NCBI GenBank assembly: GCA_947587085.1
Contig: CANPXX010000002.1
Coordinates: forward strand, 1 to 56,562
DNA from: an uncultured Clostridia bacterium
Lineage (GTDB): Bacteria > Bacillota > Clostridia > Christensenellales > Borkfalkiaceae
Reading direction: 5' to 3'
Length of the DNA stretch: 56,562 nt
Part shown: in pieces, positions 1-56,562 of the stretch
How the letters are laid out: each line of letters opens with the position of its first letter
Numbering within the stretch: the first letter of the stretch is position 1
Notes under the pieces: generated by a model
Database searches by the model: none
Told to the model about the DNA's origin: nothing
The model's input: the letters and a program-made list of their open reading frames with translations, nothing else
Position numbers and translations under genes: made by a program

Positions 1-234
1 ACGCCCGACGCCATCGAGGCGATCGCGGAGATCTCCGAGGAGATCAACCTCACGAGCGAGGACATCGGCGCGCGCAGGCTGCACACCGTCATGGAATATC
101 TGCTCGAAGACATCTCCTTCAACGCGGGCGGCGGCGATTATCCCGTCATCCCCGTGGAGATCGACCGCAAGTACGTCGAGGAACATCTGTCCAAGATAAC
201 GAAGGACCGCGATCTCAAAAAATACGTGCTGTAA
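1..234 (+). CDS. hslU: ATP-dependent protease ATPase subunit HslU (C-terminal part)
   Basis: Only the last 77 codons are in the window; the reading frame is open from the first base and stops with TAA. HslU is the AAA+ unfoldase that feeds unfolded proteins to the HslV peptidase in the cytoplasm. The tail has the family signature: an ENIGARRLH-like stretch (here SEDIGARRLHTVMEYLLED), then the sensor-2 helix region and a C-terminus ending KKYVL, like the HslU tails that dock into HslV. hslV is not visible and would lie upstream. A hairpin without a T-run (241-258) separates it from the next gene, so transcription may continue into the Sel1 gene. The family call is firm; the missing N-terminus cannot be judged. 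Confidence 0.9.
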   Translation, partial: TPDAIEAIAEISEEINLTSEDIGARRLHTVMEYLLEDISFNAGGGDYPVIPVEIDRKYVEEHLSKITKDRDLKKYVL

Positions 235-275
235 AGGGTTGCCCTCCTGCGGGAGGGCGGCAAAGGGGAATGCAA

Positions 276-737
276 ATGGATTCGGAACGGTTTCGCGCGC
301 TCACGGCGCGCGCGGAGGAGGGGGACCCCGTCGCGCAGTACGACCTCGGGGTCGCCTATCAGCGCGGGGACGGCACCAAGGCGGACATGAAGCTCGCCGT
401 CCGCCTCTGGGAGAAGTCCGCGCGCGCGGGCTATGCGCCCGCACAGTACAATCTCGGCGTGGCGTACGAGCACGGCGCGGGCGTGAAGGAGGACCTTGCG
501 CGCGCGGCGGAGTACTATGCGAGCGCCGCCGCCGTACGGTTCGGACCCGCCGAATACAACCTTGGCGCGTGCTATCTCTATGGCAGGGGCGTCCCGCTCG
601 ACCCGAAGAAGGGGGTGGAGCTGTGGACCGCCGCCGCGGGGCACGGCTTCCGCGCCGCACAGGACGCCATCGATCGGCTCGCCGCGAACATTCAGGAATA
701 TAAGGCTACCGCTCCGAAGCCGGAGGAGAAACCATGA
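276..737 (+). CDS. Sel1-repeat (tetratricopeptide-like) protein
   Basis: A protein of about 153 residues built from Sel1-like repeats: four helical-hairpin units with the pattern A..G...AQYNLG.AY..G.GV..D..KA..W...A. Sel1 repeats form a curved alpha-solenoid used for protein-protein contacts. No signal peptide is seen, so it is probably cytosolic. The start at 276 is preferred over the in-frame ATG at 270 because AGGGGA (264-269) lies 6 nt before 276 and directly abuts 270. The stop overlaps the hisS start in ATGA, so the two are translationally coupled. The partner is unknown. Confidence 0.85.
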   Translation: MDSERFRALTARAEEGDPVAQYDLGVAYQRGDGTKADMKLAVRLWEKSARAGYAPAQYNLGVAYEHGAGVKEDLARAAEYYASAAAVRFGPAEYNLGACYLYGRGVPLDPKKGVELWTAAAGHGFRAAQDAIDRLAANIQEYKATAPKPEEKP

Positions 738-1993
738 TCTCCGTACCCAAGGGATGCAAAGACGTGTTGCCCTCCCGCACGCCGCTGTGGCAGTATGTGG
801 AGGAGAGGGCGAGAAGGACGGCGGAGCGCTATGCGTTCCGCGAGATCCGCACGCCCGTGTTCGAGCACACCGAGCTCTTCGCGCGCGGCGTGGGCGACAC
901 GACGGACGTCGTCACCAAAGAGATGTACACCTTTCTCGACAAGGGGGGCAGGTCGGTCACCCTCCGCCCCGAGGGGACGGCGGGCGTGGCGCGCGCCTTC
1001 GTGGAGAACGGGTTGCAGGGCGGCGTCCTGCCCTTCAAGGCGTATTATCTTTGTTCCGCCTACCGCTATGAGCGCCCGCAGGCGGGGCGGCTGAGGGAGT
1101 TCCACCAATTCGGCGCGGAGCTGTACGGCTCCGCCGAGCCGCAGGCGGACGCCGAGATCCTCTGCTTCGCGCACGCTTTTTTGCGGGAGCTCGGGCTCCG
1201 CAACTTCACCCTCAAACTCAATTCCATCGGATGCCCTTCCTGCCGCGCCGCCTATCAGGAGGCGCTGAGGGAGTATTTCCGCCCCCGCCTCGGCGAGATG
1301 TGCGAGGATTGCAGAGCGCGCTTCGGGAAGAATCCCATGCGCATGCTCGATTGCAAGGAGGAGGGGTGCAAGGCGATCGCGGCGGGCGCGCCCCGCGTGC
1401 TCGACTATCTTTGCGACGATTGCCGTGCCCACTTCGGGGAGGTGCAGTCCCTGCTTCGCGCCGCGGGCGTCCCCTTCACGGTGGACCCCGCCATCGTGCG
1501 CGGGCTGGACTATTACAGCCGCACCGTGTTCGAATTCGCGACGGACGCGGCGGGCGCGCAGGGGACTCTGCTCGGCGGGGGGAGATACGACGGATTGCTC
1601 TCCCAGCTCGGGGCGAAGCCCACGCCTGCCGTCGGGTTCGGCGTGGGGTTGGAGCGCCTTCTCATGGTGATGGAGGCGGAGGGCGCCGAGACGCCCGCTC
1701 CGCCCGCGGCAGATTGCTATCTCCTCGGCATGGACGCCCCCTCGCGGACGCGCGCCTTCCTGTTGGCGGAGGAGCTGAGGCGGGAGGGAATCTCCTGCGA
1801 GACCGACCTCATGGCGCGCAGCGTGAAGGCGCAGTTCAAGTATGCCGACAAGGCGGCGGCGCGCTACGTCGTCGTCATCGGCGAGGAGGAGCTTTCAAGC
1901 GGCGAAGCGGAGGTCAAGGACATGCGCGCCTCCCGCTCGGAGCGCGTAAAATTCGGCGGACTTGCACAATATTTGAAGGGAGGCAAACGATGA
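734..1993 (+). CDS. hisS: Histidine--tRNA ligase
   Basis: Class II aminoacyl-tRNA synthetase of 419 residues, the usual length for bacterial HisRS; charges tRNA-His with histidine in the cytoplasm. Visible motifs are the N-terminal PKGCKDVLP, motif 2 YRYERPQ followed by GRLREFHQFG, the histidine-binding RGLDYYSRTVFEF, motif 3 near GFGVGLERLLM, and a C-terminal anticodon-binding domain (about residues 325-415). A cysteine cluster lies mid-protein (CPSC, then CEDC, then CDDC), a zinc-finger-like insertion often seen in clostridial HisRS. The start overlaps the preceding stop (ATGA) and the stop overlaps the thioredoxin start, so sel1-hisS-trx form a tight operon. Confidence 0.97.
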   Translation: MISVPKGCKDVLPSRTPLWQYVEERARRTAERYAFREIRTPVFEHTELFARGVGDTTDVVTKEMYTFLDKGGRSVTLRPEGTAGVARAFVENGLQGGVLPFKAYYLCSAYRYERPQAGRLREFHQFGAELYGSAEPQADAEILCFAHAFLRELGLRNFTLKLNSIGCPSCRAAYQEALREYFRPRLGEMCEDCRARFGKNPMRMLDCKEEGCKAIAAGAPRVLDYLCDDCRAHFGEVQSLLRAAGVPFTVDPAIVRGLDYYSRTVFEFATDAAGAQGTLLGGGRYDGLLSQLGAKPTPAVGFGVGLERLLMVMEAEGAETPAPPAADCYLLGMDAPSRTRAFLLAEELRREGISCETDLMARSVKAQFKYADKAAARYVVVIGEEELSSGEAEVKDMRASRSERVKFGGLAQYLKGGKR

Positions 1994-2307
1994 AGATAAG
2001 ACAGGTCAGCGGCGGGGAGCTCGAAGCGCTCGCGAAGGGCGAGAAGAAGGTCGTATGCGATTTCTGGGCGAAGTGGTGCGGTCCGTGCAGGATGCTCTCC
2101 CCCGTTCTGGAAGAGGTCGCGGAGGAATTTTCGGAGAAGGCGGAGTTCGTGAAGCTCGATATCGACGCGGACACCGAGGCGGCGATCGCATACGGCGTCT
2201 CGTCCATCCCCGCCCTCCTCGTGTTCGAGGCGGGGGAAGCGGTCGCGACGAGCGTCGGCTATTTGCCCGAGGAGGAGCTTCGGGCGTTCCTGTCCGAAAA
2301 TCTCTGA
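1990..2307 (+). CDS. trxA: Thioredoxin
   Basis: A 105-residue thioredoxin; reduces protein disulfides in the cytoplasm, normally recharged by thioredoxin reductase. The active site WCGPC is at about residues 28-32, preceded by the usual FWAKWCGPC context, and the cis-proline loop SIPALLVF follows. Length matches the classical family. The ATG overlaps the hisS stop in ATGA. No reductase gene is next to it. Just downstream is an A/T palindrome (about 2313-2331) of a kind seen after several genes here. Confidence 0.95.
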   Translation: MKIRQVSGGELEALAKGEKKVVCDFWAKWCGPCRMLSPVLEEVAEEFSEKAEFVKLDIDADTEAAIAYGVSSIPALLVFEAGEAVATSVGYLPEEELRAFLSENL

Positions 2308-2357
2308 CGGCTTGCGCAAAAATTTTTTCGCAGCGGGCAGACTCCCTTCTCAAACAG

Positions 2358-2386
2358 TTGCAAAAGGGAGCGCCCCGCGCTATAAT
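2358..2386 (+). promoter_or_regulatory. Promoter of the FMN riboswitch / ribU unit
   Basis: TTGCAA at 2358-2363 and TATAAT at 2381-2386 with a 17-nt spacer. Transcription should start near 2393, a few nt before the FMN aptamer. The same TTGCAA -35 box recurs before tsaE, obg and tex. Confidence 0.8.
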
Positions 2387-2400
2387 AGTTCCGATCGAAT

Positions 2401-2514
2401 ATTCTTTGGGGCGGAGTGAAAGTCTCCACCGGCAGTACAGTCTGCGAAGAAGCGTTGCTTCCCGAACGGGTGCGATTCCCGTACCGACGGTCATAGTCCG
2501 GATGAGAAAAGAGG
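2401..2514 (+). promoter_or_regulatory. FMN riboswitch (RFN element)
   Basis: The conserved RFN blocks are present in order: a GGGGC-GGAGTGAAAGTCTCC helix, ACCGGCAGT, an AGTCTGCGA block, a variable stem, GGTGCGATTCCCGTACCGACGG, and the closing CATAGTCCGGATGAGA-AAGAGG. This is the canonical FMN-binding aptamer. It lies between a sigma-A promoter and an intrinsic terminator, upstream of a riboflavin-transporter gene, so FMN binding should cause premature termination and lower riboflavin uptake. Confidence 0.95.
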
Positions 2515-2518
2515 TGTC

Positions 2519-2546
2519 GCTCCGCGTCTTTGCGGAGCGTTTTTTT
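2519..2546 (+). terminator. Intrinsic terminator, FMN riboswitch expression platform
   Basis: Seven-base-pair stem GCTCCGC/GCGGAGC (2519-2525 and 2532-2538) with a 6-nt loop, followed by G and a run of T. It follows the aptamer directly and precedes ribU by about 40 nt. Confidence 0.9.
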
Positions 2547-2584
2547 CAAAGAATATCCGAAAAAATCTTTTTCGAGGTGTTCTT

Positions 2585-3247
2585 ATGACCAAGACCCGTC
2601 ACCGCTCTTTGCGCTTCTCCGCGACCGACATCGCCTATATGGCGCTCTTCACCGCGCTCGCGTTCGCGGTCACCTTTCTCGAATTTCCCCTCTTCCCCGC
2701 GGCACCCTATCTCAAACTCGACTTCGCGAACGTGTTCTTCCTCATCGAGGGGTTCATCTTCGGACCGGTGCAGGCGGTGCTCTCCATCGTCGTGAAGGAG
2801 CTCTTGTGCTTCGCCAAGACGTCCACGGGCGGGGTGGGGGAGCTCGCCAATCTCATCATGTCGGCGTCGTTCATCCTCATCCCCTCCGTCGCCTACCGCT
2901 TCCGCAAGGGACGGGGCTGGGTGGCGCTGTATCTCGTCTGCGCCTGCGCGTTGCAGATCGCGGTTAGCCTCCCCGTCAACCGCTACATCAATTTCCCCTT
3001 CTTCATGGGGGAGGGCGCCGAGAGCGCCTTCGCGGGCGCGTGGGGCTTCGTGCTCGCCTTCAACGCCGTCAAGGGCGTGCTCGTCTCCCTCATCGTCCTG
3101 CTCCTGTATAAGCCGCTCTCCAAGCTCATCAAGGAGACCCGCCGAAGGGTGCGGCGGCGCAGGGAGCAGGGAAGGGAGCACGGCGAAAGCGCGCAAGAGA
3201 TGCGGGACGCGCAGGACGTTGAGGAGGCAGAGCGGGAGGAGAGCTGA
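2585..3247 (+). CDS. ribU: Riboflavin transporter RibU (ECF S component)
   Basis: A 220-residue membrane protein with about six hydrophobic segments. It is the substrate-binding S component of an energy-coupling-factor transporter and would bind riboflavin and dock with a shared EcfA-A'-T module not in this window. RibU-like features are the N-terminal IAYMALFTALAFAVTFLEFPLFP and the YLKLDFANVFFLIEGFIFGP block. The C-terminus is an unusually long charged tail (about residues 180-220, rich in R, E and Q) on the cytoplasmic side. The FMN riboswitch in its leader supports the substrate assignment. Confidence 0.92.
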   Translation: MTKTRHRSLRFSATDIAYMALFTALAFAVTFLEFPLFPAAPYLKLDFANVFFLIEGFIFGPVQAVLSIVVKELLCFAKTSTGGVGELANLIMSASFILIPSVAYRFRKGRGWVALYLVCACALQIAVSLPVNRYINFPFFMGEGAESAFAGAWGFVLAFNAVKGVLVSLIVLLLYKPLSKLIKETRRRVRRRREQGREHGESAQEMRDAQDVEEAEREES

Positions 3248-3287
3248 CTTGCCCGCGGGAAAATGTGCGCTCCCGCGCACAAAACTC

Positions 3288-3316
3288 TTGCAAAAACGCG
3301 CCGTATGCGGTATAAT
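3288..3316 (+). promoter_or_regulatory. Promoter of tsaE, predicted leaderless
   Basis: TTGCAA (3288-3293), 17-nt spacer, TATAAT (3311-3316). Only 8 nt separate the -10 box from the ATG at 3325, so the expected transcription start coincides with the start codon or lies 1-2 nt before it. No Shine-Dalgarno site fits. Confidence 0.75.
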
Positions 3317-3324
3317 ATCCGCGT

Positions 3325-3723
3325 ATGGCGATTTTTTATTCCCGTTCGGCGGAGGAGACCCGAAGCTGGGCGGAGGGGTATGCCCGCACCCTGCGGCAGG
3401 GGGACGTCGTCCTCCTCGAGGGGGAGATGGGCGCGGGAAAGACGGTGATCGCGCAGGGAATCGCGCGCGGACTCGGCGTACGGGAGGAGGTCACGAGCCC
3501 CACCTACGCCTATGTGAACGAGTACGGCGGGCTGTTCCACTTCGACTGCTACCGCGTCGCGGACGAGGCGCAGGCGTACGCGCTGGGGCTCGCCGACTAC
3601 TTTGAGCGGGGCGGCATCTGCCTCGTGGAATGGGGAGAAAATATCCGCTCTCTTCTGCCTGCGGGCGCAAAGACGGTGCGCATCGCGGGAAGCGGAGAGG
3701 GCGTTCGGGAGATACGGTATTGA
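3325..3723 (+). CDS. tsaE: tRNA threonylcarbamoyladenosine biosynthesis ATPase TsaE
   Basis: A 132-residue P-loop protein of the YjeE/TsaE family, the ATPase that works with TsaB and TsaD to make t6A at position 37 of ANN-decoding tRNAs. Walker A is GEMGAGKT (residues 33-40), followed by the family motif TSPTYAYVNEY and LVEWGENI. Length is typical. It is the first gene of a run in which each gene overlaps the next (tsaE-tsaB-rimI-hydrolase-murF). Its start appears leaderless. Confidence 0.95.
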   Translation: MAIFYSRSAEETRSWAEGYARTLRQGDVVLLEGEMGAGKTVIAQGIARGLGVREEVTSPTYAYVNEYGGLFHFDCYRVADEAQAYALGLADYFERGGICLVEWGENIRSLLPAGAKTVRIAGSGEGVREIRY

Positions 3724-4298
3724 ACTTTTTGGCGATCGATACGAGTGGGAAGCGGCTGGTCGCGGCGGCGGCGCGGGGAGAGCGGGCGGAGATCGTCCGC
3801 TTCGAGAGCGAGTTCCGCCACTCCGTGCTGCTCGCGGAGGCGATGGAGGAGGCGCTCGGGCGGGTCGGGCTGCGTCCCGCGGCGTGCGATTTCTTCGCCT
3901 GCGTGACGGGTCCCGGTTCGTTCACGGGCATCCGCATCGGCGTCTCCACGGTGAAGGGACTCTGCTTCGCCTTGGACAAGCCCGCGCTCGGCGTCACCTC
4001 GCTCGATTGCCTCGCATATGCTGAAGAGGAGCGCGACAAGGTCGCCGTCATCGACGCGGGTCACGGCAACGTGTACGCCAAGGGATACGGCGCGGGGCGG
4101 GAGCTCGCCGCCGCCCACTATCCCTTCGGAGAGGTGCAGGCGTTTGCCGCCGCCCACGGGTGCAAGCTCGTGGATGAGCGTGCGGACGGCGCGGAGGGAT
4201 TGCTCCGCGCGGTGCGTGCGAACGCCGCGCTGGCGGGTCCCGCCCGGTCGCTCGCCGCAGAGTATCTCAGGCGCTCTTCCGCGGAGGAGGGACGATGA
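3720..4298 (+). CDS. tsaB: tRNA threonylcarbamoyladenosine biosynthesis protein TsaB
   Basis: About 192 residues of the ASKHA-fold TsaB family, the inactive TsaD paralogue that scaffolds the t6A complex. It begins NFLAIDTSGKRL and has the conserved VTGPGSFTGIRIGVSTVKGL block (about residues 60-80). I take the TTG at 3720 as start because it lies in the tsaE stop region (TTGA overlap) and aligns with the usual N-terminus; no ATG is available near it. The C-terminal half is variable, as in the family. Confidence 0.93.
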   Translation: MNFLAIDTSGKRLVAAAARGERAEIVRFESEFRHSVLLAEAMEEALGRVGLRPAACDFFACVTGPGSFTGIRIGVSTVKGLCFALDKPALGVTSLDCLAYAEEERDKVAVIDAGHGNVYAKGYGAGRELAAAHYPFGEVQAFAAAHGCKLVDERADGAEGLLRAVRANAALAGPARSLAAEYLRRSSAEEGR

Positions 4299-4729
4299 AC
4301 GGCAGAACGTGGACGTTCGACGATCTCGACGGGATCGCCGCCCTCGAAGCGGAGTGCTTCTCCGACCCGTGGTCGCGGCGCATGCTCGCCGAGAGCTTGC
4401 TCTCGGAGCGCTTCTACGGGGTCTTGCTCGAAGAGGAGGGCGAGCTCGCGGGGTACGGCGGGATCGCCTTCGCCGCCGACGAGGCAGAGATCGAACTCGT
4501 GGCGGTGCGGGAGATGTTCCGCCGCTGCGGGCGGGGGAAGAAGATCGTGGAGGACCTCATCGCCGCCGCGCGGGAGCGGGGCGTGAAGCGGGTCTTTTTG
4601 GAGGTGCGCGTCTCCAACGCGGGCGCGCAGATGCTCTATCTGAAATGCGGATTCCGCGGGCTGTACTGCCGCACGCGCTACTATCCCGACGGGGAGGACG
4701 CCATTGTGATGACGAGGGAGCTCGGTTGA
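4295..4729 (+). CDS. rimI: Ribosomal protein bS18 N-alpha-acetyltransferase RimI-type GNAT
   Basis: A 144-residue GNAT acetyltransferase. In bacteria RimI acetylates protein N-termini and is often encoded beside tsaB/tsaD. The acetyl-CoA loop is R-x-x-G-R-G (RRCGRGKK, about residues 74-81), then VFLEVRVSNAGAQMLYLKCGF and a closing RTRYYPDGEDAIVMTREL, all typical. The ATG overlaps the tsaB stop and its TGA overlaps the next TTG start. Assignment to RimI rather than another GNAT rests on this context and the C-terminal motif. Confidence 0.9.
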   Translation: MNGRTWTFDDLDGIAALEAECFSDPWSRRMLAESLLSERFYGVLLEEEGELAGYGGIAFAADEAEIELVAVREMFRRCGRGKKIVEDLIAAARERGVKRVFLEVRVSNAGAQMLYLKCGFRGLYCRTRYYPDGEDAIVMTRELG

Positions 4730-5418
4730 TTTCCTATCTTCGGCGGGGCGAGGGGAGAGACCTCGTGTTTTTGCACGGCTACCTCGCCTCCAAGGAGAGC
4801 TTTTACCCGCAGATCGAAGAATTTTCCCGCCGCTACCGCGTGACGGCGCCCGACTTCCCCGGCATGGGCGGGGCGGAGCCGCTTCCCGCCGCGTGGTCGG
4901 TGGACGACTATGCGGATTGGACGGAGGAAGCGCTCTCCTCCCTCGGCGTGAAGGACGCCTACGTCATCGCCCACTCCTTCGGCGGGCGGGTCGCGGTGAA
5001 GCTGCTCGCGCGGGGGGTGTTCGAGCGTGCCGCCCTCGTGGGGTGCGCGGGCATCGTGAAGAAGCGCACCGCGCTCTACCGCGCAAGGGTGGGGACATAC
5101 CGCCTCGTGAAGAAGTTCGCGCCCGCCTTCGCGGAGCGCCGCTTCGGGAGCCGCGAATACCGTTCGCTCTCCCCCCTCATGCGGGAGAGCTATAAAAAGA
5201 TCGTGAACGAGGATCTGAGGGAGACGGCGCGCAGGATAGACCGTCCCGTCCTCTTTCTCGTGGGAGACGAGGATAGGGAGACGCCGCTCGCCTCCGCCAA
5301 AATTTACCAATCGTGCGTGAAGGGCTCCCGCCTCGTCGTATTGCACGGCTGCGGGCACTTCGCGCATCTGGATTCGCCGCTTGCGTTCCAGCTTGCGGTA
5401 GAGGAGTTTTTCCGATGA
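4726..5418 (+). CDS. Alpha/beta-fold hydrolase
   Basis: A 230-residue alpha/beta hydrolase with an early oxyanion motif FLHGYLASKESF, the nucleophile elbow AHSFGGR (serine about residue 86), an aspartate in VGDEDRETP and a terminal catalytic histidine in GCGHFAHLDSP. The substrate is unknown. The TTG at 4726 overlaps the rimI stop and no better start exists. Its stop overlaps the ATG of the following MurF-like gene, so it is embedded between t6A and peptidoglycan genes. No signal peptide is seen. Confidence 0.88.
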   Translation: MISYLRRGEGRDLVFLHGYLASKESFYPQIEEFSRRYRVTAPDFPGMGGAEPLPAAWSVDDYADWTEEALSSLGVKDAYVIAHSFGGRVAVKLLARGVFERAALVGCAGIVKKRTALYRARVGTYRLVKKFAPAFAERRFGSREYRSLSPLMRESYKKIVNEDLRETARRIDRPVLFLVGDEDRETPLASAKIYQSCVKGSRLVVLHGCGHFAHLDSPLAFQLAVEEFFR

Positions 5419-7004
5419 TATCCGTACTTACTTGGACGATCTGCGCCATCCTTTCGGCGGTCTTTGCCGCCCTCCTTTCGGCGGCGTCTTTGCCCCTTCT
5501 CGGCGTGCTTCAACAGGAGGGGTACGGCGGGCGCGCCTTCCTCCGCTGGTATTACAGGCGGGGGAACCTCCTCTGCAAGCGGTATACCCTCCTTGCGCTC
5601 TCCCTCGTCTCTCTCGGCGCGCTCTTCGCGCTGTGCTTCTCCTTCGCGGGCGCGGAGATCGCCGTCCTTCTCGGCGCTTTCGCCTACGCCGCGGTGTGCG
5701 CGCTCTTCCTGTTCGCCTCCCGCCGCGCGCTCAAAGTCCCGCTGCGCTTCACCCGCCGCGCGGTGCGCCTTTTCGTCTGCTATGCGCTCCTCCTTCTCGC
5801 CGCGGTCTTCGGCGCGGAGACGGGGCTCAGCTTCGCCGCCGAGGCGATCGGGACCGACCTCGCCCGCCTCCTTCTCCGCACCGCGCCCATGGGGCTCATG
5901 CCCTTCCTCCTCCCCGTCTTGCTCTTTTTGGCGGGGACGCTGATGAAGGGGTTCGAGATTCCCCACGAACGCGCCTTCGAGCGGCGGGCGGCGGCAGCGC
6001 TCGCCGCTTCGCCCTGCGTGAAGGCGGGCGTCACGGGCTCCTTCGGCAAGACGAGCGTCAAGCGCTTCGCCGAACAGATTCTCTCCTCACGCTTCCGCGT
6101 GATCGCCACGCCCGCCTCCTTCAACACCCCCTCGGGCGTCGCCCGCACGGTGAACGGGACGGGGTGCGACTGCGACGTCTTTCTCGCGGAGATGGGCGCG
6201 CGGCGGACGGGGGACATCGGTGAGCTGTGCGACATGGTGCGTCCCACGGCGGGCGTGGTGACGGGCGTGTGCCCCCAGCATCTCGAGACGTTCGGCTCCA
6301 TCGAGGCGATCGTCCGCGAGAAGGGGGAGCTCGCGCGCGCCGTCCAAAGACCGGTGCTCGGCGCCTCCGCCGCGATGATGGACAGGGAGGGCGCCCTCCT
6401 CGAGGGGAGAGATTTCGGCGCGGAGAACGTCGTCTGCGGGACGGACGGCATCCGCTTTGATCTCTTCCTCGGCGGCAAGCGCTTCCCCGTCCGTTCGCCG
6501 CTCCTCGGCAGACATGCGGCGGAAGATCTCGCGCTCGCTTCGGCGCTCTGCCTCACCCTCGGCATGGAGGCGGAGGAGATCGCCGCCGCCCTGCCCCTCG
6601 TCGAGTCCGTCCCGCACCGTCTGCAAAAGCTGGAGAGCGGCGGCGTCACCGTGCTGGACGACAGCTACAACGCCAACCCCGCGGGCGCGGAGGAGGCGGT
6701 GCGCGTCCTGCGGCTGTTCGGCGGGAAGAAGTACGCCGTCACGCCGGGCATCGTGGAGCTCGGCGCGCTCGAAGAGAGCGGGAACAACGCGCTCGGCGCC
6801 CTGCTCGCGGGGCTGGACGGCGTCATATTGGTGGGGGAGACCCTCGTCCTCGCCGTGCGGCGGGGGTATCTCGCGGCGGGCGGCGACGAGGCGAAATTGC
6901 GCGTCGTGCCCACGCTGGACGGCGCGAAGGACATCCTCGCGGCGGAACTCGGCGCGGGGGACTGCGTGCTCTTCCTCAACGATCTGCCCGATAAGTATCT
7001 GTGA
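5415..7004 (+). CDS. murF: MurF-type Mur ligase with N-terminal membrane domain
   Basis: 529 residues, about 75 longer than normal MurF. The first ~180 residues form roughly five hydrophobic segments. The Mur-ligase core follows: ATP loop GSFGKTSVK (about residue 205), the FNTPSGVARTVNG block, the AEMGARRTGDIGELC and PQHLETFGS blocks, and the MurF-typical DDSYNANPAG. It should add a D-Ala-D-Ala-type dipeptide to the UDP-MurNAc-tripeptide, but on the membrane rather than free in the cytosol. The adjacent ddl gene supports MurF activity. A membrane-bound Mur-ligase-like enzyme with another acceptor is an alternative. The ATG overlaps the previous stop. Confidence 0.85.
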   Translation: MISVLTWTICAILSAVFAALLSAASLPLLGVLQQEGYGGRAFLRWYYRRGNLLCKRYTLLALSLVSLGALFALCFSFAGAEIAVLLGAFAYAAVCALFLFASRRALKVPLRFTRRAVRLFVCYALLLLAAVFGAETGLSFAAEAIGTDLARLLLRTAPMGLMPFLLPVLLFLAGTLMKGFEIPHERAFERRAAAALAASPCVKAGVTGSFGKTSVKRFAEQILSSRFRVIATPASFNTPSGVARTVNGTGCDCDVFLAEMGARRTGDIGELCDMVRPTAGVVTGVCPQHLETFGSIEAIVREKGELARAVQRPVLGASAAMMDREGALLEGRDFGAENVVCGTDGIRFDLFLGGKRFPVRSPLLGRHAAEDLALASALCLTLGMEAEEIAAALPLVESVPHRLQKLESGGVTVLDDSYNANPAGAEEAVRVLRLFGGKKYAVTPGIVELGALEESGNNALGALLAGLDGVILVGETLVLAVRRGYLAAGGDEAKLRVVPTLDGAKDILAAELGAGDCVLFLNDLPDKYL

Positions 7005-7069
7005 ATCCCGCCCGTAGCGGGGACCGAAGAAGCACCGAAGCGGAAAAATTTGCGCGGAGGTGTTTTTTT

Positions 7070-8155
7070 ATGGAACAGACGGTGGGCGTATTCTTCGGGG
7101 GAAGGTCCAACGAGCGGGAGATCTCCGTCATCACGGGGATGCTCGCGGTCAATCTGCTGTGGGAGAGCGGGCGGCGGGTGCTCCCCGTCTATCTCCCGCC
7201 CGAGGGGGGGATGGCGACGGCGAAGAATTTGCGCCGCGTGGAGGACATCGCAAGGGGACGGCGGCTTCTGCCCGTCCGCATGGAGCGGGGCGGGGTCGCG
7301 GTCGGGCGGCGGCACATCGCGCTCGGGTGCGCCCTCAACTGCTGTCACGGCGGCATGGGGGAGGACGGCACCCTCGCCGCGCTCTTCGATTGGTACGCGA
7401 TTCCCTCCGCCTCGCCCTCCCTTCCCCTCTCGGCGGTGTTCATGGACAAAGAGCTCACCAAGATCGCGGCAAGGGGGCTGGGCGTTCCCGCGGCGCGCTC
7501 CTTCTGCGTGCGGGAGCGGCGGTGGGCGGAGGCGCGGGAGGAGGTACTCGCCGAAGCCGCCCGCTTCGGCTATCCCGTCATCGTCAAGCCCGTGCGGTTG
7601 GGTTCGAGCATCGGTGTCAAGGTGGCGCGCGGGGAGGAGGAGCTCGTTCTCGCCCTCGCGCTCGCCTTCTCGCTGGACGGTGCCGCCCTCGTGGAGGAGT
7701 ACTTCCCCGACAGGCGGGACATCAACTGTGCCGCTTACGCCCGCGGGGGAGAGATCGTGCTCTCCCCCCTCGAGGAGGTATTCTCGGACGGAGACCTGCT
7801 CAGCTTCCGCGAGAAATACGAGGCGCCCGCCAAGCGGAGCGAGCTCCCCGCGCGCCTTCCCGAGGCGGTGGCGGAGGGCATCCGCGAGAGCACGCGCCGC
7901 ATCGCCGAGGCGTTCTCCCTGCGCGGCGTGGTGCGCGCCGACTTCCTCGTGACGGGCGAGAAGTACTACTTCAACGAACTCAACGCGGTGCCGGGATCGC
8001 TCGCGGGGTATCTCTTCTCGGATTCCATGATCGGCTGCCGCGACTTTTTGTCGGGGCTCCTCGGCGAGGCGAAGCTCCCCGCGGAGAAGAAGCTCGTGCA
8101 GTCGGGCATCCTCTCCTCCCCCGTCTTTGCGGGCGGGAAGGGGAAGCGCAGGTAG
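7070..8155 (+). CDS. ddl: D-alanine--D-alanine ligase
   Basis: A 361-residue ATP-grasp ligase that makes the D-Ala-D-Ala dipeptide used by MurF. Motifs: VFFGGRSNEREIS at the N-terminus, NCCHGGMGEDGT, the ATP-grasp lysine region VIVKPVRLGSSIGVK, and the metal site YYFNELNAVPGSLAGYLF. GCGGAGG lies about 9 nt before the ATG. It follows the membrane MurF by 65 nt. The C-terminal tail (about residues 325-361) extends a little past the typical end. The FNELNAVPGS motif fits Ddl rather than carbamoyl-phosphate synthetase-like relatives. Confidence 0.94.
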   Translation: MEQTVGVFFGGRSNEREISVITGMLAVNLLWESGRRVLPVYLPPEGGMATAKNLRRVEDIARGRRLLPVRMERGGVAVGRRHIALGCALNCCHGGMGEDGTLAALFDWYAIPSASPSLPLSAVFMDKELTKIAARGLGVPAARSFCVRERRWAEAREEVLAEAARFGYPVIVKPVRLGSSIGVKVARGEEELVLALALAFSLDGAALVEEYFPDRRDINCAAYARGGEIVLSPLEEVFSDGDLLSFREKYEAPAKRSELPARLPEAVAEGIRESTRRIAEAFSLRGVVRADFLVTGEKYYFNELNAVPGSLAGYLFSDSMIGCRDFLSGLLGEAKLPAEKKLVQSGILSSPVFAGGKGKRR

Positions 8156-8189
8156 CCGAAAAAATTTTCGCTCCGCGGGGGACGAGAGG

Positions 8190-8218
8190 TTGCGCGCGGA
8201 AAAAAAGTATTGTATAAT
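8190..8218 (+). promoter_or_regulatory. Promoter of icd
   Basis: TTGCGC (8190-8195), 17-nt spacer, TATAAT (8213-8218). The expected start near 8225 leaves a short leader holding AAAGGAG before the ATG at 8238. Confidence 0.65.
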
Positions 8219-8237
8219 ATTGCAAAAGGAGAACGGT

Positions 8238-9434
8238 ATGAAGATCGAGATGCGCACGCCGCTCGTCGAGATGGACGGCGATGAAATGACCCGCGTGCTG
8301 TGGGGATGGATCAAGGAGATTCTGATCGCTCCGTACGTCGCGCTCAAAACGGAGTATTACGACCTCGGGCTCGTCCGCCGCGACGAGACGGAGGACGCGG
8401 TGACGGAGCAGAGCGCGCTCGCCGCGAAGCGGTACGGCGTCGCCGTCAAGTGCGCCACCATCACGCCCAACGAGGAGCGGAGGAAGGAGTACAGCTTAAA
8501 GCGGCTGTGGAAGAGCCCCAACGGCACCATCCGCCGCATTTTGGACGGGACGGTGTTCCGCGCCCCCATCCTGTGCGAGGGCATCCGCCCGTATATCCCG
8601 ACGTGGAAGAAGCCCATCGTGCTCGCCCGCCACGCCTATGGCGACGTGTATTCCGCCGTGGAGGCGCTTGCGGGGGAGGGCGAGGAGGTGTATCTCGTCT
8701 CCGAGCGGGAGGGGAAGGAGACCTCCCGCCTCCTCGTGCACGGCTTCGATGGCGCGGGCATGGTACAGGCGATGCACAACACGGAGCGGTCCGTCCGCTC
8801 CTTCGCGCACGCCTGCATGCGGTACGCGCTCGACGAGGGTCTCCCCGTCATGTTCGCCGCCAAGGACACCGTCTCCAAGGTGTACGACGGCAGGTTCAAA
8901 GAGATCGTGTGCGGCGTGTTCGAGGAATACCGCGCCGCCTTCGAGGAGAGGGGGCTCACCTTCCTCTATACCCTCATCGACGACGCCGTGGCGCGCATGG
9001 TGCGGTCGGAGGGGGGAATCCTGTGGGCATGCAAGAATTACGACGGCGACGTGATGAGCGACATGGTGGCGACCGCCTACGGCTCGCTCGGCATGATGAC
9101 TTCGGTGCTCGTCTCGCCCGACGGCGTCTATGAATACGAGGCGGCGCACGGCACCGTCACGCGGCATTACCGCAAGTACCTCGCGGGGGAGGAGACCTCC
9201 ACCAACCCCGTCGCCACCATCTTCGCATGGACGGGCGCGCTTGCCAAGCGCGGCGAATTGGACGGACTCCCCGCGCTCACCGCCTTTGCGAAGCGGTTGG
9301 AGCGCGCCACCATCTCCGTCATCGGGGAGGGGCGTATGACGGGGGACCTCATCCCCCTCTTCCGAAGGGAGGGCGTTCAGCCCGTCAAGCTCGAATCGCG
9401 GGAATTTCTGAGGGCGGTCGCGGAGCGGCTGTAA
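8238..9434 (+). CDS. icd: NADP-dependent isocitrate dehydrogenase (type II, eukaryote-like)
   Basis: 398 residues; oxidatively decarboxylates isocitrate to 2-oxoglutarate with reduction of NADP. It belongs to the homodimeric subfamily that includes animal and yeast cytosolic IDH, shown by VEMDGDEMTRVLWGWIK, ATITPNEERRKEY, SPNGTIRRILDGTVFR, KPIVLARHAYGD and AHGTVTRHYRKY. AAAGGAG precedes the ATG. It stands alone with its own promoter; no aconitase or citrate synthase is beside it. In an anaerobe it probably supplies 2-oxoglutarate and NADPH for glutamate synthesis. Confidence 0.95.
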   Translation: MKIEMRTPLVEMDGDEMTRVLWGWIKEILIAPYVALKTEYYDLGLVRRDETEDAVTEQSALAAKRYGVAVKCATITPNEERRKEYSLKRLWKSPNGTIRRILDGTVFRAPILCEGIRPYIPTWKKPIVLARHAYGDVYSAVEALAGEGEEVYLVSEREGKETSRLLVHGFDGAGMVQAMHNTERSVRSFAHACMRYALDEGLPVMFAAKDTVSKVYDGRFKEIVCGVFEEYRAAFEERGLTFLYTLIDDAVARMVRSEGGILWACKNYDGDVMSDMVATAYGSLGMMTSVLVSPDGVYEYEAAHGTVTRHYRKYLAGEETSTNPVATIFAWTGALAKRGELDGLPALTAFAKRLERATISVIGEGRMTGDLIPLFRREGVQPVKLESREFLRAVAERL

Positions 9435-9465
9435 GGCGGCGGACGGCGAATTTTTTCGTATCCGC

Positions 9466-9494
9466 TTGACACCCCGCGCGAAGTGTGATATGCT
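9466..9494 (+). promoter_or_regulatory. Promoter of rubrerythrin
   Basis: TTGACA (9466-9471), 17-nt spacer, TATGCT (9489-9494), about 55 nt before the start codon, which has a GGAGAGG-type ribosome site. Confidence 0.75.
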
Positions 9495-9551
9495 CTTGTC
9501 AGCATCCGACCCCGCCATAAAGCGCGGGAATGCGGAAAAGGAGAGGAAGAA

Positions 9552-10097
9552 ATGGAAAAGAAGAATCCCTATGCAGGCACCAAGACAGAGAAGAATCTTT
9601 GGGAGGCGTTCGCGGGCGAGTCGCAGGCGCGCAACAAGTACACCTACTTTGCGTCGGTCGCAAAGAAGGCGGGCTACGAGCAGATCGCGGAACTCTTCTT
9701 AAAGACGGCGGAGAACGAGAAGGAGCACGCCAAGCTGTGGTTCAAGGCGCTCGGCGAGCTCGGCGATACGCCTTCCAACCTTCTGCATGCGGCGGAGGGC
9801 GAGAACGCGGAGTGGACGGACATGTACGAGCGCATGGCGCGCGAGGCGGAGGAGGAGGGCTTCACCGCGCTTGCGGCGCAGTTCCGCGGCGTCGCCGCCA
9901 TCGAGAAAGCGCATGAGGAGCGCTACCGCGCATTGCTGAGGAACGTCGAGACGAAGCAGGTATTCGAGAAGGCGGGCGTGCAGGTGTGGGAGTGCCGCAA
10001 CTGCGGACACATCGTCGTGGGCGAGAAGGCGCCCGAGGTGTGCCCCGTCTGCAACCATCCGCAGGCGTTCTTCGAGGTGAAGAAGGACAACTATTGA
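9552..10097 (+). CDS. rbr: Rubrerythrin
   Basis: 181 residues: an N-terminal ferritin-like di-iron four-helix domain ([35 protein letters not shown] supply the glutamate/histidine ligands) and a C-terminal rubredoxin-like domain with CRNCG and CPVCNHP cysteine pairs (about residues 147-170). Reduces hydrogen peroxide in anaerobes. Single-gene unit with its own promoter and a terminator at 10164-10190. Confidence 0.96.
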
Positions 10098-10163
10098 CAT
10101 CCCGCCCGCTTGCCCCCGAACGGCATGCGGGCAAAGCGAAAAAAATTTGTCCGACGGAACATA

Positions 10164-10190
10164 CCCCGCGCTCTGCGCGGGGATAATTTT
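10164..10190 (+). terminator. Intrinsic terminator after rubrerythrin
   Basis: Eight-base-pair stem CCCCGCGC/GCGCGGGG (10164-10171, 10175-10182) with a 3-nt loop and a downstream ATAATTTTTT tract. It separates rbr from the recombinase gene. Confidence 0.85.
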
Positions 10191-10210
10191 TTAAGGGGGG
10201 GAAGAAAGAG

Positions 10211-11119
10211 ATGTTGTATGAAGAATGGTTGAACGAATGGCTCGAACTGTACGTCAAGGTCTCGGTGAAAGATCGGACGTACGCGAAGTACCGCCGACAG
10301 GCGGAGAAGTACATCTTTCCCGCGCTCGGCGGGCTGGACGTGCGCGATCTGAGCGCGGGCACGCTGCAACGGTTTTCGGCGTCGCTCGTGGGGCGGGGAC
10401 TCGCGCCGAACAGCGCGAACTTCGTGATCTCGGTCTTGAAGGCGTCGCTGAGGAAGGGCACCCTGCTCGGGGTGGCGGACGGGCATTACGCCGACGCCAT
10501 CGTCCGTCCGAAGGTACGGGCGGGGCGGGTGACCTGTTTCAAACGCGCCGAGCAGAAGAAGATCGAGGCGTATGTCCTCTGCAAGGGTCCCTATCTTTTC
10601 GGGATCGTGCTCGCCCTCTATACGGGGCTGAGGATCGGGGAGCTCCTCGCGCTCACGTGGGACGACGTCGATTTGGGCAAGCGGCAGCTGACCGTCACAA
10701 AGACGTGCTACGACAGCTGGGAGAACGGGCGGTATAAGAAGGTGCTCGATACGCCCAAGACGCCGCGTTCGGAGCGCGTGATTCCGCTCCCGAAGCAGAT
10801 CGTCCGCTATCTGAGGGCGATCCGCAAGCAGACGATGGGACCCTTCGTGGTGTCGGCGCGGAGCGAATACGGGGCGCAGGTGCGCATCTACCAGCGTTCG
10901 TTCGAGCGGGTGCTCGGGAAGCTGAATATCGAGCGGAAGGGGTTCCATGCGCTTCGGCACACCTTCGCGACGCGTGCGCTCGAAGTGGGGATGGACGTAA
11001 AGACGCTTTCGGAGATCTTGGGGCATTCGAGCCCGACGGTGACGCTGACGCGGTACGCGCACTCGCTCATGGAGCACAAGATGGAGATGATGGAGAAGGT
11101 CGGGCGCCTCTTGCCTTGA
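10211..11119 (+). CDS. Tyrosine recombinase (probable DNA invertase of the adjacent promoter segment)
   Basis: 302 residues with a complete tyrosine-recombinase catalytic set: Arg141 (TGLRIGE), His246 and Arg249 (HALRH), His272 (LGHSS) and the Tyr282 nucleophile (TRYAH). The first ~100 residues are a helical core-binding domain (EEWLNEWLELYVKVSVKDRTYAKYR). No phage, plasmid or conjugation genes lie nearby and it is the only recombinase in the window. It sits 58 bp from one of two 24-bp inverted repeats flanking a promoter, so I infer it inverts that segment, as FimB/FimE, Mpi and RecV do elsewhere. An integrase left from an old element is the alternative. Confidence 0.88.
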   Translation: MLYEEWLNEWLELYVKVSVKDRTYAKYRRQAEKYIFPALGGLDVRDLSAGTLQRFSASLVGRGLAPNSANFVISVLKASLRKGTLLGVADGHYADAIVRPKVRAGRVTCFKRAEQKKIEAYVLCKGPYLFGIVLALYTGLRIGELLALTWDDVDLGKRQLTVTKTCYDSWENGRYKKVLDTPKTPRSERVIPLPKQIVRYLRAIRKQTMGPFVVSARSEYGAQVRIYQRSFERVLGKLNIERKGFHALRHTFATRALEVGMDVKTLSEILGHSSPTVTLTRYAHSLMEHKMEMMEKVGRLLP

Positions 11120-11146
11120 CCGCCGCAGAGGGTTTGGAAAAAAAGC

Positions 11147-11166
11147 GACCCCTCTTCGGAGGGGTC
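11147..11166 (-). terminator. Leftward-reading intrinsic terminator between recombinase and switch
   Basis: Stem GACCCCTC/GAGGGGTC (11147-11154, 11159-11166) with a TTCG loop. Read on the minus strand it is followed by GC and seven T, a good U-tract; read on the plus strand the tract is poor (CTTCTGC). It is therefore placed and oriented to stop transcripts started by the promoter at 11217-11244 before they run antisense into the recombinase. An outer 7-bp arm pair (11123-11129 and 11169-11175) may extend the structure. Confidence 0.8.
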
Positions 11167-11177
11167 CTTCTGCGGTA

Positions 11178-11201
11178 CATAGAATATGCTATTCTATGGA
11201 C
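11178..11201 (+). repeat. Left inverted repeat of the invertible segment
   Basis: A 24-bp sequence found exactly, in reverse complement, at 11730-11753. Each copy is itself nearly palindromic: 9-bp arms CATAGAATA and TATTCTATG around an asymmetric TGC centre, extended by GAC on one side. Two arms around a short asymmetric core is the layout expected of a tyrosine-recombinase crossover site, and the asymmetric core gives the two copies opposite direction, so recombination would invert rather than delete. Confidence 0.85.
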
Positions 11202-11216
11202 CTATACGCATATAAT

Positions 11217-11244
11217 TTTATACCACATCTTTGTGAAATGTCAA
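11217..11244 (-). promoter_or_regulatory. Invertible promoter, pointing left (predicted OFF state)
   Basis: On the minus strand: TTGACA (11244-11239), 16-nt spacer ending in TGG, TATAAA (11222-11217). This is a perfect -35 plus an extended -10 (TGN-TATAAA), the strongest promoter match in this region. Transcription should start near 11208, cross the left inverted repeat and meet the terminator at 11147-11166. Confidence 0.82.
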
Positions 11245-11256
11245 TGAAATTGCAGA

Positions 11257-11287
11257 AGATTTTTCGCCGAAAGCGAAAAATCTTTTT
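11257..11287 (+). terminator. Rightward-reading terminator inside the invertible segment
   Basis: Perfect 11-bp stem AGATTTTTCGC/GCGAAAAATCT (11257-11267, 11273-11283), 5-nt loop, then TTTTG. In this orientation it would stop read-through from the recombinase gene toward the surface operon. It sits behind the promoter, so it insulates the promoter in either orientation. Confidence 0.7.
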
Positions 11288-11425
11288 GTTAAATCGACCC
11301 CATTTTGGACTTAATGGGAAAAACCCTACACCATTTGCGGTTTTTCGGGCGGAAAATCCCCCCTTTTGCCCTCTCGGTCACCCCACCCCATTCCCGACTT
11401 GGGATTCTTGTTTCGGCAGCGATAA

Positions 11426-11469
11426 GGTAGAGATGTTTCGACTTCGGCTTCGCCTCCGCTCAACATGAC
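11426..11469 (+). repeat. Dispersed palindrome R1, right half-copy
   Basis: Matches the right arm of the R1 element (GGTAGAGATGTTTCGACTTC... through CTCAACATGAC) without the left arm. Other copies are at 11573, 28171, 29374, 51657 and 56493. Confidence 0.7.
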
Positions 11470-11572
11470 ATAAAGAAAGCGGCTTCGCCGCCCCGCATTC
11501 CCCTACTGTCATGCCGCCGCGCTTCCCCTACTGCCATGCCGCCCGACGCGTAGCGGAGCATTCTATAATAAT

Positions 11573-11669
11573 GTCATTTTGAGCGAAGTGAGCGGAGCGA
11601 ACGAAGTCGAAAAATCTCTACCGCATTCCTATAATAAGGTAGAGATGCCTCGACAAGCTCGGCATGACA
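11573..11669 (+). repeat. Dispersed palindrome R1, full copy
   Basis: Left arm from GTCATTTTGAGCG to AAAAATCTCTACC and right arm GGTAGAGATGCC... to GGCATGAC form an imperfect inverted repeat. This copy has a shortened right arm. It lies inside the invertible segment, so it would flip with it. Confidence 0.7.
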
Positions 11670-11729
11670 ATAAAGGAAAGTCGCTTCGGCTACAATAGGC
11701 GCTTCATACAGGGAAAACTTTCCATTTGA

Positions 11730-11753
11730 GTCCATAGAATAGCATATTCTATG
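11730..11753 (-). repeat. Right inverted repeat of the invertible segment
   Basis: Exact reverse complement, over 24 bp, of 11178-11201. On the plus strand the core reads GCA instead of TGC. It lies 143 bp before the start codon of the large surface protein. Confidence 0.85.
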
Positions 11754-11896
11754 GATTTTTGCGAAAGCCCGAGCGTCCGACGAAATGCGACCCCATATCT
11801 TAGAATCGACCCCATTCGGGGGGAAGGGAGCGGCGAGCGGTTCGGAGGGGCAGAGGGCACAATACAACATCTATGCAGAAGCAGGAGGAAACGGAA

Positions 11897-14800
11897 ATGA
11901 CGAAGATCAGAAAGAGGGTCATTCTGGCGTTGGGAATCGCGATGGCGATGACGTTGACCGCGGCGCTTGCGGTCCGCCCGATTCAAGAGCTGGCGGAAGC
12001 CGACCGGGGCACGAACTTTGTCATCGTCAACGAGATCTACGACGACGCGTCACATTCGTTCAACGCCATCAATTTGACGAACCTGTATACCAAAATCGCG
12101 GGTACGGGCACCTATGAAGCGGTTCGCGACGCGGGCACCAAGACGTCGCAGGACTTCCGTAACCTCAACGGCGGGTGGAACGTCTCGGTGTATTTCGGCG
12201 GGATAAAGTGGGACGCGACTTACCTCACCAAGGCGAACAACGGCGACGTCATCCTCGACCTGTGGCGCTCTTCGGACACGCTTACGGGGGGCGATGTCTC
12301 ACAATTTTCTTCATCCGAGAGTAATGACTACTCCACGAGTACCATTCGCTCATTTTTGATGGGGGACCGATACGCCCGCTTTACAAAGGCAAACGCGGCG
12401 AACAGCTTGACGCAGTTCATCGCCAAGCCCTCCCAAGTGGGGTATCAAGCATCTGAAACAAGCGACTACCAGAACGATGTCTTCTCCTCTGACGACTATC
12501 TTTGGCTTCCCTCTCTATCGGAAGCGGATAATAATACCATATGGAAGACGGACGCTTCTCTCAGAGCCGCAAATTCCGGTGTTGCGGGCGGGTATTATTG
12601 GCTCCGCACCGGCAATGCCCCATGGAATAAAGGTAGTAATGCGTACCGAGCCGACGTTTCGGGCGACGTCGCTTCTGTAAGTGTGACCGATTCCTACGGG
12701 GTGCGTCCTGCGCTTCACCTCAATCTTTCGATGGCGAAGTCGAATACGACGAGTGGCGCGCGCAACTCGGGCAAGTGGGTCACCGTCAACGAGCTCTATG
12801 ACGACGGCACGCACGCATTCAACGCGAGCAACCTCAACGACCTCTATAAGAGGCTTGTGGGCGCGGGTTCGTTCGACGCGGTGAGCTCGGCGGCGGACGG
12901 GATTCAGACGTCGTACAACTTCTACCTAAATAATGGCGGGGCGAACGTTTGGGTGTGGTTCGGCGGCATGAAGTGGGACGCGACTTACCTCACCAAGGCG
13001 AAGAACGGCGACGTCATCCTCGACCTGTGGCGCTCCGCGGACACGCTTACCAACGAGAAGGATACTTCGAAGTACTGCCCATGGGTGGACTGGGGCGATG
13101 AGGACGGCACCGTCCTGTACCCCGCGAACATGTATTCGACGAGCTATCTGCGCGTCGTCACGCTGAACGCGGGCGGGCAGTACTCCACGAGCAACAGCAC
13201 GCTCTCCGCCGTGCAAGCCCAAGACGCCTCCAACCAATACGCCCGCTTTACGATGATGGGCGGAACGGACAGCAGCGGGCGAGACAGCTTGGTGCCCTAT
13301 CTTGCGACGTCGTACGACGTCGGCTATCAGGAGAAAGAATGGAACGAAGCAATATACGGCTTCTACGGGAGCAATAACCTCTCGAACGACGCCTACGGAC
13401 AGGCAGAGGGGAACTACAGTCCCGACACCGACTATTGGAAGCGGGATAGCGAGCGCCCCGCCGCGGCGCAGTACGGCGCATGGGCGTGGGACTATCTCTT
13501 CATTCCCTCCGTCACCGAGGCGGGCATATCCGATGATAGGAACAGGAACGGTCTGTGGAATACCGACGCATCTATCCGGAGCGGGATGGGAGAGGGCGAT
13601 GTCTCGATGCCGTTCTCGCGCTCGGGCAGGAATAACATCCGCAACGTCTATCATTTTGACACCACCGGCACCTACAATAACTGCATCACCGGCTATGGTA
13701 GGGGCGTGCGGCCCGCGCTCCACCTCAACCTGTCGGCGATCGAGAGGAACATACAGGGGAGAAGCGGCGATTGGGTCACCGTCGGCGAGATCTATAACAA
13801 CGCATCGCAGACGTTCAGCGCCGCCAATTTGAAGAGCCTCTTCAAGACGCTCGTCGGCGCAGATACGTATGCCGAGCTCAAGGCGGCGGGCACCAAGACG
13901 TCGCAGGACTTCCGCGACCAAAACGGCGGGGCGAACGTCTCGGTGTGGTTCGGCGGCATGAAGTGGGACGCGACTTACCTCACGGCGGCAACGAACGGCG
14001 ACGTCATCCTCGACCTGTGGCGCTCGGCGGACATGCTTACGGGGGACGATGCCTCATCAAATTATTCAGGTACCATGAGCTCATTTTTGATGGGGGACCG
14101 ATACGCCCGATTTACAAGGACGGACGTGGCGAACAGCTTGACGCAGTTCATCGCCACGCCCTCCCAAGTGGGGTATCAAGCATCTGAAAGCACATACCCT
14201 GACGAGGCATTATCCTCTGACGACTATCTTTGGCTTCCTTCGCGATCGGAAACGATTACTGGGAACATCTGGCAGGCGGATGCTTTTCTCAGAGCCGCAA
14301 CATCCGGGGTTGGGGGCGGATATTGTTGGCTCCGTTCCACCCATTACAGTCTTTCTTACTATGCGTACGATCTCAACACTTCGGGCGATGTCGATTACGA
14401 TAATAAGAGCAATTACTTCGGGGTGCGTCCTGCGCTTCACCTCAATCTGACATCTGTCGCGCGAGCGATGGGCTCCTTAAACAAGGACGAATGGACGGGC
14501 AAACCCAAGACCTACGACCCCGACGGGATGACGTGGACGCTTCCGAAGAGCGAACTTGTGACCGTCAGCGCCGCCGAGGCGGACGGATGGACATGGAACG
14601 GGACCACCCTCACGGCGACCCGCGCAGGGTCCTGTCAGCTCACGATCGTGCCGACGTTCCTGTGGAGCGACGGCTCGTCCGATCCCGTCACCGTCACCTA
14701 CACGGTGGGAAAGGCAGACCTCGAGGCGAAGTACCGCGACCGCACCCATCCCGGCCTCTTGGAACAGCTGCGGGAGACGGTATTCCGATCGAGCGGCGAG

Positions 14801-17731
14801 CATGCGGTGGGGTTGGAGATGCCATCGGAGGGGGACCCGAGCTACCCCGTGTTCTATAAGGGGCGGGACGTCACGGTCGGGGGACTCCGATTCCAATACA
14901 TCGTGGAGACGCACGACGAGAACGCGCACACGGACGATCAGGACGAGCGGCTGAATGGATACAAAGAGACGGGGGAGTGGAAGGATTTCTCCGAGCTCGA
15001 TGCTTCCTTGCGGATGGCGAAGGACCCGAAGGGCTACTGCGTGTTCTTCAAGGCGACCGACCCGAACGGCAACTATAACGACCTGTACGGGTGGTACGCC
15101 GTGCACGTCGCGGGGGAGGAACTCACCATCACCCTCTCGAGCGGCGCCTCCCTCCTCGAGGGATGGGAGTACGGCGACAAGCAGCTCGATCGGGACGCCC
15201 TCCGCGATAAGCTCAAAGAGGCGGTCGTCAAGGTGGTGGACGCCGAAGAGACGGACGAGACGGAGCAGTTCAAGACCAACATCGCCAACTTCGTGTTTTA
15301 TCTGCGCACCGAGGACAACGGGGGCGGCATCCTCTACACCCTCGACGACGAGGGCATCCGCGAGGGCAGGGCGGGCGAGCTCGTCCGTCTCCCCGCGGGG
15401 ACGTACTACCTCTATGCCACCTTCGTGGAGGGCGGCTCGGTGAGCGGGAGCGTCGTATTCGCGTGGGCGAACGGCAGACCGCACTTCGAAGTCTCCGCGC
15501 GCCGTATCACCCTTCCGCTCACCTTCGTGCCCAAGGCGTACGGCGACGACCCCGAGGGCTGGGTCATTCCCGGCACGCCCGCCCATGCGGACGGGAGCGG
15601 GGATTGGTTCGCCCCCTCGGAGGACGACCTCGAGAACCTCAAGCTCTCCTACTCGCTCCGCGCGGCGGACGAATCGATGGCGGGAGCGCTCACCGACCGC
15701 ACGCCCGCGGGAGACTACACCGTCGTTCCCGCGTGCGGCAATGCAAACTATACCGTCACCTTCGAGCCCGAGGGCGGGTCGTTCGCCTACACCGTTGAGA
15801 AAGCGTCCGTCCTCAAGCCCGAAGCGGACCCGACGGAGTACACCTATAACGGCAGGGTGCAGACGTATGCCGTCCGCGCGGACGCCCTCTATGAGGTGCT
15901 CGGCGACGAGCAGACGGACGCCAACGAGGCGGGCTACACCGTCACCGTCCGCCTCCGCGACGGGGACAACTATAAGTGGAAGGATGGCGACAGCGGCGAC
16001 CTCTTCTTTACCTTCATCATCCATAGAATGGAAATTTCGGCGGATTGGGGCGGCGGGAGCTACGTCTACACGGGTTCGGCGCTTCCCTATCCCACGGCGG
16101 CGGCGGACGGCGCAGACGGGGCGCTCCTCTCCCTCGTCATCGCCCCGTCCTTCGAGGGCGCGTTCCAAAACGCGGGGAGCTATACCTTCCTCGCCTCGCT
16201 CGACCCTTCGGACGCGGCGTCGAAGAACTATCTTCTCACGGGCGGCACCGAGAGGAGCTACACCGTTGAGAAGGCGCCCCTCACCGTGACGGCGAACGAC
16301 AACGCCATCGTCTATGGCGAGGCGCCCGTCCATGGCGGCGTGGCGTACAGCGGCTTTGTCGGCGAGGACGACGAGCATTCGCTCGGCGGGGCGCTCGCGT
16401 TCACATACGGCTACGAGCGGTATCAGAACGTCGGCGACTACCTCATCACGCCGGGCGGGCTCACCTCGGGCAACTATGAGATAGATTTCGTTGCGGGCAC
16501 CCTCACCGTGTCCCCCTTGGAGATCTCTGCGGATTGGGGCGGCGAGAACTACGTCTATACGGGTTCGGCGCTCGCCTATCCCACGGCGACGGCGGGCGGC
16601 GTGCACGGAGACGTGTTCACCCTCCTCATCGCCCCGTCCTTCGAGGGCGCGTTCCAAAACGCGGGGAGCTATACCTTCCGCGCCTCGCTCGACCCTTCGG
16701 ACGTGGCGGCGAAGAATTACCTTCTCACGGGCGGCACGGAGAGGAGCTACACCATCGAAAAGGCGGTGTACGATCTCTCGGGCGTCCGCTTCGAGGGCGG
16801 CGAATGGGACTACGACGGACAGGCGCACAGCCTCTTCATAACGGGCGATCTGCCCGACGGCGTGAGCGTGACCTACGAGGGGAACGCGCAGAAGGATACG
16901 GGCGAATACACCGTGACGGCGGTCTTTGCGGGCGATGCCGACAACTTCGAGAGCATTCCCTCCATGACGGCGCTTCTCACCATCTATCCCGTCAGCCACG
17001 ACTTAAGCGGCATTTCGTTCGGGGATGTGACGGTGTCTTACGACGGGGAGGCGCACGAGATCGTCATCCGCGGCATTCTGCCCCGCAGTGTGAGCGTCTC
17101 CTATGAGGGGAACGGGCAGACGGAGGCGGGCGTGTATACCGTCACCGCCGTGTTCCGCGACCTCGTGGAGGAGTTCGCGCGGCAACAGGCAACGCTCACC
17201 ATTTTGAGGACGCATGCTTCGGCGACGGAGGAGGGCGGCGAGGAGCCGACCGTGGTCGTGGACGTCGAGGGCGGCTTCGATCCCACCTGCGACTTCGCGG
17301 TGGCGGAGGCGCAGGACGTCGAACGCACCCTCCTCGCATGGGGGAAGGATACCGTCTCCAAGATCTTCACCGTCAAACTCATCAAGGACGGCGAGGAGCT
17401 TCCCTTCGAGGGCAGGGCTCTCGTACGCCTCCTCATCCCCGAGGAGTTCCGCGACAGAGAGTTCTCGCTCACGGCGCTCGTGAAGGACGAGGTCTCGTCG
17501 GTGGCGAAGAGCACGGCGCAGGAGGAGGGCACGCACGCGGTCCATGTGGACTACACGCGGGACGGCGACTACATCGTGTTCGAAGCGGACGGGCTCTCCT
17601 CGTACATCCTCACGAGCGAGTACGCCTCGACCATCCCCATCGTGTTCGTGTGCACGAGCGTGCTCTTTGCAGACGTGGCGGTCCTCGCCGTTCTGCTCGC
17701 CGTCGTCAGACGGAACAAGAAAAAGGCATAA
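11897..17731 (+). CDS. Giant exported protein: three DUF6273-type domains, MBG-type repeats, C-terminal membrane anchor
   Basis: 1944 residues. The ATG at 11897 is chosen because AGGAGG lies 8 nt upstream; an ATG at 11873 has no such site. A signal peptide (about 1-35) is followed by three homologous domains (about 39-285, 291-615, 623-855), each with FGG.KWDATYL, NGDVILDLWRS, YARFT and a closing GVRPALHLNL, typical of DUF6273. A linker of about 400 residues precedes MBG/Ig-like modules (about 1300-1780) with ISADWGG..YVYTGSAL and YDLSG..F.....YDG.AH. It ends in a hydrophobic segment and RRNKKKA, so it should be held in the membrane; no LPXTG is seen. First gene after the switch; function probably surface adhesion or ligand binding. 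Confidence 0.85.
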   Translation: MTKIRKRVILALGIAMAMTLTAALAVRPIQELAEADRGTNFVIVNEIYDDASHSFNAINLTNLYTKIAGTGTYEAVRDAGTKTSQDFRNLNGGWNVSVYFGGIKWDATYLTKANNGDVILDLWRSSDTLTGGDVSQFSSSESNDYSTSTIRSFLMGDRYARFTKANAANSLTQFIAKPSQVGYQASETSDYQNDVFSSDDYLWLPSLSEADNNTIWKTDASLRAANSGVAGGYYWLRTGNAPWNKGSNAYRADVSGDVASVSVTDSYGVRPALHLNLSMAKSNTTSGARNSGKWVTVNELYDDGTHAFNASNLNDLYKRLVGAGSFDAVSSAADGIQTSYNFYLNNGGANVWVWFGGMKWDATYLTKAKNGDVILDLWRSADTLTNEKDTSKYCPWVDWGDEDGTVLYPANMYSTSYLRVVTLNAGGQYSTSNSTLSAVQAQDASNQYARFTMMGGTDSSGRDSLVPYLATSYDVGYQEKEWNEAIYGFYGSNNLSNDAYGQAEGNYSPDTDYWKRDSERPAAAQYGAWAWDYLFIPSVTEAGISDDRNRNGLWNTDASIRSGMGEGDVSMPFSRSGRNNIRNVYHFDTTGTYNNCITGYGRGVRPALHLNLSAIERNIQGRSGDWVTVGEIYNNASQTFSAANLKSLFKTLVGADTYAELKAAGTKTSQDFRDQNGGANVSVWFGGMKWDATYLTAATNGDVILDLWRSADMLTGDDASSNYSGTMSSFLMGDRYARFTRTDVANSLTQFIATPSQVGYQASESTYPDEALSSDDYLWLPSRSETITGNIWQADAFLRAATSGVGGGYCWLRSTHYSLSYYAYDLNTSGDVDYDNKSNYFGVRPALHLNLTSVARAMGSLNKDEWTGKPKTYDPDGMTWTLPKSELVTVSAAEADGWTWNGTTLTATRAGSCQLTIVPTFLWSDGSSDPVTVTYTVGKADLEAKYRDRTHPGLLEQLRETVFRSSGEHAVGLEMPSEGDPSYPVFYKGRDVTVGGLRFQYIVETHDENAHTDDQDERLNGYKETGEWKDFSELDASLRMAKDPKGYCVFFKATDPNGNYNDLYGWYAVHVAGEELTITLSSGASLLEGWEYGDKQLDRDALRDKLKEAVVKVVDAEETDETEQFKTNIANFVFYLRTEDNGGGILYTLDDEGIREGRAGELVRLPAGTYYLYATFVEGGSVSGSVVFAWANGRPHFEVSARRITLPLTFVPKAYGDDPEGWVIPGTPAHADGSGDWFAPSEDDLENLKLSYSLRAADESMAGALTDRTPAGDYTVVPACGNANYTVTFEPEGGSFAYTVEKASVLKPEADPTEYTYNGRVQTYAVRADALYEVLGDEQTDANEAGYTVTVRLRDGDNYKWKDGDSGDLFFTFIIHRMEISADWGGGSYVYTGSALPYPTAAADGADGALLSLVIAPSFEGAFQNAGSYTFLASLDPSDAASKNYLLTGGTERSYTVEKAPLTVTANDNAIVYGEAPVHGGVAYSGFVGEDDEHSLGGALAFTYGYERYQNVGDYLITPGGLTSGNYEIDFVAGTLTVSPLEISADWGGENYVYTGSALAYPTATAGGVHGDVFTLLIAPSFEGAFQNAGSYTFRASLDPSDVAAKNYLLTGGTERSYTIEKAVYDLSGVRFEGGEWDYDGQAHSLFITGDLPDGVSVTYEGNAQKDTGEYTVTAVFAGDADNFESIPSMTALLTIYPVSHDLSGISFGDVTVSYDGEAHEIVIRGILPRSVSVSYEGNGQTEAGVYTVTAVFRDLVEEFARQQATLTILRTHASATEEGGEEPTVVVDVEGGFDPTCDFAVAEAQDVERTLLAWGKDTVSKIFTVKLIKDGEELPFEGRALVRLLIPEEFRDREFSLTALVKDEVSSVAKSTAQEEGTHAVHVDYTRDGDYIVFEADGLSSYILTSEYASTIPIVFVCTSVLFADVAVLAVLLAVVRRNKKKA
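12010..14460 (+). repeat. Three direct repeats encoding the DUF6273-type domains
   Basis: The three domains share long near-identical DNA, clearest around 12188-12270, 12955-13035 and 13948-14030 (the GGGACGCGACTTACCTCACC region). This makes loss or gain of a domain by recombination possible. Confidence 0.75.
16029..16758 (+). repeat. Duplicated MBG-type module within the surface gene
   Basis: Copies at about 16029-16270 and 16518-16758 are almost identical in DNA, including a stretch of about 50 bp at 16139 and 16629 (CTTCGAGGGCGCGTTCC...). The close match points to a recent duplication. Confidence 0.75.
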
Positions 17732-17752
17732 CCCATTGGGAGGATATCGGAA

Positions 17753-19243
17753 ATGAACGGATTTTTCGGCAACGTGGACGCATTCCTGCGCGAGACCTTC
17801 TTCCTCGATAAGACGGAGGGCATCGTGCTCCTCGCGGCGACCCTCGCCGCCCTCGTATTCACCATCGTGGCGGTGGCGCTCGCGATCGCGGTGGGAGTCT
17901 CCTTCAAACGCAAAAGACCTCTTGGACGCGTGTGCACGGGCATCGCCGTCGATCCCGCCGCCGTCAAGCGGGAATTCGCCGTCGGCGAGCCGTTCGGGTG
18001 CGACGGCTTGGTGGTCAGCGCCTGTTACAACGCCGCCCCCGAGCGGGCGCCCATCCCCGAATTCGCCGTCATCGGCGCCGAGGAGCTCGAAAAGCTGGAA
18101 CAGGAGGGCCGCGCGAAGGGTTGCTATGTCGTCAAGCCCGACCTCAAAGAGCCGGGGAAGGACGTCGTCGCCGTAAAGTATCGCGGCAGAACGGCATATT
18201 ACACGGTCTCCGTCGCGGGGGGCGCGTCCGCCGCAGCGGCGCCCGCCTCCCTCCCGAGCAGGGTGGTGCGCTACAACAGGAGCTTCACCTCCAAATTCAT
18301 CCAGTCGGACGACAAGGACAAGGAGCGGTACGCTTGGCTCAAAAACGAACTCCTCTCGTATAGCGGCGTGCGGGCGCGCATGAGCTGGAAGCGCGAGACC
18401 TTCCGCATCGGGCGCAATACGGTCGCCCTCTTCGGCTACCGCGGCACCACGCTGTGCATCTATCTCCCCCTCGCCCCCGCCGACTATGCCAATACCAAAT
18501 ATCAGGTGGAGGACGTCTCCGCCAACGCCACCTTTGCCGATACGCCCTGCATGTACCGTCTAAGGAGCGACAAGCGCTACCGCTATGCGGCGGAACTCTT
18601 CGCCGAAGTGATGGCGCGGCTGGGCATCGAACGCATCGAGCGCGAGCCCGAGTCCTACTATCTCCCCTATGAGACGACGGAGGCGCTGATGGGCAGAGGG
18701 CTCATCAAGTGCGAAATTCAGGGCACCGCCGACGGGACGGTCGTCTTGACGGACGCCCCCGTGCAAGCCGAAGCCGCCCCCGCCGAAGCGGTTCCCGAAG
18801 AAGCCGCGCCCGAAGAAGCTGTTTCCGAAGTTCCCGCGGAAGCGGCGCCCGAAGAAGCCGCGCCCGAAGAAGCCGCGCCCGAAGAAGCTGTTTCCGAAGT
18901 TCCCGCGGAAGCGGCGCCCGAAGTTCCCGAGGAGGATCCCGAGGTCGAGGACCTCACCGCCGAGGAGCTCGACGACGTGAGGCAGTACGAGGAGGCGGAG
19001 AGCGAGACGGACGGCATCGAGGTCATCGGCGTCATGTTCCGCCGCCGCGGGAGAAAGGTGTATTGGTTCGACCCCGACGGCAAGACGTGGGAAAAGGGCG
19101 AGATCGCGCTCTACCGCTCGCCCGATAATCCCCCGCAGGAGGTGATCGTGGTGGACCACACATGGCGTCTCCCCGAACATCTGGTGCTCCCCTTGAAACC
19201 GCTCAGCAAGGCGACGCATCACGCCGCGCACAAGGGCGAATGA
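17753..19243 (+). CDS. Membrane-anchored protein with IQSDD-type domain and Glu/Ala/Pro repeats
   Basis: 496 residues. One N-terminal transmembrane segment (about 24-50) is followed by a basic stretch (FKRKRP), a beta-rich region (about 60-165), then a domain (about 175-310) with RSFTSKFIQSDDKDKERYAWLKN, a conserved tryptophan (MSWKRETFR), YANTKYQVEDVS and PCMYRLRSDKRYRYA. The same domain occurs in the protein at 26690-27958. Next come tandem APEEA-type repeats (about 345-400) and a distinct C-terminal domain (about 420-490). It starts 21 nt after the surface gene with GGGAGG as ribosome site, so the two are co-transcribed. Function unknown. Confidence 0.75.
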   Translation: MNGFFGNVDAFLRETFFLDKTEGIVLLAATLAALVFTIVAVALAIAVGVSFKRKRPLGRVCTGIAVDPAAVKREFAVGEPFGCDGLVVSACYNAAPERAPIPEFAVIGAEELEKLEQEGRAKGCYVVKPDLKEPGKDVVAVKYRGRTAYYTVSVAGGASAAAAPASLPSRVVRYNRSFTSKFIQSDDKDKERYAWLKNELLSYSGVRARMSWKRETFRIGRNTVALFGYRGTTLCIYLPLAPADYANTKYQVEDVSANATFADTPCMYRLRSDKRYRYAAELFAEVMARLGIERIEREPESYYLPYETTEALMGRGLIKCEIQGTADGTVVLTDAPVQAEAAPAEAVPEEAAPEEAVSEVPAEAAPEEAAPEEAAPEEAVSEVPAEAAPEVPEEDPEVEDLTAEELDDVRQYEEAESETDGIEVIGVMFRRRGRKVYWFDPDGKTWEKGEIALYRSPDNPPQEVIVVDHTWRLPEHLVLPLKPLSKATHHAAHKGE

Positions 19244-19301
19244 CGGCAGAGAAAGTTGTATTCCAAGATGCGTATGAAGATCATACGAAGGAGATAATAC
19301 A

Positions 19302-21872
19302 ATGTTGAAAAGACTCACGAAACTTTCGAGCTTGACGCTCGGCGTCGTCATGACGATCGCAACGATGACGATCGGCTTCACGGGGTGCGGCAAGAAGGAT
19401 TCGGACGAGACGTTGGAGGAGGTGCAGGCGTCCTCGCTCATCTACTCCTCCGCGGGCGTGTATTCCGTGACGCTCCAAAAGGGCGAAAAGGATTACGGCG
19501 GCGTCTCGGCGGACGACGTGGAAGTGCTGTATTCCGTCCCCTCGGACGAGGCGGAGGACGGGTACCTCACGAAGGAAGCGGATGTGCTCGGCACGTCGGT
19601 GGGCTCGGACGGCGCCCTCAGCGTCACCTTCGAGGACCCCGACGCTTCCACAAACATGACGGATACATACGCCGTGTCCGTCGAAAAATTGCACGTCGGC
19701 GCGGTCATCGACGTCGAATTCGGCGTCTATACCGTGCGGTGCGATACCGACCACGTTTATTCCACCGATAAAGAGGTGAAACTGACGCTCACGCTCGACG
19801 AGGGCGAATATGCGGACGTCACGAAGGACGACATCTCGCTCGCGGGTTCGTTCGAGAACATGCAGGTGACGAGCGTTTCCGCGTCGGGAAAGAACCTCAC
19901 CATGCAGCTCGCGGGCGACATCGTGATGCACGAGAGCTCGGGCGCCTATCTGGACGGGGTCGTCCGTCTCTCCGCCGACGCGGTCAAGGACAACATCTCG
20001 CAGATAGAGGACGTCACCATCCCCGTGGAGGGGCGGGCGGCGTATTTCGACGCGGGCAGGATGCGTTGGGCGAACGGAGCCGTCAACGCGCCCCTCGTGC
20101 TCATGGACGTGACGGATACGGATACGGTGACGGCGAATGACGTCGTGTTTGCCGGGGACAGCGGCGTGACCGTGAAGAACGTGGTCCCCGTGAGCGACGA
20201 CGAGGTGTTCGTCACGTTGGACGTGCAGGGCGCGACGGACAGAAATTCCGCCGCCGCAGTCCTTAATGGCGCCGAGGTCACCGTCGGCGATACCGCTCTC
20301 ACCGCCGACTTCGGCTCCGCCGCGTTCTATCCCGTGTTCGATTTCGTCGAACAGGCGGGCGAGAATCTTCGCATCACCGTCGTGCTCTATGCGAAAAACG
20401 GCACATTTGCGGACGGGCTCGCCGCTTCGCAGGTCTCCTTCGGCGGCGCGTTCGAGGGGGGAACGGTCTCCTCTTTGAAGCGCACGGGCGATCGTACGGC
20501 GGAACTCTCGTTCGAGGTCCCCGCAAACGGACAGAGCATCGATACGATGGATATGGACGGCGAGATCGTCCTCGCACAGGGGGCGCTCATCAATGCGTGG
20601 GGCGACGTGAAAGACGGCGAGACCTCCTATCTCAGAAATTATTCGCCCGAAAGCCTCGGGCGCGGCACGAATGCACAGCAGGTCGTCGGCACCATTCAGG
20701 AGATCGCCGAATTTACGGGCGAGTTCATCGACCTCATCAACGGAGAGAAATCGGTGTGCGAGGCGATCAGCTGGATCTGCGGCTGCTTCGGAAACTTTGC
20801 GTCCGACGACGATTATGCGATGAAATTCCAGAAGGAGATCAATCGGAAGCTGGACTCCATTTTGGATCTCGTCCAAGCCAATAACGAACTTCTTGCGGTG
20901 GCGGTCAAGGAGATCTACAGCAACAAATTGCAGAACTTCGACGTCGCGGTCAACAAGTTGGAGAACGCATGCAACACGCTCGACAGCTATCTTGCCGACG
21001 CCTGCACATCGACGAAGCTCTCCGCGAACGATCTGAAAAGCAGATCGGACCCCGACGCCGTGAAGATCGCGGGCGACCTCGTGAACGCCATGAACAAGAA
21101 GAAAAATTATGTGGACACGATCAAGACGCTCAAATCCGACTTCAACACCGTCGTCGCAAATTTGAAGCTGTCGGGGACGGACAATCCCTTTGCCGTTTTC
21201 GATAAGCTGTGCACGATGACATATAATTTCGATACGCAGTCCAAGGATTCGAGGACGAACTATCGCTCCCGCACCGAATACATCATGGAGAGAGCGCTCT
21301 GCCATCTTCTGATGTACTATGTGTACGGCGACAACGACCTCACCGCGCGCGAGACCTATTACACGGCATTCCGTGAGCTGGACAAGGCAAAAACGAGATG
21401 CCCTGTCGATCAAGGGAAAGCGGGCGCCGCGTATTGCTATGCGATCAACCGCTATTTCGTCTTGGATACCAGCAGGGCTGTGCGCGACTGGCCGTACAAA
21501 GGTTGGGATTGGGGCGACGAGCTGTTGGCATGCGCGGGGAAGAAGAGCGATTTCGATTTCACCGCGACCCAGCGGGACGAATATGTCAGACGGATGCAGG
21601 GAAGGACTTTGAGCCAAGACTTCAACCTTGCGGGCTTTGGCACCCAGTACAATACGGGCATGGCGTTTTGGGTCGAACGAAAGAAGGGCAAGTCCGATTG
21701 GGTAGACGATTTTGCGTCGGCGTTCAGCTCGAGTTATAAGAAGCATTTGAAGGAGTATTGGGCGTACTATATCCCTTGGAATTCGGGGAAGATGGAACAC
21801 AAGAAATTCCTCGGCAACATCAATGAGGATTTCAAGCTCTACTTTTACCTCGGACAGTGGGTCGAGGCTTGA
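19302..21872 (+). CDS. Large lipoprotein with Ig-like N-terminal part and helical C-terminal part
   Basis: 856 residues. Lipobox GFTGC (Cys29) marks a lipoprotein held on the outer face of the membrane. Residues about 40-450 are beta-rich with three or four Ig-like or cohesin-like units (TVTANDVVF..., ADGLAASQVSFGGAF). Residues about 465-856 are mainly helical (IQEIAEFTGEFIDLINGEKSVCEAISWICGC, then amphipathic helices and an aromatic-rich end). I do not recognise the C-terminal part. GAAGGAG precedes the ATG, and a short hairpin (19271-19287) lies just before it. Third gene of the predicted switch-controlled operon. Confidence 0.75.
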   Translation: MLKRLTKLSSLTLGVVMTIATMTIGFTGCGKKDSDETLEEVQASSLIYSSAGVYSVTLQKGEKDYGGVSADDVEVLYSVPSDEAEDGYLTKEADVLGTSVGSDGALSVTFEDPDASTNMTDTYAVSVEKLHVGAVIDVEFGVYTVRCDTDHVYSTDKEVKLTLTLDEGEYADVTKDDISLAGSFENMQVTSVSASGKNLTMQLAGDIVMHESSGAYLDGVVRLSADAVKDNISQIEDVTIPVEGRAAYFDAGRMRWANGAVNAPLVLMDVTDTDTVTANDVVFAGDSGVTVKNVVPVSDDEVFVTLDVQGATDRNSAAAVLNGAEVTVGDTALTADFGSAAFYPVFDFVEQAGENLRITVVLYAKNGTFADGLAASQVSFGGAFEGGTVSSLKRTGDRTAELSFEVPANGQSIDTMDMDGEIVLAQGALINAWGDVKDGETSYLRNYSPESLGRGTNAQQVVGTIQEIAEFTGEFIDLINGEKSVCEAISWICGCFGNFASDDDYAMKFQKEINRKLDSILDLVQANNELLAVAVKEIYSNKLQNFDVAVNKLENACNTLDSYLADACTSTKLSANDLKSRSDPDAVKIAGDLVNAMNKKKNYVDTIKTLKSDFNTVVANLKLSGTDNPFAVFDKLCTMTYNFDTQSKDSRTNYRSRTEYIMERALCHLLMYYVYGDNDLTARETYYTAFRELDKAKTRCPVDQGKAGAAYCYAINRYFVLDTSRAVRDWPYKGWDWGDELLACAGKKSDFDFTATQRDEYVRRMQGRTLSQDFNLAGFGTQYNTGMAFWVERKKGKSDWVDDFASAFSSSYKKHLKEYWAYYIPWNSGKMEHKKFLGNINEDFKLYFYLGQWVEA

Positions 21873-21892
21873 CGGGAATCGCGGGTGACGCC

Positions 21893-23857
21893 ATGCGAAG
21901 GCACAGCGGAAAGACCGCCGCGCGGGTCTTGTCGGCGGTCGCGGCGGTCTGCCTGTCCCTCTCCCTCTTCGGCTGCGTTGAGACTCCGTCGGCGGGAGAG
22001 GGAAGGGCGGCGGTCTACATCTACATGTGCGGCTCCGACCTCGAGACGAAGCAGAGCGCCGCGACGAGGAACCTCGCCGAGATTTTGGGCGCGGACATCG
22101 ATGAAAGCGTCTCCGTCGTGATCGAGACGGGCGGCGCCCAAAAGTGGCGCGGCTACGACATTTCCTCCGACTTCATCACACGATACGAGGCGAAGGACGG
22201 CGTGCTCCTGCAAAGGCAGCTGCTCGCCAATGCCTCCATGGGCGACGGGCAGACGCTTTCCGATTTCATCGGCTGGTGCACCAAAGAGTATCCCGCCGAA
22301 AAGACCGCGCTCATTCTGTGGGACCACGGCGGCGGCGCTTCGGGAGAGGTCTGCTATGACGAGAATTACGCCATGGACGCGCTTACGCCCGAGGAACTCC
22401 GCGGCGCGCTGGAAGCCAACGGGGCGCATTTCGACCTGATCGGGTTGGACGCCTGTCTCATGGCGACCGACGAAATGGCGGCGCTGTTGAAAGATCACGC
22501 CGATTTCCTGCTCGCATCGGAGGAGATCGAGCCCTCGGGCGGCTGGGATTACGCCGCGCTCGCCGAAGGATTTTCGTCGGGCGGTACGGTGGAGGAGACG
22601 TGCAGGGCGGTCGCAGACGCGTACATGCGCAAGTGCGACGGCTCGGGCGGCGGCGATATGGCGACGCTCTCCCTCTTCGATCTGAAAGAGTACGGCGAAT
22701 TTTCCGCCGCGTTCGATGCGTTTGCGCAAAATTTGCGGCACGTCTCCGAAGAGCGGTTCGGGAATTTCAATATCGTGCGCGCCACGGAGAAGGCATGCAA
22801 ATTCGGCGCGGCGGCGCGTGACGAAGGCGCAAGCAATCTCATCGACCTGTACGGCTTCGCGGCTTCGCTCGCCCGAAGCGACGCCTCCGCGTCCGCCCTC
22901 ATGGCGGCGATCGAAAAGCTCGTCCCGTATCGGGTGAGCGGCGCGGGCAGGGAGGGCGTGGGCGGCGTGTCGCTCTATTACCCCTTGCGGTACGACCCGA
23001 ACGATCTGAACGCCTATCTGCGGTCGTGTTCGAGCGAACCGTACAAAACCTATCTTGCGGAGATCTACGGCGGCGACGTCAGCTGTTCCATCGGGTTTTC
23101 GGACGCGGGGAGCATCGGCGAGGACGGAAGTTTTCACATCGCCTTGACGCAGGAGAGCAGGAAATACTTGAAGTCGGTGGAATTTTCGCTGTTGGGCTTT
23201 TCAAGCGCCGACTCCGCGGCGCCCTATGAGATGGTCCAGCTCGGCATCGATAACGATCTTAAATCGGATTGGGACGGGCTCACGTTCAGAAGCAATTTCC
23301 GCGGGGTATGGCTCGCGCTCGACGGCGCGTACCTCAACTATTCGGTCATCGAAAACAACGATGAATACATCATATTTTCGGCGCCCGTCAAGGCGAACGG
23401 CGTGAAGAGCAATCTGCGCTTCATGTTCGTGTGGGACGACAGCTATTTCAACGGCGGATATTATAAGATCATAGGGCTGTGGAACGGGCTCGACGAAAAC
23501 AACCTCGCCGATAAACAGATAACGCCCCTGAAAGAGGGGGACGAGATCACCGTACTGCGCAAGGCGGTGGACCCCGCCTCGGACAGGACGATCGAAGAAG
23601 CCGCGCTGAGCGAAGGCGAAACGGTGGTGATCGGCGGGGACGGCGGCAAGGTCGCGGAGCTCCCGCTGGGAGGGGAGTACTACCGCTATGTGTTTATCGT
23701 GACCGATATCTTCGGGAACAGATTTTATTCGGATACCGCGGGTCTTGAGATGAAATACACCTATGACGAGCTCCTCGCCGACCCCCTCCCCGACGGCGAA
23801 TACGCGGCGGAGGTCATGGGCATCGAGTGGGACAGCTATTGGGGCGCCGTGGGCTGA
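21893..23857 (+). CDS. Clostripain-family (C11) cysteine peptidase lipoprotein
   Basis: 654 residues. The signal peptide ends in the lipobox LFGC (Cys28). The peptidase domain begins VYIYMCGSDLET and carries the C11 catalytic pair: His145 in LWDHGGG and Cys188 in GLDACLMAT, with the usual ASEEIEPSGGWDY block that shapes the basic specificity pocket. After about residue 400 comes a beta-rich C-terminal domain of unknown role. The start at 21893 is chosen because it gives a normal signal peptide; a GTG 36 nt upstream would not. The enzyme probably cuts extracellular proteins after Arg or Lys, possibly its operon partners. Confidence 0.88.
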   Translation: MRRHSGKTAARVLSAVAAVCLSLSLFGCVETPSAGEGRAAVYIYMCGSDLETKQSAATRNLAEILGADIDESVSVVIETGGAQKWRGYDISSDFITRYEAKDGVLLQRQLLANASMGDGQTLSDFIGWCTKEYPAEKTALILWDHGGGASGEVCYDENYAMDALTPEELRGALEANGAHFDLIGLDACLMATDEMAALLKDHADFLLASEEIEPSGGWDYAALAEGFSSGGTVEETCRAVADAYMRKCDGSGGGDMATLSLFDLKEYGEFSAAFDAFAQNLRHVSEERFGNFNIVRATEKACKFGAAARDEGASNLIDLYGFAASLARSDASASALMAAIEKLVPYRVSGAGREGVGGVSLYYPLRYDPNDLNAYLRSCSSEPYKTYLAEIYGGDVSCSIGFSDAGSIGEDGSFHIALTQESRKYLKSVEFSLLGFSSADSAAPYEMVQLGIDNDLKSDWDGLTFRSNFRGVWLALDGAYLNYSVIENNDEYIIFSAPVKANGVKSNLRFMFVWDDSYFNGGYYKIIGLWNGLDENNLADKQITPLKEGDEITVLRKAVDPASDRTIEEAALSEGETVVIGGDGGKVAELPLGGEYYRYVFIVTDIFGNRFYSDTAGLEMKYTYDELLADPLPDGEYAAEVMGIEWDSYWGAVG

Positions 23858-23888
23858 GAGGAAGGAATCGGACAAGGAGAGTGTCATC

Positions 23889-24788
23889 ATGAAAAGAATC
23901 GTCTTGGGATTGCTCGCCGCATGGATGGCGGTATGCTGTCTTGCGGGGTGCGCGGAACGCGATAAGACCGAGGTCCCGCAGCACACGCACACCTATGAGG
24001 AGAAATGGACGTACGACGAAGAGGAGCATTGGCATAGGGCGACGTGCGGTCACCTCGACGCCTATGGCGACAGGGCGGCGCATACCTTCTCGGACGGGGT
24101 ATGCACCGTGTGCGGGTACAGGATCGTCGGCATGACCGTCGGCGAATTTGCCGCAGACCATGCGGAAAAGGCGAGAGACTTCGCGCGCAGCCGCATGCGG
24201 GCGGGCTCGACGGATCCCGCCGACCCTGAGGCGATCGGCTCCGAATTCGTGTGGTTCGTCACCGATGAAAACAACAAGGCGACGGAGCTTCGGTATCTGT
24301 ACACGGTCGCGCGGGAGGCGGCGGAGGGGTCGCAGACCTGCGGCGTGGCGCTCTTCATCGGCTCCTGGGAGAACGCGATCGACCTCAAAGATATAGCGGA
24401 GGGGGAGATCTATCTCGGGAGCGGAACGGCGAATTCGTCGCTGACCGTGTTCTCCTTCGACAAAAGCTCTCTCGCCGCGCATAGCGCGCTCGCCGACGCC
24501 GTCGCTTCCGCATATGCCTCCCTTTACGGGGAGGAGCTCGCGCAAGGCACAGCCGCTCCCCTTTGCAGGTTGTTCCGCTCGGACTATCGGGAGGGGCAGT
24601 ACACCCTCGAAACGTTCGACGTCACGGAGGGCGGATATATCCGCTACACCCTGACGGCCGCCTGCGCGGAGGGCTCCACCGACGGGGAGCTCGCCGCGGC
24701 GTTGCAGGCGCAGGAGAACATCTTGGACCATAAGGCAAGATCGTGGGATTCCAAGGGGGCGCTCGTCTATCGGAACATTGCGGACTGA
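23889..24788 (+). CDS. Small lipoprotein with HTH/CxxCG motif
   Basis: 299 residues. Signal peptide with lipobox LAGC (Cys21). Residues about 30-80 are rich in His, Cys and aromatic residues (HTHTYEEKW, HWHRATCGH, AHTFSDGVCTVCGY), a short metal-binding-like module common in clostridial surface proteins and seen again in the lipoprotein at 52256. The remaining ~215 residues form one alpha/beta domain without recognised motifs. AAGGAGAG precedes the ATG. Last gene before a terminator at 24836-24866, so it closes the putative surface operon. Confidence 0.75.
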   Translation: MKRIVLGLLAAWMAVCCLAGCAERDKTEVPQHTHTYEEKWTYDEEEHWHRATCGHLDAYGDRAAHTFSDGVCTVCGYRIVGMTVGEFAADHAEKARDFARSRMRAGSTDPADPEAIGSEFVWFVTDENNKATELRYLYTVAREAAEGSQTCGVALFIGSWENAIDLKDIAEGEIYLGSGTANSSLTVFSFDKSSLAAHSALADAVASAYASLYGEELAQGTAAPLCRLFRSDYREGQYTLETFDVTEGGYIRYTLTAACAEGSTDGELAAALQAQENILDHKARSWDSKGALVYRNIAD

Positions 24789-24835
24789 CGGCGGAAATGA
24801 CGGGTACGCACAAAGGCACATCCGCAAATTACGGG

Positions 24836-24866
24836 CGGGAGCGATCGGAACGCTCCCGTCCTTTTT
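24836..24866 (+). terminator. Terminator of the surface-protein operon
   Basis: Stem CGGGAGCG/CGCTCCCG (24836-24843, 24851-24858), 7-nt loop, then TCCTTTTTG. It ends the run of genes that starts at 11897. Confidence 0.8.
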
Positions 24867-24904
24867 GCCGCGTCCGTTTCCGCGATTCAGCCTCCCCAAA
24901 ACAT

Positions 24905-24933
24905 TTGCAATTTTTTTGCAAGTCTGCTATACT
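24905..24933 (+). promoter_or_regulatory. Promoter of obg, predicted leaderless
   Basis: TTGCAA (24905-24910), 17-nt spacer, TATACT (24928-24933). Only 6 nt separate the -10 box from the ATG at 24940, so the mRNA should start at the start codon. No ribosome site is present. Confidence 0.75.
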
Positions 24934-24939
24934 CTTCGC

Positions 24940-26214
24940 ATGGCAACCAACGGATTTACCGACAGAGTGAAGATCGCCGTCAAGGCGGGCGACGGCGGCG
25001 ACGGCATGAACTCCTTCAAGGCATACAAGGGGAAGCCCGCGTGCGGACCGGACGGCGGCGACGGCGGCGACGGCGGCTCCGTCGTCTTTGTGGGAGATAA
25101 GGACATGCACGACCTTCTCGCCTTCCGCTATATCGCGAAGTACTACGCGGGCGACGGGGCGCGCGGCGGCACCAACCAATGCGCGGGCAAGCGCGGGGAG
25201 GACGTCGTCATCAAGGTTCCCTGCGGCACCCTCGTGCGGGACGCGGAGAGCGGAAAGATCGTGTGCGACGTCTATGAGGACGGCGAGCGCATCGTCGTCT
25301 TGAAGGGAGGACGGGGCGGCAAGGGAAACGTCCGCTTTACCACGGCGCGCCGCCACGCCCCCAACTTCGCGCAGAAGGGGACCAAGACGCGCGCCCGCGC
25401 CGTCATTCTCGAAATGAAGGTGATCGCCGACGTGGGGCTCGTGGGCTTCCCCAACGTGGGGAAGAGCACGCTGCTTTCCAAGGTGACGGCGGCGCGTCCC
25501 AAGATCGCAGACTATCACTTCACCACCCTCTCGCCCAATCTCGGCGTGGCGGAGCGGTACGGGGAGACGTTCATCGTCGCCGACATCCCGGGGCTCATCG
25601 AGGGCGCCTCGCGGGGGGCGGGGCTCGGGCACGACTTCCTCCGCCATATCGAGCGCACCCGCATGATCTGCCACGTGGTGGACATCTCGGGCATGGAGGG
25701 GAGAGACCCGCTCGACGACTTCGAGAAGGTGAACGCCGAGCTCGGGGCGTATTCCGCGCGGCTCGCGGAGCTGCCGCAGATCGTCGCCCTCAACAAGTGC
25801 GACCACCCCGACGCGGAGGAGAACATACGGCGCTTCCGCGCCCGCCATCCCGACCTTCCCGTCTACCCGATCTGCGCCCTGAGGGGGGAGGGGACGGGGG
25901 AGCTCGTGGACGCCCTCGCGGAGAAGCTCGCAGAGCTGCCGCCCTCCGAGCGCATCCCCGCCGACGAGGTGCTGTTCGACGAGGAGCCCGACAACACGCA
26001 GTTCGAGGTGTTCAAGGACGAGAACGGCGCCTATGTCGTGGTGGGCGGGCTGGTGGAGATGCTCTGCCGAAACGTTGTCCTGAACGACCCCGAGAGCATG
26101 AACTATTTCCAGCGCGTCCTCAAATTGCGCGGCGTGTTCCGCACGCTCGAAGAGATGGGATGCCGCGCGGGAGACACCGTCGTCGTCGGCGAAGTGGAAT
26201 TCGATTATGTGTGA
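24940..26214 (+). CDS. obg: GTPase Obg (CgtA)
   Basis: 424 residues, typical length. Essential GTPase acting in 50S ribosome assembly and stress control. Three domains are visible: the glycine-rich Obg fold (about 1-160: KAGDGGDGMNSF, GPDGGDGGDGGSV, LKGGRGGKGN), the G domain (GFPNVGKST, DIPGLIEGA, NKCD) and the C-terminal OCT domain (about 345-424, NTQFEVFKDENGAYVV). yhbY follows after 10 nt. The start appears leaderless. Confidence 0.97.
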   Translation: MATNGFTDRVKIAVKAGDGGDGMNSFKAYKGKPACGPDGGDGGDGGSVVFVGDKDMHDLLAFRYIAKYYAGDGARGGTNQCAGKRGEDVVIKVPCGTLVRDAESGKIVCDVYEDGERIVVLKGGRGGKGNVRFTTARRHAPNFAQKGTKTRARAVILEMKVIADVGLVGFPNVGKSTLLSKVTAARPKIADYHFTTLSPNLGVAERYGETFIVADIPGLIEGASRGAGLGHDFLRHIERTRMICHVVDISGMEGRDPLDDFEKVNAELGAYSARLAELPQIVALNKCDHPDAEENIRRFRARHPDLPVYPICALRGEGTGELVDALAEKLAELPPSERIPADEVLFDEEPDNTQFEVFKDENGAYVVVGGLVEMLCRNVVLNDPESMNYFQRVLKLRGVFRTLEEMGCRAGDTVVVGEVEFDYV

Positions 26215-26224
26215 GGAGAATACG

Positions 26225-26515
26225 ATGTTTACTTCAAAAGAAAGAGCAAAACTGAGATCGCTAGCGAGCACGATGCGCCCCGTCATGCAGGTGGGCAAGG
26301 AGGGGATCACGGAATCCCTCGTCGGCGCCCTCTCGGACGCGTTGGAGGCGCGCGAGCTCATCAAGCTGACCCTTCTGCCCGCCGCGGGCGGCGACGGGGA
26401 GAATCTCGCCGCCAACCTCGCCGAGCTTTTGCACGCCGAGGTCGTCGCCGTCATCGGCAGGAAGGCGATCCTCTACCGCCGCTCCTCGCGCGAGATAGCG
26501 CACATCGAGTTTTGA
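26225..26515 (+). CDS. yhbY: YhbY-family ribosome assembly RNA-binding protein (CRM domain)
   Basis: 96 residues with one CRM domain: it begins LTSKERAKLRSLA-like, then MRPVMQVGKEGITESLV with the GxxG-type loop, then ELIKLTL and VIGRKAILYRRS. Binds rRNA in 50S assembly, which fits with the adjacent obg. The ATG at 26225 has GAGGAG 6 nt upstream. Terminator follows. Confidence 0.93.
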   Translation: MFTSKERAKLRSLASTMRPVMQVGKEGITESLVGALSDALEARELIKLTLLPAAGGDGENLAANLAELLHAEVVAVIGRKAILYRRSSREIAHIEF

Positions 26516-26526
26516 AGGCTTTGAGA

Positions 26527-26558
26527 GCGCGCTCCCCTTCCGCGGGGAGCGCGCATTT
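26527..26558 (+). terminator. Intrinsic terminator after yhbY
   Basis: Eleven-base-pair stem GCGCGCTCCCC/GGGGAGCGCGC (26527-26537, 26544-26554), 6-nt loop, then ATTTTG. The same GCTCCCCGCGG-type core recurs in the hairpin at 38217. Confidence 0.8.
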
Positions 26559-26603
26559 TGCACAACAGGGTGCAAATTTCGCAGTCAAAATTTCCGTCTG
26601 ATA

Positions 26604-26632
26604 TTGACAAACGGCGCGGGGCGCGATATAAT
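26604..26632 (+). promoter_or_regulatory. Promoter of the IQSDD/L15-like membrane protein
   Basis: TTGACA (26604-26609), 17-nt spacer, TATAAT (26627-26632): consensus sigma-A promoter, about 50 nt of leader before the ATG at 26690. Confidence 0.85.
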
Positions 26633-26689
26633 ACCCGTATATCCGAAACGCGGCTTCCCGCGGTCGGCAAAGATGTAGAGAGGTTTGCC

Positions 26690-27958
26690 ATGCGTACTTT
26701 CAATTCGCTTTCCATGTTGCTCGCCTCCTCCTTGCAGGACTATCTGTGGCTCGTCATTTTGCTGTGCGTGCTCATCGCGGTCGCGCTCGCCGTGCTCATC
26801 GTGCTCCTCGTGTGGCACAAGAGGAAGGCGGAGACCGCGCCCGAAGAGCCCGCGTCCGAGCCCAAAAAAGAACCCGAACCCAAACAAGAGCTCGAGCTAA
26901 AAAAGGAACCCGAGCCCAAAACAAAACCCGAGCCTGTAAAAGAGCCCGAGCCGAAGAGAGAGGCGAAGCCGTCGCCCGCTCCCCGCGGCGGGGAGAGTGA
27001 GCTCGCCGCGGCGCTCGCCGTTGCCGTCCCCGCGGAGGACGCCGTGGCGGCGCCTGCTGTCGTCGTGCGGCGAAGATTGGTATATGTCCGCTACGACCGC
27101 AGTTTCCTCGCCCGTCTCATCCAATCGGACGACGCGGTGAAGGCGTATTATTCCGAACTCAAAAACAAATTGTTCTCCTACGGCGTGAAGAGCAGGCTGA
27201 GCTGGAAGGCGGAGAGCTTCCGCTACCGCGGCGAACTGCTCGTCCGCATGAAGATACGGGGCAAGCGGCTGTGCGTGTACTATGCCTTGGATCCCGCCCG
27301 CTTCGCCGAGACCAAGTACAAGGTGGAGGACGGGTCCGATGTGCGCTCCAACGAGGGCGTGCCCTGTCTGTACCGCATCCTCAACGACCGCCGCTTGCGC
27401 TACGCGAAGGACCTCATCGACTTGTTGATGGCGGAGCGCGGCGTTCCGTCCGTTTCGGGCGGGGAAGAGGACTATGCGGCGCGCTATCCCTATGAGGAGA
27501 TCGGACCGCTTCTCTTGCGCAAGTTGGCGAAGCGCATCGAATACACCGAGGAGGAGGCGGCGGGGGAGAACACCGTCGCGAACGCGGAGGACAAGTTCGT
27601 CCGCGAGGAATACAGAATCGAAGGCGGCGCGGTGCAGGCGGAACAGGCGCACACGCTGATGCGCGACGAGGTGGCTGAAGAGCTCGTGGAGGAGGGCGTC
27701 CTCTATGCGGACAAGACCAAGACGGGCATCATCAACGTGGACACGCTCGGCGAATACTTCGAGAGCGGCGAGGAGGTCACGTTGGAGAAGATCAAGGAGC
27801 GCATGCCCTTCTTCAATAGGAAGGTCACCTATTTGAAGGTGCTGGCGCGGGGCAGACTTGCGGAGCCCCTCATCGTCACCGCGGACGACTTCTCGCCCGA
27901 CGCCGTGAAGATGATCGTGCTCACGGGCGGACGGGTCATCCGCACGAAGCGCAGATAG
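26690..27958 (+). CDS. Membrane-anchored protein with IQSDD domain and uL15-like C-terminus
   Basis: 422 residues. One N-terminal transmembrane segment (about 18-42), a linker of EPEPK-type repeats (about 50-100), then the IQSDD domain (about 125-245: DRSFLARLIQSDD, KNKLFSYGVKSRLSWKAESFRYR, FAETKYKVEDGS, PCLYRILNDRRLRYAKDL) shared with the protein at 17753. The last ~75 residues (KTGIINVDTLGEYFESGEEVT..., KVLARGRLAEPLIVTADDFS, GGRVIRTKRR) resemble the C-terminal half of ribosomal protein uL15. It is not a ribosomal protein: it is membrane-anchored and single-copy outside ribosomal operons. Strong own promoter. Function unknown. Confidence 0.78.
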   Translation: MRTFNSLSMLLASSLQDYLWLVILLCVLIAVALAVLIVLLVWHKRKAETAPEEPASEPKKEPEPKQELELKKEPEPKTKPEPVKEPEPKREAKPSPAPRGGESELAAALAVAVPAEDAVAAPAVVVRRRLVYVRYDRSFLARLIQSDDAVKAYYSELKNKLFSYGVKSRLSWKAESFRYRGELLVRMKIRGKRLCVYYALDPARFAETKYKVEDGSDVRSNEGVPCLYRILNDRRLRYAKDLIDLLMAERGVPSVSGGEEDYAARYPYEEIGPLLLRKLAKRIEYTEEEAAGENTVANAEDKFVREEYRIEGGAVQAEQAHTLMRDEVAEELVEEGVLYADKTKTGIINVDTLGEYFESGEEVTLEKIKERMPFFNRKVTYLKVLARGRLAEPLIVTADDFSPDAVKMIVLTGGRVIRTKRR

Positions 27959-27990
27959 GGAAGGGTCGTAAGAATTTGGCATAACAACGG

Positions 27991-28018
27991 GCGCGGCGCA
28001 AAGAAAATTGCACCGCGC
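27991..28018 (+). terminator. Probable terminator after the L15-like gene
   Basis: Hairpin GCGCGGCGCAA/TTGCACCGCGC (27991-28001, 28008-28018), one mismatch in 11 pairs. The following T-run is weak (CTTGTC). Confidence 0.5.
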
Positions 28019-28170
28019 CTTGTCATATCGCCTTGCCGCTTGCCTATGCCATGCCGCCCGCACGTTCCTTATTGCCCAAGGGCGGCACGCCCCGATTGCG
28101 GCTTCTGATTGTATTACTAAAATCGGCACAAGCCGTAGGCGAAGTAGCGGAGGCGAAGGTTCTTTTTATT

Positions 28171-28268
28171 GTCATTTCGACCGAAGCGTAGCGAAGTGGA
28201 GAAATCTCTACCTTATTATAATGCGGTGGAGATGTTTCGACTTCGGCTTCGCCTTCGCTCAACATGAC
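28171..28268 (+). repeat. Dispersed palindrome R1
   Basis: Arms from GTCATTTCGACCG to AATCTCTACC and from GGTGGAGATG to CTCAACATGAC, separated by TTATTATAATGC. The left arm is diverged and shorter than in the copy at 51657. Confidence 0.75.
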
Positions 28269-28298
28269 AAAAAGGGAATGCACCGCTATTATAATTCC

Positions 28299-28500
28299 TC
28301 GCGCGTAGCAAAATCGCATTTTGCGGAGCGCGCCTCAATTTGCGCGGCTCGTCCGCGCTTGTTGTCAGAGCAAGCGACAGAGAGCCCCAAACTTGTTTCC
28401 CATCCCCGCCAATTTCCGTCGCGAAATTCTTTGCCCTCATTATAAGAACACGCGCGATGAAATCGCGCGTGGCTATTCGATGAAGAATTTCGCGAAACTA
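28299..28500 (+). repeat. R2 element, copy A (subtype 1)
   Basis: About 200 bp of conserved blocks: GCAAAATCGCATTTTGC hairpin, GCGCGGCTCGTCCGCGCTTG, GTTTCCC, then 13-bp arms TCGCGAAATTCTT and AAGAATTTCGCGA. Between the last arms lies an inner hairpin of ACGCGCGAT/ATCGCGCGT. All four R2 copies in the window face the same way. Confidence 0.85.
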
Positions 28501-28502
28501 TC

Positions 28503-28705
28503 CTCGCGCGGAGCAAAATCGCATTTTGCGGAGCGCGCCTTAATTTGCGCGGCTCGTCCGCGCTTGTTGTCGGAGCAAGCGACAGAGAGACAAAACCATG
28601 TTTCCCATAATAGCTCCTTTCCGTCGCGAAATTCTTTGCCCTCATTATAAGAACACGCGCGATGAAATCGCGCGTGTCTATCTGATGAAGAATTTCGCGA
28701 AACTA
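28503..28705 (+). repeat. R2 element, copy B (subtype 1)
   Basis: Directly follows copy A and shares its inner ACGCGCGAT hairpin; the block after GTTTCCC differs (ATAATAGCTCC instead of GTCCCCGCC). Followed by a CTCGCGAAACG/CGTTTTTCGCG-like tail. Confidence 0.85.
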
Positions 28706-28748
28706 TCTCGCGAAACGTTTTTCGCGAAAAAGCAGATTGCAAGTCGCA

Positions 28749-29063
28749 TTATCTATCCTTAAAAGTAAAATAATATACCGACCCGAAATAGGGCGCCAAC
28801 AGAAGGGGAATCGCAATTCCGCTTGCTCCGAATGCAAGACCCATCTTGAACCACTCCTCGTAAGACTTCCCGCGATTCAGATTATACGAATTTCGCAATG
28901 CAGGAATCATGAAAAACAACCATACATTCACGATCACGCAAGAAACGATTTTTTCAGCGGTCCACGACAGCGACCGATCGATAAAAAACAGGGACACACT
29001 GATTCCGACCAAGATTGTTGACAGCAACAAAACGATCAATTTCATTCTTACAGTATCATACAT
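28749..29063 (-). CDS. Small orphan membrane protein
   Basis: 104 residues with three to four hydrophobic segments (about 8-30, 35-55, 75-100) and a central NLNRGKSYEEWFKMG. Not recognised. The ATG at 29063 (or 18 nt further in) has no strong ribosome site. Its DNA is clearly richer in A/T than the neighbours and it sits alone between repeat clusters, so it may be acquired or in decay. Reality as a gene is supported by the sensible membrane topology and positive N-terminal charge. Confidence 0.5.
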   Translation of the reverse strand: MYDTVRMKLIVLLLSTILVGISVSLFFIDRSLSWTAEKIVSCVIVNVWLFFMIPALRNSYNLNRGKSYEEWFKMGLAFGASGIAIPLLLAPYFGSVYYFTFKDR

Positions 29064-29373
29064 AGCCGAACACCGTATAATCCTTGATAGGGTTTTAGAA
29101 AGACACCGTGAACGGTAAGCCGATAACAAGAGTATAGCGCAAAGGGCGGCCGATGTCAAACGAAAATGCGGACGGCTCACCCTTGCGAGGTTCCTATTGT
29201 AGCCCAAGCACCGAAGCATTCTTTCATGTCATGCCGCCCCGCGCGAGGCTTCTTTTGTAGACACAGCGTGGCACCCTCTCAAATGTCATTTTGCCCCGCG
29301 CGCGCATTCTTTTGTTCTTCTAAGCGCGGCACAAGCCGTAGGCGAAGTAGCGGAGGAGTAGCCGCTCCTTATT

Positions 29374-29537
29374 GTCATTTTGCCCGACGCGTAGCGGCGC
29401 ACGAGCCGTAGGCGAAGTAGCGGAGGCGAAGCCGAAGTCGAAAAATCTCTACCTTATTAAAATGCGGTAGAGATGCCTACTTCGCGGCATTGCCGCTCGT
29501 GCCGTTGCAAGCAACGGGGCGACAGGCTCGGCATGAC
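29374..29537 (+). repeat. Dispersed palindrome R1, enlarged copy
   Basis: Begins GTCATTTTGCCCGACG and ends GCTCGGCATGAC. It keeps the central AAAAATCTCTACC...GGTAGAGATGCC but both arms carry insertions, including a GCCGTTGCAAGCAACGGGGC hairpin. Confidence 0.65.
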
Positions 29538-29664
29538 ATTTGAGAAGGCTTCGCCCTTGGTCTACAATCAGAAGCTGCAATCGGGGCGTGCCGCCCTTCG
29601 GCAAATAGAACGTGCGGGCGGGGCAACATGACAGAAAGGGAATGCCCCCTCATTCAAATTCTTG

Positions 29665-29852
29665 TCGCGCGTAGCAAAATCGCATTTTGCGGAGCGCGCC
29701 CCAATTTGCGCGGCTCGTCCGCGCTTGTTGTCGGAGCAAGCGACGAAGAGCCCCAAACTTGTTTCCCGTCCCCGCCTATTTCCGTCGCGAAATTCTTTGC
29801 CCTTATTCTTGCCCCGCAGGGAGCTTCTCTTTGGAAGAATTTCGCGAAACTA
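29665..29852 (+). repeat. R2 element, copy C (subtype 2)
   Basis: Same flanking blocks as copies A and B, including the TCGCGAAATTCTT/AAGAATTTCGCGA arms, but the inner segment is TTGCCCCGCAGGGAGCTTC instead of the ACGCGCGAT hairpin. Confidence 0.85.
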
Positions 29853-29866
29853 AACGAATTGATTTT

Positions 29867-30925
29867 TTATACGGCAGGTGCCATGGCGGGCTTCTTTTTC
29901 TTTTTGAGCTCGGTCTCGAGGTCGGAGCACGCCTCCTCGAATTCCACCTCCGTCTCGGAGACGTCCACGCCGTCCAAGATGTCCTGCAACTTATATTCGG
30001 TGTTGAGGTACTTGATGGTCTGATAGCCGATCACGGTGGTGAGGGTGCCGTTCGCGAGTCCCTGCACCGAGGAGTCCACGATGGCGGAGATCGCCGAGCC
30101 GAGGATGGGGATCCCCTTCACGGCGTTGCCCATCGTGGTCACCACGCTGTTGCCGATGTTGAGCCCGCTCAGCCCGTAGGCGATGAGGGAGTTTTGGAGC
30201 ACCCGTCCGAAGATCTTCACGAGGCGCGCGTCGGAGGGACGGAAGCCGTACAGGAACACGAGGTCCTTGATGAGCTGCATGTTGACGAACACGATGAGCG
30301 CCGCGTCGAGCTTCGCCGTCTGCGAGATGGCGGAGTATGCCGCCGATTTGAGCGAACTGCGGAAGATGAGCGTCTTGGCGGACTTTTTCACCGAGCCCGA
30401 ATAGAGGGCGGTGAGGTTGCGTTTGATGCCCTCCTCGTCGTCCGTCTTCATGGCGATGGCGAGCTGACCCACCGTCTTGGAATCGTACCAGCCGACGCCG
30501 TCCACCTTGGAGGTGAGGTCGATGATCTTATCGGCGATGTCGTGCCGCACCTTGCGGTTGTGGCGGATGGCGCCGCGCGCCGTGTAGGCGTTCACGTTGG
30601 TGACAAAGGCGGGGGCGCGGAAGATCTTCACGAGGGGGACGATGAAGCAGAAGATATAGAGAAGGACGCACACCGCCGCCGTGCCGTAGCCTGCATATTT
30701 GTTGATGTCGAACACGCGCAGCGTGACGAAGAAGAGACAGACGAAGAGAAAGACGCCGACGAGCGCCGCAAAGAAGCGCAGAAAGAACTTGGCGCCCCGC
30801 ACATTCTGGCGCTTCACGTACCGCTGTTCGTATTCATAGATGGAGATCTTTCCGTTCTCCGACGGGGCGGTCGCCGTCGGTTCGGTGATGAGCGCCGTGC
30901 ACTCTTCCTTTTTCTTCTTTCCCAT
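29867..30925 (-). CDS. DUF697-type (YcjF-like) membrane protein
   Basis: 352 residues. Basic N-terminus (MGKKKKEE), two transmembrane segments (about 50-75 and 85-108), then a region of helices ending in the DUF697 signature: LDAALIVFVNMQLIKDLVFLYG, LIAYGLSGLNIGNSV, KGIPILGSAISAIVDSSVQGLANG. A basic tail (KKKKK) closes it. GGGAGG lies 7 nt before the ATG at 30925. It is divergent from the gene at 31127. Function unknown; family members associate with GTPases or envelope maintenance. Confidence 0.8.
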   Translation of the reverse strand: MGKKKKEECTALITEPTATAPSENGKISIYEYEQRYVKRQNVRGAKFFLRFFAALVGVFLFVCLFFVTLRVFDINKYAGYGTAAVCVLLYIFCFIVPLVKIFRAPAFVTNVNAYTARGAIRHNRKVRHDIADKIIDLTSKVDGVGWYDSKTVGQLAIAMKTDDEEGIKRNLTALYSGSVKKSAKTLIFRSSLKSAAYSAISQTAKLDAALIVFVNMQLIKDLVFLYGFRPSDARLVKIFGRVLQNSLIAYGLSGLNIGNSVVTTMGNAVKGIPILGSAISAIVDSSVQGLANGTLTTVIGYQTIKYLNTEYKLQDILDGVDVSETEVEFEEACSDLETELKKKKKPAMAPAV

Positions 30926-30941
30926 AGGGAGCCTCCCGATT

Positions 30942-30982
30942 CTGAATGTATTCAGCATACACCAAAATTCGCCGTTTGTAAA
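30942..30982 (-). promoter_or_regulatory. Promoter of the DUF697 gene with overlapping palindrome
   Basis: Minus strand TTTACA (30982-30977), 17-nt spacer, TATGCT (30959-30954). A perfect inverted repeat CTGAAT-GT-ATTCAG (30942-30955) overlaps the -10 and the expected start site and could be an operator. Confidence 0.55.
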
Positions 30983-31064
30983 GGGCTTTGGGCAAAATTT
31001 CTTCTCCGCGGGGGGAGAGGGAAATGTTTCCGCTCGGAAATTTCGGACTCTTTGAGAAAACCTG

Positions 31065-31093
31065 TTGACAAAGCGGACCAACTCTTATATAAT
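31065..31093 (+). promoter_or_regulatory. Consensus promoter of the gene at 31127
   Basis: TTGACA (31065-31070), 17-nt spacer, TATAAT (31088-31093): perfect in both boxes. The start codon is 34 nt beyond the -10 box; GAGGGC is the ribosome site. Confidence 0.9.
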
Positions 31094-31126
31094 ATTCTTA
31101 ATACCAAAATAAATCGCGAGGGCACT

Positions 31127-32395
31127 ATGAAAAACATGAGCGGCGACGCCGCACAACAAGTCAAGAAGTATCAGAAACGGCTCATCCCCGTGGACATCGT
31201 GATCGCCATCCTCGCCTTTGTGGCGGCGTTCACCCTCCTCTTCGCGCCTCTTATCCGCATCGACCTCGGCAAAGCCGCGCAAGTGTTGGTGGAGGAGAGC
31301 GGCAGTTCGGATTCCGGCGAGAGCCAAGAGATTCAGGACGAGCTCGTCAATTCGACGCTCGGCAGTTTCGACGGCGTGTACCTGTCCGTCACCACGATGG
31401 ATCTGGCGAAGTTCTCCTTCTCGGAGAAACCCATGGACGCCATCACCGACATCGTCACCGACTCCGTGGAGGACGCCGCGCCCAAGGTGGTCACGAACGT
31501 GTTGCTGTCGAGCATGAAGGCATCGCTCGACGAGGCGATCGAGTCGGCTTCGGGGAGCAACAAGCAGGAGCTCCAGCGGGTGCGCGATTCGCTCGAAAAC
31601 GTCTCCACCGATAAGATCCTCTCCTACATCGACAAGCTCGAAAAGGCGAATCCCGCCACCAAGAACGATGTCATCGAGGAGCTCGCGGACTATGTGCTCG
31701 GCACGGTAGATCTCTCGGGGAGCGATACGGGCTCCATCAAAGATGACGTCTGCGAAGTCATCGGCGAGCTGTACGACAATACCGTGAAATACAACAACGG
31801 CAAGTTCACGTTGGAGGCGTGCATCTGCGTCACCGTCTCCCTTCTGATGAATGAGGAGAACTCCGAACCCTCCAATACCGCGGCGACGGCGACGGCGTCA
31901 ACGACCGACCCGGAGGTGTACACGACGTACGACGAACTCTTCGACAATCTCCTTCAGGGGAGCGAAGGCGAGGGGGAAGGCAGCGGAAGCTCCTCTGCCG
32001 ACGATCTTCAGAAGACTCTCGCGATGGTGGCGGAATACGGAAGATACTTCTGCTTCGTGATGTTCCTCATCGTCGCGCTGTGGTTCCTGCTCGGCTTCAT
32101 CGCCACGCTCCGCACGCTGTGCGCCAACAAGCGGGTGACGATGTGGTATGTGAAGCTGTTCGGCGCAATCCCTTGGCTCCTCTTCGGGCTGGTGCCCCTC
32201 GTTGCGTCGAGCCTCTTTGCCAAGATTCCCGACCTCGCCCCCGTGGCGGGCATCTTCGGCGCCATCTCCTCCTTCACGTGGGTGAGCGGGGTGTGCTATA
32301 TCCTCCTGTGGCTGGTGAGCATCTTCTGGGCGTTCCCCATCAAGCACAAGGTCAGAAAGTACAAGAAGCAGTTGAAGAGAGAGGCGAAGGGTTGA
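31127..32395 (+). CDS. Membrane protein with large extracytoplasmic loop
   Basis: 422 residues, not recognised. One transmembrane segment near the N-terminus (about 19-43), an acidic Ser/Asp-rich loop of about 250 residues (ending in GSEGEGEGSGSSS), and three transmembrane segments near the C-terminus (about 305-330, 345-370, 380-400), then a basic cytoplasmic tail (KHKVRKYKKQLKREAKG). The loop is largely helical and probably faces outside. A perfect sigma-A promoter suggests high expression. A zinc-ribbon protein gene follows after 19 nt. Confidence 0.7.
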   Translation: MKNMSGDAAQQVKKYQKRLIPVDIVIAILAFVAAFTLLFAPLIRIDLGKAAQVLVEESGSSDSGESQEIQDELVNSTLGSFDGVYLSVTTMDLAKFSFSEKPMDAITDIVTDSVEDAAPKVVTNVLLSSMKASLDEAIESASGSNKQELQRVRDSLENVSTDKILSYIDKLEKANPATKNDVIEELADYVLGTVDLSGSDTGSIKDDVCEVIGELYDNTVKYNNGKFTLEACICVTVSLLMNEENSEPSNTAATATASTTDPEVYTTYDELFDNLLQGSEGEGEGSGSSSADDLQKTLAMVAEYGRYFCFVMFLIVALWFLLGFIATLRTLCANKRVTMWYVKLFGAIPWLLFGLVPLVASSLFAKIPDLAPVAGIFGAISSFTWVSGVCYILLWLVSIFWAFPIKHKVRKYKKQLKREAKG

Positions 32396-32414
32396 GCCTC
32401 GCCCGAATAGGAAC

Positions 32415-32624
32415 ATGAGAAACCACATCGTCGGCTGTCCGCACTGCGGGCGGCAGGTGCTCGACCACATGACGGAGTGTCCCCATTGCGGCGGCGAACT
32501 TAAACCGTCGGGGTACCGTCCCATGGACGCCAAGAAGCTCAAAATCGTCAAGGCTGTATGCTACTCCGTGGGCGCCGCCGTCGCGGTCGGGCTGGCGGTG
32601 TTCCTCCTGTTTTTCCGAAAATAA
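32415..32624 (+). CDS. Small zinc-ribbon membrane protein
   Basis: 69 residues: two CPHCG knuckles (about residues 8-12 and 22-26) form one zinc ribbon, followed by a short linker and one transmembrane segment (about 45-66) ending FFRK. It is in the same transcription unit as the preceding membrane protein; a terminator follows 6 nt after the stop. Function unknown. Confidence 0.75.
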   Translation: MRNHIVGCPHCGRQVLDHMTECPHCGGELKPSGYRPMDAKKLKIVKAVCYSVGAAVAVGLAVFLLFFRK

Positions 32625-32630
32625 CCTCTG

Positions 32631-32657
32631 TCCCGCTCGGTAGAGCGGGATTTTTTT
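32631..32657 (+). terminator. Intrinsic terminator
   Basis: Stem TCCCGCTC/GAGCGGGA (32631-32638, 32643-32650), GGTA loop, seven T. Confidence 0.9.
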
Positions 32658-32727
32658 GCGGTAGAGAGGCTAATATTTCGGTAGAGAGACCAAAATAGAG
32701 TGGAGAATGTGCGGCGCGGATTGTAGG

Positions 32728-32756
32728 TTGCCATCTTCCCGCCGCCGTGCTATGCT
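32728..32756 (+). promoter_or_regulatory. Promoter of trhA
   Basis: TTGCCA (32728-32733), 17-nt spacer, TATGCT (32751-32756), 27 nt before the start codon, with AGGGAGG between. Confidence 0.7.
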
Positions 32757-32783
32757 GGTATCAGGCGCAGGGAGGCGCCGTCT

Positions 32784-33449
32784 ATGGAAGCTGTCTTGAG
32801 CGGCGTCCGCCGCGGGTTCCGTTCCTACTACTCCAAGGGCGAGGAGATCTTCAACGCCGTCTCGCACATCGCGGGCGGGGCGTTCGGGCTCTCCGCTTGG
32901 TTCACGCTGTTCTGGTTCGCGGAGGGGCCGCTCGCGCGGACGGCTGTTTCGGTGTTCGGGTTTTGCATCGTCCTCCTCTACACCATGAGCGCGCTCTATC
33001 ACTTCCTGCCCGACGGCAGGGCGAAGGGCGTGTTCCGCGTCTTTGACCATTGCACCATCTTCCTCCTCATCGCGGGCACCTACACGCCCTATTGCCTCAT
33101 CCCGCTCTTCGGCACGGCGGTGGGGTGGAGCGTGCTGGCGGCGCAGTGGATCCTCGCCGCGGCGGGCATCGTGATGAACGCCGTCGCGCTCGACAACAAG
33201 GCGGTGAAGGCGGTCTCGATGGGGTTCTATGTGGTGATGGGCTGGATGGCGGTCGTCTTTTTGAATCCGCTCCTCGGGCTCGTGAGCGCATCCTCCTTCG
33301 TGCTCCTCATCGCGGGGGGAATCGCCTACACGGCGGGCATCGCCTTCTATGCGTTGGGGCGGAAGGTGCCCTATTTCCACGCGGTGTGGCACCTCTTCGT
33401 GCTCCTCGGCACCGTCCTGCAATTCACGAGCATCCTGCTCATGCTCTGA
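32784..33449 (+). CDS. trhA: TrhA / hemolysin III family membrane protein
   Basis: 221 residues with seven hydrophobic segments, of the PAQR/hemolysin III superfamily. Conserved residues: the N-terminal GEEIFNAVSHIAGG, the SALYHFLPDG block after segment two, the DHCTIFLLIAGTYTPYC block, and the closing YFHAVWHLFVLLGT with two histidines. In other bacteria these proteins regulate membrane fluidity; haemolysis is not a safe inference. Monocistronic with its own promoter. Confidence 0.92.
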   Translation: MEAVLSGVRRGFRSYYSKGEEIFNAVSHIAGGAFGLSAWFTLFWFAEGPLARTAVSVFGFCIVLLYTMSALYHFLPDGRAKGVFRVFDHCTIFLLIAGTYTPYCLIPLFGTAVGWSVLAAQWILAAAGIVMNAVALDNKAVKAVSMGFYVVMGWMAVVFLNPLLGLVSASSFVLLIAGGIAYTAGIAFYALGRKVPYFHAVWHLFVLLGTVLQFTSILLML

Positions 33450-33467
33450 GCATTTGGGCGCAGACGC

Positions 33468-33496
33468 TTGCAAAGCGGGGGAAAATGTGATAGAAT
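33468..33496 (+). promoter_or_regulatory. Promoter of tex
   Basis: TTGCAA (33468-33473), 17-nt spacer, TAGAAT (33491-33496), 42 nt before the ATG. Confidence 0.65.
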
Positions 33497-33538
33497 ACAG
33501 GCGTTGCGCCCGATGAGGCGGCGTAACGGGAGAACATC

Positions 33539-35695
33539 ATGCAAAATCTATCGAGCATCCTTTCGGGCGAGCTGGGGGTCAAGGAGGAGTATGTCGCAAA
33601 CGTCATCTCCCTGCTTGACGAGGGCAACACGGTGCCCTTCATCGCCCGTTACCGCAAGGAGGCGCACGGGGCGATGGACGACCAGACCATCCGCCGTCTC
33701 GCCGACCGTCTCGCCTATCTCCGCAACCTCGACGCACGCCGCGCCGAGGTGTTGTCGTCTATCGAGGGACAGGGCAAGCTCACCGAGGAGCTCGCCGCCG
33801 CCATCGCGGGCGCGGCGACGCTCGCCGAGGTGGAGGACCTGTACCGCCCCTACAAGCAGAAGCGCAGGACGCGCGCGTCCGTTGCGCGGGAGCGCGGGTT
33901 GGAGCCCCTCGCCGACCTCTTGTTCCTGCAAGAGTCCTCCACCCCCGAACCGCTCGCGGCGGCGGGGGCGTACGTCTGCCCCGAACAGGGCGTAAACAGC
34001 GCGGAGGAGGCGCTCGCGGGGGCGGCGGACATCATTGCCGAGCGCATCTCGGACAGCGCGGACATCCGCAAGGCGCTCCGCGCCCTCCTCGTGCGGTACG
34101 GGACCTTTGTCTCGGAGGGCACGAAGAAGAGCGAGGATTCCGTCTACCGCACCTATTACGGCTTCCGCATCCCCGTCTGCAAGATGCAGGGACATCAGGT
34201 GCTCGCCGTCAACCGCGGCGAGCGGGAGGGGGAGCTGAGAGCGGGCGTGGAGATCGACCGCGCCGTCGGGCTCGGCACGGTGACGAGCCGCTCGGTGAAG
34301 CGCCCCGCCTGCGCCTCCTCCGCCTTTGTGGAGGGCGCCGCCGCCGACGCATACGACCGTCTGCTCTTCCCCTCGGTGGAGCGGGAGATCCGCTCCATGC
34401 TCACCGACGCCGCCAATGAGGGCGCCATCGGACAGTTCGCGCGCAACCTCAAACCCCTCCTCATGCAGCCGCCCGTGAAGGGATTCGTCACGATGGGCTT
34501 GGACCCCGGCTACCGCATGGGGTGCAAGGTGGCGGTCGTGGACGGCACGGGCAAGGTGCTCGATACCGCCGTCGTCTATCCCACCCACGGCGAACGGCAG
34601 AAGCGGGAGTGCATCGAGACGCTCGCCCGCCTCATCCGCCGCCACGGGGTGAAGCACATCGCCATCGGGAACGGCACGGCGAGCCGCGAGACGGAGCAGA
34701 TGGCGGCGGAGCTCATTTCCTCCCTCGGCGCCGACGCGCAGGTGAGCTATACCGTCGTCAGCGAGGCGGGCGCCTCGGTGTATTCGGCGTCCCCGCTCGC
34801 CGCCAAGGAATTCCCCGATTACGACGTCAACCTGCGCTCGGCGGTCTCCATCGCGCGGCGGCTGCAAGACCCGCTCGCCGAGCTCGTCAAGATCGACCCG
34901 AAGTCCATCGGCGTGGGGCAGTACCAGCACGACATGCCCGAAAAGCGGCTGTCGGCGGCGCTCGACGGCGTGGTGGAGGACTGCGTGAACGCCGTGGGCG
35001 TGGACGTGAACACCGCCTCGGCGCCCCTCCTCTCGCGGGTGGCGGGGCTCAACGCGGGCGTCGCGGGGAACATCGTTACATACCGCGAGGAGAACGGACC
35101 GTTCACCTCGCGCACGCAACTCAAAAAGGTGCCCAAGCTGGGCGCGAAGGCGTTCGAACAGTGCGCGGGATTTCTGCGCGTGCCCGAGAGCAAAGAGCCG
35201 CTCGACAACACCGCCGTCCATCCCGAGAGCTATGCCGCCGCTGGCAAGCTCCTCTCCCTCCTCGGATACGGCAAGGGGGAGAAGGTCGCCGATCTTGCCG
35301 AGCGGATGCGCGCGTACGGCGAGGAGCGGCTCGCCCGCGAATGCGGCGTGGGGGGACCCACCCTGCACGACATCGCCGCCGAGCTCATGAAGCCGGGGCG
35401 CGACCCCCGCGACGAGCTCCCGCCGCCCGTGTTCCGCACCGACGTCCTCTCGATGAAGGACCTCGTCCCCGGCATGGAGATGAAGGGCACCGTGCGCAAC
35501 GTGGTGGACTTCGGCGCGTTCGTGGACGTGGGAGTGCATCAGGACGGGCTCGTGCACATCTCGCAGATGTCCGACCGCTTCGTGCGCCGTCCCTCCGAGC
35601 TCGTCTCGGTGGGGGACGTCGTCACCGTCTGGGTGCTCGAAGCGGACGAGAAGCGGGGGCGGCTCGCGCTCACGATGAAAAAGCCGCGGGGATGA
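33539..35695 (+). CDS. tex: RNA-binding transcriptional accessory protein Tex
   Basis: 718 residues, the usual Tex length. Order of domains: N-terminal helical HtH-like region (VPFIARYRKEAHGAMDD), YqgF-type RNase H fold (about 325-450: GLDPGYRMGCKVAVVDGTGK), HhH pair (VNTASAPLLSRVAGLN, FTSRTQLKKVPKLG) and a C-terminal S1 domain (about 640-712, GTVRNVVDFGAFVDVGVHQDGLVHISQ). Nucleic-acid-binding factor acting in transcription. GGGAG precedes the ATG. Monocistronic. Confidence 0.96.
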   Translation: MQNLSSILSGELGVKEEYVANVISLLDEGNTVPFIARYRKEAHGAMDDQTIRRLADRLAYLRNLDARRAEVLSSIEGQGKLTEELAAAIAGAATLAEVEDLYRPYKQKRRTRASVARERGLEPLADLLFLQESSTPEPLAAAGAYVCPEQGVNSAEEALAGAADIIAERISDSADIRKALRALLVRYGTFVSEGTKKSEDSVYRTYYGFRIPVCKMQGHQVLAVNRGEREGELRAGVEIDRAVGLGTVTSRSVKRPACASSAFVEGAAADAYDRLLFPSVEREIRSMLTDAANEGAIGQFARNLKPLLMQPPVKGFVTMGLDPGYRMGCKVAVVDGTGKVLDTAVVYPTHGERQKRECIETLARLIRRHGVKHIAIGNGTASRETEQMAAELISSLGADAQVSYTVVSEAGASVYSASPLAAKEFPDYDVNLRSAVSIARRLQDPLAELVKIDPKSIGVGQYQHDMPEKRLSAALDGVVEDCVNAVGVDVNTASAPLLSRVAGLNAGVAGNIVTYREENGPFTSRTQLKKVPKLGAKAFEQCAGFLRVPESKEPLDNTAVHPESYAAAGKLLSLLGYGKGEKVADLAERMRAYGEERLARECGVGGPTLHDIAAELMKPGRDPRDELPPPVFRTDVLSMKDLVPGMEMKGTVRNVVDFGAFVDVGVHQDGLVHISQMSDRFVRRPSELVSVGDVVTVWVLEADEKRGRLALTMKKPRG

Positions 35696-35730
35696 CTCTC
35701 CCGTAAAAATTTGTCATAAAAAAATATTAC

Positions 35731-35766
35731 TGACCGGTTGACAATTTCCGGTCAATCTTTTATACT
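35731..35766 (+). promoter_or_regulatory. Regulated promoter with TGACCGG/CCGGTCA operator
   Basis: Sigma-A promoter TTGACA (35738-35743), 17-nt spacer, TATACT (35761-35766). A perfect 7-bp inverted repeat TGACCGG (35731-35737) and CCGGTCA (35748-35754) with 10-bp spacing brackets the -35 box. This is the typical size and place of a TetR- or MarR-type repressor operator. No regulator gene is in the window. Confidence 0.7.
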
Positions 35767-35811
35767 GAAACTATCCCCCTTGGGGAAACGACTTACTTAC
35801 GAGGGAACAGC

Positions 35812-37365
35812 GTGAAGATCGCAATGACGGGCGTCAGCGGGCACATGGGCGCCGAAGTCTTGAAACAGTGCATGGAACTTGCGGACGCGGAGCTTATCCG
35901 CGTACTGCTCTCCGCGCGGAAGCGGAACAACAAGCTCGTAAAGCGGCTCAAAAAGAAGTACGGGGCGCGCCTCGAAGTGGTGCGCGGCTCCGTCTCCAAC
36001 CGCATCGCCTGCGCCGAGCTCGTGCGCGGCGCCGACTACGTCGTGCACATGGCGGCGGTCATCCCGCCCCGCTCGGACGCCGATCCCGAGGCGAGTTACG
36101 AATGCAACACGTCGGGCGCGGTCGCCCTCATCGACGCGGTCAAGGCGGCTTCGCCCCAGCCCTCCTACATCCATATCTCCACGGTGGCGCTGTACGGCAA
36201 CCGCAACGAGAAGCACCCGTACGGCAGGGTGGGGGACCCCCTTCTCGTCAGCCCCTTCGATTGCTATGCGATGCACAAACTCCGCGGCGAGCGGTACTGT
36301 CTCGACGCGGGGCTCGACCGCTTCGTGGTGCTCCGCCAGACGGCGATGCTCTATCCCGACATGATGCGCGCCAACGTGAGCGACGGGCTCATGTTCCATA
36401 CCGCGCTCAACGCGCCCCTCGAATGGGCGACCGCGCGCGACAGCGGCTACCTCATCCGCCGCATCTTGGAGCGGGACGTCCGCGGCGAGATCGGCGGGTT
36501 CTGGAACAACATCTATAACATCGGCGCGGGCGAGCGCGGCAGGGAGACGGGGTACGACACCTTCAACGACGGCTTCGCCATCATCGGCGGCTCGGCGGAG
36601 AAGTTCTTCAAGCCGCATTGGCTCGCCACCCGCAACTTCCACGGGGTGTGGTTCTACGACGCGGACGAGCTCGAGGAGCTCTTCCACTACCAGCGCGACG
36701 GCGTGCACGAATATTGGAAGGAGATCGGGCGCGCGCATAAGGTGTATGCGCTCGGCAAGCTCGTGCCGAAGGGGCTCATCCATTTCTTCCTCTTCCGCCG
36801 TCTGCTCAAACATCCCAATTCTCCCCGCCGCTGGGTCGGAGACGGCGACGAGGCGCGCTGTGCGGCGGCGTTCGGCTCGCTGGGTGCGGCGCGGGAGCTC
36901 TCGCACGATTGGAAGGACTATAAACTCATCGCCAAGGGAGACTTCGGCGACTATGAAGCGATGCGCTCCGCCTCGTGGGCGAAGCGGGAGGGGAGACTGC
37001 TCTCCCACGGCTTCGACGACGAAAAGCCGATGGCGGAGTGGACCATCGGGGACGCCAAAGCGGCGGCGGCGTTCCGCGGCGGCGAATGCCTCTCCGACCG
37101 CTTTGCGGGCGACGTATACGGCAAGATCGAATGGCGGTGCGCGGACGGGCACGACTTCGAGGCGAGTCCCTTCACCGTGATGCGCGGCGGGCATTGGTGC
37201 CCGATGTGCTGCCAGCCCACCCCGTGGGACTTCGACCGTCTCTCCCGCCGCAACCCCTACTTTGCGCAGGTCTGGTACGACAGCCATTCCCCCGAGGAGC
37301 TCGTCCGCTACGACGCGGAGGAGGGGGGAGGCGCCCGCATGACGCCCGTCAGGGAGGAGGTATGA
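35812..37365 (+). CDS. NAD(P)-dependent epimerase/dehydratase with C-terminal extension
   Basis: 517 residues from a GTG start (GAGGG upstream). The N-terminal ~300 residues are an extended short-chain dehydrogenase: nucleotide loop TGVSGHMG, VVHMAAVIPP, and catalytic YAMHK after ISTVALYG. The C-terminal ~200 residues are an unusual addition ending in a C-x3-GH ... GGHWCPMCCQP module, probably a zinc knuckle. The next gene overlaps it (ATGA), and both lie behind an operator-like repeat, so a substrate-inducible redox pathway is plausible. Substrate unknown. Confidence 0.82.
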   Translation: MKIAMTGVSGHMGAEVLKQCMELADAELIRVLLSARKRNNKLVKRLKKKYGARLEVVRGSVSNRIACAELVRGADYVVHMAAVIPPRSDADPEASYECNTSGAVALIDAVKAASPQPSYIHISTVALYGNRNEKHPYGRVGDPLLVSPFDCYAMHKLRGERYCLDAGLDRFVVLRQTAMLYPDMMRANVSDGLMFHTALNAPLEWATARDSGYLIRRILERDVRGEIGGFWNNIYNIGAGERGRETGYDTFNDGFAIIGGSAEKFFKPHWLATRNFHGVWFYDADELEELFHYQRDGVHEYWKEIGRAHKVYALGKLVPKGLIHFFLFRRLLKHPNSPRRWVGDGDEARCAAAFGSLGAARELSHDWKDYKLIAKGDFGDYEAMRSASWAKREGRLLSHGFDDEKPMAEWTIGDAKAAAAFRGGECLSDRFAGDVYGKIEWRCADGHDFEASPFTVMRGGHWCPMCCQPTPWDFDRLSRRNPYFAQVWYDSHSPEELVRYDAEEGGGARMTPVREEV

Positions 37366-38204
37366 GGGCGCTCCTGTGCGTGTTCTCCGCCTCGGGGAAT
37401 ACGCGGAGGGTCGCCGAGGCGCTCGCGGAGCGGCTTCGGCGGGACGGACACGAGGCGACGCTGTATTCCGTCGTCCGCGGGGCGCCCATGCCCGAGACTG
37501 CGGGGCATGACGCGATCGTCATCGGCTACCCCGTGCATGCCTTCAACGCCCCCGCGCCCGTGCTGAAATTTTTGAAGAAACTGCCCAAGGGGGCGGGCAT
37601 GCCCGCATATCTCCTCCGCACGTCGGGCGAACCGCTCCGCCTCAACCATGCCTCGGGCATCTCGCCCAAGCGCATCCTGCGCAGGCGCGGGTACGCCGTC
37701 AAGGGCGAGTTCTCCTATGTCATGCCCTACAACATCATCTTCCGCCACCCGGACGGCATGGCGTCGCGCATGTGGCGCGCCGCGGAGACGAGGCTGGACC
37801 GCGACGAACGCTCCCTCCTCGCGGGGGAGGGCGAATGCGAGAGAGTGGGCGTATTCCGCCGCTTTGCCGCCTTCGTGCTCCGCATCGAGCACGCGGCGAT
37901 GCCCGTCGCGGGACGGCTGTTCCATGCGGACAGGAAGCGGTGCGTGGGGTGCGGATTGTGCGAGAAGGCGTGCCCGCAGGGGAACATCCGCCTCAAAGAC
38001 GGGGTCCCCAAGTTCGGGGGCAGGTGCGCGGGCTGTATGGCGTGCGCCTTCGTCTGCCCGAAGGACGCCGTGCGCACGGGCATCTTTAACGGATGGAGGG
38101 TGAACGGCGCGTACGACTTCTCCGCGCCGCCCGCCGCCGACTCTGAGCTGTGCCGCTACTGCAACAAGGCGTATTTAGACTATTTCCACCGCAACGAATC
38201 ATAA
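37362..38204 (+). CDS. EFR1-family flavodoxin-ferredoxin protein
   Basis: 280 residues. Flavodoxin-like N-terminal half (FSASGNTRRVAEALAE binds FMN phosphate; YPVHAFNAPAP). The C-terminal half has two [4Fe-4S] motifs, CVGCGLCEKACP and CAGCMACAFVCP (about residues 192-232), and a late CRYC pair. It carries electrons between flavin and iron-sulfur centres. Translationally coupled to the epimerase gene, so it probably delivers electrons to or from that reaction. A strong terminator follows. Confidence 0.92.
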   Translation: MRALLCVFSASGNTRRVAEALAERLRRDGHEATLYSVVRGAPMPETAGHDAIVIGYPVHAFNAPAPVLKFLKKLPKGAGMPAYLLRTSGEPLRLNHASGISPKRILRRRGYAVKGEFSYVMPYNIIFRHPDGMASRMWRAAETRLDRDERSLLAGEGECERVGVFRRFAAFVLRIEHAAMPVAGRLFHADRKRCVGCGLCEKACPQGNIRLKDGVPKFGGRCAGCMACAFVCPKDAVRTGIFNGWRVNGAYDFSAPPAADSELCRYCNKAYLDYFHRNES

Positions 38205-38216
38205 GATAAAAAAAGT

Positions 38217-38250
38217 GCGCTCCCCGCGGATATTCCGCGGGGAGCGCGCA
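38217..38250. terminator. Bidirectional terminator between convergent genes
   Basis: Fourteen-base-pair stem GCGCTCCCCGCGGA/TCCGCGGGGAGCGC (38217-38230, 38234-38247). Seven A lie on the left (U-tract for the minus strand), ATTTAT on the right. Serves the EFR1 gene and spoIIE. Confidence 0.85.
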
Positions 38251-38251
38251 T

Positions 38252-40519
38252 TTATGCCGCCTTGGTAAGTTTGACGGCGAGCACGGTCATGTCGTCCTCG
38301 GCATGTTGTGCGTATCGTTCCAACGCGCTTTTGAGCACCTCTTCGGCGAGCGCCTGCGGGTTGAGCGGATGCAGACGGGAGAGGTAGGCGCACAGGTCGG
38401 AGGAGGACCCGAACGCCGAGGTCACGCCGTCGCTCATGAAGAGGAGGAAATCGTTCTCTTTGAGTTCGACGCGGAGGGTGGCGGGGTGCACCGCTTCCAG
38501 CGCGCCGATGGGGAGGGAGGCGCCCTCAAGCACCTGCAACGTCTCGCCCGAGAGCACGAACCCGACGGGGGAGCCGATCTTCACCACGTCGGCGACGCCC
38601 GTGTCGAGATCGACGGCGGCGAGGTCGAGGCAGGAGAAGGTCTCCTCGGAGGAGAAGGCGATGAGGCGGTTCACGGTGCCGAGCACCGTCTCCGAGGGCA
38701 TCTTTGCCTTGTAAAAACTTTCGAGGAGGGAGAGGGTGCGGTCGGAGACGGAGCGCGCCTCCTCCCCGCTCCCCATCCCGTCGGAGAGGGCGACGATGAA
38801 GCGTCGCTCGTCGATGCGCAGGATGGAATGGGTGTCGCCGCTCGCCGTCTCCCCCTCCTTCACGCGGGAGGCGACGCCGAACGCCGCGTCGAAGTTGGGC
38901 TTCCGCCGCAGGATGAAGCAGGCGCGGTCGGAGAGGAGGGGGAGTTTTTCGGAGAGCGCGAGGGGGACGCGGAGCGCCTCGCTCGCAAGTTCCGCGATCC
39001 GCTTCCCGCTCGCCTTGCTCTCGAGGGTGACGCTCGCCGTGAACGCCGCGCCCTCCCCATAGAGGAACACCTCCGTGCTGAGGTACCCCTCGCGCGCGAG
39101 GGCGAGGGAGAGGAGGTTCTCCTCGTCGGAGAAGGAGAACTCCTCGCTCTGTTCGAGGGCGATCTCCCGCAAGATCTCGCTCACGCCGTGCGCTTGTTCG
39201 GCGAGGAGCTTCCGCCCCTCCCGCGCCGCTTCGAGTTCGGAGGCATAGCGGCGGTATTCGGCGAGCTGGCGGTTGAGCGCGAAGAGCAGTCCCGCCGAGT
39301 TGGTGCACAGCGAGGAGAGGTCGGTGGGGAGGTCGATGAGGTTGACGCGTCCCTTCGCCTTGCCCACGGCGATGAGCTTGTCCATGCTCTCCTCCACATG
39401 CGCCTCGGTGCACTTCCTGCGGTTCTCGCACCCCATGCACAGCGTGCGGACGAGCTTGTCCCTGAGCTGTTCGCCGGCGCGGTCGGGCTCCTCCTTGAAG
39501 TCGAACGCCGCCTCGATCTCGCGGAAGAGGGAGGAGACCTCATAGAGCTGTTCTCCCACGGCGCGGCGGTTGCGGTTGATGGCGACGCGCGGCAGCGTGC
39601 GCTCGCGGTAAAAGAGGAGGCTCTTCCGCAGTTTTGCGAGCAACCGTTCGGGCAACAGACACACCGCAAGGCAGGGCAGGGCGCAGGAGAGCAGGGTAAA
39701 CGCGATCTCCCACGCGCCCGCCGAGAACGTCCCCGCGAGGGCGCTCATCCCCGCAAAGGGGAGGAAGAGGGCGATGGACGCGGCGATCTTGCCGTACGGC
39801 GCGAAGAGGAGGCAGACGCCCGAGAGCGCGGTGTATGCGGCGAGGGGGAGGGCGCTCGCCCGCGCCAGACACAGGGGGAGGGAGAGCACCGCCGCGAAGG
39901 GCACGGCGGAGGCGTTTTTGAGAAGGACGCAGGCGAGGAGAAGGAGAAAGAGGGTGAGCGCGCAGAAGGCGGTCTGTCCGAGCGCGCGGTCATATCCGAG
40001 CCCGAGGAGCAGCCACATGGCGGCGATCTCCGCCGTCTCCCCCGCGGCAAGGCGGCATTTCAGCGCACGGCGGAGGAGGGCGGAGAGCCCGTTCTCGAAG
40101 AGCAGACAGGCGAGGGCGAAGAGCAGGGAGAGGACAGCCTTCTGGTAGATGGCGGGGAAGGGGAAGAGCGCGTACCCGCCGTGCGGGAAGAGGAAGAGAA
40201 AGGGAAGTTGGACGAGAAGGGCATAGAGGGCGCGCTCGTACCCCGCGGTGCGGCGGAGACGGCGATAGACGCACGCCGCGGCGAGCAGGAAACAGGCTTG
40301 CAGGGCGGCGGAGAGGGTGGCATAGAGGGAGAGCGAGACGGCGGAGGCGGCGACATAGCCCGCCCCCGCGAGGAAGGGATCGAAGCCGTTCCACACCGCC
40401 GCGAAGAGGAGGGCGACGGCGAGCGGCTCCCGCATGGGCAGGGCATAATTGAGGAGCGCCATCGAGAGGAAGAGGAGGGCATATTTCAGCGCCCCCCGCC
40501 AAGTTACGCGGATTTTCAT
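38252..40519 (-). CDS. spoIIE: Stage II sporulation protein E (serine phosphatase)
   Basis: 755 residues. The N-terminal ~330 residues are about ten transmembrane segments; a middle region includes a four-cysteine stretch (CMGCENRRKCTE); the C-terminal ~200 residues are a PP2C phosphatase with VALSDGMGSGEEA and FLLFMSDGVTSAFG. It dephosphorylates SpoIIAA at the polar septum to activate sigma-F in the forespore. The ATG at 40519 has GGGGG as ribosome site. It is transcribed alone from a promoter at 40544-40549 or by read-through from the tiny-ORF transcript upstream. It shows that the host sporulates. Confidence 0.95.
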   Translation of the reverse strand: MKIRVTWRGALKYALLFLSMALLNYALPMREPLAVALLFAAVWNGFDPFLAGAGYVAASAVSLSLYATLSAALQACFLLAAACVYRRLRRTAGYERALYALLVQLPFLFLFPHGGYALFPFPAIYQKAVLSLLFALACLLFENGLSALLRRALKCRLAAGETAEIAAMWLLLGLGYDRALGQTAFCALTLFLLLLACVLLKNASAVPFAAVLSLPLCLARASALPLAAYTALSGVCLLFAPYGKIAASIALFLPFAGMSALAGTFSAGAWEIAFTLLSCALPCLAVCLLPERLLAKLRKSLLFYRERTLPRVAINRNRRAVGEQLYEVSSLFREIEAAFDFKEEPDRAGEQLRDKLVRTLCMGCENRRKCTEAHVEESMDKLIAVGKAKGRVNLIDLPTDLSSLCTNSAGLLFALNRQLAEYRRYASELEAAREGRKLLAEQAHGVSEILREIALEQSEEFSFSDEENLLSLALAREGYLSTEVFLYGEGAAFTASVTLESKASGKRIAELASEALRVPLALSEKLPLLSDRACFILRRKPNFDAAFGVASRVKEGETASGDTHSILRIDERRFIVALSDGMGSGEEARSVSDRTLSLLESFYKAKMPSETVLGTVNRLIAFSSEETFSCLDLAAVDLDTGVADVVKIGSPVGFVLSGETLQVLEGASLPIGALEAVHPATLRVELKENDFLLFMSDGVTSAFGSSSDLCAYLSRLHPLNPQALAEEVLKSALERYAQHAEDDMTVLAVKLTKAA

Positions 40520-40543
40520 AGGACCCCCGAGATGTTTTCTACA

Positions 40544-40600
40544 ATTATAGGGAAAACGGAGGGGGACGCGGGCGGGGAATGCGTCTATTTTCGTCGAAAA
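40544..40600 (-). promoter_or_regulatory. Possible spoIIE promoter with Spo0A-box-like site
   Basis: Minus-strand TATAAT (40549-40544) without a good -35 box. About 40 nt upstream is TTCGACGAA (40590-40598), differing by one base from the Spo0A box (TTCGACA or TGTCGAA) on each strand. In Bacillus spoIIE is Spo0A-activated, which is the basis for the proposal. Confidence 0.4.
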
Positions 40601-40633
40601 AGCGCGGGGACCCGCGCCGAAGCTCCTCGCGCA

Positions 40634-40662
40634 AAAGAAACCCCCGCGCAACCGCACGGGGG
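40634..40662 (-). terminator. Terminator of the tiny-ORF transcript
   Basis: Minus strand: CCCCC arm (40662-40658), inner pairs, GGGGG arm (40645-40641), then TTTCTTTT. It lies 15 nt after the last tiny ORF and about 115 nt before the spoIIE start, so it could also attenuate read-through into spoIIE. Confidence 0.75.
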
Positions 40663-40677
40663 AACTCTATCGGATCG

Positions 40678-40842
40678 TTATTCAGTTGTGTCGGGCAGAT
40701 CTTCCGCTCCCGTACCCTGCATTTGTTCCGCGGTGAACCTTCCGCTCCGTTCGTCCGCCACCGGTTGCGTCCTTACGGTGCATCTTGTTCGCTGTTCCGC
40801 TTCCCGGAAATTCGGGTGGGGGAGGGGACTGATCGACTTCAC
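40678..40842 (-). CDS. Tiny ORF 5 of the chain (54 residues)
   Basis: Starts with GTG whose bases overlap the stop of tiny ORF 4 (GTGA); an in-frame ATG lies 21 nt further upstream (40863). The product is hydrophilic, with no signal peptide or membrane segment, starting VKSISPLPHP and ending GAEDLPDTTE. Unrecognised. Longest of the chain and last before the terminator. Confidence 0.5.
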   Translation of the reverse strand: MKSISPLPHPNFREAEQRTRCTVRTQPVADERSGRFTAEQMQGTGAEDLPDTTE

Positions 40843-40889
40843 CTGATCGTTGGGATGACCCATTGCGGTTTTGCTTCTTCCGCGCTCAT
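40839..40889 (-). CDS. Tiny ORF 4 of the chain (16 residues)
   Basis: MSAEEAKPQWVIPTIR; start and stop overlap the neighbours (ATGA before, GTGA after). No ribosome site of its own, so translation would depend on termination-reinitiation. Confidence 0.5.
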   Translation of the reverse strand: MSAEEAKPQWVIPTIR

Positions 40890-40909
40890 GCTACGGGAAG
40901 TCGCCTCAT
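40886..40909 (-). CDS. Tiny ORF 3 of the chain (7 residues)
   Basis: MRRLPVA, joined by ATGA overlaps to ORF 2 and ORF 4. Too short to be meaningful alone; reported because of the unbroken chain. Confidence 0.4.
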   Translation of the reverse strand: MRRLPVA

Positions 40910-40938
40910 GCTTCCGCCCCTTTCAAAAAGTGGTACAT
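40906..40938 (-). CDS. Tiny ORF 2 of the chain (10 residues)
   Basis: MYHFLKGAEA. Preceded by AAGGAGG with an 8-9 nt spacer, a near-perfect ribosome site that begins at the ORF 1 stop codon. Confidence 0.55.
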   Translation of the reverse strand: MYHFLKGAEA

Positions 40939-40953
40939 TGGTCTGTCCTCCTT

Positions 40954-40989
40954 TTAGGCGATCGCCTGCCTGCAAAAGAGTTTTGTCAT
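40954..40989 (-). CDS. Tiny ORF 1 of the chain (11 residues)
   Basis: MTKLFCRQAIA. GGGAGG lies 9 nt upstream. The ribosome site is in the 10-nt loop, and the start codon in the stem, of a perfect 7-bp hairpin CATATCG/CGATATG (40987-40993, 41004-41010), so initiation may be gated by RNA folding. Confidence 0.55.
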   Translation of the reverse strand: MTKLFCRQAIA

Positions 40990-41165
40990 ATCGTTGTACC
41001 TCCCGATATGATTTTTTGCGGGAACCTTGCCGACCTCATTCGGCTCCCCTGCGATTGCGGACTTTCCCGTCCGTGCTCTCAGTTTGTTCCGGTTGGTTTA
41101 CTTGCCCATCGGAGTGCCCCGCCTTGTCAAAGAATAACATTTCATGAAAGTTATTTTCTTTTTCT
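40990..41165 (-). ncRNA. Structured leader of the tiny-ORF transcript
   Basis: About 175 nt between the predicted start site and tiny ORF 1. Hairpins visible on the minus strand: CGGAC/GTCCG (41073-41069 with 41062-41058) around a GGGAAA-type loop, a longer GGGGA-GCCGA ... TCGGC ... TTCCC stem (41049-41020), and the ribosome-site hairpin. It matches no riboswitch class that I know. Confidence 0.45.
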
Positions 41166-41171
41166 GCCTTT

Positions 41172-41199
41172 ATTATAGCATGGAATTCCGATCTGTCAA
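41172..41199 (-). promoter_or_regulatory. Consensus promoter of the tiny-ORF transcript
   Basis: Minus strand TTGACA (41199-41194), 16-nt spacer, TATAAT (41177-41172), perfect in both boxes, just after the gerC stop. It drives a transcript distinct from the germination operon, with a start near 41165. Confidence 0.85.
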
Positions 41200-41230
41200 G
41201 AGTTTTCCGAAAAATTTTTCGAAATTTTTT

Positions 41231-42406
41231 TCAGTGCATGGAGACGACCTTCGTCTCGATGTGCGGGACGATGGCGGGGAGGAGGTCGTCCTTCCATTCG
41301 GCGTAGCGGCGGAGGGAGGAGCGGTACAGCGAGCGGCGGAGGAAGAACACGTCGCACCCGGCGGCGCGGCTCCGCTCGAAGAGCGCGCCGACGCTCTCAG
41401 AAAGAACGCGCTCGGCGCTTTCGAGCACCTCTTGGGGGACCACGTCGGAGGCGACGTCCTCGATGGGCGCGGCGAGCCCGCGGCAGCACAGCCGCACCTT
41501 CACGCGCAGGGAGAGCTTCACGGAGGGACCGCCGTCCATCGAGAGGGAGGCGCCCCCGTCGTCCTCGAGCACGGTGAGGGTGACGGGCTCGCCTTTCTCC
41601 TCGGCGGAGAAGGTGCCCGAGAACACGTTGCCTTGCAAAAGGCTGAGCGCGAAGGTCTGTTCGGGCGGGAGGACGTCCACGAGCTTGCCCTTGGAAAAGA
41701 GGGCGGTCTCCTGCGCCGTGTAGATGTTCTGCGGCGTTTGTTCCCCGCCGCCGCCCCCCTGCGAGCCGCCCGCCGCCTGCTGTTCCCCCTCCTGACGGAT
41801 GGCGCGGAGATAGGGAAGGTATCCGCTCTCCGAGGCGCCGTAGTGGTCGATGGCGAAGTCTTTGAGCGAGTTCGGAAGGGTGGCGCCCGACTTCACGGAG
41901 GCGTCCGAGAACAGCTTGGTGATGGCGAGCGACGAGGCGTCGTCGATGGCGCTCTGCGAGGAGATGAGCTCGCCCGCCTTCCCCTCGCATGCGGCGATGA
42001 GACAGCTGTCAGGCATGTATTCGTTGCGGAGGAAGTAATTGAGGGCGGCGAAGGCGTCCTCCTTCGCGGCGTCCTCCCCGAGCACCACGAGGTTGCAGAA
42101 CACGAGCTTGGGCACCCAGCCCGTCACCGCTTCGAGCTCGGTGAGGCAGTCGGAGACGGTCGCGCCCTTGGTCTCGATCTCCACGCTGGAGGTGCCGCCC
42201 GTCGTGCGGTCGCTCCCCTTGGGCACGGCGATCTGGGTGGTCAGGCTGTATCCGTCCCCCGCGCGGTCGATGCCCACGGCGAGGATGATCGCCGTCTTTT
42301 GGATGTCCACGAGCCCGAAGTCGTTGGAGAAGAAGGCGAAGATGACGACCGCCGCGAGCAGGACGTACAGTTTCATGGGGATGGTTTTGAGAAATCTACT
42401 TTGCAT
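41231..42406 (-). CDS. gerC: Spore germination protein GerC-like (Ger(x)C)
   Basis: 391 residues of the Ger(x)C family, the third subunit of GerA-type nutrient germinant receptors. Family features: VDIQKTAIILAVGIDRAGDGYSLTTQIAVP, ATVSDCLTELEAVTGWVPKLVFCNLVVLGED, and the C-terminal domain with LSLRVKVRLCCRG. Unlike most GerC proteins, no lipobox cysteine follows the N-terminal hydrophobic segment (about 12-30), so it seems anchored by a transmembrane helix. A glycine-rich loop (GGSQGGGGGEQ) is at about residue 215. Overlaps gerB by 11 nt. Confidence 0.9.
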   Translation of the reverse strand: MQSRFLKTIPMKLYVLLAAVVIFAFFSNDFGLVDIQKTAIILAVGIDRAGDGYSLTTQIAVPKGSDRTTGGTSSVEIETKGATVSDCLTELEAVTGWVPKLVFCNLVVLGEDAAKEDAFAALNYFLRNEYMPDSCLIAACEGKAGELISSQSAIDDASSLAITKLFSDASVKSGATLPNSLKDFAIDHYGASESGYLPYLRAIRQEGEQQAAGGSQGGGGGEQTPQNIYTAQETALFSKGKLVDVLPPEQTFALSLLQGNVFSGTFSAEEKGEPVTLTVLEDDGGASLSMDGGPSVKLSLRVKVRLCCRGLAAPIEDVASDVVPQEVLESAERVLSESVGALFERSRAAGCDVFFLRRSLYRSSLRRYAEWKDDLLPAIVPHIETKVVSMH

Positions 42407-43463
42407 GGTCCCTCCTGAGAAGCAGAGAAAGGGCGGGCACGAGGACGGTGAACACGGGGTACACCCACACGAGCGCGCCCGTCACGGCGAAGAGCACCTC
42501 GCCGAAGCGGTAGTCGAGCAGGACGGAGAGCGTGAAGAGGATGGCGGCGAAGGCGACGGAGAGGAGGGTGGGGAGATAGGGTCTGCGCCCGAACGCCTCG
42601 TTCACGCACTCCACGCACGCCTGTACGGGCATGGCGCAGTAGAACGCCATGACGAGGGCGAGCGCGAAGATGAAGAGGTAGTCGATGCGCCCGAGCACGG
42701 TGATGCCCGAGAAGTACTTGCTCGTCTTGGTGAAGGCGAAGAGCTGGTTGACGGAGGTCTCGGCAAAGACGCCGTAGAAGGTCGCGAGGAAGAAGAGGGC
42801 GACGGCGGCGCCCGCCAGATAGCACAGCGTCCCCTTCCACGCGATGCCCTTCTCATAGTCGATCTTCCCGAGGAGGGGGAGAAGGAGGGCGCTGTCGAAG
42901 AACCAGCTCGCCGCGGTGCGGAGCGCTTCGAAGAATCCCGCCTTCCCCGCGCCGACGGGGAGGAGGGCGGCGTAGTCCGCCGACCCGACCGAGAGGAGGA
43001 GCACCCCCGCCATCCCCGCGATCGCGATGGGGGCGAGCACGTCCCACACCCGCCCGAACCCCGCGAGCGGCTTGGCGCACAGGAACGCCGCGAAGAGGAA
43101 GAAGGGGGAGAAGGCGACGAGCGAGGGGAGGGTGTCGTAGAACACGCTCTGCACGAACAGCTTCTGTTCGAGGAGGGGCAGAAGCGCCGCGAAAAGCAGG
43201 AAGAGGGCGAAGAGGCAGATGACGATCTTCGCCGCGATCTTGCCGAAGGTATCTTCGAGCAGTTCGTAGAAGCTCTTGCCGCACTTCACGAGGAGGAGGA
43301 CGCAAAAGACGAGGAGCGCCTGTACGAGGAAGTGGACGGCGGCGGGGAAGATGAGATCGTTCTTCGCGAACTCGGCGAGGCGGGCGGGGAGCAAAACGAT
43401 CTTCCCGACGGGCGCCACGCAGGCGAGGAAAAAGAAGAGCTGGCGGGGGGAGATCCTGTTCAT
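42396..43463 (-). CDS. gerB: Spore germination permease GerB-like
   Basis: 355 residues with about ten transmembrane segments, of the endospore germination permease family (APC superfamily). It starts MNRISPRQLFFFLACVAPVGKI, close to the family's ISxxQ start, and has SGITVLGRIDYLFIFALAL late in the protein. GerB is the germinant-binding subunit of the receptor in the inner spore membrane. Its ATG overlaps the gerA stop. Confidence 0.92.
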   Translation of the reverse strand: MNRISPRQLFFFLACVAPVGKIVLLPARLAEFAKNDLIFPAAVHFLVQALLVFCVLLLVKCGKSFYELLEDTFGKIAAKIVICLFALFLLFAALLPLLEQKLFVQSVFYDTLPSLVAFSPFFLFAAFLCAKPLAGFGRVWDVLAPIAIAGMAGVLLLSVGSADYAALLPVGAGKAGFFEALRTAASWFFDSALLLPLLGKIDYEKGIAWKGTLCYLAGAAVALFFLATFYGVFAETSVNQLFAFTKTSKYFSGITVLGRIDYLFIFALALVMAFYCAMPVQACVECVNEAFGRRPYLPTLLSVAFAAILFTLSVLLDYRFGEVLFAVTGALVWVYPVFTVLVPALSLLLRRDHAK

Positions 43464-44890
43464 TTGAGCCTCCTTTTGTTCGGGCTCTTCAACACCTTGG
43501 GGCGGGTGGGAAGGGAGCCGAGGTTGTATTTGATAACGCTGTCGCGCAGGTCTTTCCCGATCAGCGGGGAGAAGGGCGCGAAGAGCGGCGTGCGGAAGTT
43601 CTCCGTCGTCACGAGGTAGAGGAAGCAGAAGGCGGTCAGCAAGATGATGCCGTAGGTGCCCACGCTCCCCGCCACGAGGAGCATCGCGAGGCGGAGCACG
43701 CTCGTCTGTTCGATGAGGTTGGGCACGGCGTACAGCCCGATGCCCGAGAAGGCGATGATGATGATGGCGGGCGTGGAGACGAAGCCCGCGCTCACCGCCG
43801 TCTCCCCGAGGACGAGCGCTCCCACCACCGAGAGCGCCATGCCGACGTATTTGGGCATGCGGATGCTCGCCTCGTTCAGCACTTCGAGGACGAGGAGGAC
43901 GAGGAGCATTTCGAGGGAGGGGGAGAAGGGGATGTCGCGGATGCTCCCCGCAATGGTGAGGAGGAGCCGCACGGGGAAGAGCTGGAGCTTGAAGAGCTGG
44001 GCAGCCACATAGAAGGCGGGCAGATAGATAGCGACGAGGAGGGCGAACAGCCGCAGAAGCCGCGTAAAGGTGGCGCGGTAGGGGGGCACGAAGTAGTCCT
44101 CGCTCGATTGGAAGTCCTCGATGAGAAGATAGGGCACCGTGAGGGCGATGGGGGAACCGTCCACGATGAGCCCCACCCGCCCTTCGGCGAGCTTGGCGCA
44201 GAAGATGTCGGGCTTCTCCGTCGTGCCCACCTGCTTGACGAGGGAGTAGGGGCGGGAGGAGAGGAAGTGGGTGAGATAGGAAGAGTCGGGGACGATGTCG
44301 ATGTCGATCTCTCCGAGCTTGGCGCGCACCTCGTCCACCACCTCCCGTTCGGCGGTGCCGTCGAGATAGCAGACCGCCACCGACGTGCGGGAGCGCCTTC
44401 CCACCTCCGCGGTCTCGATGCGCAGTTCGCCCGTCTTGAAGCGGCGGCGGATGAGGGAGGTGTTCGTCTTCATGTCCTCGATGAATCCCTCGCGCGGACC
44501 CTTGACGGCGACGTCGGTGGAGGGCTCGGCGATGGCGCGGGTGAACACCTTTTTGGTGCCCGTCACGATCGCCTCGTCCATTCCCTCCCATAAGACGGCG
44601 GGATTTCCCGCGAGGATCTCCTGCGCGAGCTCGTCGAGGGCGCGCACCTTCTTCATCTCGGGCGAGGTGATGTGCCTCCCGACTTCCTCCGCCTTGGGCT
44701 CGCCCGCAAAGCGGGAGAGGGGGCGGATGACCTGCTCCCCGAGGAGCTCCTTGTCCGTCACGGGATCGGCAAACACGCAGGTGAACGCCGTCTTTTCGGA
44801 GCGGAAGGAGAAGGTGAGGATGTCCTCGGCGGGAAGCAGCTTTTTGAGCGCCTCCGTCGTCTTGGCGAGGTCTTTGCTCACGTTTTTCAT
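43460..44890 (-). CDS. gerA: Spore germination protein GerA-like
   Basis: 476 residues. The N-terminal soluble half (about 1-260) carries CYLDGTAEREVVDEVRAKLGEIDIDIVPDSSYL, LIEDFQSSEDYFVPPYRATFTRLLR; the C-terminal half has five to six transmembrane segments and ends in a basic tail (LPTRPKVLKSPNKRRLK). It forms the channel-like A subunit of the germinant receptor. The ATG at 44890 lacks a ribosome site; a sigma-G-like promoter ends 6 nt upstream, so the mRNA is probably leaderless. The gerA-gerB-gerC order is standard. Confidence 0.94.
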   Translation of the reverse strand: MKNVSKDLAKTTEALKKLLPAEDILTFSFRSEKTAFTCVFADPVTDKELLGEQVIRPLSRFAGEPKAEEVGRHITSPEMKKVRALDELAQEILAGNPAVLWEGMDEAIVTGTKKVFTRAIAEPSTDVAVKGPREGFIEDMKTNTSLIRRRFKTGELRIETAEVGRRSRTSVAVCYLDGTAEREVVDEVRAKLGEIDIDIVPDSSYLTHFLSSRPYSLVKQVGTTEKPDIFCAKLAEGRVGLIVDGSPIALTVPYLLIEDFQSSEDYFVPPYRATFTRLLRLFALLVAIYLPAFYVAAQLFKLQLFPVRLLLTIAGSIRDIPFSPSLEMLLVLLVLEVLNEASIRMPKYVGMALSVVGALVLGETAVSAGFVSTPAIIIIAFSGIGLYAVPNLIEQTSVLRLAMLLVAGSVGTYGIILLTAFCFLYLVTTENFRTPLFAPFSPLIGKDLRDSVIKYNLGSLPTRPKVLKSPNKRRLK

Positions 44891-44896
44891 AAAAGG

Positions 44897-44924
44897 AGTA
44901 TGAGGCGCCCGCGGCTTTTTATGC
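44897..44924 (-). promoter_or_regulatory. Sigma-G-like promoter of gerABC
   Basis: Minus strand GCATA (44924-44920), 17-nt spacer, CATACT (44902-44897). Sigma-G promoters have GHATR and CATNNTA boxes about 17-18 nt apart, and gerA operons are sigma-G-dependent in Bacillus. The start codon follows 6 nt after the -10 box. Confidence 0.65.
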
Positions 44925-44935
44925 GGGAAACGAAA

Positions 44936-44958
44936 CCTCCCCCGCGGCGCGGGGGAGG
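44936..44958 (-). terminator. Terminator between the 177-residue protein gene and gerA
   Basis: Palindrome with 11-bp arms CCTCCCCCGCG/CGCGGGGGAGG followed on the minus strand by TTTCGTTT. It isolates the gerABC operon from the gene upstream. Confidence 0.75.
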
Positions 44959-44964
44959 AAGGGC

Positions 44965-45498
44965 TCACGCCCTTTTTAGGGAAGCGCACACCGCGGCGAG
45001 GAGCTTTGCATAGAGCGCGAGCTCCTCCTCCCCGAGGGGCGGATCGGCGAAGGTGCGGAGGACGTCTTTCAGCCGCTCCGCCGCGCTCTCCGCGGGCTCG
45101 GGGAGGTACGCTTCGTACAGCGCTTCCGCCGCCGCTTCCCTGTTTCCGTCCGGGACCAGCCCTTCGAGCAGGGGATAGAGCGGGGAGAGCCCCTTCCCGC
45201 GCACGAATTGCTCATACGCGACGTAGTACAGCGTGGAGGCGCATCCGCACCCGAATCCCCCCTCCAGCGTGAAGAGGATGTCTTGCAGGAAGGGGGCGGG
45301 GGAGAGCGTCATGACGGCGCGGTACACCGCGTAGAAGAGGACGCCGAGCGCGAAGGGAAGGAGCACGAATACCTTCCTCGGACAGCGCTTCATGATCGTC
45401 CGTTTGAGCAGGGACACGAGCAGCGTGATCCCGAGCGCGAGGAGGAGCACGTCCGCTCCATAGAGGCGGAACGCGCCCAACGCTTGAAGAAGAGTCAT
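44965..45498 (-). CDS. Membrane protein of unknown function next to germination and sporulation genes
   Basis: 177 residues, not recognised. Two transmembrane segments (about 14-32 and 42-62), a possible third hydrophobic patch with GGFGCGCASTLYYVAYEQF (about 80-99), then a helical acidic cytoplasmic domain (about 105-177). AAGGAG precedes the ATG at 45498. It is divergent from yqfC and ends at a terminator before gerA. A sporulation role is suggested only by position. Confidence 0.7.
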   Translation of the reverse strand: MTLLQALGAFRLYGADVLLLALGITLLVSLLKRTIMKRCPRKVFVLLPFALGVLFYAVYRAVMTLSPAPFLQDILFTLEGGFGCGCASTLYYVAYEQFVRGKGLSPLYPLLEGLVPDGNREAAAEALYEAYLPEPAESAAERLKDVLRTFADPPLGEEELALYAKLLAAVCASLKRA

Positions 45499-45604
45499 AT
45501 CCAAACTCCTTTTCACCCGTCGCACTCCGATGATAGCACAGCCGCGGGCAGAAGGGGGCGCAGACTGCCGAAAATCGCGCACAGAATGAGTCCGTGCGCT
45601 TCCG

Positions 45605-45612
45605 CATACAAT
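45605..45612 (+). promoter_or_regulatory. Sigma-E-like -10 box of the yqfC operon
   Basis: CATACAAT matches the sigma-E -10 consensus (CATACANT) exactly. A weak -35 candidate (GAATGA) lies about 15 nt upstream. The ATG at 45620 is 7 nt after the box, so the mRNA should begin at or next to it. yqfC-yqfD are sigma-E genes in Bacillus. Confidence 0.65.
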
Positions 45613-45619
45613 AGAAGCG

Positions 45620-45877
45620 ATGAGATTGATGGCGGAGATCATGCGCGTCCTCCATGCGGACGGCGACGGCACGCGCGTGCAATACACGGTGGTGGACGGG
45701 AAGGGCGGATACTTCCAGAACGTGAAGCGTCTCGCCGAATTTTCCGCGACGGAGGTCGTGCTCCGCGGGCGGAAGGGGGGCGTGCGCGTCGCGGGGCGGG
45801 GGCTGAGCATCGGCAGGTACGGCGCGGGCGACGCGGCGGTGTACGGCGACGTGATCTCGGTCACGAGGGAGGAATGA
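45620..45877 (+). CDS. yqfC: Sporulation protein YqfC (YabP/YqfC family)
   Basis: 85 residues, a small beta-rich protein of the YabP/YqfC family made in the mother cell. Features: GKGGYFQNVKRLAEFSATEVVLRGRKGGVRVAGRGLSIGRYGAGDAAVYGDVISV. The partner yqfD starts right after the stop (TGAATG), as in other spore formers. The start is probably leaderless from the sigma-E-like promoter. Confidence 0.85.
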   Translation: MRLMAEIMRVLHADGDGTRVQYTVVDGKGGYFQNVKRLAEFSATEVVLRGRKGGVRVAGRGLSIGRYGAGDAAVYGDVISVTREE

Positions 45878-46735
45878 ATGGCAGGCGCCGTGGAATTGAC
45901 GGTGGAGGGGCTCGGCGTGCACCGCGTCCTCGAAAAGCTCGCGCGGGCGGGCGTGGAGACCCTCCTCGCCGAACCCGTGCAAAAAAACGTCCTGAAAGTG
46001 CGCATCCGCGGGAAAGACCGTAAAAAAGTTTTTGCAATTTTGCGGGGTTCGTGTTATAATATAAAAAAAGTCCGCTATCTCGGCGCGGAGCGCGCCGTGC
46101 GCGCCCTCGTCCGCGGGGCGGGGCTCGCCTTCGGCGTCCTCTTTTTCCTCGTCGCCGTCCCCCTCGCCGAGAGCCGCGTGCTGCGCGTGAACGTCGTGGG
46201 AAACGGCGCATACTATGAAAGGGAGGTGCGCGCCATCCTCGCGCGTGCGGGCGTGAAAGAATTTTCCGCCATGCCATCGCAGACGGGGGCGCTCTCCGCC
46301 GAGATTCTCTCCCTTCCCCGCGTGGAGTTCTGCTCCTTTCACACGGCGGGCGGCGTGCTCACCGTGGAAGTGCGGGTGAGCGACGAGGCGCCCGCCCTCT
46401 CGGGCGAACCGCTTCTCGCGCCCGTGCGCGGCGTGGTGGAGGAACTCGTGGTGGTGCGCGGCACCGCCCTCGTCTCCGTCGGCGACGCCGTGGAGGCGGG
46501 TCAGGCGGTGGTCGGGAATTTCACGCTCTCGGGGGAGGAACGGCGCCCCGCCGCGGTCATCGCGCGGGTCACGGTGCGGACGGAGATCGCGCGGGAATAT
46601 GCGCTCGGCGAGCGCGAGGCGCGCGCACAGGCGGCGCTCGACTTCGGGGACGCCGCGCTCACATGGAGAAAAACGGACGGAGGTTGGTTCGCCGAGGGCA
46701 GTGCGCTCGTCACGGGGGCGATCAACTTCGACTGA
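45878..46735 (+). CDS. yqfD: Sporulation protein YqfD
   Basis: 285 residues. N-terminal cytosolic part (about 1-75), one transmembrane segment (about 82-103, AGLAFGVLFFLVAVPLAE), then a POTRA-like region with RVLRVNVVGNGAYYEREVRAILARAGVKEFS and a beta-rich end. YqfD is a mother-cell sporulation membrane protein. AGGGAGG precedes the ATG. It is shorter than the typical ~390 residues of the family. Confidence 0.88.
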   Translation: MAGAVELTVEGLGVHRVLEKLARAGVETLLAEPVQKNVLKVRIRGKDRKKVFAILRGSCYNIKKVRYLGAERAVRALVRGAGLAFGVLFFLVAVPLAESRVLRVNVVGNGAYYEREVRAILARAGVKEFSAMPSQTGALSAEILSLPRVEFCSFHTAGGVLTVEVRVSDEAPALSGEPLLAPVRGVVEELVVVRGTALVSVGDAVEAGQAVVGNFTLSGEERRPAAVIARVTVRTEIAREYALGEREARAQAALDFGDAALTWRKTDGGWFAEGSALVTGAINFD

Positions 46736-46744
46736 GGAGGAATT

Positions 46745-47707
46745 TTGACGGTCACGGTGGATACGGGCGCGCTGGACAAGCTCCAGCGGGTGCTCGGCGT
46801 ATTCGATGAAAACCTCGCCGTCCTCTCGCGCGAGCTGCATCTCACGGCGCGGGTGGAGGGGACTTCCATCCATCTCGAGGGCGAGGAGGAGGCGGCGCAC
46901 ATCGGCGCGGAGACTCTCAGGAGCCTTCTCGCCGTCGTCGAGGAGGGCGAGGAGATCGATAAGACCCGCCTTCTGTACTGCGTGGAGCTGGCGCGGGAGG
47001 GGCACGCCGCGGACATTGCGGGCGTGATGCACGGCGTCGTCGCCGTCTCGGCGCGCGGCAAGCCCGTCAAGTGCAAGACGGTCGGGCAGAAAAAGTATGT
47101 GGAGGCGGTCAAGTCGCACACCGTCACCTTCGGCGTGGGACCCGCCGGCACGGGCAAGACCTACCTCGCCGTGTGCCTCGCGGTCGCGGCGTACAAGAGC
47201 AAGGAGGTGGAGCGGATCATCCTCACCCGGCCCGCGGTGGAGGCGGGCGAGAAGCTCGGCTTCCTCCCGGGCGATCTGCAAACCAAGGTGGATCCCTACC
47301 TCCGCCCGCTGTACGACGCGCTCCAAGAGATGTTCGGTGCGGAGACGTATGCGAAGCTCATGGAGAAGGGGACCATCGAGGTGGCTCCCCTCGCCTACAT
47401 GCGCGGGCGCACCCTCTCGGACGCCTTCGTCATCCTCGACGAGGCGCAGAACGCCACCCGCGAACAGATGAAGATGTTCCTCACCCGTCTCGGGGAGGGG
47501 AGCAAAATGGTGGTCACGGGGGATCTCACCCAGACCGACCTCCCGGAGGGCAAGACGAGCGGGCTACGGCAAGCCGTCTCCCTCCTCAAAGGCGTGGAGG
47601 ACATCGCCGTGTGCACGCTGGGCGACAAGGACGTCGTTCGGCATCCGCTCGTCACGCGCATCGTGCGCGCCTATGAACGGGAAGAAAAACGGAGGAAGGA
47701 AAAATGA
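46745..47707 (+). CDS. phoH: PhoH-like ATPase
   Basis: 320 residues from a TTG start with GAGGAGG just upstream. P-loop ATPase of the PhoH family, linked to RNA metabolism. Walker A GPAGTGKTY (about residue 133), PAVEAGEKLGFLPGDLQTKVDPYLRPLYD, Walker B FVILDEAQNAT, GDLTQTDLPEGKTSGL. The stop overlaps the next start (ATGA). Gene order yqfC-yqfD-phoH-HD-ybeY-era is the usual Bacillota cluster. Confidence 0.95.
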   Translation: MTVTVDTGALDKLQRVLGVFDENLAVLSRELHLTARVEGTSIHLEGEEEAAHIGAETLRSLLAVVEEGEEIDKTRLLYCVELAREGHAADIAGVMHGVVAVSARGKPVKCKTVGQKKYVEAVKSHTVTFGVGPAGTGKTYLAVCLAVAAYKSKEVERIILTRPAVEAGEKLGFLPGDLQTKVDPYLRPLYDALQEMFGAETYAKLMEKGTIEVAPLAYMRGRTLSDAFVILDEAQNATREQMKMFLTRLGEGSKMVVTGDLTQTDLPEGKTSGLRQAVSLLKGVEDIAVCTLGDKDVVRHPLVTRIVRAYEREEKRRKEK

Positions 47708-49200
47708 AAGCTACTCCATCGAGCATCAAGGGCGTGACGAAGGCGCAGCTCGCGGGCGCCGCGCTCACCTATCTGCTGTGCTATGTCGTCATGATGGTCT
47801 TTGTGTTCCTGATGATCGTGCTCAACGACCCCGCGGGGTGGATGAACTTCGTCGTCGGACACGTCTCCTCCATCCTCTGCCTCATCTTCGGCATCTTCCT
47901 CCTCTTCGGCATCGTCTATTTCTACTATCTGTTCGAGGACGAGGAGTTCCTCGTCAAAAAGCGCAACGCGGCGCTCGTGTTCACCATGTTCATCTTCTCC
48001 GCTGTCGTGTGCTATCTGTTCGGGAGATATGTGAGCCTGTACGCCCGCCCCTTCGCGATGTTCTCGCTCCTGTGCCTCTTCCTGCTCAACCGCAGACACG
48101 CGCTCTTCCTCACCTTCATCTTCTGTTTCCTCCTCTTCGTCATCGACCTGTTCACGCGGGACATCGGGACGATGGAGGTGAACGAGAGCATCTTCTCCTC
48201 CCTCATGCTCAACTTCATCAGCGGTACCTTCGCGGTGTTCCTCGCGGGGAAGGTCAAGACGAGGGGCGCCCTCCTCGTGACGGGCGTCGTCATCTCGGTG
48301 CCCACCGTCCTCGTCGTGCTCCTCTTCAACATCCCCGAGATCACGCACAATTGGATCGAGTACTTCGCGGCGGCGGGGTTCAGGATCCTCGCCTGCATCA
48401 TCTCCGCCATCCTCACGCTCGCCGTCCTGCCCGTGTTCGAGACGGTGTTCAATAACCTCACCGTGTTCCGCCTGCGCGAGCTCACGAGCACGAGCGCGCC
48501 CCTCCTCGTGCGCCTCAAAACGGAGGCGCCCGGCACCTTCAACCACTCCCTCATCGTCGCACAGCTCGCCGAGACGTGCGCCGTCGCCATCGGGGACAAC
48601 GCCGAGCTCGCCCGCGCCGCCGCCTACTACCACGACGTCGGCAAGCTCAAACAGCCCGACTGCTTCACCGAAAACCAGGGCGATTACAACCTGCACGACG
48701 AGATCACCCCCGAGCTCTCGGCGGACATCATCCGTTCGCACACCAAGGACGGCTACGAGCTTCTCATCGCCTCGCACATGCCCAAGGCGATCGCCGACGT
48801 GGCGCGGGAGCACCACGGCACGCTGCCCATCAAATATTTCTACAACAAGGCGGTCCGCCTCTCGGGCGACGCCAACATCAACGACTTCACCTATCTCGGG
48901 CCGCTCCCGCAGACGCGCATCGCGGCGATCGTGATGATCGCGGACGCGGCGGAGGCGGCGACGCGCGCCGCCGCCGACCGTTCCCCCGAGAGCGTGGAGC
49001 GCACCTGCCGCGCCATCATCGAGGAGAGGATGGACCTCGGGCAATTCGACGAGTGCGACATCACCATGCGCGAGCTCACCATCATCAAGCAGACGCTCGT
49101 CGAGGCGCTCTCGGGCGTCCACCATCACAGGGTGAAATATCCGTCCATCCGCTTCAACCGCGAGCATCAGGCGGTGCACGAGGAGGACGACAATGAGTAA
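47704..49200 (+). CDS. 7TM HD-domain phosphodiesterase (PgpH-type, short form)
   Basis: 498 residues. About seven transmembrane segments (1-250) and a C-terminal HD domain: FNHSLIVAQLAE (His281), YYHDVGKLKQP (His310-Asp311), EHHGTLPIKYFY. PgpH degrades cyclic di-AMP at the membrane; this gene is in the position of pgpH (between phoH and ybeY). It lacks the ~250-residue extracellular 7TMR-HDED domain present in Bacillus and Listeria PgpH, so signal input must differ. Overlaps both neighbours. Confidence 0.88.
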   Translation: MKATPSSIKGVTKAQLAGAALTYLLCYVVMMVFVFLMIVLNDPAGWMNFVVGHVSSILCLIFGIFLLFGIVYFYYLFEDEEFLVKKRNAALVFTMFIFSAVVCYLFGRYVSLYARPFAMFSLLCLFLLNRRHALFLTFIFCFLLFVIDLFTRDIGTMEVNESIFSSLMLNFISGTFAVFLAGKVKTRGALLVTGVVISVPTVLVVLLFNIPEITHNWIEYFAAAGFRILACIISAILTLAVLPVFETVFNNLTVFRLRELTSTSAPLLVRLKTEAPGTFNHSLIVAQLAETCAVAIGDNAELARAAAYYHDVGKLKQPDCFTENQGDYNLHDEITPELSADIIRSHTKDGYELLIASHMPKAIADVAREHHGTLPIKYFYNKAVRLSGDANINDFTYLGPLPQTRIAAIVMIADAAEAATRAAADRSPESVERTCRAIIEERMDLGQFDECDITMRELTIIKQTLVEALSGVHHHRVKYPSIRFNREHQAVHEEDDNE

Positions 49201-49705
49201 GGTCGTGCTGGACGGCGGCAGACGCTTCCCCATGAAGCGGGCGCTCGAAGGGGCGCTCTTCGGGGAGGCGGAAGCCGACCTCCCGCTCGTTTTGGAACTT
49301 CTTCTCGTCTCCGAGGAGGAGATTCGCGCCCTCAACGCGCGCGAGCGCGGCGTGGACGCCGTCACCGACGTGCTCTCCTTCCCCGCGGACGGGTTCGCGG
49401 CGGGCGAGCCCATCCGTTCCGCCGCCCATGCGGACTGCGTGGAGCCCGTCTGCGGCATGCGGAAGGGGGAGCGGGTGGAGAAGGGCGCGCGGCTGTATCT
49501 CGGGAGCGTCGTCATCTGTGAAAAGCGCGCCGCCGAGCAGGCGGAGGAGTACGGGCATTCGTACGCGCGGGAGCTGTGCTATCTCGCCGTACACGGTTTT
49601 TTGCACTGTCTCGGGTACGACCATCTCACCGAGGAGGACAAGCGCGCGATGCGCGCGCGCGAGGAGGCGATCATGGAAAAACTCGGGCTCGGGAGAGAGG
49701 CATGA
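49193..49705 (+). CDS. ybeY: Endoribonuclease YbeY
   Basis: 170 residues. Zinc-dependent RNase for 16S rRNA 3' end maturation. The metal site HGFLHCLGYDH (three histidines) is near residue 135, preceded by the VTDVLSFP block (about 57-64). There is a longer than usual insertion between them (EPIRSAAHADCVEPVCGMRKGERVEKG). Start overlaps the HD gene by 8 nt; stop overlaps era. Confidence 0.94.
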   Translation: MSKVVLDGGRRFPMKRALEGALFGEAEADLPLVLELLLVSEEEIRALNARERGVDAVTDVLSFPADGFAAGEPIRSAAHADCVEPVCGMRKGERVEKGARLYLGSVVICEKRAAEQAEEYGHSYARELCYLAVHGFLHCLGYDHLTEEDKRAMRAREEAIMEKLGLGREA

Positions 49706-50589
49706 GGAGCGGAACGGTCGCCGTCATCGGCAAAGCGAACGCGGGCAAGAGCACCCTCGTCAACGTATTGGTGGGGGAGAAGGTCGCCATCGTCTCCCCC
49801 AAACCGCAGACCACGCGCGATCGCATCCTCGGCGTGCTCACGCGGGAGGACAGGCAGATCGTCTTTGTGGACACGCCGGGACTGTACCGCCAGCGCAACG
49901 CGCTCACCGCGCGCATGATGAAGACCACCGAGACCGTCTCCAAGGACGTGGACGTCATCCTGTTCGTGCACGACGGGCACGCGGGGCTCGGGGAGGACGA
50001 CCTCGCCCTCATGAAGCGGTACGCGGCGGCGGGCGCGCCCATGCTCATCGCCTATACCAAGATCGACATCATGCCCGCCGAGAAGATTCCCCCCGACGCG
50101 AAGGCGATCTACGAGGCGGGAATCGGCGCCGACGTCTTTCCCGTGTCGGCGCGCAAGGGGCGCAACATACGGCGGCTCGAGGACGCGGTCGCGGCGCTCC
50201 TGCCCGAACAGGACCCCCTCTTCCCCGAGGACGTCGTCTCCGATCGGAGCGAGCGCTTCATGGTGGGAGAGCTCATGCGCGAGAAGATTCTCCTCAAATA
50301 CGAGAAGGAGATCCCGCACGGCGTGGCGGTGGTGGTGAACGGGTTCGAGCGGCGGGAGTCGGGCGCCTACGCCATCGACCTCGACATCGTGTGCGAGAAG
50401 AAGAACCATAAGGCGATTCTCATCGGCAAGCAGGGGGCGGCTCTCAAAGAGACGGCTTCCTTCGCGCGGAAGGACATGGAGAAATTCCTCGGCGCGAAGG
50501 TGTTCCTCACCGTCTATGTGAAGGTGCGGGAGGATTGGCGCGACCGCGCCTCCCTCATCAAGGAATTCGGGTACGGCGACGGCGATTAG
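49702..50589 (+). CDS. era: GTPase Era
   Basis: 295 residues. Essential GTPase that binds 16S rRNA during 30S maturation. G1 GKANAGKST (residues 10-18), G3 DTPG, G4 TKID, and the C-terminal KH domain (about 205-290: IPHGVAVVVNGFERRE, KNHKAILIGKQGAALKETASFARKDMEKFLG). Coupled to ybeY by ATGA overlap. A GC-rich hairpin (50610-50634) lies between era and the next small gene. Confidence 0.96.
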   Translation: MRSGTVAVIGKANAGKSTLVNVLVGEKVAIVSPKPQTTRDRILGVLTREDRQIVFVDTPGLYRQRNALTARMMKTTETVSKDVDVILFVHDGHAGLGEDDLALMKRYAAAGAPMLIAYTKIDIMPAEKIPPDAKAIYEAGIGADVFPVSARKGRNIRRLEDAVAALLPEQDPLFPEDVVSDRSERFMVGELMREKILLKYEKEIPHGVAVVVNGFERRESGAYAIDLDIVCEKKNHKAILIGKQGAALKETASFARKDMEKFLGAKVFLTVYVKVREDWRDRASLIKEFGYGDGD

Positions 50590-50652
50590 GCAGTCGGTGG
50601 AATGCCCCGCGCCGCCCGCATAAGGCGGGCGGCGGGCGCACATACTGGTTGC

Positions 50653-50742
50653 ATGGAAAAGGACGCGAAGGAGCTCGCATGGGAGCTCTTCGAGAGAACG
50701 GGCAATTTCAGTTATTACATGTTGTATAAGCGGCTCAAATAG
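50653..50742 (+). CDS. YqzL-like small protein
   Basis: 29 residues: MEKDAKELAWELFERTGNF then SYYMLYKRLK. Position between era and recO and the W..FE.TGN...YMLYK pattern match the YqzL family found at this place in Bacillota. Function unknown. recO begins 14 nt after its stop. Confidence 0.8.
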   Translation: MEKDAKELAWELFERTGNFSYYMLYKRLK

Positions 50743-50756
50743 CCGAGGGGGCAGAT

Positions 50757-51467
50757 ATGGAGTTCAAGACGGATGCGCTCGTGCTTCGCGCGGTCGATTA
50801 CGGCGAGAACGACAGGATGGTCACGCTCCTCACCGCGGCGCGGGGGAAGATCGGCGCGGGCATGAAGGGGGTGCGGCGAGCGGGCGCGAAGCTGAGGTTC
50901 GCTTCGCAGCCCTTTTGTTTTGCCGAATACGTATTCGCGGAGAAGAGCGGGCGGTACACCGTCACACAGGCCTCCCTCCACGACGGCTTTTACGCGCTCC
51001 GCGAGGACCTTCGCGCGCTGTACGGGGCGGCGGCGGTGGCGGAGGGGTGCGATGCGCTCTCCCGCGAGGGGATGGAGTGCGGCGACCTGCTCGTCGCGGC
51101 GGTGACGGCGCTCCGCGAACTGTGCGCGGCGGAGGAAGATGCCTCGGCGGCGCTCGTGCGGTTCTTCACGCGGGCGGCGCAGACGGCGGGCTATCCGCTC
51201 ACGGCGGAAAACTGTCCCGTCTGCGGGCGCAAGCCCTCGGGGCGGATGTATTTCGATTTTGCGACGGGCGCCTTCCACTGTGCGTCGTGCGCGGTGGGGG
51301 TGCCGGCGAGCGAATCCACCTATCGCGCCGTGCGCGCGGCGCAGGGAGCTAAGACGGGGGAGCGGGGCGACGGCGATGTGCGCGCCCTGCGCCTTCTCAA
51401 AGCGTATTTTTCCTATCAAGTGGAGAGCGGACTCCCCGCGCTCGATGAGTATCTGCGCCTCCTCTGA
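50757..51467 (+). CDS. recO: DNA repair protein RecO
   Basis: 236 residues. OB-fold N-terminal domain (KTDALVLRAVDYGENDRMVTLLTAARGKIGAGMKGVRRAGAKL), a helical middle part and a four-cysteine zinc site (CPVCG ... CASC, about residues 154-184). RecO loads RecA with RecR in recombinational repair. GGGGGC-type ribosome site before the ATG. Last gene of the cluster. Confidence 0.93.
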   Translation: MEFKTDALVLRAVDYGENDRMVTLLTAARGKIGAGMKGVRRAGAKLRFASQPFCFAEYVFAEKSGRYTVTQASLHDGFYALREDLRALYGAAAVAEGCDALSREGMECGDLLVAAVTALRELCAAEEDASAALVRFFTRAAQTAGYPLTAENCPVCGRKPSGRMYFDFATGAFHCASCAVGVPASESTYRAVRAAQGAKTGERGDGDVRALRLLKAYFSYQVESGLPALDEYLRLL

Positions 51468-51656
51468 TTTCCACCCCCATATCTCGATTTTCCCCGCCGC
51501 TCGAATCGCCCCGTTGCAAGCAACGGGGCGATAATGTATGCCGCCCCGCCCGCACGTTCCATTAAATGTCATGTTGCCCCGCCCGCACGTTCTATTTGTC
51601 GAAGGGCGGCACAAGGCGCTTTGCACCGAACAGCGGAGGCGAAGCCTTTCCCTATT

Positions 51657-51763
51657 GTCATTTTGAGCGAAGTGAGCGAAGCGAACGAAGTCGAAAAATC
51701 TCTACCTTGTTTATAAAGCGGTGGAGATGTTTCGACTTCGGCTTCGCCTCCGCTCAACATGAC
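51657..51763 (+). repeat. Dispersed palindrome R1, best full copy
   Basis: Arms of about 48 and 45 bp: GTCATTTTGAGCGAAGTGAG... to AAAATCTCTACC and GGTGGAGATGTTTCGACTTC... to CTCAACATGAC, around TTGTTTATAAAGC. Use this copy as the reference for the family. Confidence 0.8.
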
Positions 51764-51851
51764 AAAAAAAGGGAATGCGCCGCGCGGGTCATGACATAAA
51801 GAGAATGTGCGCGGGTCATGACATTAGAGAAGCGCCTTTCTATTAAACTTT

Positions 51852-52039
51852 CTCGCGCGGAGCAAAATCGCATTTTGCGGAGCGCGCCCCAATTTACGCG
51901 GCTCGTCCGCGCTTGTTGTCTGCGCAAGCGATGAAGAGCCCCAACCGCGTTTCCCGTCCCCGCCAATTTCCGTCGCGAAATTCTTTGCCCTTATTCTTGC
52001 CCCGCAGGGAGTTTCTCTTTGGAAGAATTTCGCGAAATA
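51852..52039 (+). repeat. R2 element, copy D (subtype 2)
   Basis: Same as copy C in the inner segment (TTGCCCCGCAGGGAGTTTC) and same outer blocks; differs from A-C at GTTGTCTGCGCAAGC. It lies about 130 bp before the lipoprotein promoter. Confidence 0.85.
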
Positions 52040-52167
52040 TCTTCGCGCGCGCGTATACAATGTAAATACAATATAAATATGCTCCTAAACGCTCTCGCGG
52101 CGCCGACGGAATTTGAGGGTGCTGTGATAAATTTCACATAGAAAAATAATTTTTTCACGAAAATGTA

Positions 52168-52196
52168 TTGACACGGCTTGGAATTTGTTGTAGAAT
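52168..52196 (+). promoter_or_regulatory. Promoter of the 1361-residue lipoprotein gene
   Basis: TTGACA (52168-52173), 17-nt spacer, TAGAAT (52191-52196). The leader of about 55 nt ends in GGGGAGG, 9 nt before the ATG. Confidence 0.85.
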
Positions 52197-52255
52197 GTTA
52201 GTACCATTGCATAAATGGGAATCTTTATCATTTCAAAGGGGAGGAATACAAAGAC

Positions 52256-55200
52256 ATGAAGAAGCTGAAAATTGCGCTTTGTGCGCTTTTCGCGTTGACG
52301 ATGTCTCTCTTCCTGTTCGCGTGCGGACCCAAGAAGGATCCCGAAAAGACGCCTACGGAAGCAAAAGTGGACGAAGTCATCGTGGAAGGCTCCATCTCCG
52401 TCGGCGATAGCGTTGCAAATGCAGACGCTATCCCTTCGGACCAGCTGAGCGCGATCAAGGTTAAAGTTGTGTACGAGGGCGTGGAGGGGACGACGGAACT
52501 TACGTCGGCCGACTACACGATCGACTACACTGCCGTGACGTGGCAGAAAGCCGGCTCGTACAAGGCGACTGTCAAGCCCACCGAAAAGAACGAGTACAAT
52601 TTGACCGGTGAGCTTACCGTCAACATCACGCACACTTTCGTCGAGGGAACTGACGGTCAGCTCCGTTGCCAGTGCGGCGCGGTCCAGCTCAAGTACACCG
52701 ACCTCAAAGAGTCTGTCAAGATCGGCGGTTGGCACGGCGGCGTTACGCTCGGGGCTGATAACAAGATGATCACGGCGCCCGGCGGCGCGCTGACGGGTGT
52801 CACCCCGCCTCCTACCTCTACGGTCGGCCAGCTCGACAAGGGCACGAAGATCACCCTCACGGGTACTGCTCATGCGCACAATGCGGGGAACACCTACTAT
52901 ACGCCCATCCTCGGTATCGCGAACCTTCAGCTCGGGTCGGATGGCGGTGCGGTGCTTCAGCGCAACGACAACTACACCATCTACGATGGCATGACCAACG
53001 GTCTCCACGGCTTCAAGACCGAGCTCGACAAGACGTCCAACATCGACGCGACGCTCGGCGAAGCGACCGCGACGAGCGAAGAGCTCAAGACCTACTATCA
53101 GGGCGACATCTCCGAATCCAAGGATTACTATGACGAGGCTGAACCCGATAAAGTGACGAAGATCTCCCTTTCGTGGGAGTACAGAGAGGACGGCGTCGCC
53201 GTCATGACGTGGGATAACCTCGATACGGGCAGAGTCCGTACCGTCACCGTCAAGATGCCCGAGCGCTCCTTCTACAACGCCATTCTCCACGGCGAAGAGA
53301 TCGACATGGAGTTCGACACGATGGAAGTCGTCCAGTCGCTCCAGCTCAAGGAGATCTCGTCTGTCACCGGCACGCCGAGACATTACATTGAGAACGAGAT
53401 GTTCGACAGCAGCGAACTCACCGTCAATATCGCCTATGAGGGCAAGGAAGGCACCTCCAAGGCAGACCTTGTCACCGTTTGGGCGAACGAGACGGCGAAT
53501 GCGACGGACGAGACGGCAGGCTGGGTAGACCTCGGCTTCACGCCTCTCACCGCCAAGATGCAGTCCTTCCGCGTCAGCGTGACGGTCGGCGTCGATACGA
53601 AGTACAAGTCGATCCCCGCGATCACGGTCGTGAAGAATGCCGTCAACGACGACATGAGCGGTCACGATGTGGAAGTGGGCGGCGTCAACTTCCCCGACAG
53701 CGGTCTTACCGATTTCTCGTTCGGCGCGACGAGCAACGATCTCGCAGAGGTCACCGTCAAGGGTGTGGCGAAGTCGCTCACCGATGCGCAGAGAACGGCG
53801 CTCGGTGCGGACAGCTCGTTCACGCACTATGTCACCTTCTATATGTATGGCCGTGAAGGCACGGTCGGCACCTTCGCAACGACCGGCACGTTCGATGTCG
53901 TGGTCGGCACGGCTGCCGCAGGGAAAGCGGTCGCGACCGATAAGGGCGTCGGCGTTGTCGTCGCCGTCAAGGCGGATACGACCACCGCTACCATCAAGGG
54001 CGCGAATGCAGACAACAAGGATATCGTCGTCGTATTCGACGGTCTCAGAGGCGTGAGTGTCGTCTCCGTCGTTACGGCAGAGAATCTTAGCCTCAACAGC
54101 AAGAGCGATTTCACGATCGTCTACAAGAACGTGGATGTCGCGAATGAGCAAGCGCTCGTCGATGACTACTCGCTCATGATCAACGGCAAGAGCGTGTTCT
54201 TCAACACCGCTTCCAGCCTCACGCCCATCGGGCAGAACGGCAACGTGCAGGTCAAGTCGGTTACTCTCAGCGGGAAAGACCTCACCGTCACCTACACGTA
54301 CGGCGGCTTCGATCCCGTTGAACCCAGACCCATCGCGGTGCAGCTCGTCGATCTCAGCGGCGAACCCGTCGTCTCCGATACCATCTATCCTGCGATGGAA
54401 TTCGCGGCAGACAATGGTTTGAAGGACGGCAATATTCTTGTGAGCGTGCAGGGGACCAACCTCTATCTCGCTAAAGCATTCAATGTCGCTGATGTCAAGG
54501 ATGCGACCCTTAAGCTCGATGCGCTTACGTTCTCCGCGAACATGGGCGGCAACACCCCTGCTGACTTCAAGAAGTTTGAGTATCTCAGAGCATACGATTT
54601 CGGCTTCGCAACGGCGGGCGGCGTGACCACTCTCACGAATGCGGGAACTCTTCTCAACGGGCTTGCATCCGTCAAGACGGTCGTGTTCGGCACCATCAAC
54701 AACGCGAAGGATACCGATCACGGTGCGGTCGTCGTCGTTACGGTCGATCTCACCAAGCTCGGCGTCAGAATGGCTGACAGCACCGCAGAGTTCGCATTCA
54801 ATGTGGGCGGCGAGAGCTGGTATGCGACCGTGAACGCCTCCAACGAGGTCAGCGCGAATGTTACGTTTGAGCTTCCCGCAGCGGCGGTCGAATTCAATAC
54901 GGTAACTGCTGCCGATTGCACGACGGCGATCGCTACCGGTTATGAGATCGGCGGTGCAGGTGCGGCTGCGAAGTTCATCGCTAATGCCGATGTCAAGTAC
55001 AATGCTCACGCATGGGGTACCGCTGTGGACGGTGTCGAGACCTGCACGCAGTGCGGCGCGACGAGAACGTCTGTAACTGTCGGCGATAAGCCTTACACCT
55101 ACACGCTGAGCGGACGCACGACCGAGCAGATCGAGAATGTTGGCAACGGCGTGTGGTGGGATGGTAACAGCAATCCCGATGTCCTTGTCGGCGTCATCAC

Positions 55201-56341
55201 CCTGCCTACTTCCAAGAACTTCGTCGTCAAGTACACCTATGATATGATCATCGATAGTTGGCGCGATATCGTGTTCCAACTCAAGGATGGCAATGGTCAG
55301 TTCGCTACGTTTGCTCCTTTCGAGGAAGCCGACACGTGGGGCGATCCTCTCTTCCCGAAGGCGACGAGCGCTATCACGAGCGCGATCGTCAACGGAAAGG
55401 AAGTCGCAGAAGACGGCGTCGCCAACATCGGCAACGAAGCGGAGAACGCTCCTGCGCAGTTGTATGGTAAGTATGCGGTCACGCTTATTTGGCTCAACGG
55501 TCAGATGAAAGTTGTGGTGAACTTCGAGCGCTACTATTCCAACTCCACCGGGTACGAGACGGGCGATACGCTCACCGCGATCGATAAGGACGAGGATAAG
55601 TACGTTGCAACGCTTGTCTATGAAGGGTTCGATATCGCAACGGATACCACGTTGACCATTCAGATCAATGGTAACCCTCACGGCGCGAGCAACTTCACCC
55701 GCACGATTGCGGAGGAAGTTACGGGCGACGATCCTATCGTTGTTTCCCATACGCACGACTACAAGAATTATGTCTGCGCAGGTTGCGGCGATGTGCAACT
55801 CGATAAGATCAAAGATCTCCCCGCGACGGAAGTCCAGAACGCACAAGGCGATCTTTTCGGTGCCCCCGATCATGGTTGGTGGTCAGCTCCTTCCACGGAT
55901 GTGGCAGTAAGCGGCGATTTCATCATCAAGTACACCTTTGAGCAGGGTACCTGTGTAGATCCCACGGCTGCATTTGAGATGTATTCCGAGACGACGAAGG
56001 ATGTTGACAATCCCGCTAACAATGCCTATTACGATTTCAATCCGAATGACAACGGGCGTTGGGGAACCTTAGCTGTTGTTGGTACGACGAATACGCTTAG
56101 GACAAACGGCACGAAACCCACGAGCTTCGCGGGAACGACGTATGAGGTCTATGCGTACCGTCTCGGAACGACGTTTGTGATGCACTATCGCGTTCTTACC
56201 GGAGACAACGTCTACACAGTAACCGATGTGACGGAGAATTTCACGCAGGATGCGCTTAAAGTGCATTTGAACGGTTTCAGCGTCGGCATGACGAATGTGA
56301 AGTGCTGGACCGGTACGATCACTGCTCCTGCCGAGGAATAA
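52256..56341 (+). CDS. Very large surface lipoprotein with Ig-like modules and CxxCG knuckles
   Basis: 1361 residues. Lipobox LFAC (Cys23). An Ig-like/MBG-like module follows (about 40-125: SADYTIDYTAVTWQKAGSYKATVKP). Three short knuckles punctuate the protein: HTFVEGTDGQLRCQCGA (about 127), HAWGTAVDGVETCTQCGA (about 918) and HTHDYKNYVCAGCGDV (about 1165). Each precedes a jelly-roll-like region with W and G-rich strands (for example GWHGGVTLG, NGVWWDGNSNPD, DHGWWSAPSTD), which looks like a carbohydrate-binding fold. Codon use is less GC-biased than its neighbours. No catalytic motif seen; probable role in binding polysaccharide at the cell surface. Confidence 0.78.
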   Translation: MKKLKIALCALFALTMSLFLFACGPKKDPEKTPTEAKVDEVIVEGSISVGDSVANADAIPSDQLSAIKVKVVYEGVEGTTELTSADYTIDYTAVTWQKAGSYKATVKPTEKNEYNLTGELTVNITHTFVEGTDGQLRCQCGAVQLKYTDLKESVKIGGWHGGVTLGADNKMITAPGGALTGVTPPPTSTVGQLDKGTKITLTGTAHAHNAGNTYYTPILGIANLQLGSDGGAVLQRNDNYTIYDGMTNGLHGFKTELDKTSNIDATLGEATATSEELKTYYQGDISESKDYYDEAEPDKVTKISLSWEYREDGVAVMTWDNLDTGRVRTVTVKMPERSFYNAILHGEEIDMEFDTMEVVQSLQLKEISSVTGTPRHYIENEMFDSSELTVNIAYEGKEGTSKADLVTVWANETANATDETAGWVDLGFTPLTAKMQSFRVSVTVGVDTKYKSIPAITVVKNAVNDDMSGHDVEVGGVNFPDSGLTDFSFGATSNDLAEVTVKGVAKSLTDAQRTALGADSSFTHYVTFYMYGREGTVGTFATTGTFDVVVGTAAAGKAVATDKGVGVVVAVKADTTTATIKGANADNKDIVVVFDGLRGVSVVSVVTAENLSLNSKSDFTIVYKNVDVANEQALVDDYSLMINGKSVFFNTASSLTPIGQNGNVQVKSVTLSGKDLTVTYTYGGFDPVEPRPIAVQLVDLSGEPVVSDTIYPAMEFAADNGLKDGNILVSVQGTNLYLAKAFNVADVKDATLKLDALTFSANMGGNTPADFKKFEYLRAYDFGFATAGGVTTLTNAGTLLNGLASVKTVVFGTINNAKDTDHGAVVVVTVDLTKLGVRMADSTAEFAFNVGGESWYATVNASNEVSANVTFELPAAAVEFNTVTAADCTTAIATGYEIGGAGAAAKFIANADVKYNAHAWGTAVDGVETCTQCGATRTSVTVGDKPYTYTLSGRTTEQIENVGNGVWWDGNSNPDVLVGVITLPTSKNFVVKYTYDMIIDSWRDIVFQLKDGNGQFATFAPFEEADTWGDPLFPKATSAITSAIVNGKEVAEDGVANIGNEAENAPAQLYGKYAVTLIWLNGQMKVVVNFERYYSNSTGYETGDTLTAIDKDEDKYVATLVYEGFDIATDTTLTIQINGNPHGASNFTRTIAEEVTGDDPIVVSHTHDYKNYVCAGCGDVQLDKIKDLPATEVQNAQGDLFGAPDHGWWSAPSTDVAVSGDFIIKYTFEQGTCVDPTAAFEMYSETTKDVDNPANNAYYDFNPNDNGRWGTLAVVGTTNTLRTNGTKPTSFAGTTYEVYAYRLGTTFVMHYRVLTGDNVYTVTDVTENFTQDALKVHLNGFSVGMTNVKCWTGTITAPAEE

Positions 56342-56372
56342 ACGGCACAAATTCACTTCGGTGAATGAACAA

Positions 56373-56403
56373 AAGGACCTTGCGGAAACGCAAGGTCCTT
56401 TTT
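56373..56403 (+). terminator. Intrinsic terminator after the lipoprotein
   Basis: Twelve-base-pair stem AAGGACCTTGCG/CGCAAGGTCCTT (56373-56384, 56389-56400), GAAA tetraloop, T-run. A second small hairpin ATTCAC/GTGAAT lies at 56351-56366. Confidence 0.92.
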
Positions 56404-56492
56404 CGCGCTCTCTCCCCGCCCCGCACGTTTTATTTTGTCATGAACGCCCGACGCATAGCGCCAAAGTAGCGGAGACGAAATATTTCTTTATT

Positions 56493-56562
56493 GTCATTTT
56501 GAGCGAAGTGAGCGAAGCGAACGAAGTCGAAAAATCTCTACCTTGTTTTTAATGCGGTAGAG
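56493..56562 (+). repeat. Dispersed palindrome R1, cut by the window end
   Basis: Left arm and centre (GTCATTTTGAGCG... AAATCTCTACC, TTGTTTTTAATGC, GGTAGAG) are identical in plan to the copy at 51657; the right arm continues outside. Confidence 0.75.

Follow-up and report, generated by a model that had tools for sequence, protein, structure and literature searches.

The fimS element of Escherichia coli carries a promoter between short inverted repeats; it is flipped by the adjacent tyrosine recombinases FimB and FimE and drives a surface operon. The available parts of one source describe RecV of Clostridioides difficile as a tyrosine recombinase acting on several sites genome-wide, Cdi7 as a site with a recombinase nearby, and Mpi of Bacteroides fragilis as a serine-type master recombinase with at least thirteen regions (PMC5903667). 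For the hCom2 gut community, the accessible portion of another report links Clostridia inverton group 139 to tyrosine invertase group 35 from reads (PMC11892184).

The locus considered here lies in a window of 56,562 nucleotides, the whole stretch of DNA that was analysed, which is the entire contig C2 of an incomplete assembly (1.38 Mb, 80 contigs) from an uncultured Clostridia bacterium, genome G000 in our set. An earlier note on this window had proposed a promoter-inversion switch controlling a surface operon. We read the locus, from its sequence and that of its relatives, as a predicted promoter-inversion switch with an ON and an OFF state. The recombinase likely flips a 528-bp segment, and the predicted promoter carried by that segment would drive a likely surface operon only when flipped. 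We give this reading a probability of about 0.8.

The recombinase, its sites and the predicted operon

The gene at 10211-11119 (plus strand) encodes a tyrosine recombinase of 302 residues, the predicted flipper of the segment, with domain matches to Phage_integrase (E 8.9e-24) and Phage_int_SAM_3 (E 4.1e-10). Residues R141, K183, H246, R249, H272 and Y282, which we take to be catalytic, all fall inside the stretch aligning with the solved integrase 6en0, presumably that of Tn1549. The full set reported in the earlier note (R141, H246, R249, H272, Y282) is present, with K183 in addition. The protein scores far below the NCBIfam cut-offs for both XerC and XerD.

The left recombination site (11178-11201, plus strand) begins 58 bp past the recombinase stop, and the right site (11730-11753, minus strand) is its exact reverse complement, complementary at 24 of 24 bp (100%) with 528 nt between them; both were delimited by repeat search, dyad pattern and comparison with other loci. 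The earlier description of each copy as 9-bp arms around a 3-bp core holds, since both copies read CATAGAATA-NNN-TATTCTATG. Within them we place a putative 7-bp crossover core, TATGCTA at 11185-11191 on the left and TAGCATA at 11740-11746 on the right. With up to 3 mismatches allowed, the pattern CATAGAATA-NNN-TATTCTATG matches twice in the window, at these two sites, and 0 times in 100 shuffles. This repeat scores 24, and no shuffle (of 1520) and no control window (of 548) reached 20. The 24-bp site has no exact match in the viral collection, and Rfam gave no match within 10900-12100 up to E 0.1.

A search of the window's own genome for the same repeats away from a recombinase returned a single other dyad match (3 mismatches), at C23:19655, about 335 bp from a paralogous recombinase 53% identical to the window's. 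This second cassette (L035) has its recombinase at C23:20010-20903 on the minus strand, a core of TATCCTA and an extra left-hand site, and it lies ahead of a likely secreted protein of 1773 residues.

Just inward of the left copy, within the segment, is a predicted promoter (11217-11244, minus strand), recognized by promoter scan and in the sequence as TTGACA-16-TATAAA with an extended -10, the TG standing one base ahead of the -10; the promoter scan calls the same place TTGACA-18-TAAAAT, 11/12. The consensus promoter that had been noted there exists; its strand, however, is the minus one, and in the assembly it faces away from the surface gene. Because it reads left, to the recombinase, the assembly shows the predicted OFF state. 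After a flip, its -10 is computed to lie at 11709-11714. Between the recombinase gene and the left site is a leftward terminator-like hairpin with a T tail (11147-11166, minus strand), identified by hairpin scan, RNA fold and comparison with other loci; the RNA fold of 11125-11216, minus strand, has a z of -4.77 and is better than 200 of 200 shuffles. A scan of 11754-17800 for further sigma-70-like promoters found none.

In the mechanism we propose, the recombinase would bind the dyad arms and exchange strands across the 7-bp core, whose asymmetry (TATGCTA / TAGCATA) would favour inversion. In the OFF state, transcription would run leftward from the promoter into the hairpin at 11166-11147, which would stop it ahead of the recombinase gene. 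In the ON state it would begin immediately ahead of the right site, about 175 nt upstream of 11897, and continue through 11897-24788.

The predicted switched gene (11897-17731, plus strand) follows a Shine-Dalgarno sequence, AGGAGG, at 11883-11888, 8 nt ahead of its start codon. It encodes a large, likely secreted protein with a signal-like N-terminus, and Pfam finds in it two DUF6273 matches and one MBG_2 domain, in agreement with the DUF6273/MBG-type target that the earlier note had named. Four further genes on the plus strand come after it: a 496-aa protein whose N-terminus, by eye, has a hydrophobic stretch and which has no Pfam match (17753-19243); an 856-aa likely lipoprotein, by eye, also without a Pfam match (19302-21872); a clostripain-family (Peptidase_C11, E 4e-43) protein, likely a lipoprotein by eye (21893-23857); and a 299-aa protein, likely a lipoprotein by eye (23889-24788). 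An 11-pair terminator-like hairpin with a T tail (24833-24861, plus strand) is the likely end of the operon. Inside the five-gene run, one scan gave plus-strand terminator candidates of merely 5-6 pairs and another gave none; the five co-directional genes (11897-24788) probably form one operon. Promoter-like matches at 21199 and 23436 could allow the later genes to be expressed without the switch. By eye, the proteins encoded at 17753-19243 and 26558-27958 resemble each other around YNRSF...LIQSDD and are possible paralogues; Pfam gave no telling match for either.

Since literature on diversity-generating retroelements and their phages names DUF6273, in the portions available to us, a template of the window's DUF6273 repeats was sought in its own genome. 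The search returned nothing beyond the query and a sister unit in the same gene. The two DUF6273 units differ without A bias, the sole reverse transcriptase of the incomplete assembly sits on another contig, and a diversity-generating retroelement is not supported. The genome's only reverse-transcriptase match is a 534-aa open frame (L151, G000:C29:2919-4520, minus strand).

The spacer between the sites (11202-11729) is predicted to invert on the evidence of flipped counterparts in other loci. At 528 bp it has about four times the length of a typical spacer (106-178 bp), the excess being due to dispersed repeats inside it (11422-11698), for which the own genome gives 138 matching pieces when self matches are counted. 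These repeats belong to an abundant intergenic dispersed family found at many places in the genome. Within them, the promoter scan finds a weaker rightward promoter-like match (11607-11635, plus strand) that could make the OFF state leaky. Given the enlarged spacer, the repeats and this match, the window copy may be slow, leaky or retired. At the extreme, the site pair would be the relic of an ancestral switch, enlarged by the dispersed repeats and frozen OFF, leaving the operon untranscribed or dependent on promoters other than that of the switch, for instance the one in the repeats. Those same three features would fit a relic, but the recombinase reading frame, its catalytic residues, both arms (24/24) and the core are all intact, and we regard a frozen locus as unlikely compared with a promoter-inversion switch.

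Recombinase copies and flipped segments in the genus

The recombinase occurs at E 1e-40 or better in 49 of the 103 genomes of the genus, its own included, and at 1e-20 in 25 genomes, from 7 of 25 genera, among 61 relatives. In the named genome collection, one scan picked up three recombinase relatives with 50-67% identity. We analysed 83 copies, excluding six distant or partial loci (L066-L071) and leaving out the partial hits at G103:C92, G073:C30 and G092:C31. Seven copies had less than 250 bp downstream, leaving 76 for the repeat count. Of these 76 copies, the window's among them, 36 have an inverted repeat scoring at least 14 within 700 bp downstream; random control windows from those loci gave 4 in 548, and shuffles 1 in 1520. 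At a score of at least 12, the counts were 47/76, 23/548 and 17/1520; 29 of the 76 copies had no downstream repeat reaching that score. Shuffles for the repeat, spacer-interior, core/promoter, arms-only and terminator tests preserve base composition only.

Removing L050, L095, L113, L127 and L136 from the 47 by our own judgement and adding L039 by hand gave 43 segments for comparison; the site pair of L040 was set by hand. Setting aside L039, at a contig end, and L120, which is mis-centred, left 41 counted pairs. Arm spacing in the analysed pairs is 106-178 bp, the exceptions being L051 (228) and the window (528). Among the 43 segments, the better promoter points towards the recombinase in 31, towards the downstream gene in 6 (L065, L104, L109, L119, L120, L130) and is unclear in 6; a promoter of threshold score, on either strand, occurred in 129 of 860 shuffled segments. 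That most point in the predicted OFF direction may reflect populations in which OFF prevails. Terminators reading leftward were found between the recombinase and the left site at 16 of 41 loci and in 4 of 410 shuffles; for rightward terminators the counts are 5/41 and 2/410.

Spacer interiors of the 43 loci were compared in both directions, the best score in 500 shuffled trials being 16. The segment of L130 (genome G122), when reversed, matches those of L123, L058, L132, L133 and L057 with scores of 52-90, against 11-18 unreversed, and its flanks are collinear with those of L123, L058, L132 and L133. For L130 and L123 the left flank gives 571/683, the right flank 455/705 and the flipped segment 135/164. 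L065 and L097 share same-direction flanks (267/367 and 422/610) around a flipped segment (52/63); the right flank of L065 is clearly alike in L097 only, not in L094, L093 or L092. L107 and L099 have flanks of 319/433 and 529/688 and a flipped segment of 126/170, with an unflipped score of 24 that is attainable by the arms alone.

The comparison with related assemblies that had been suggested for this locus has in this way yielded three groups of loci, all in species of the window's genus and none in the window's own, in which the segment is inverted and both flanks are collinear. Over evolutionary time, then, the site-bounded segment inverts within this genus. The interior of the window's own spacer has no counterpart among the other 42 segments compared. 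Exact sites, promoter motif and between-species flips, all of them sequence evidence, lend support to the promoter-inversion switch of the earlier note. At that level the design of the window locus is confirmed as a promoter-inversion switch, predicted OFF in the assembly, with strong comparative support; inversion in the window's organism, the role of the recombinase and the effect on expression are what we infer from that design.

Contig ends were also counted around the 71 full-length copies. An end lies within 600 bp downstream in 8 and within 600 bp upstream in 4, and four of the eight copies broken downstream (L039, L047, L055, L121) end inside site-like sequence, by eye. As a sign of mixed orientation, such breaks are suggestive only.

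Core, arms and cassettes

When pairs are centred on the dyad, the central 7 bp are identical within the pair in 41 of 41, with 30 different cores, and the arms within pairs differ at a mean of 4.63 of 18 positions. Re-pairing sites across loci gave an identical core in 28 of 1640 combinations, and in 19 of 459 where the arms were as alike as within loci. Part of this core identity comes from the method itself, because the pairs were found via exact 7-base seeds. Since the pairs had been found through repeats, the search was redone with an arms-only profile as a control, for the 27 copies of the window's clade, each locus being left out of its profile. At a threshold of 10 (shuffled best score 8.7 at 95%, 19.3 at most), the best two sites were inverted and identical in core in 13 copies, direct and identical in 0 and different in 4; another 4 copies had one site and 6 had none. 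For three of the four different cases (L036, L037, L042), an inverted-identical pair occurs among further sites.

The exchange region of lambda integrase is likewise 7 bp. Identity within pairs and variation between loci are as expected if the 7-bp core is the crossover region, which it probably is. Site arms track recombinase similarity (Mantel r 0.71, 0 of 2000 permutations, 37 recombinases), which partly reflects shared descent; for the core the correlation is weaker (r 0.25, 1 of 2000 permutations, 37 recombinases). Genomes with two analysed cassettes have differing cores in 10 of 10 cases, and since random core pairs would mostly differ too, this count alone is no proof of selection for independence.

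These results bear on two further explanations. Were the recombinase a mobile-element integrase acting on the repeats as attachment sites, its best PHROG match, an integrase family (E 5.5e-62), and its distant resemblance to phage integrases (at most 34% identity among the ten best matches listed) would be accounted for; but the sites are inverted rather than direct, the spacer holds no element genes, the arms-only scan of 27 copies gave 0 direct-identical pairs and flipped segments keep both flanks, so that we consider a mobile element very improbable. That the dyads are mere protein-binding operators or RNA hairpins by an unrelated recombinase gene is the least probable of all, for each site is indeed near-palindromic and folds into a hairpin as RNA, but an asymmetric 7-bp core identical within pairs and not between loci, and flipped segments in relatives, are unexpected of operators.

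Several relatives depart from the usual promoter-inversion layout. L042 has two tandem invertons, at +50 to +377 after one recombinase, with the cores TTATCCA and TCGTGTA, an arrangement with potentially four states. In L038 the inverted pair is upstream of the recombinase gene (360-510 bp), not downstream. L036 (+158) and L037 (+167) have a third dyad inside the segment, with good arms and a different centre.

Proteins from 20 downstream open reading frames, the long ones cut at 900 aa, were scanned for domains. The scan found a glycosyltransferase (L036), N-methylation prepilin motifs (L092, L094, L097), ABC transporter ATPases (L099, L104), an alpha-amylase with a lipobox (L130), an EcoRI-type methyltransferase (L059), a type III methyltransferase (L111), a TIR protein (L053), List_Bact repeats (L061, L109), GH3 (L060), Sel1 repeats (L117), a repeat match (L051) and a borderline repeat match (L119); it gave no domain match for the downstream proteins of L035, L091, L105 and L129. 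These downstream genes are presumably under switch control, and for the TIR protein and the two methyltransferases (L053, L059, L111) the invertons are possibly a form of phase-variable defence.

We tentatively propose, at somewhat less than even odds, a genus-wide portable and self-contained cassette, one recombinase with one promoter inverton of about 130 bp, that has been set repeatedly ahead of operons of various content (surface proteins, prepilin-like proteins, lipoproteins, ABC transporters, DNA methyltransferases, a TIR protein). Every copy would have a private 7-bp core, so that switches in one cell would flip independently without recombining together. With the recombinase found so widely in the genus, a guess from one genome becomes a comparative family. 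The sites of relatives, with a core kept within pairs and free between loci, indicate without experiment the likeliest place of strand exchange, and the recombinase-site pairs are a ready set for testing independence in the laboratory. The prediction is that in these bacteria random switching affects surface proteins, pilus-like proteins, and genes for DNA modification or defence.

Comparison with described systems

Searched by titles and abstract openings, with few subscription papers included, the literature gave no description of this switch or of the 7-bp core rule. Inverton group 139, as the accessible portion of its source presents it, is, like the window's predicted switch, a Clostridia inverton with a tyrosine recombinase near (within 5 kb in that study), but it was detected by reads (PMC11892184), whereas the window's switch is predicted from assembled sequence.

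Among the precedents named in the earlier note is RecV; as far as its source was available, RecV and Cdi7 share with the window a tyrosine recombinase and segments inverted, or here predicted to invert, in front of genes. A RecV-type master system has one recombinase and several scattered sites, whereas the window's genome has one further dyad match (at most 3 mismatches), by a paralogue. Mpi fits in part. From the same available parts, it inverts promoter or regulatory segments and switches surface loci as predicted here, but it is serine-type (PMC5903667) and the window enzyme has a tyrosine recombinase domain, which makes Mpi an analogue of the switch logic and not of the enzyme.

By layout the window locus resembles fimS, with a predicted promoter within short inverted repeats, an adjacent tyrosine recombinase and a likely surface operon, but FimB and FimE are two recombinases where the window has one, and the window's sites are long dyads with a putative 7-bp core. 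With an adjacent enzyme whose catalytic residues are intact, inverted repeats matching at 24/24 bp around a short intergenic segment, and in that segment a predicted minus-strand promoter able to face its target once inverted, the window locus belongs in design to a known kind, the promoter inverton with a local tyrosine recombinase.
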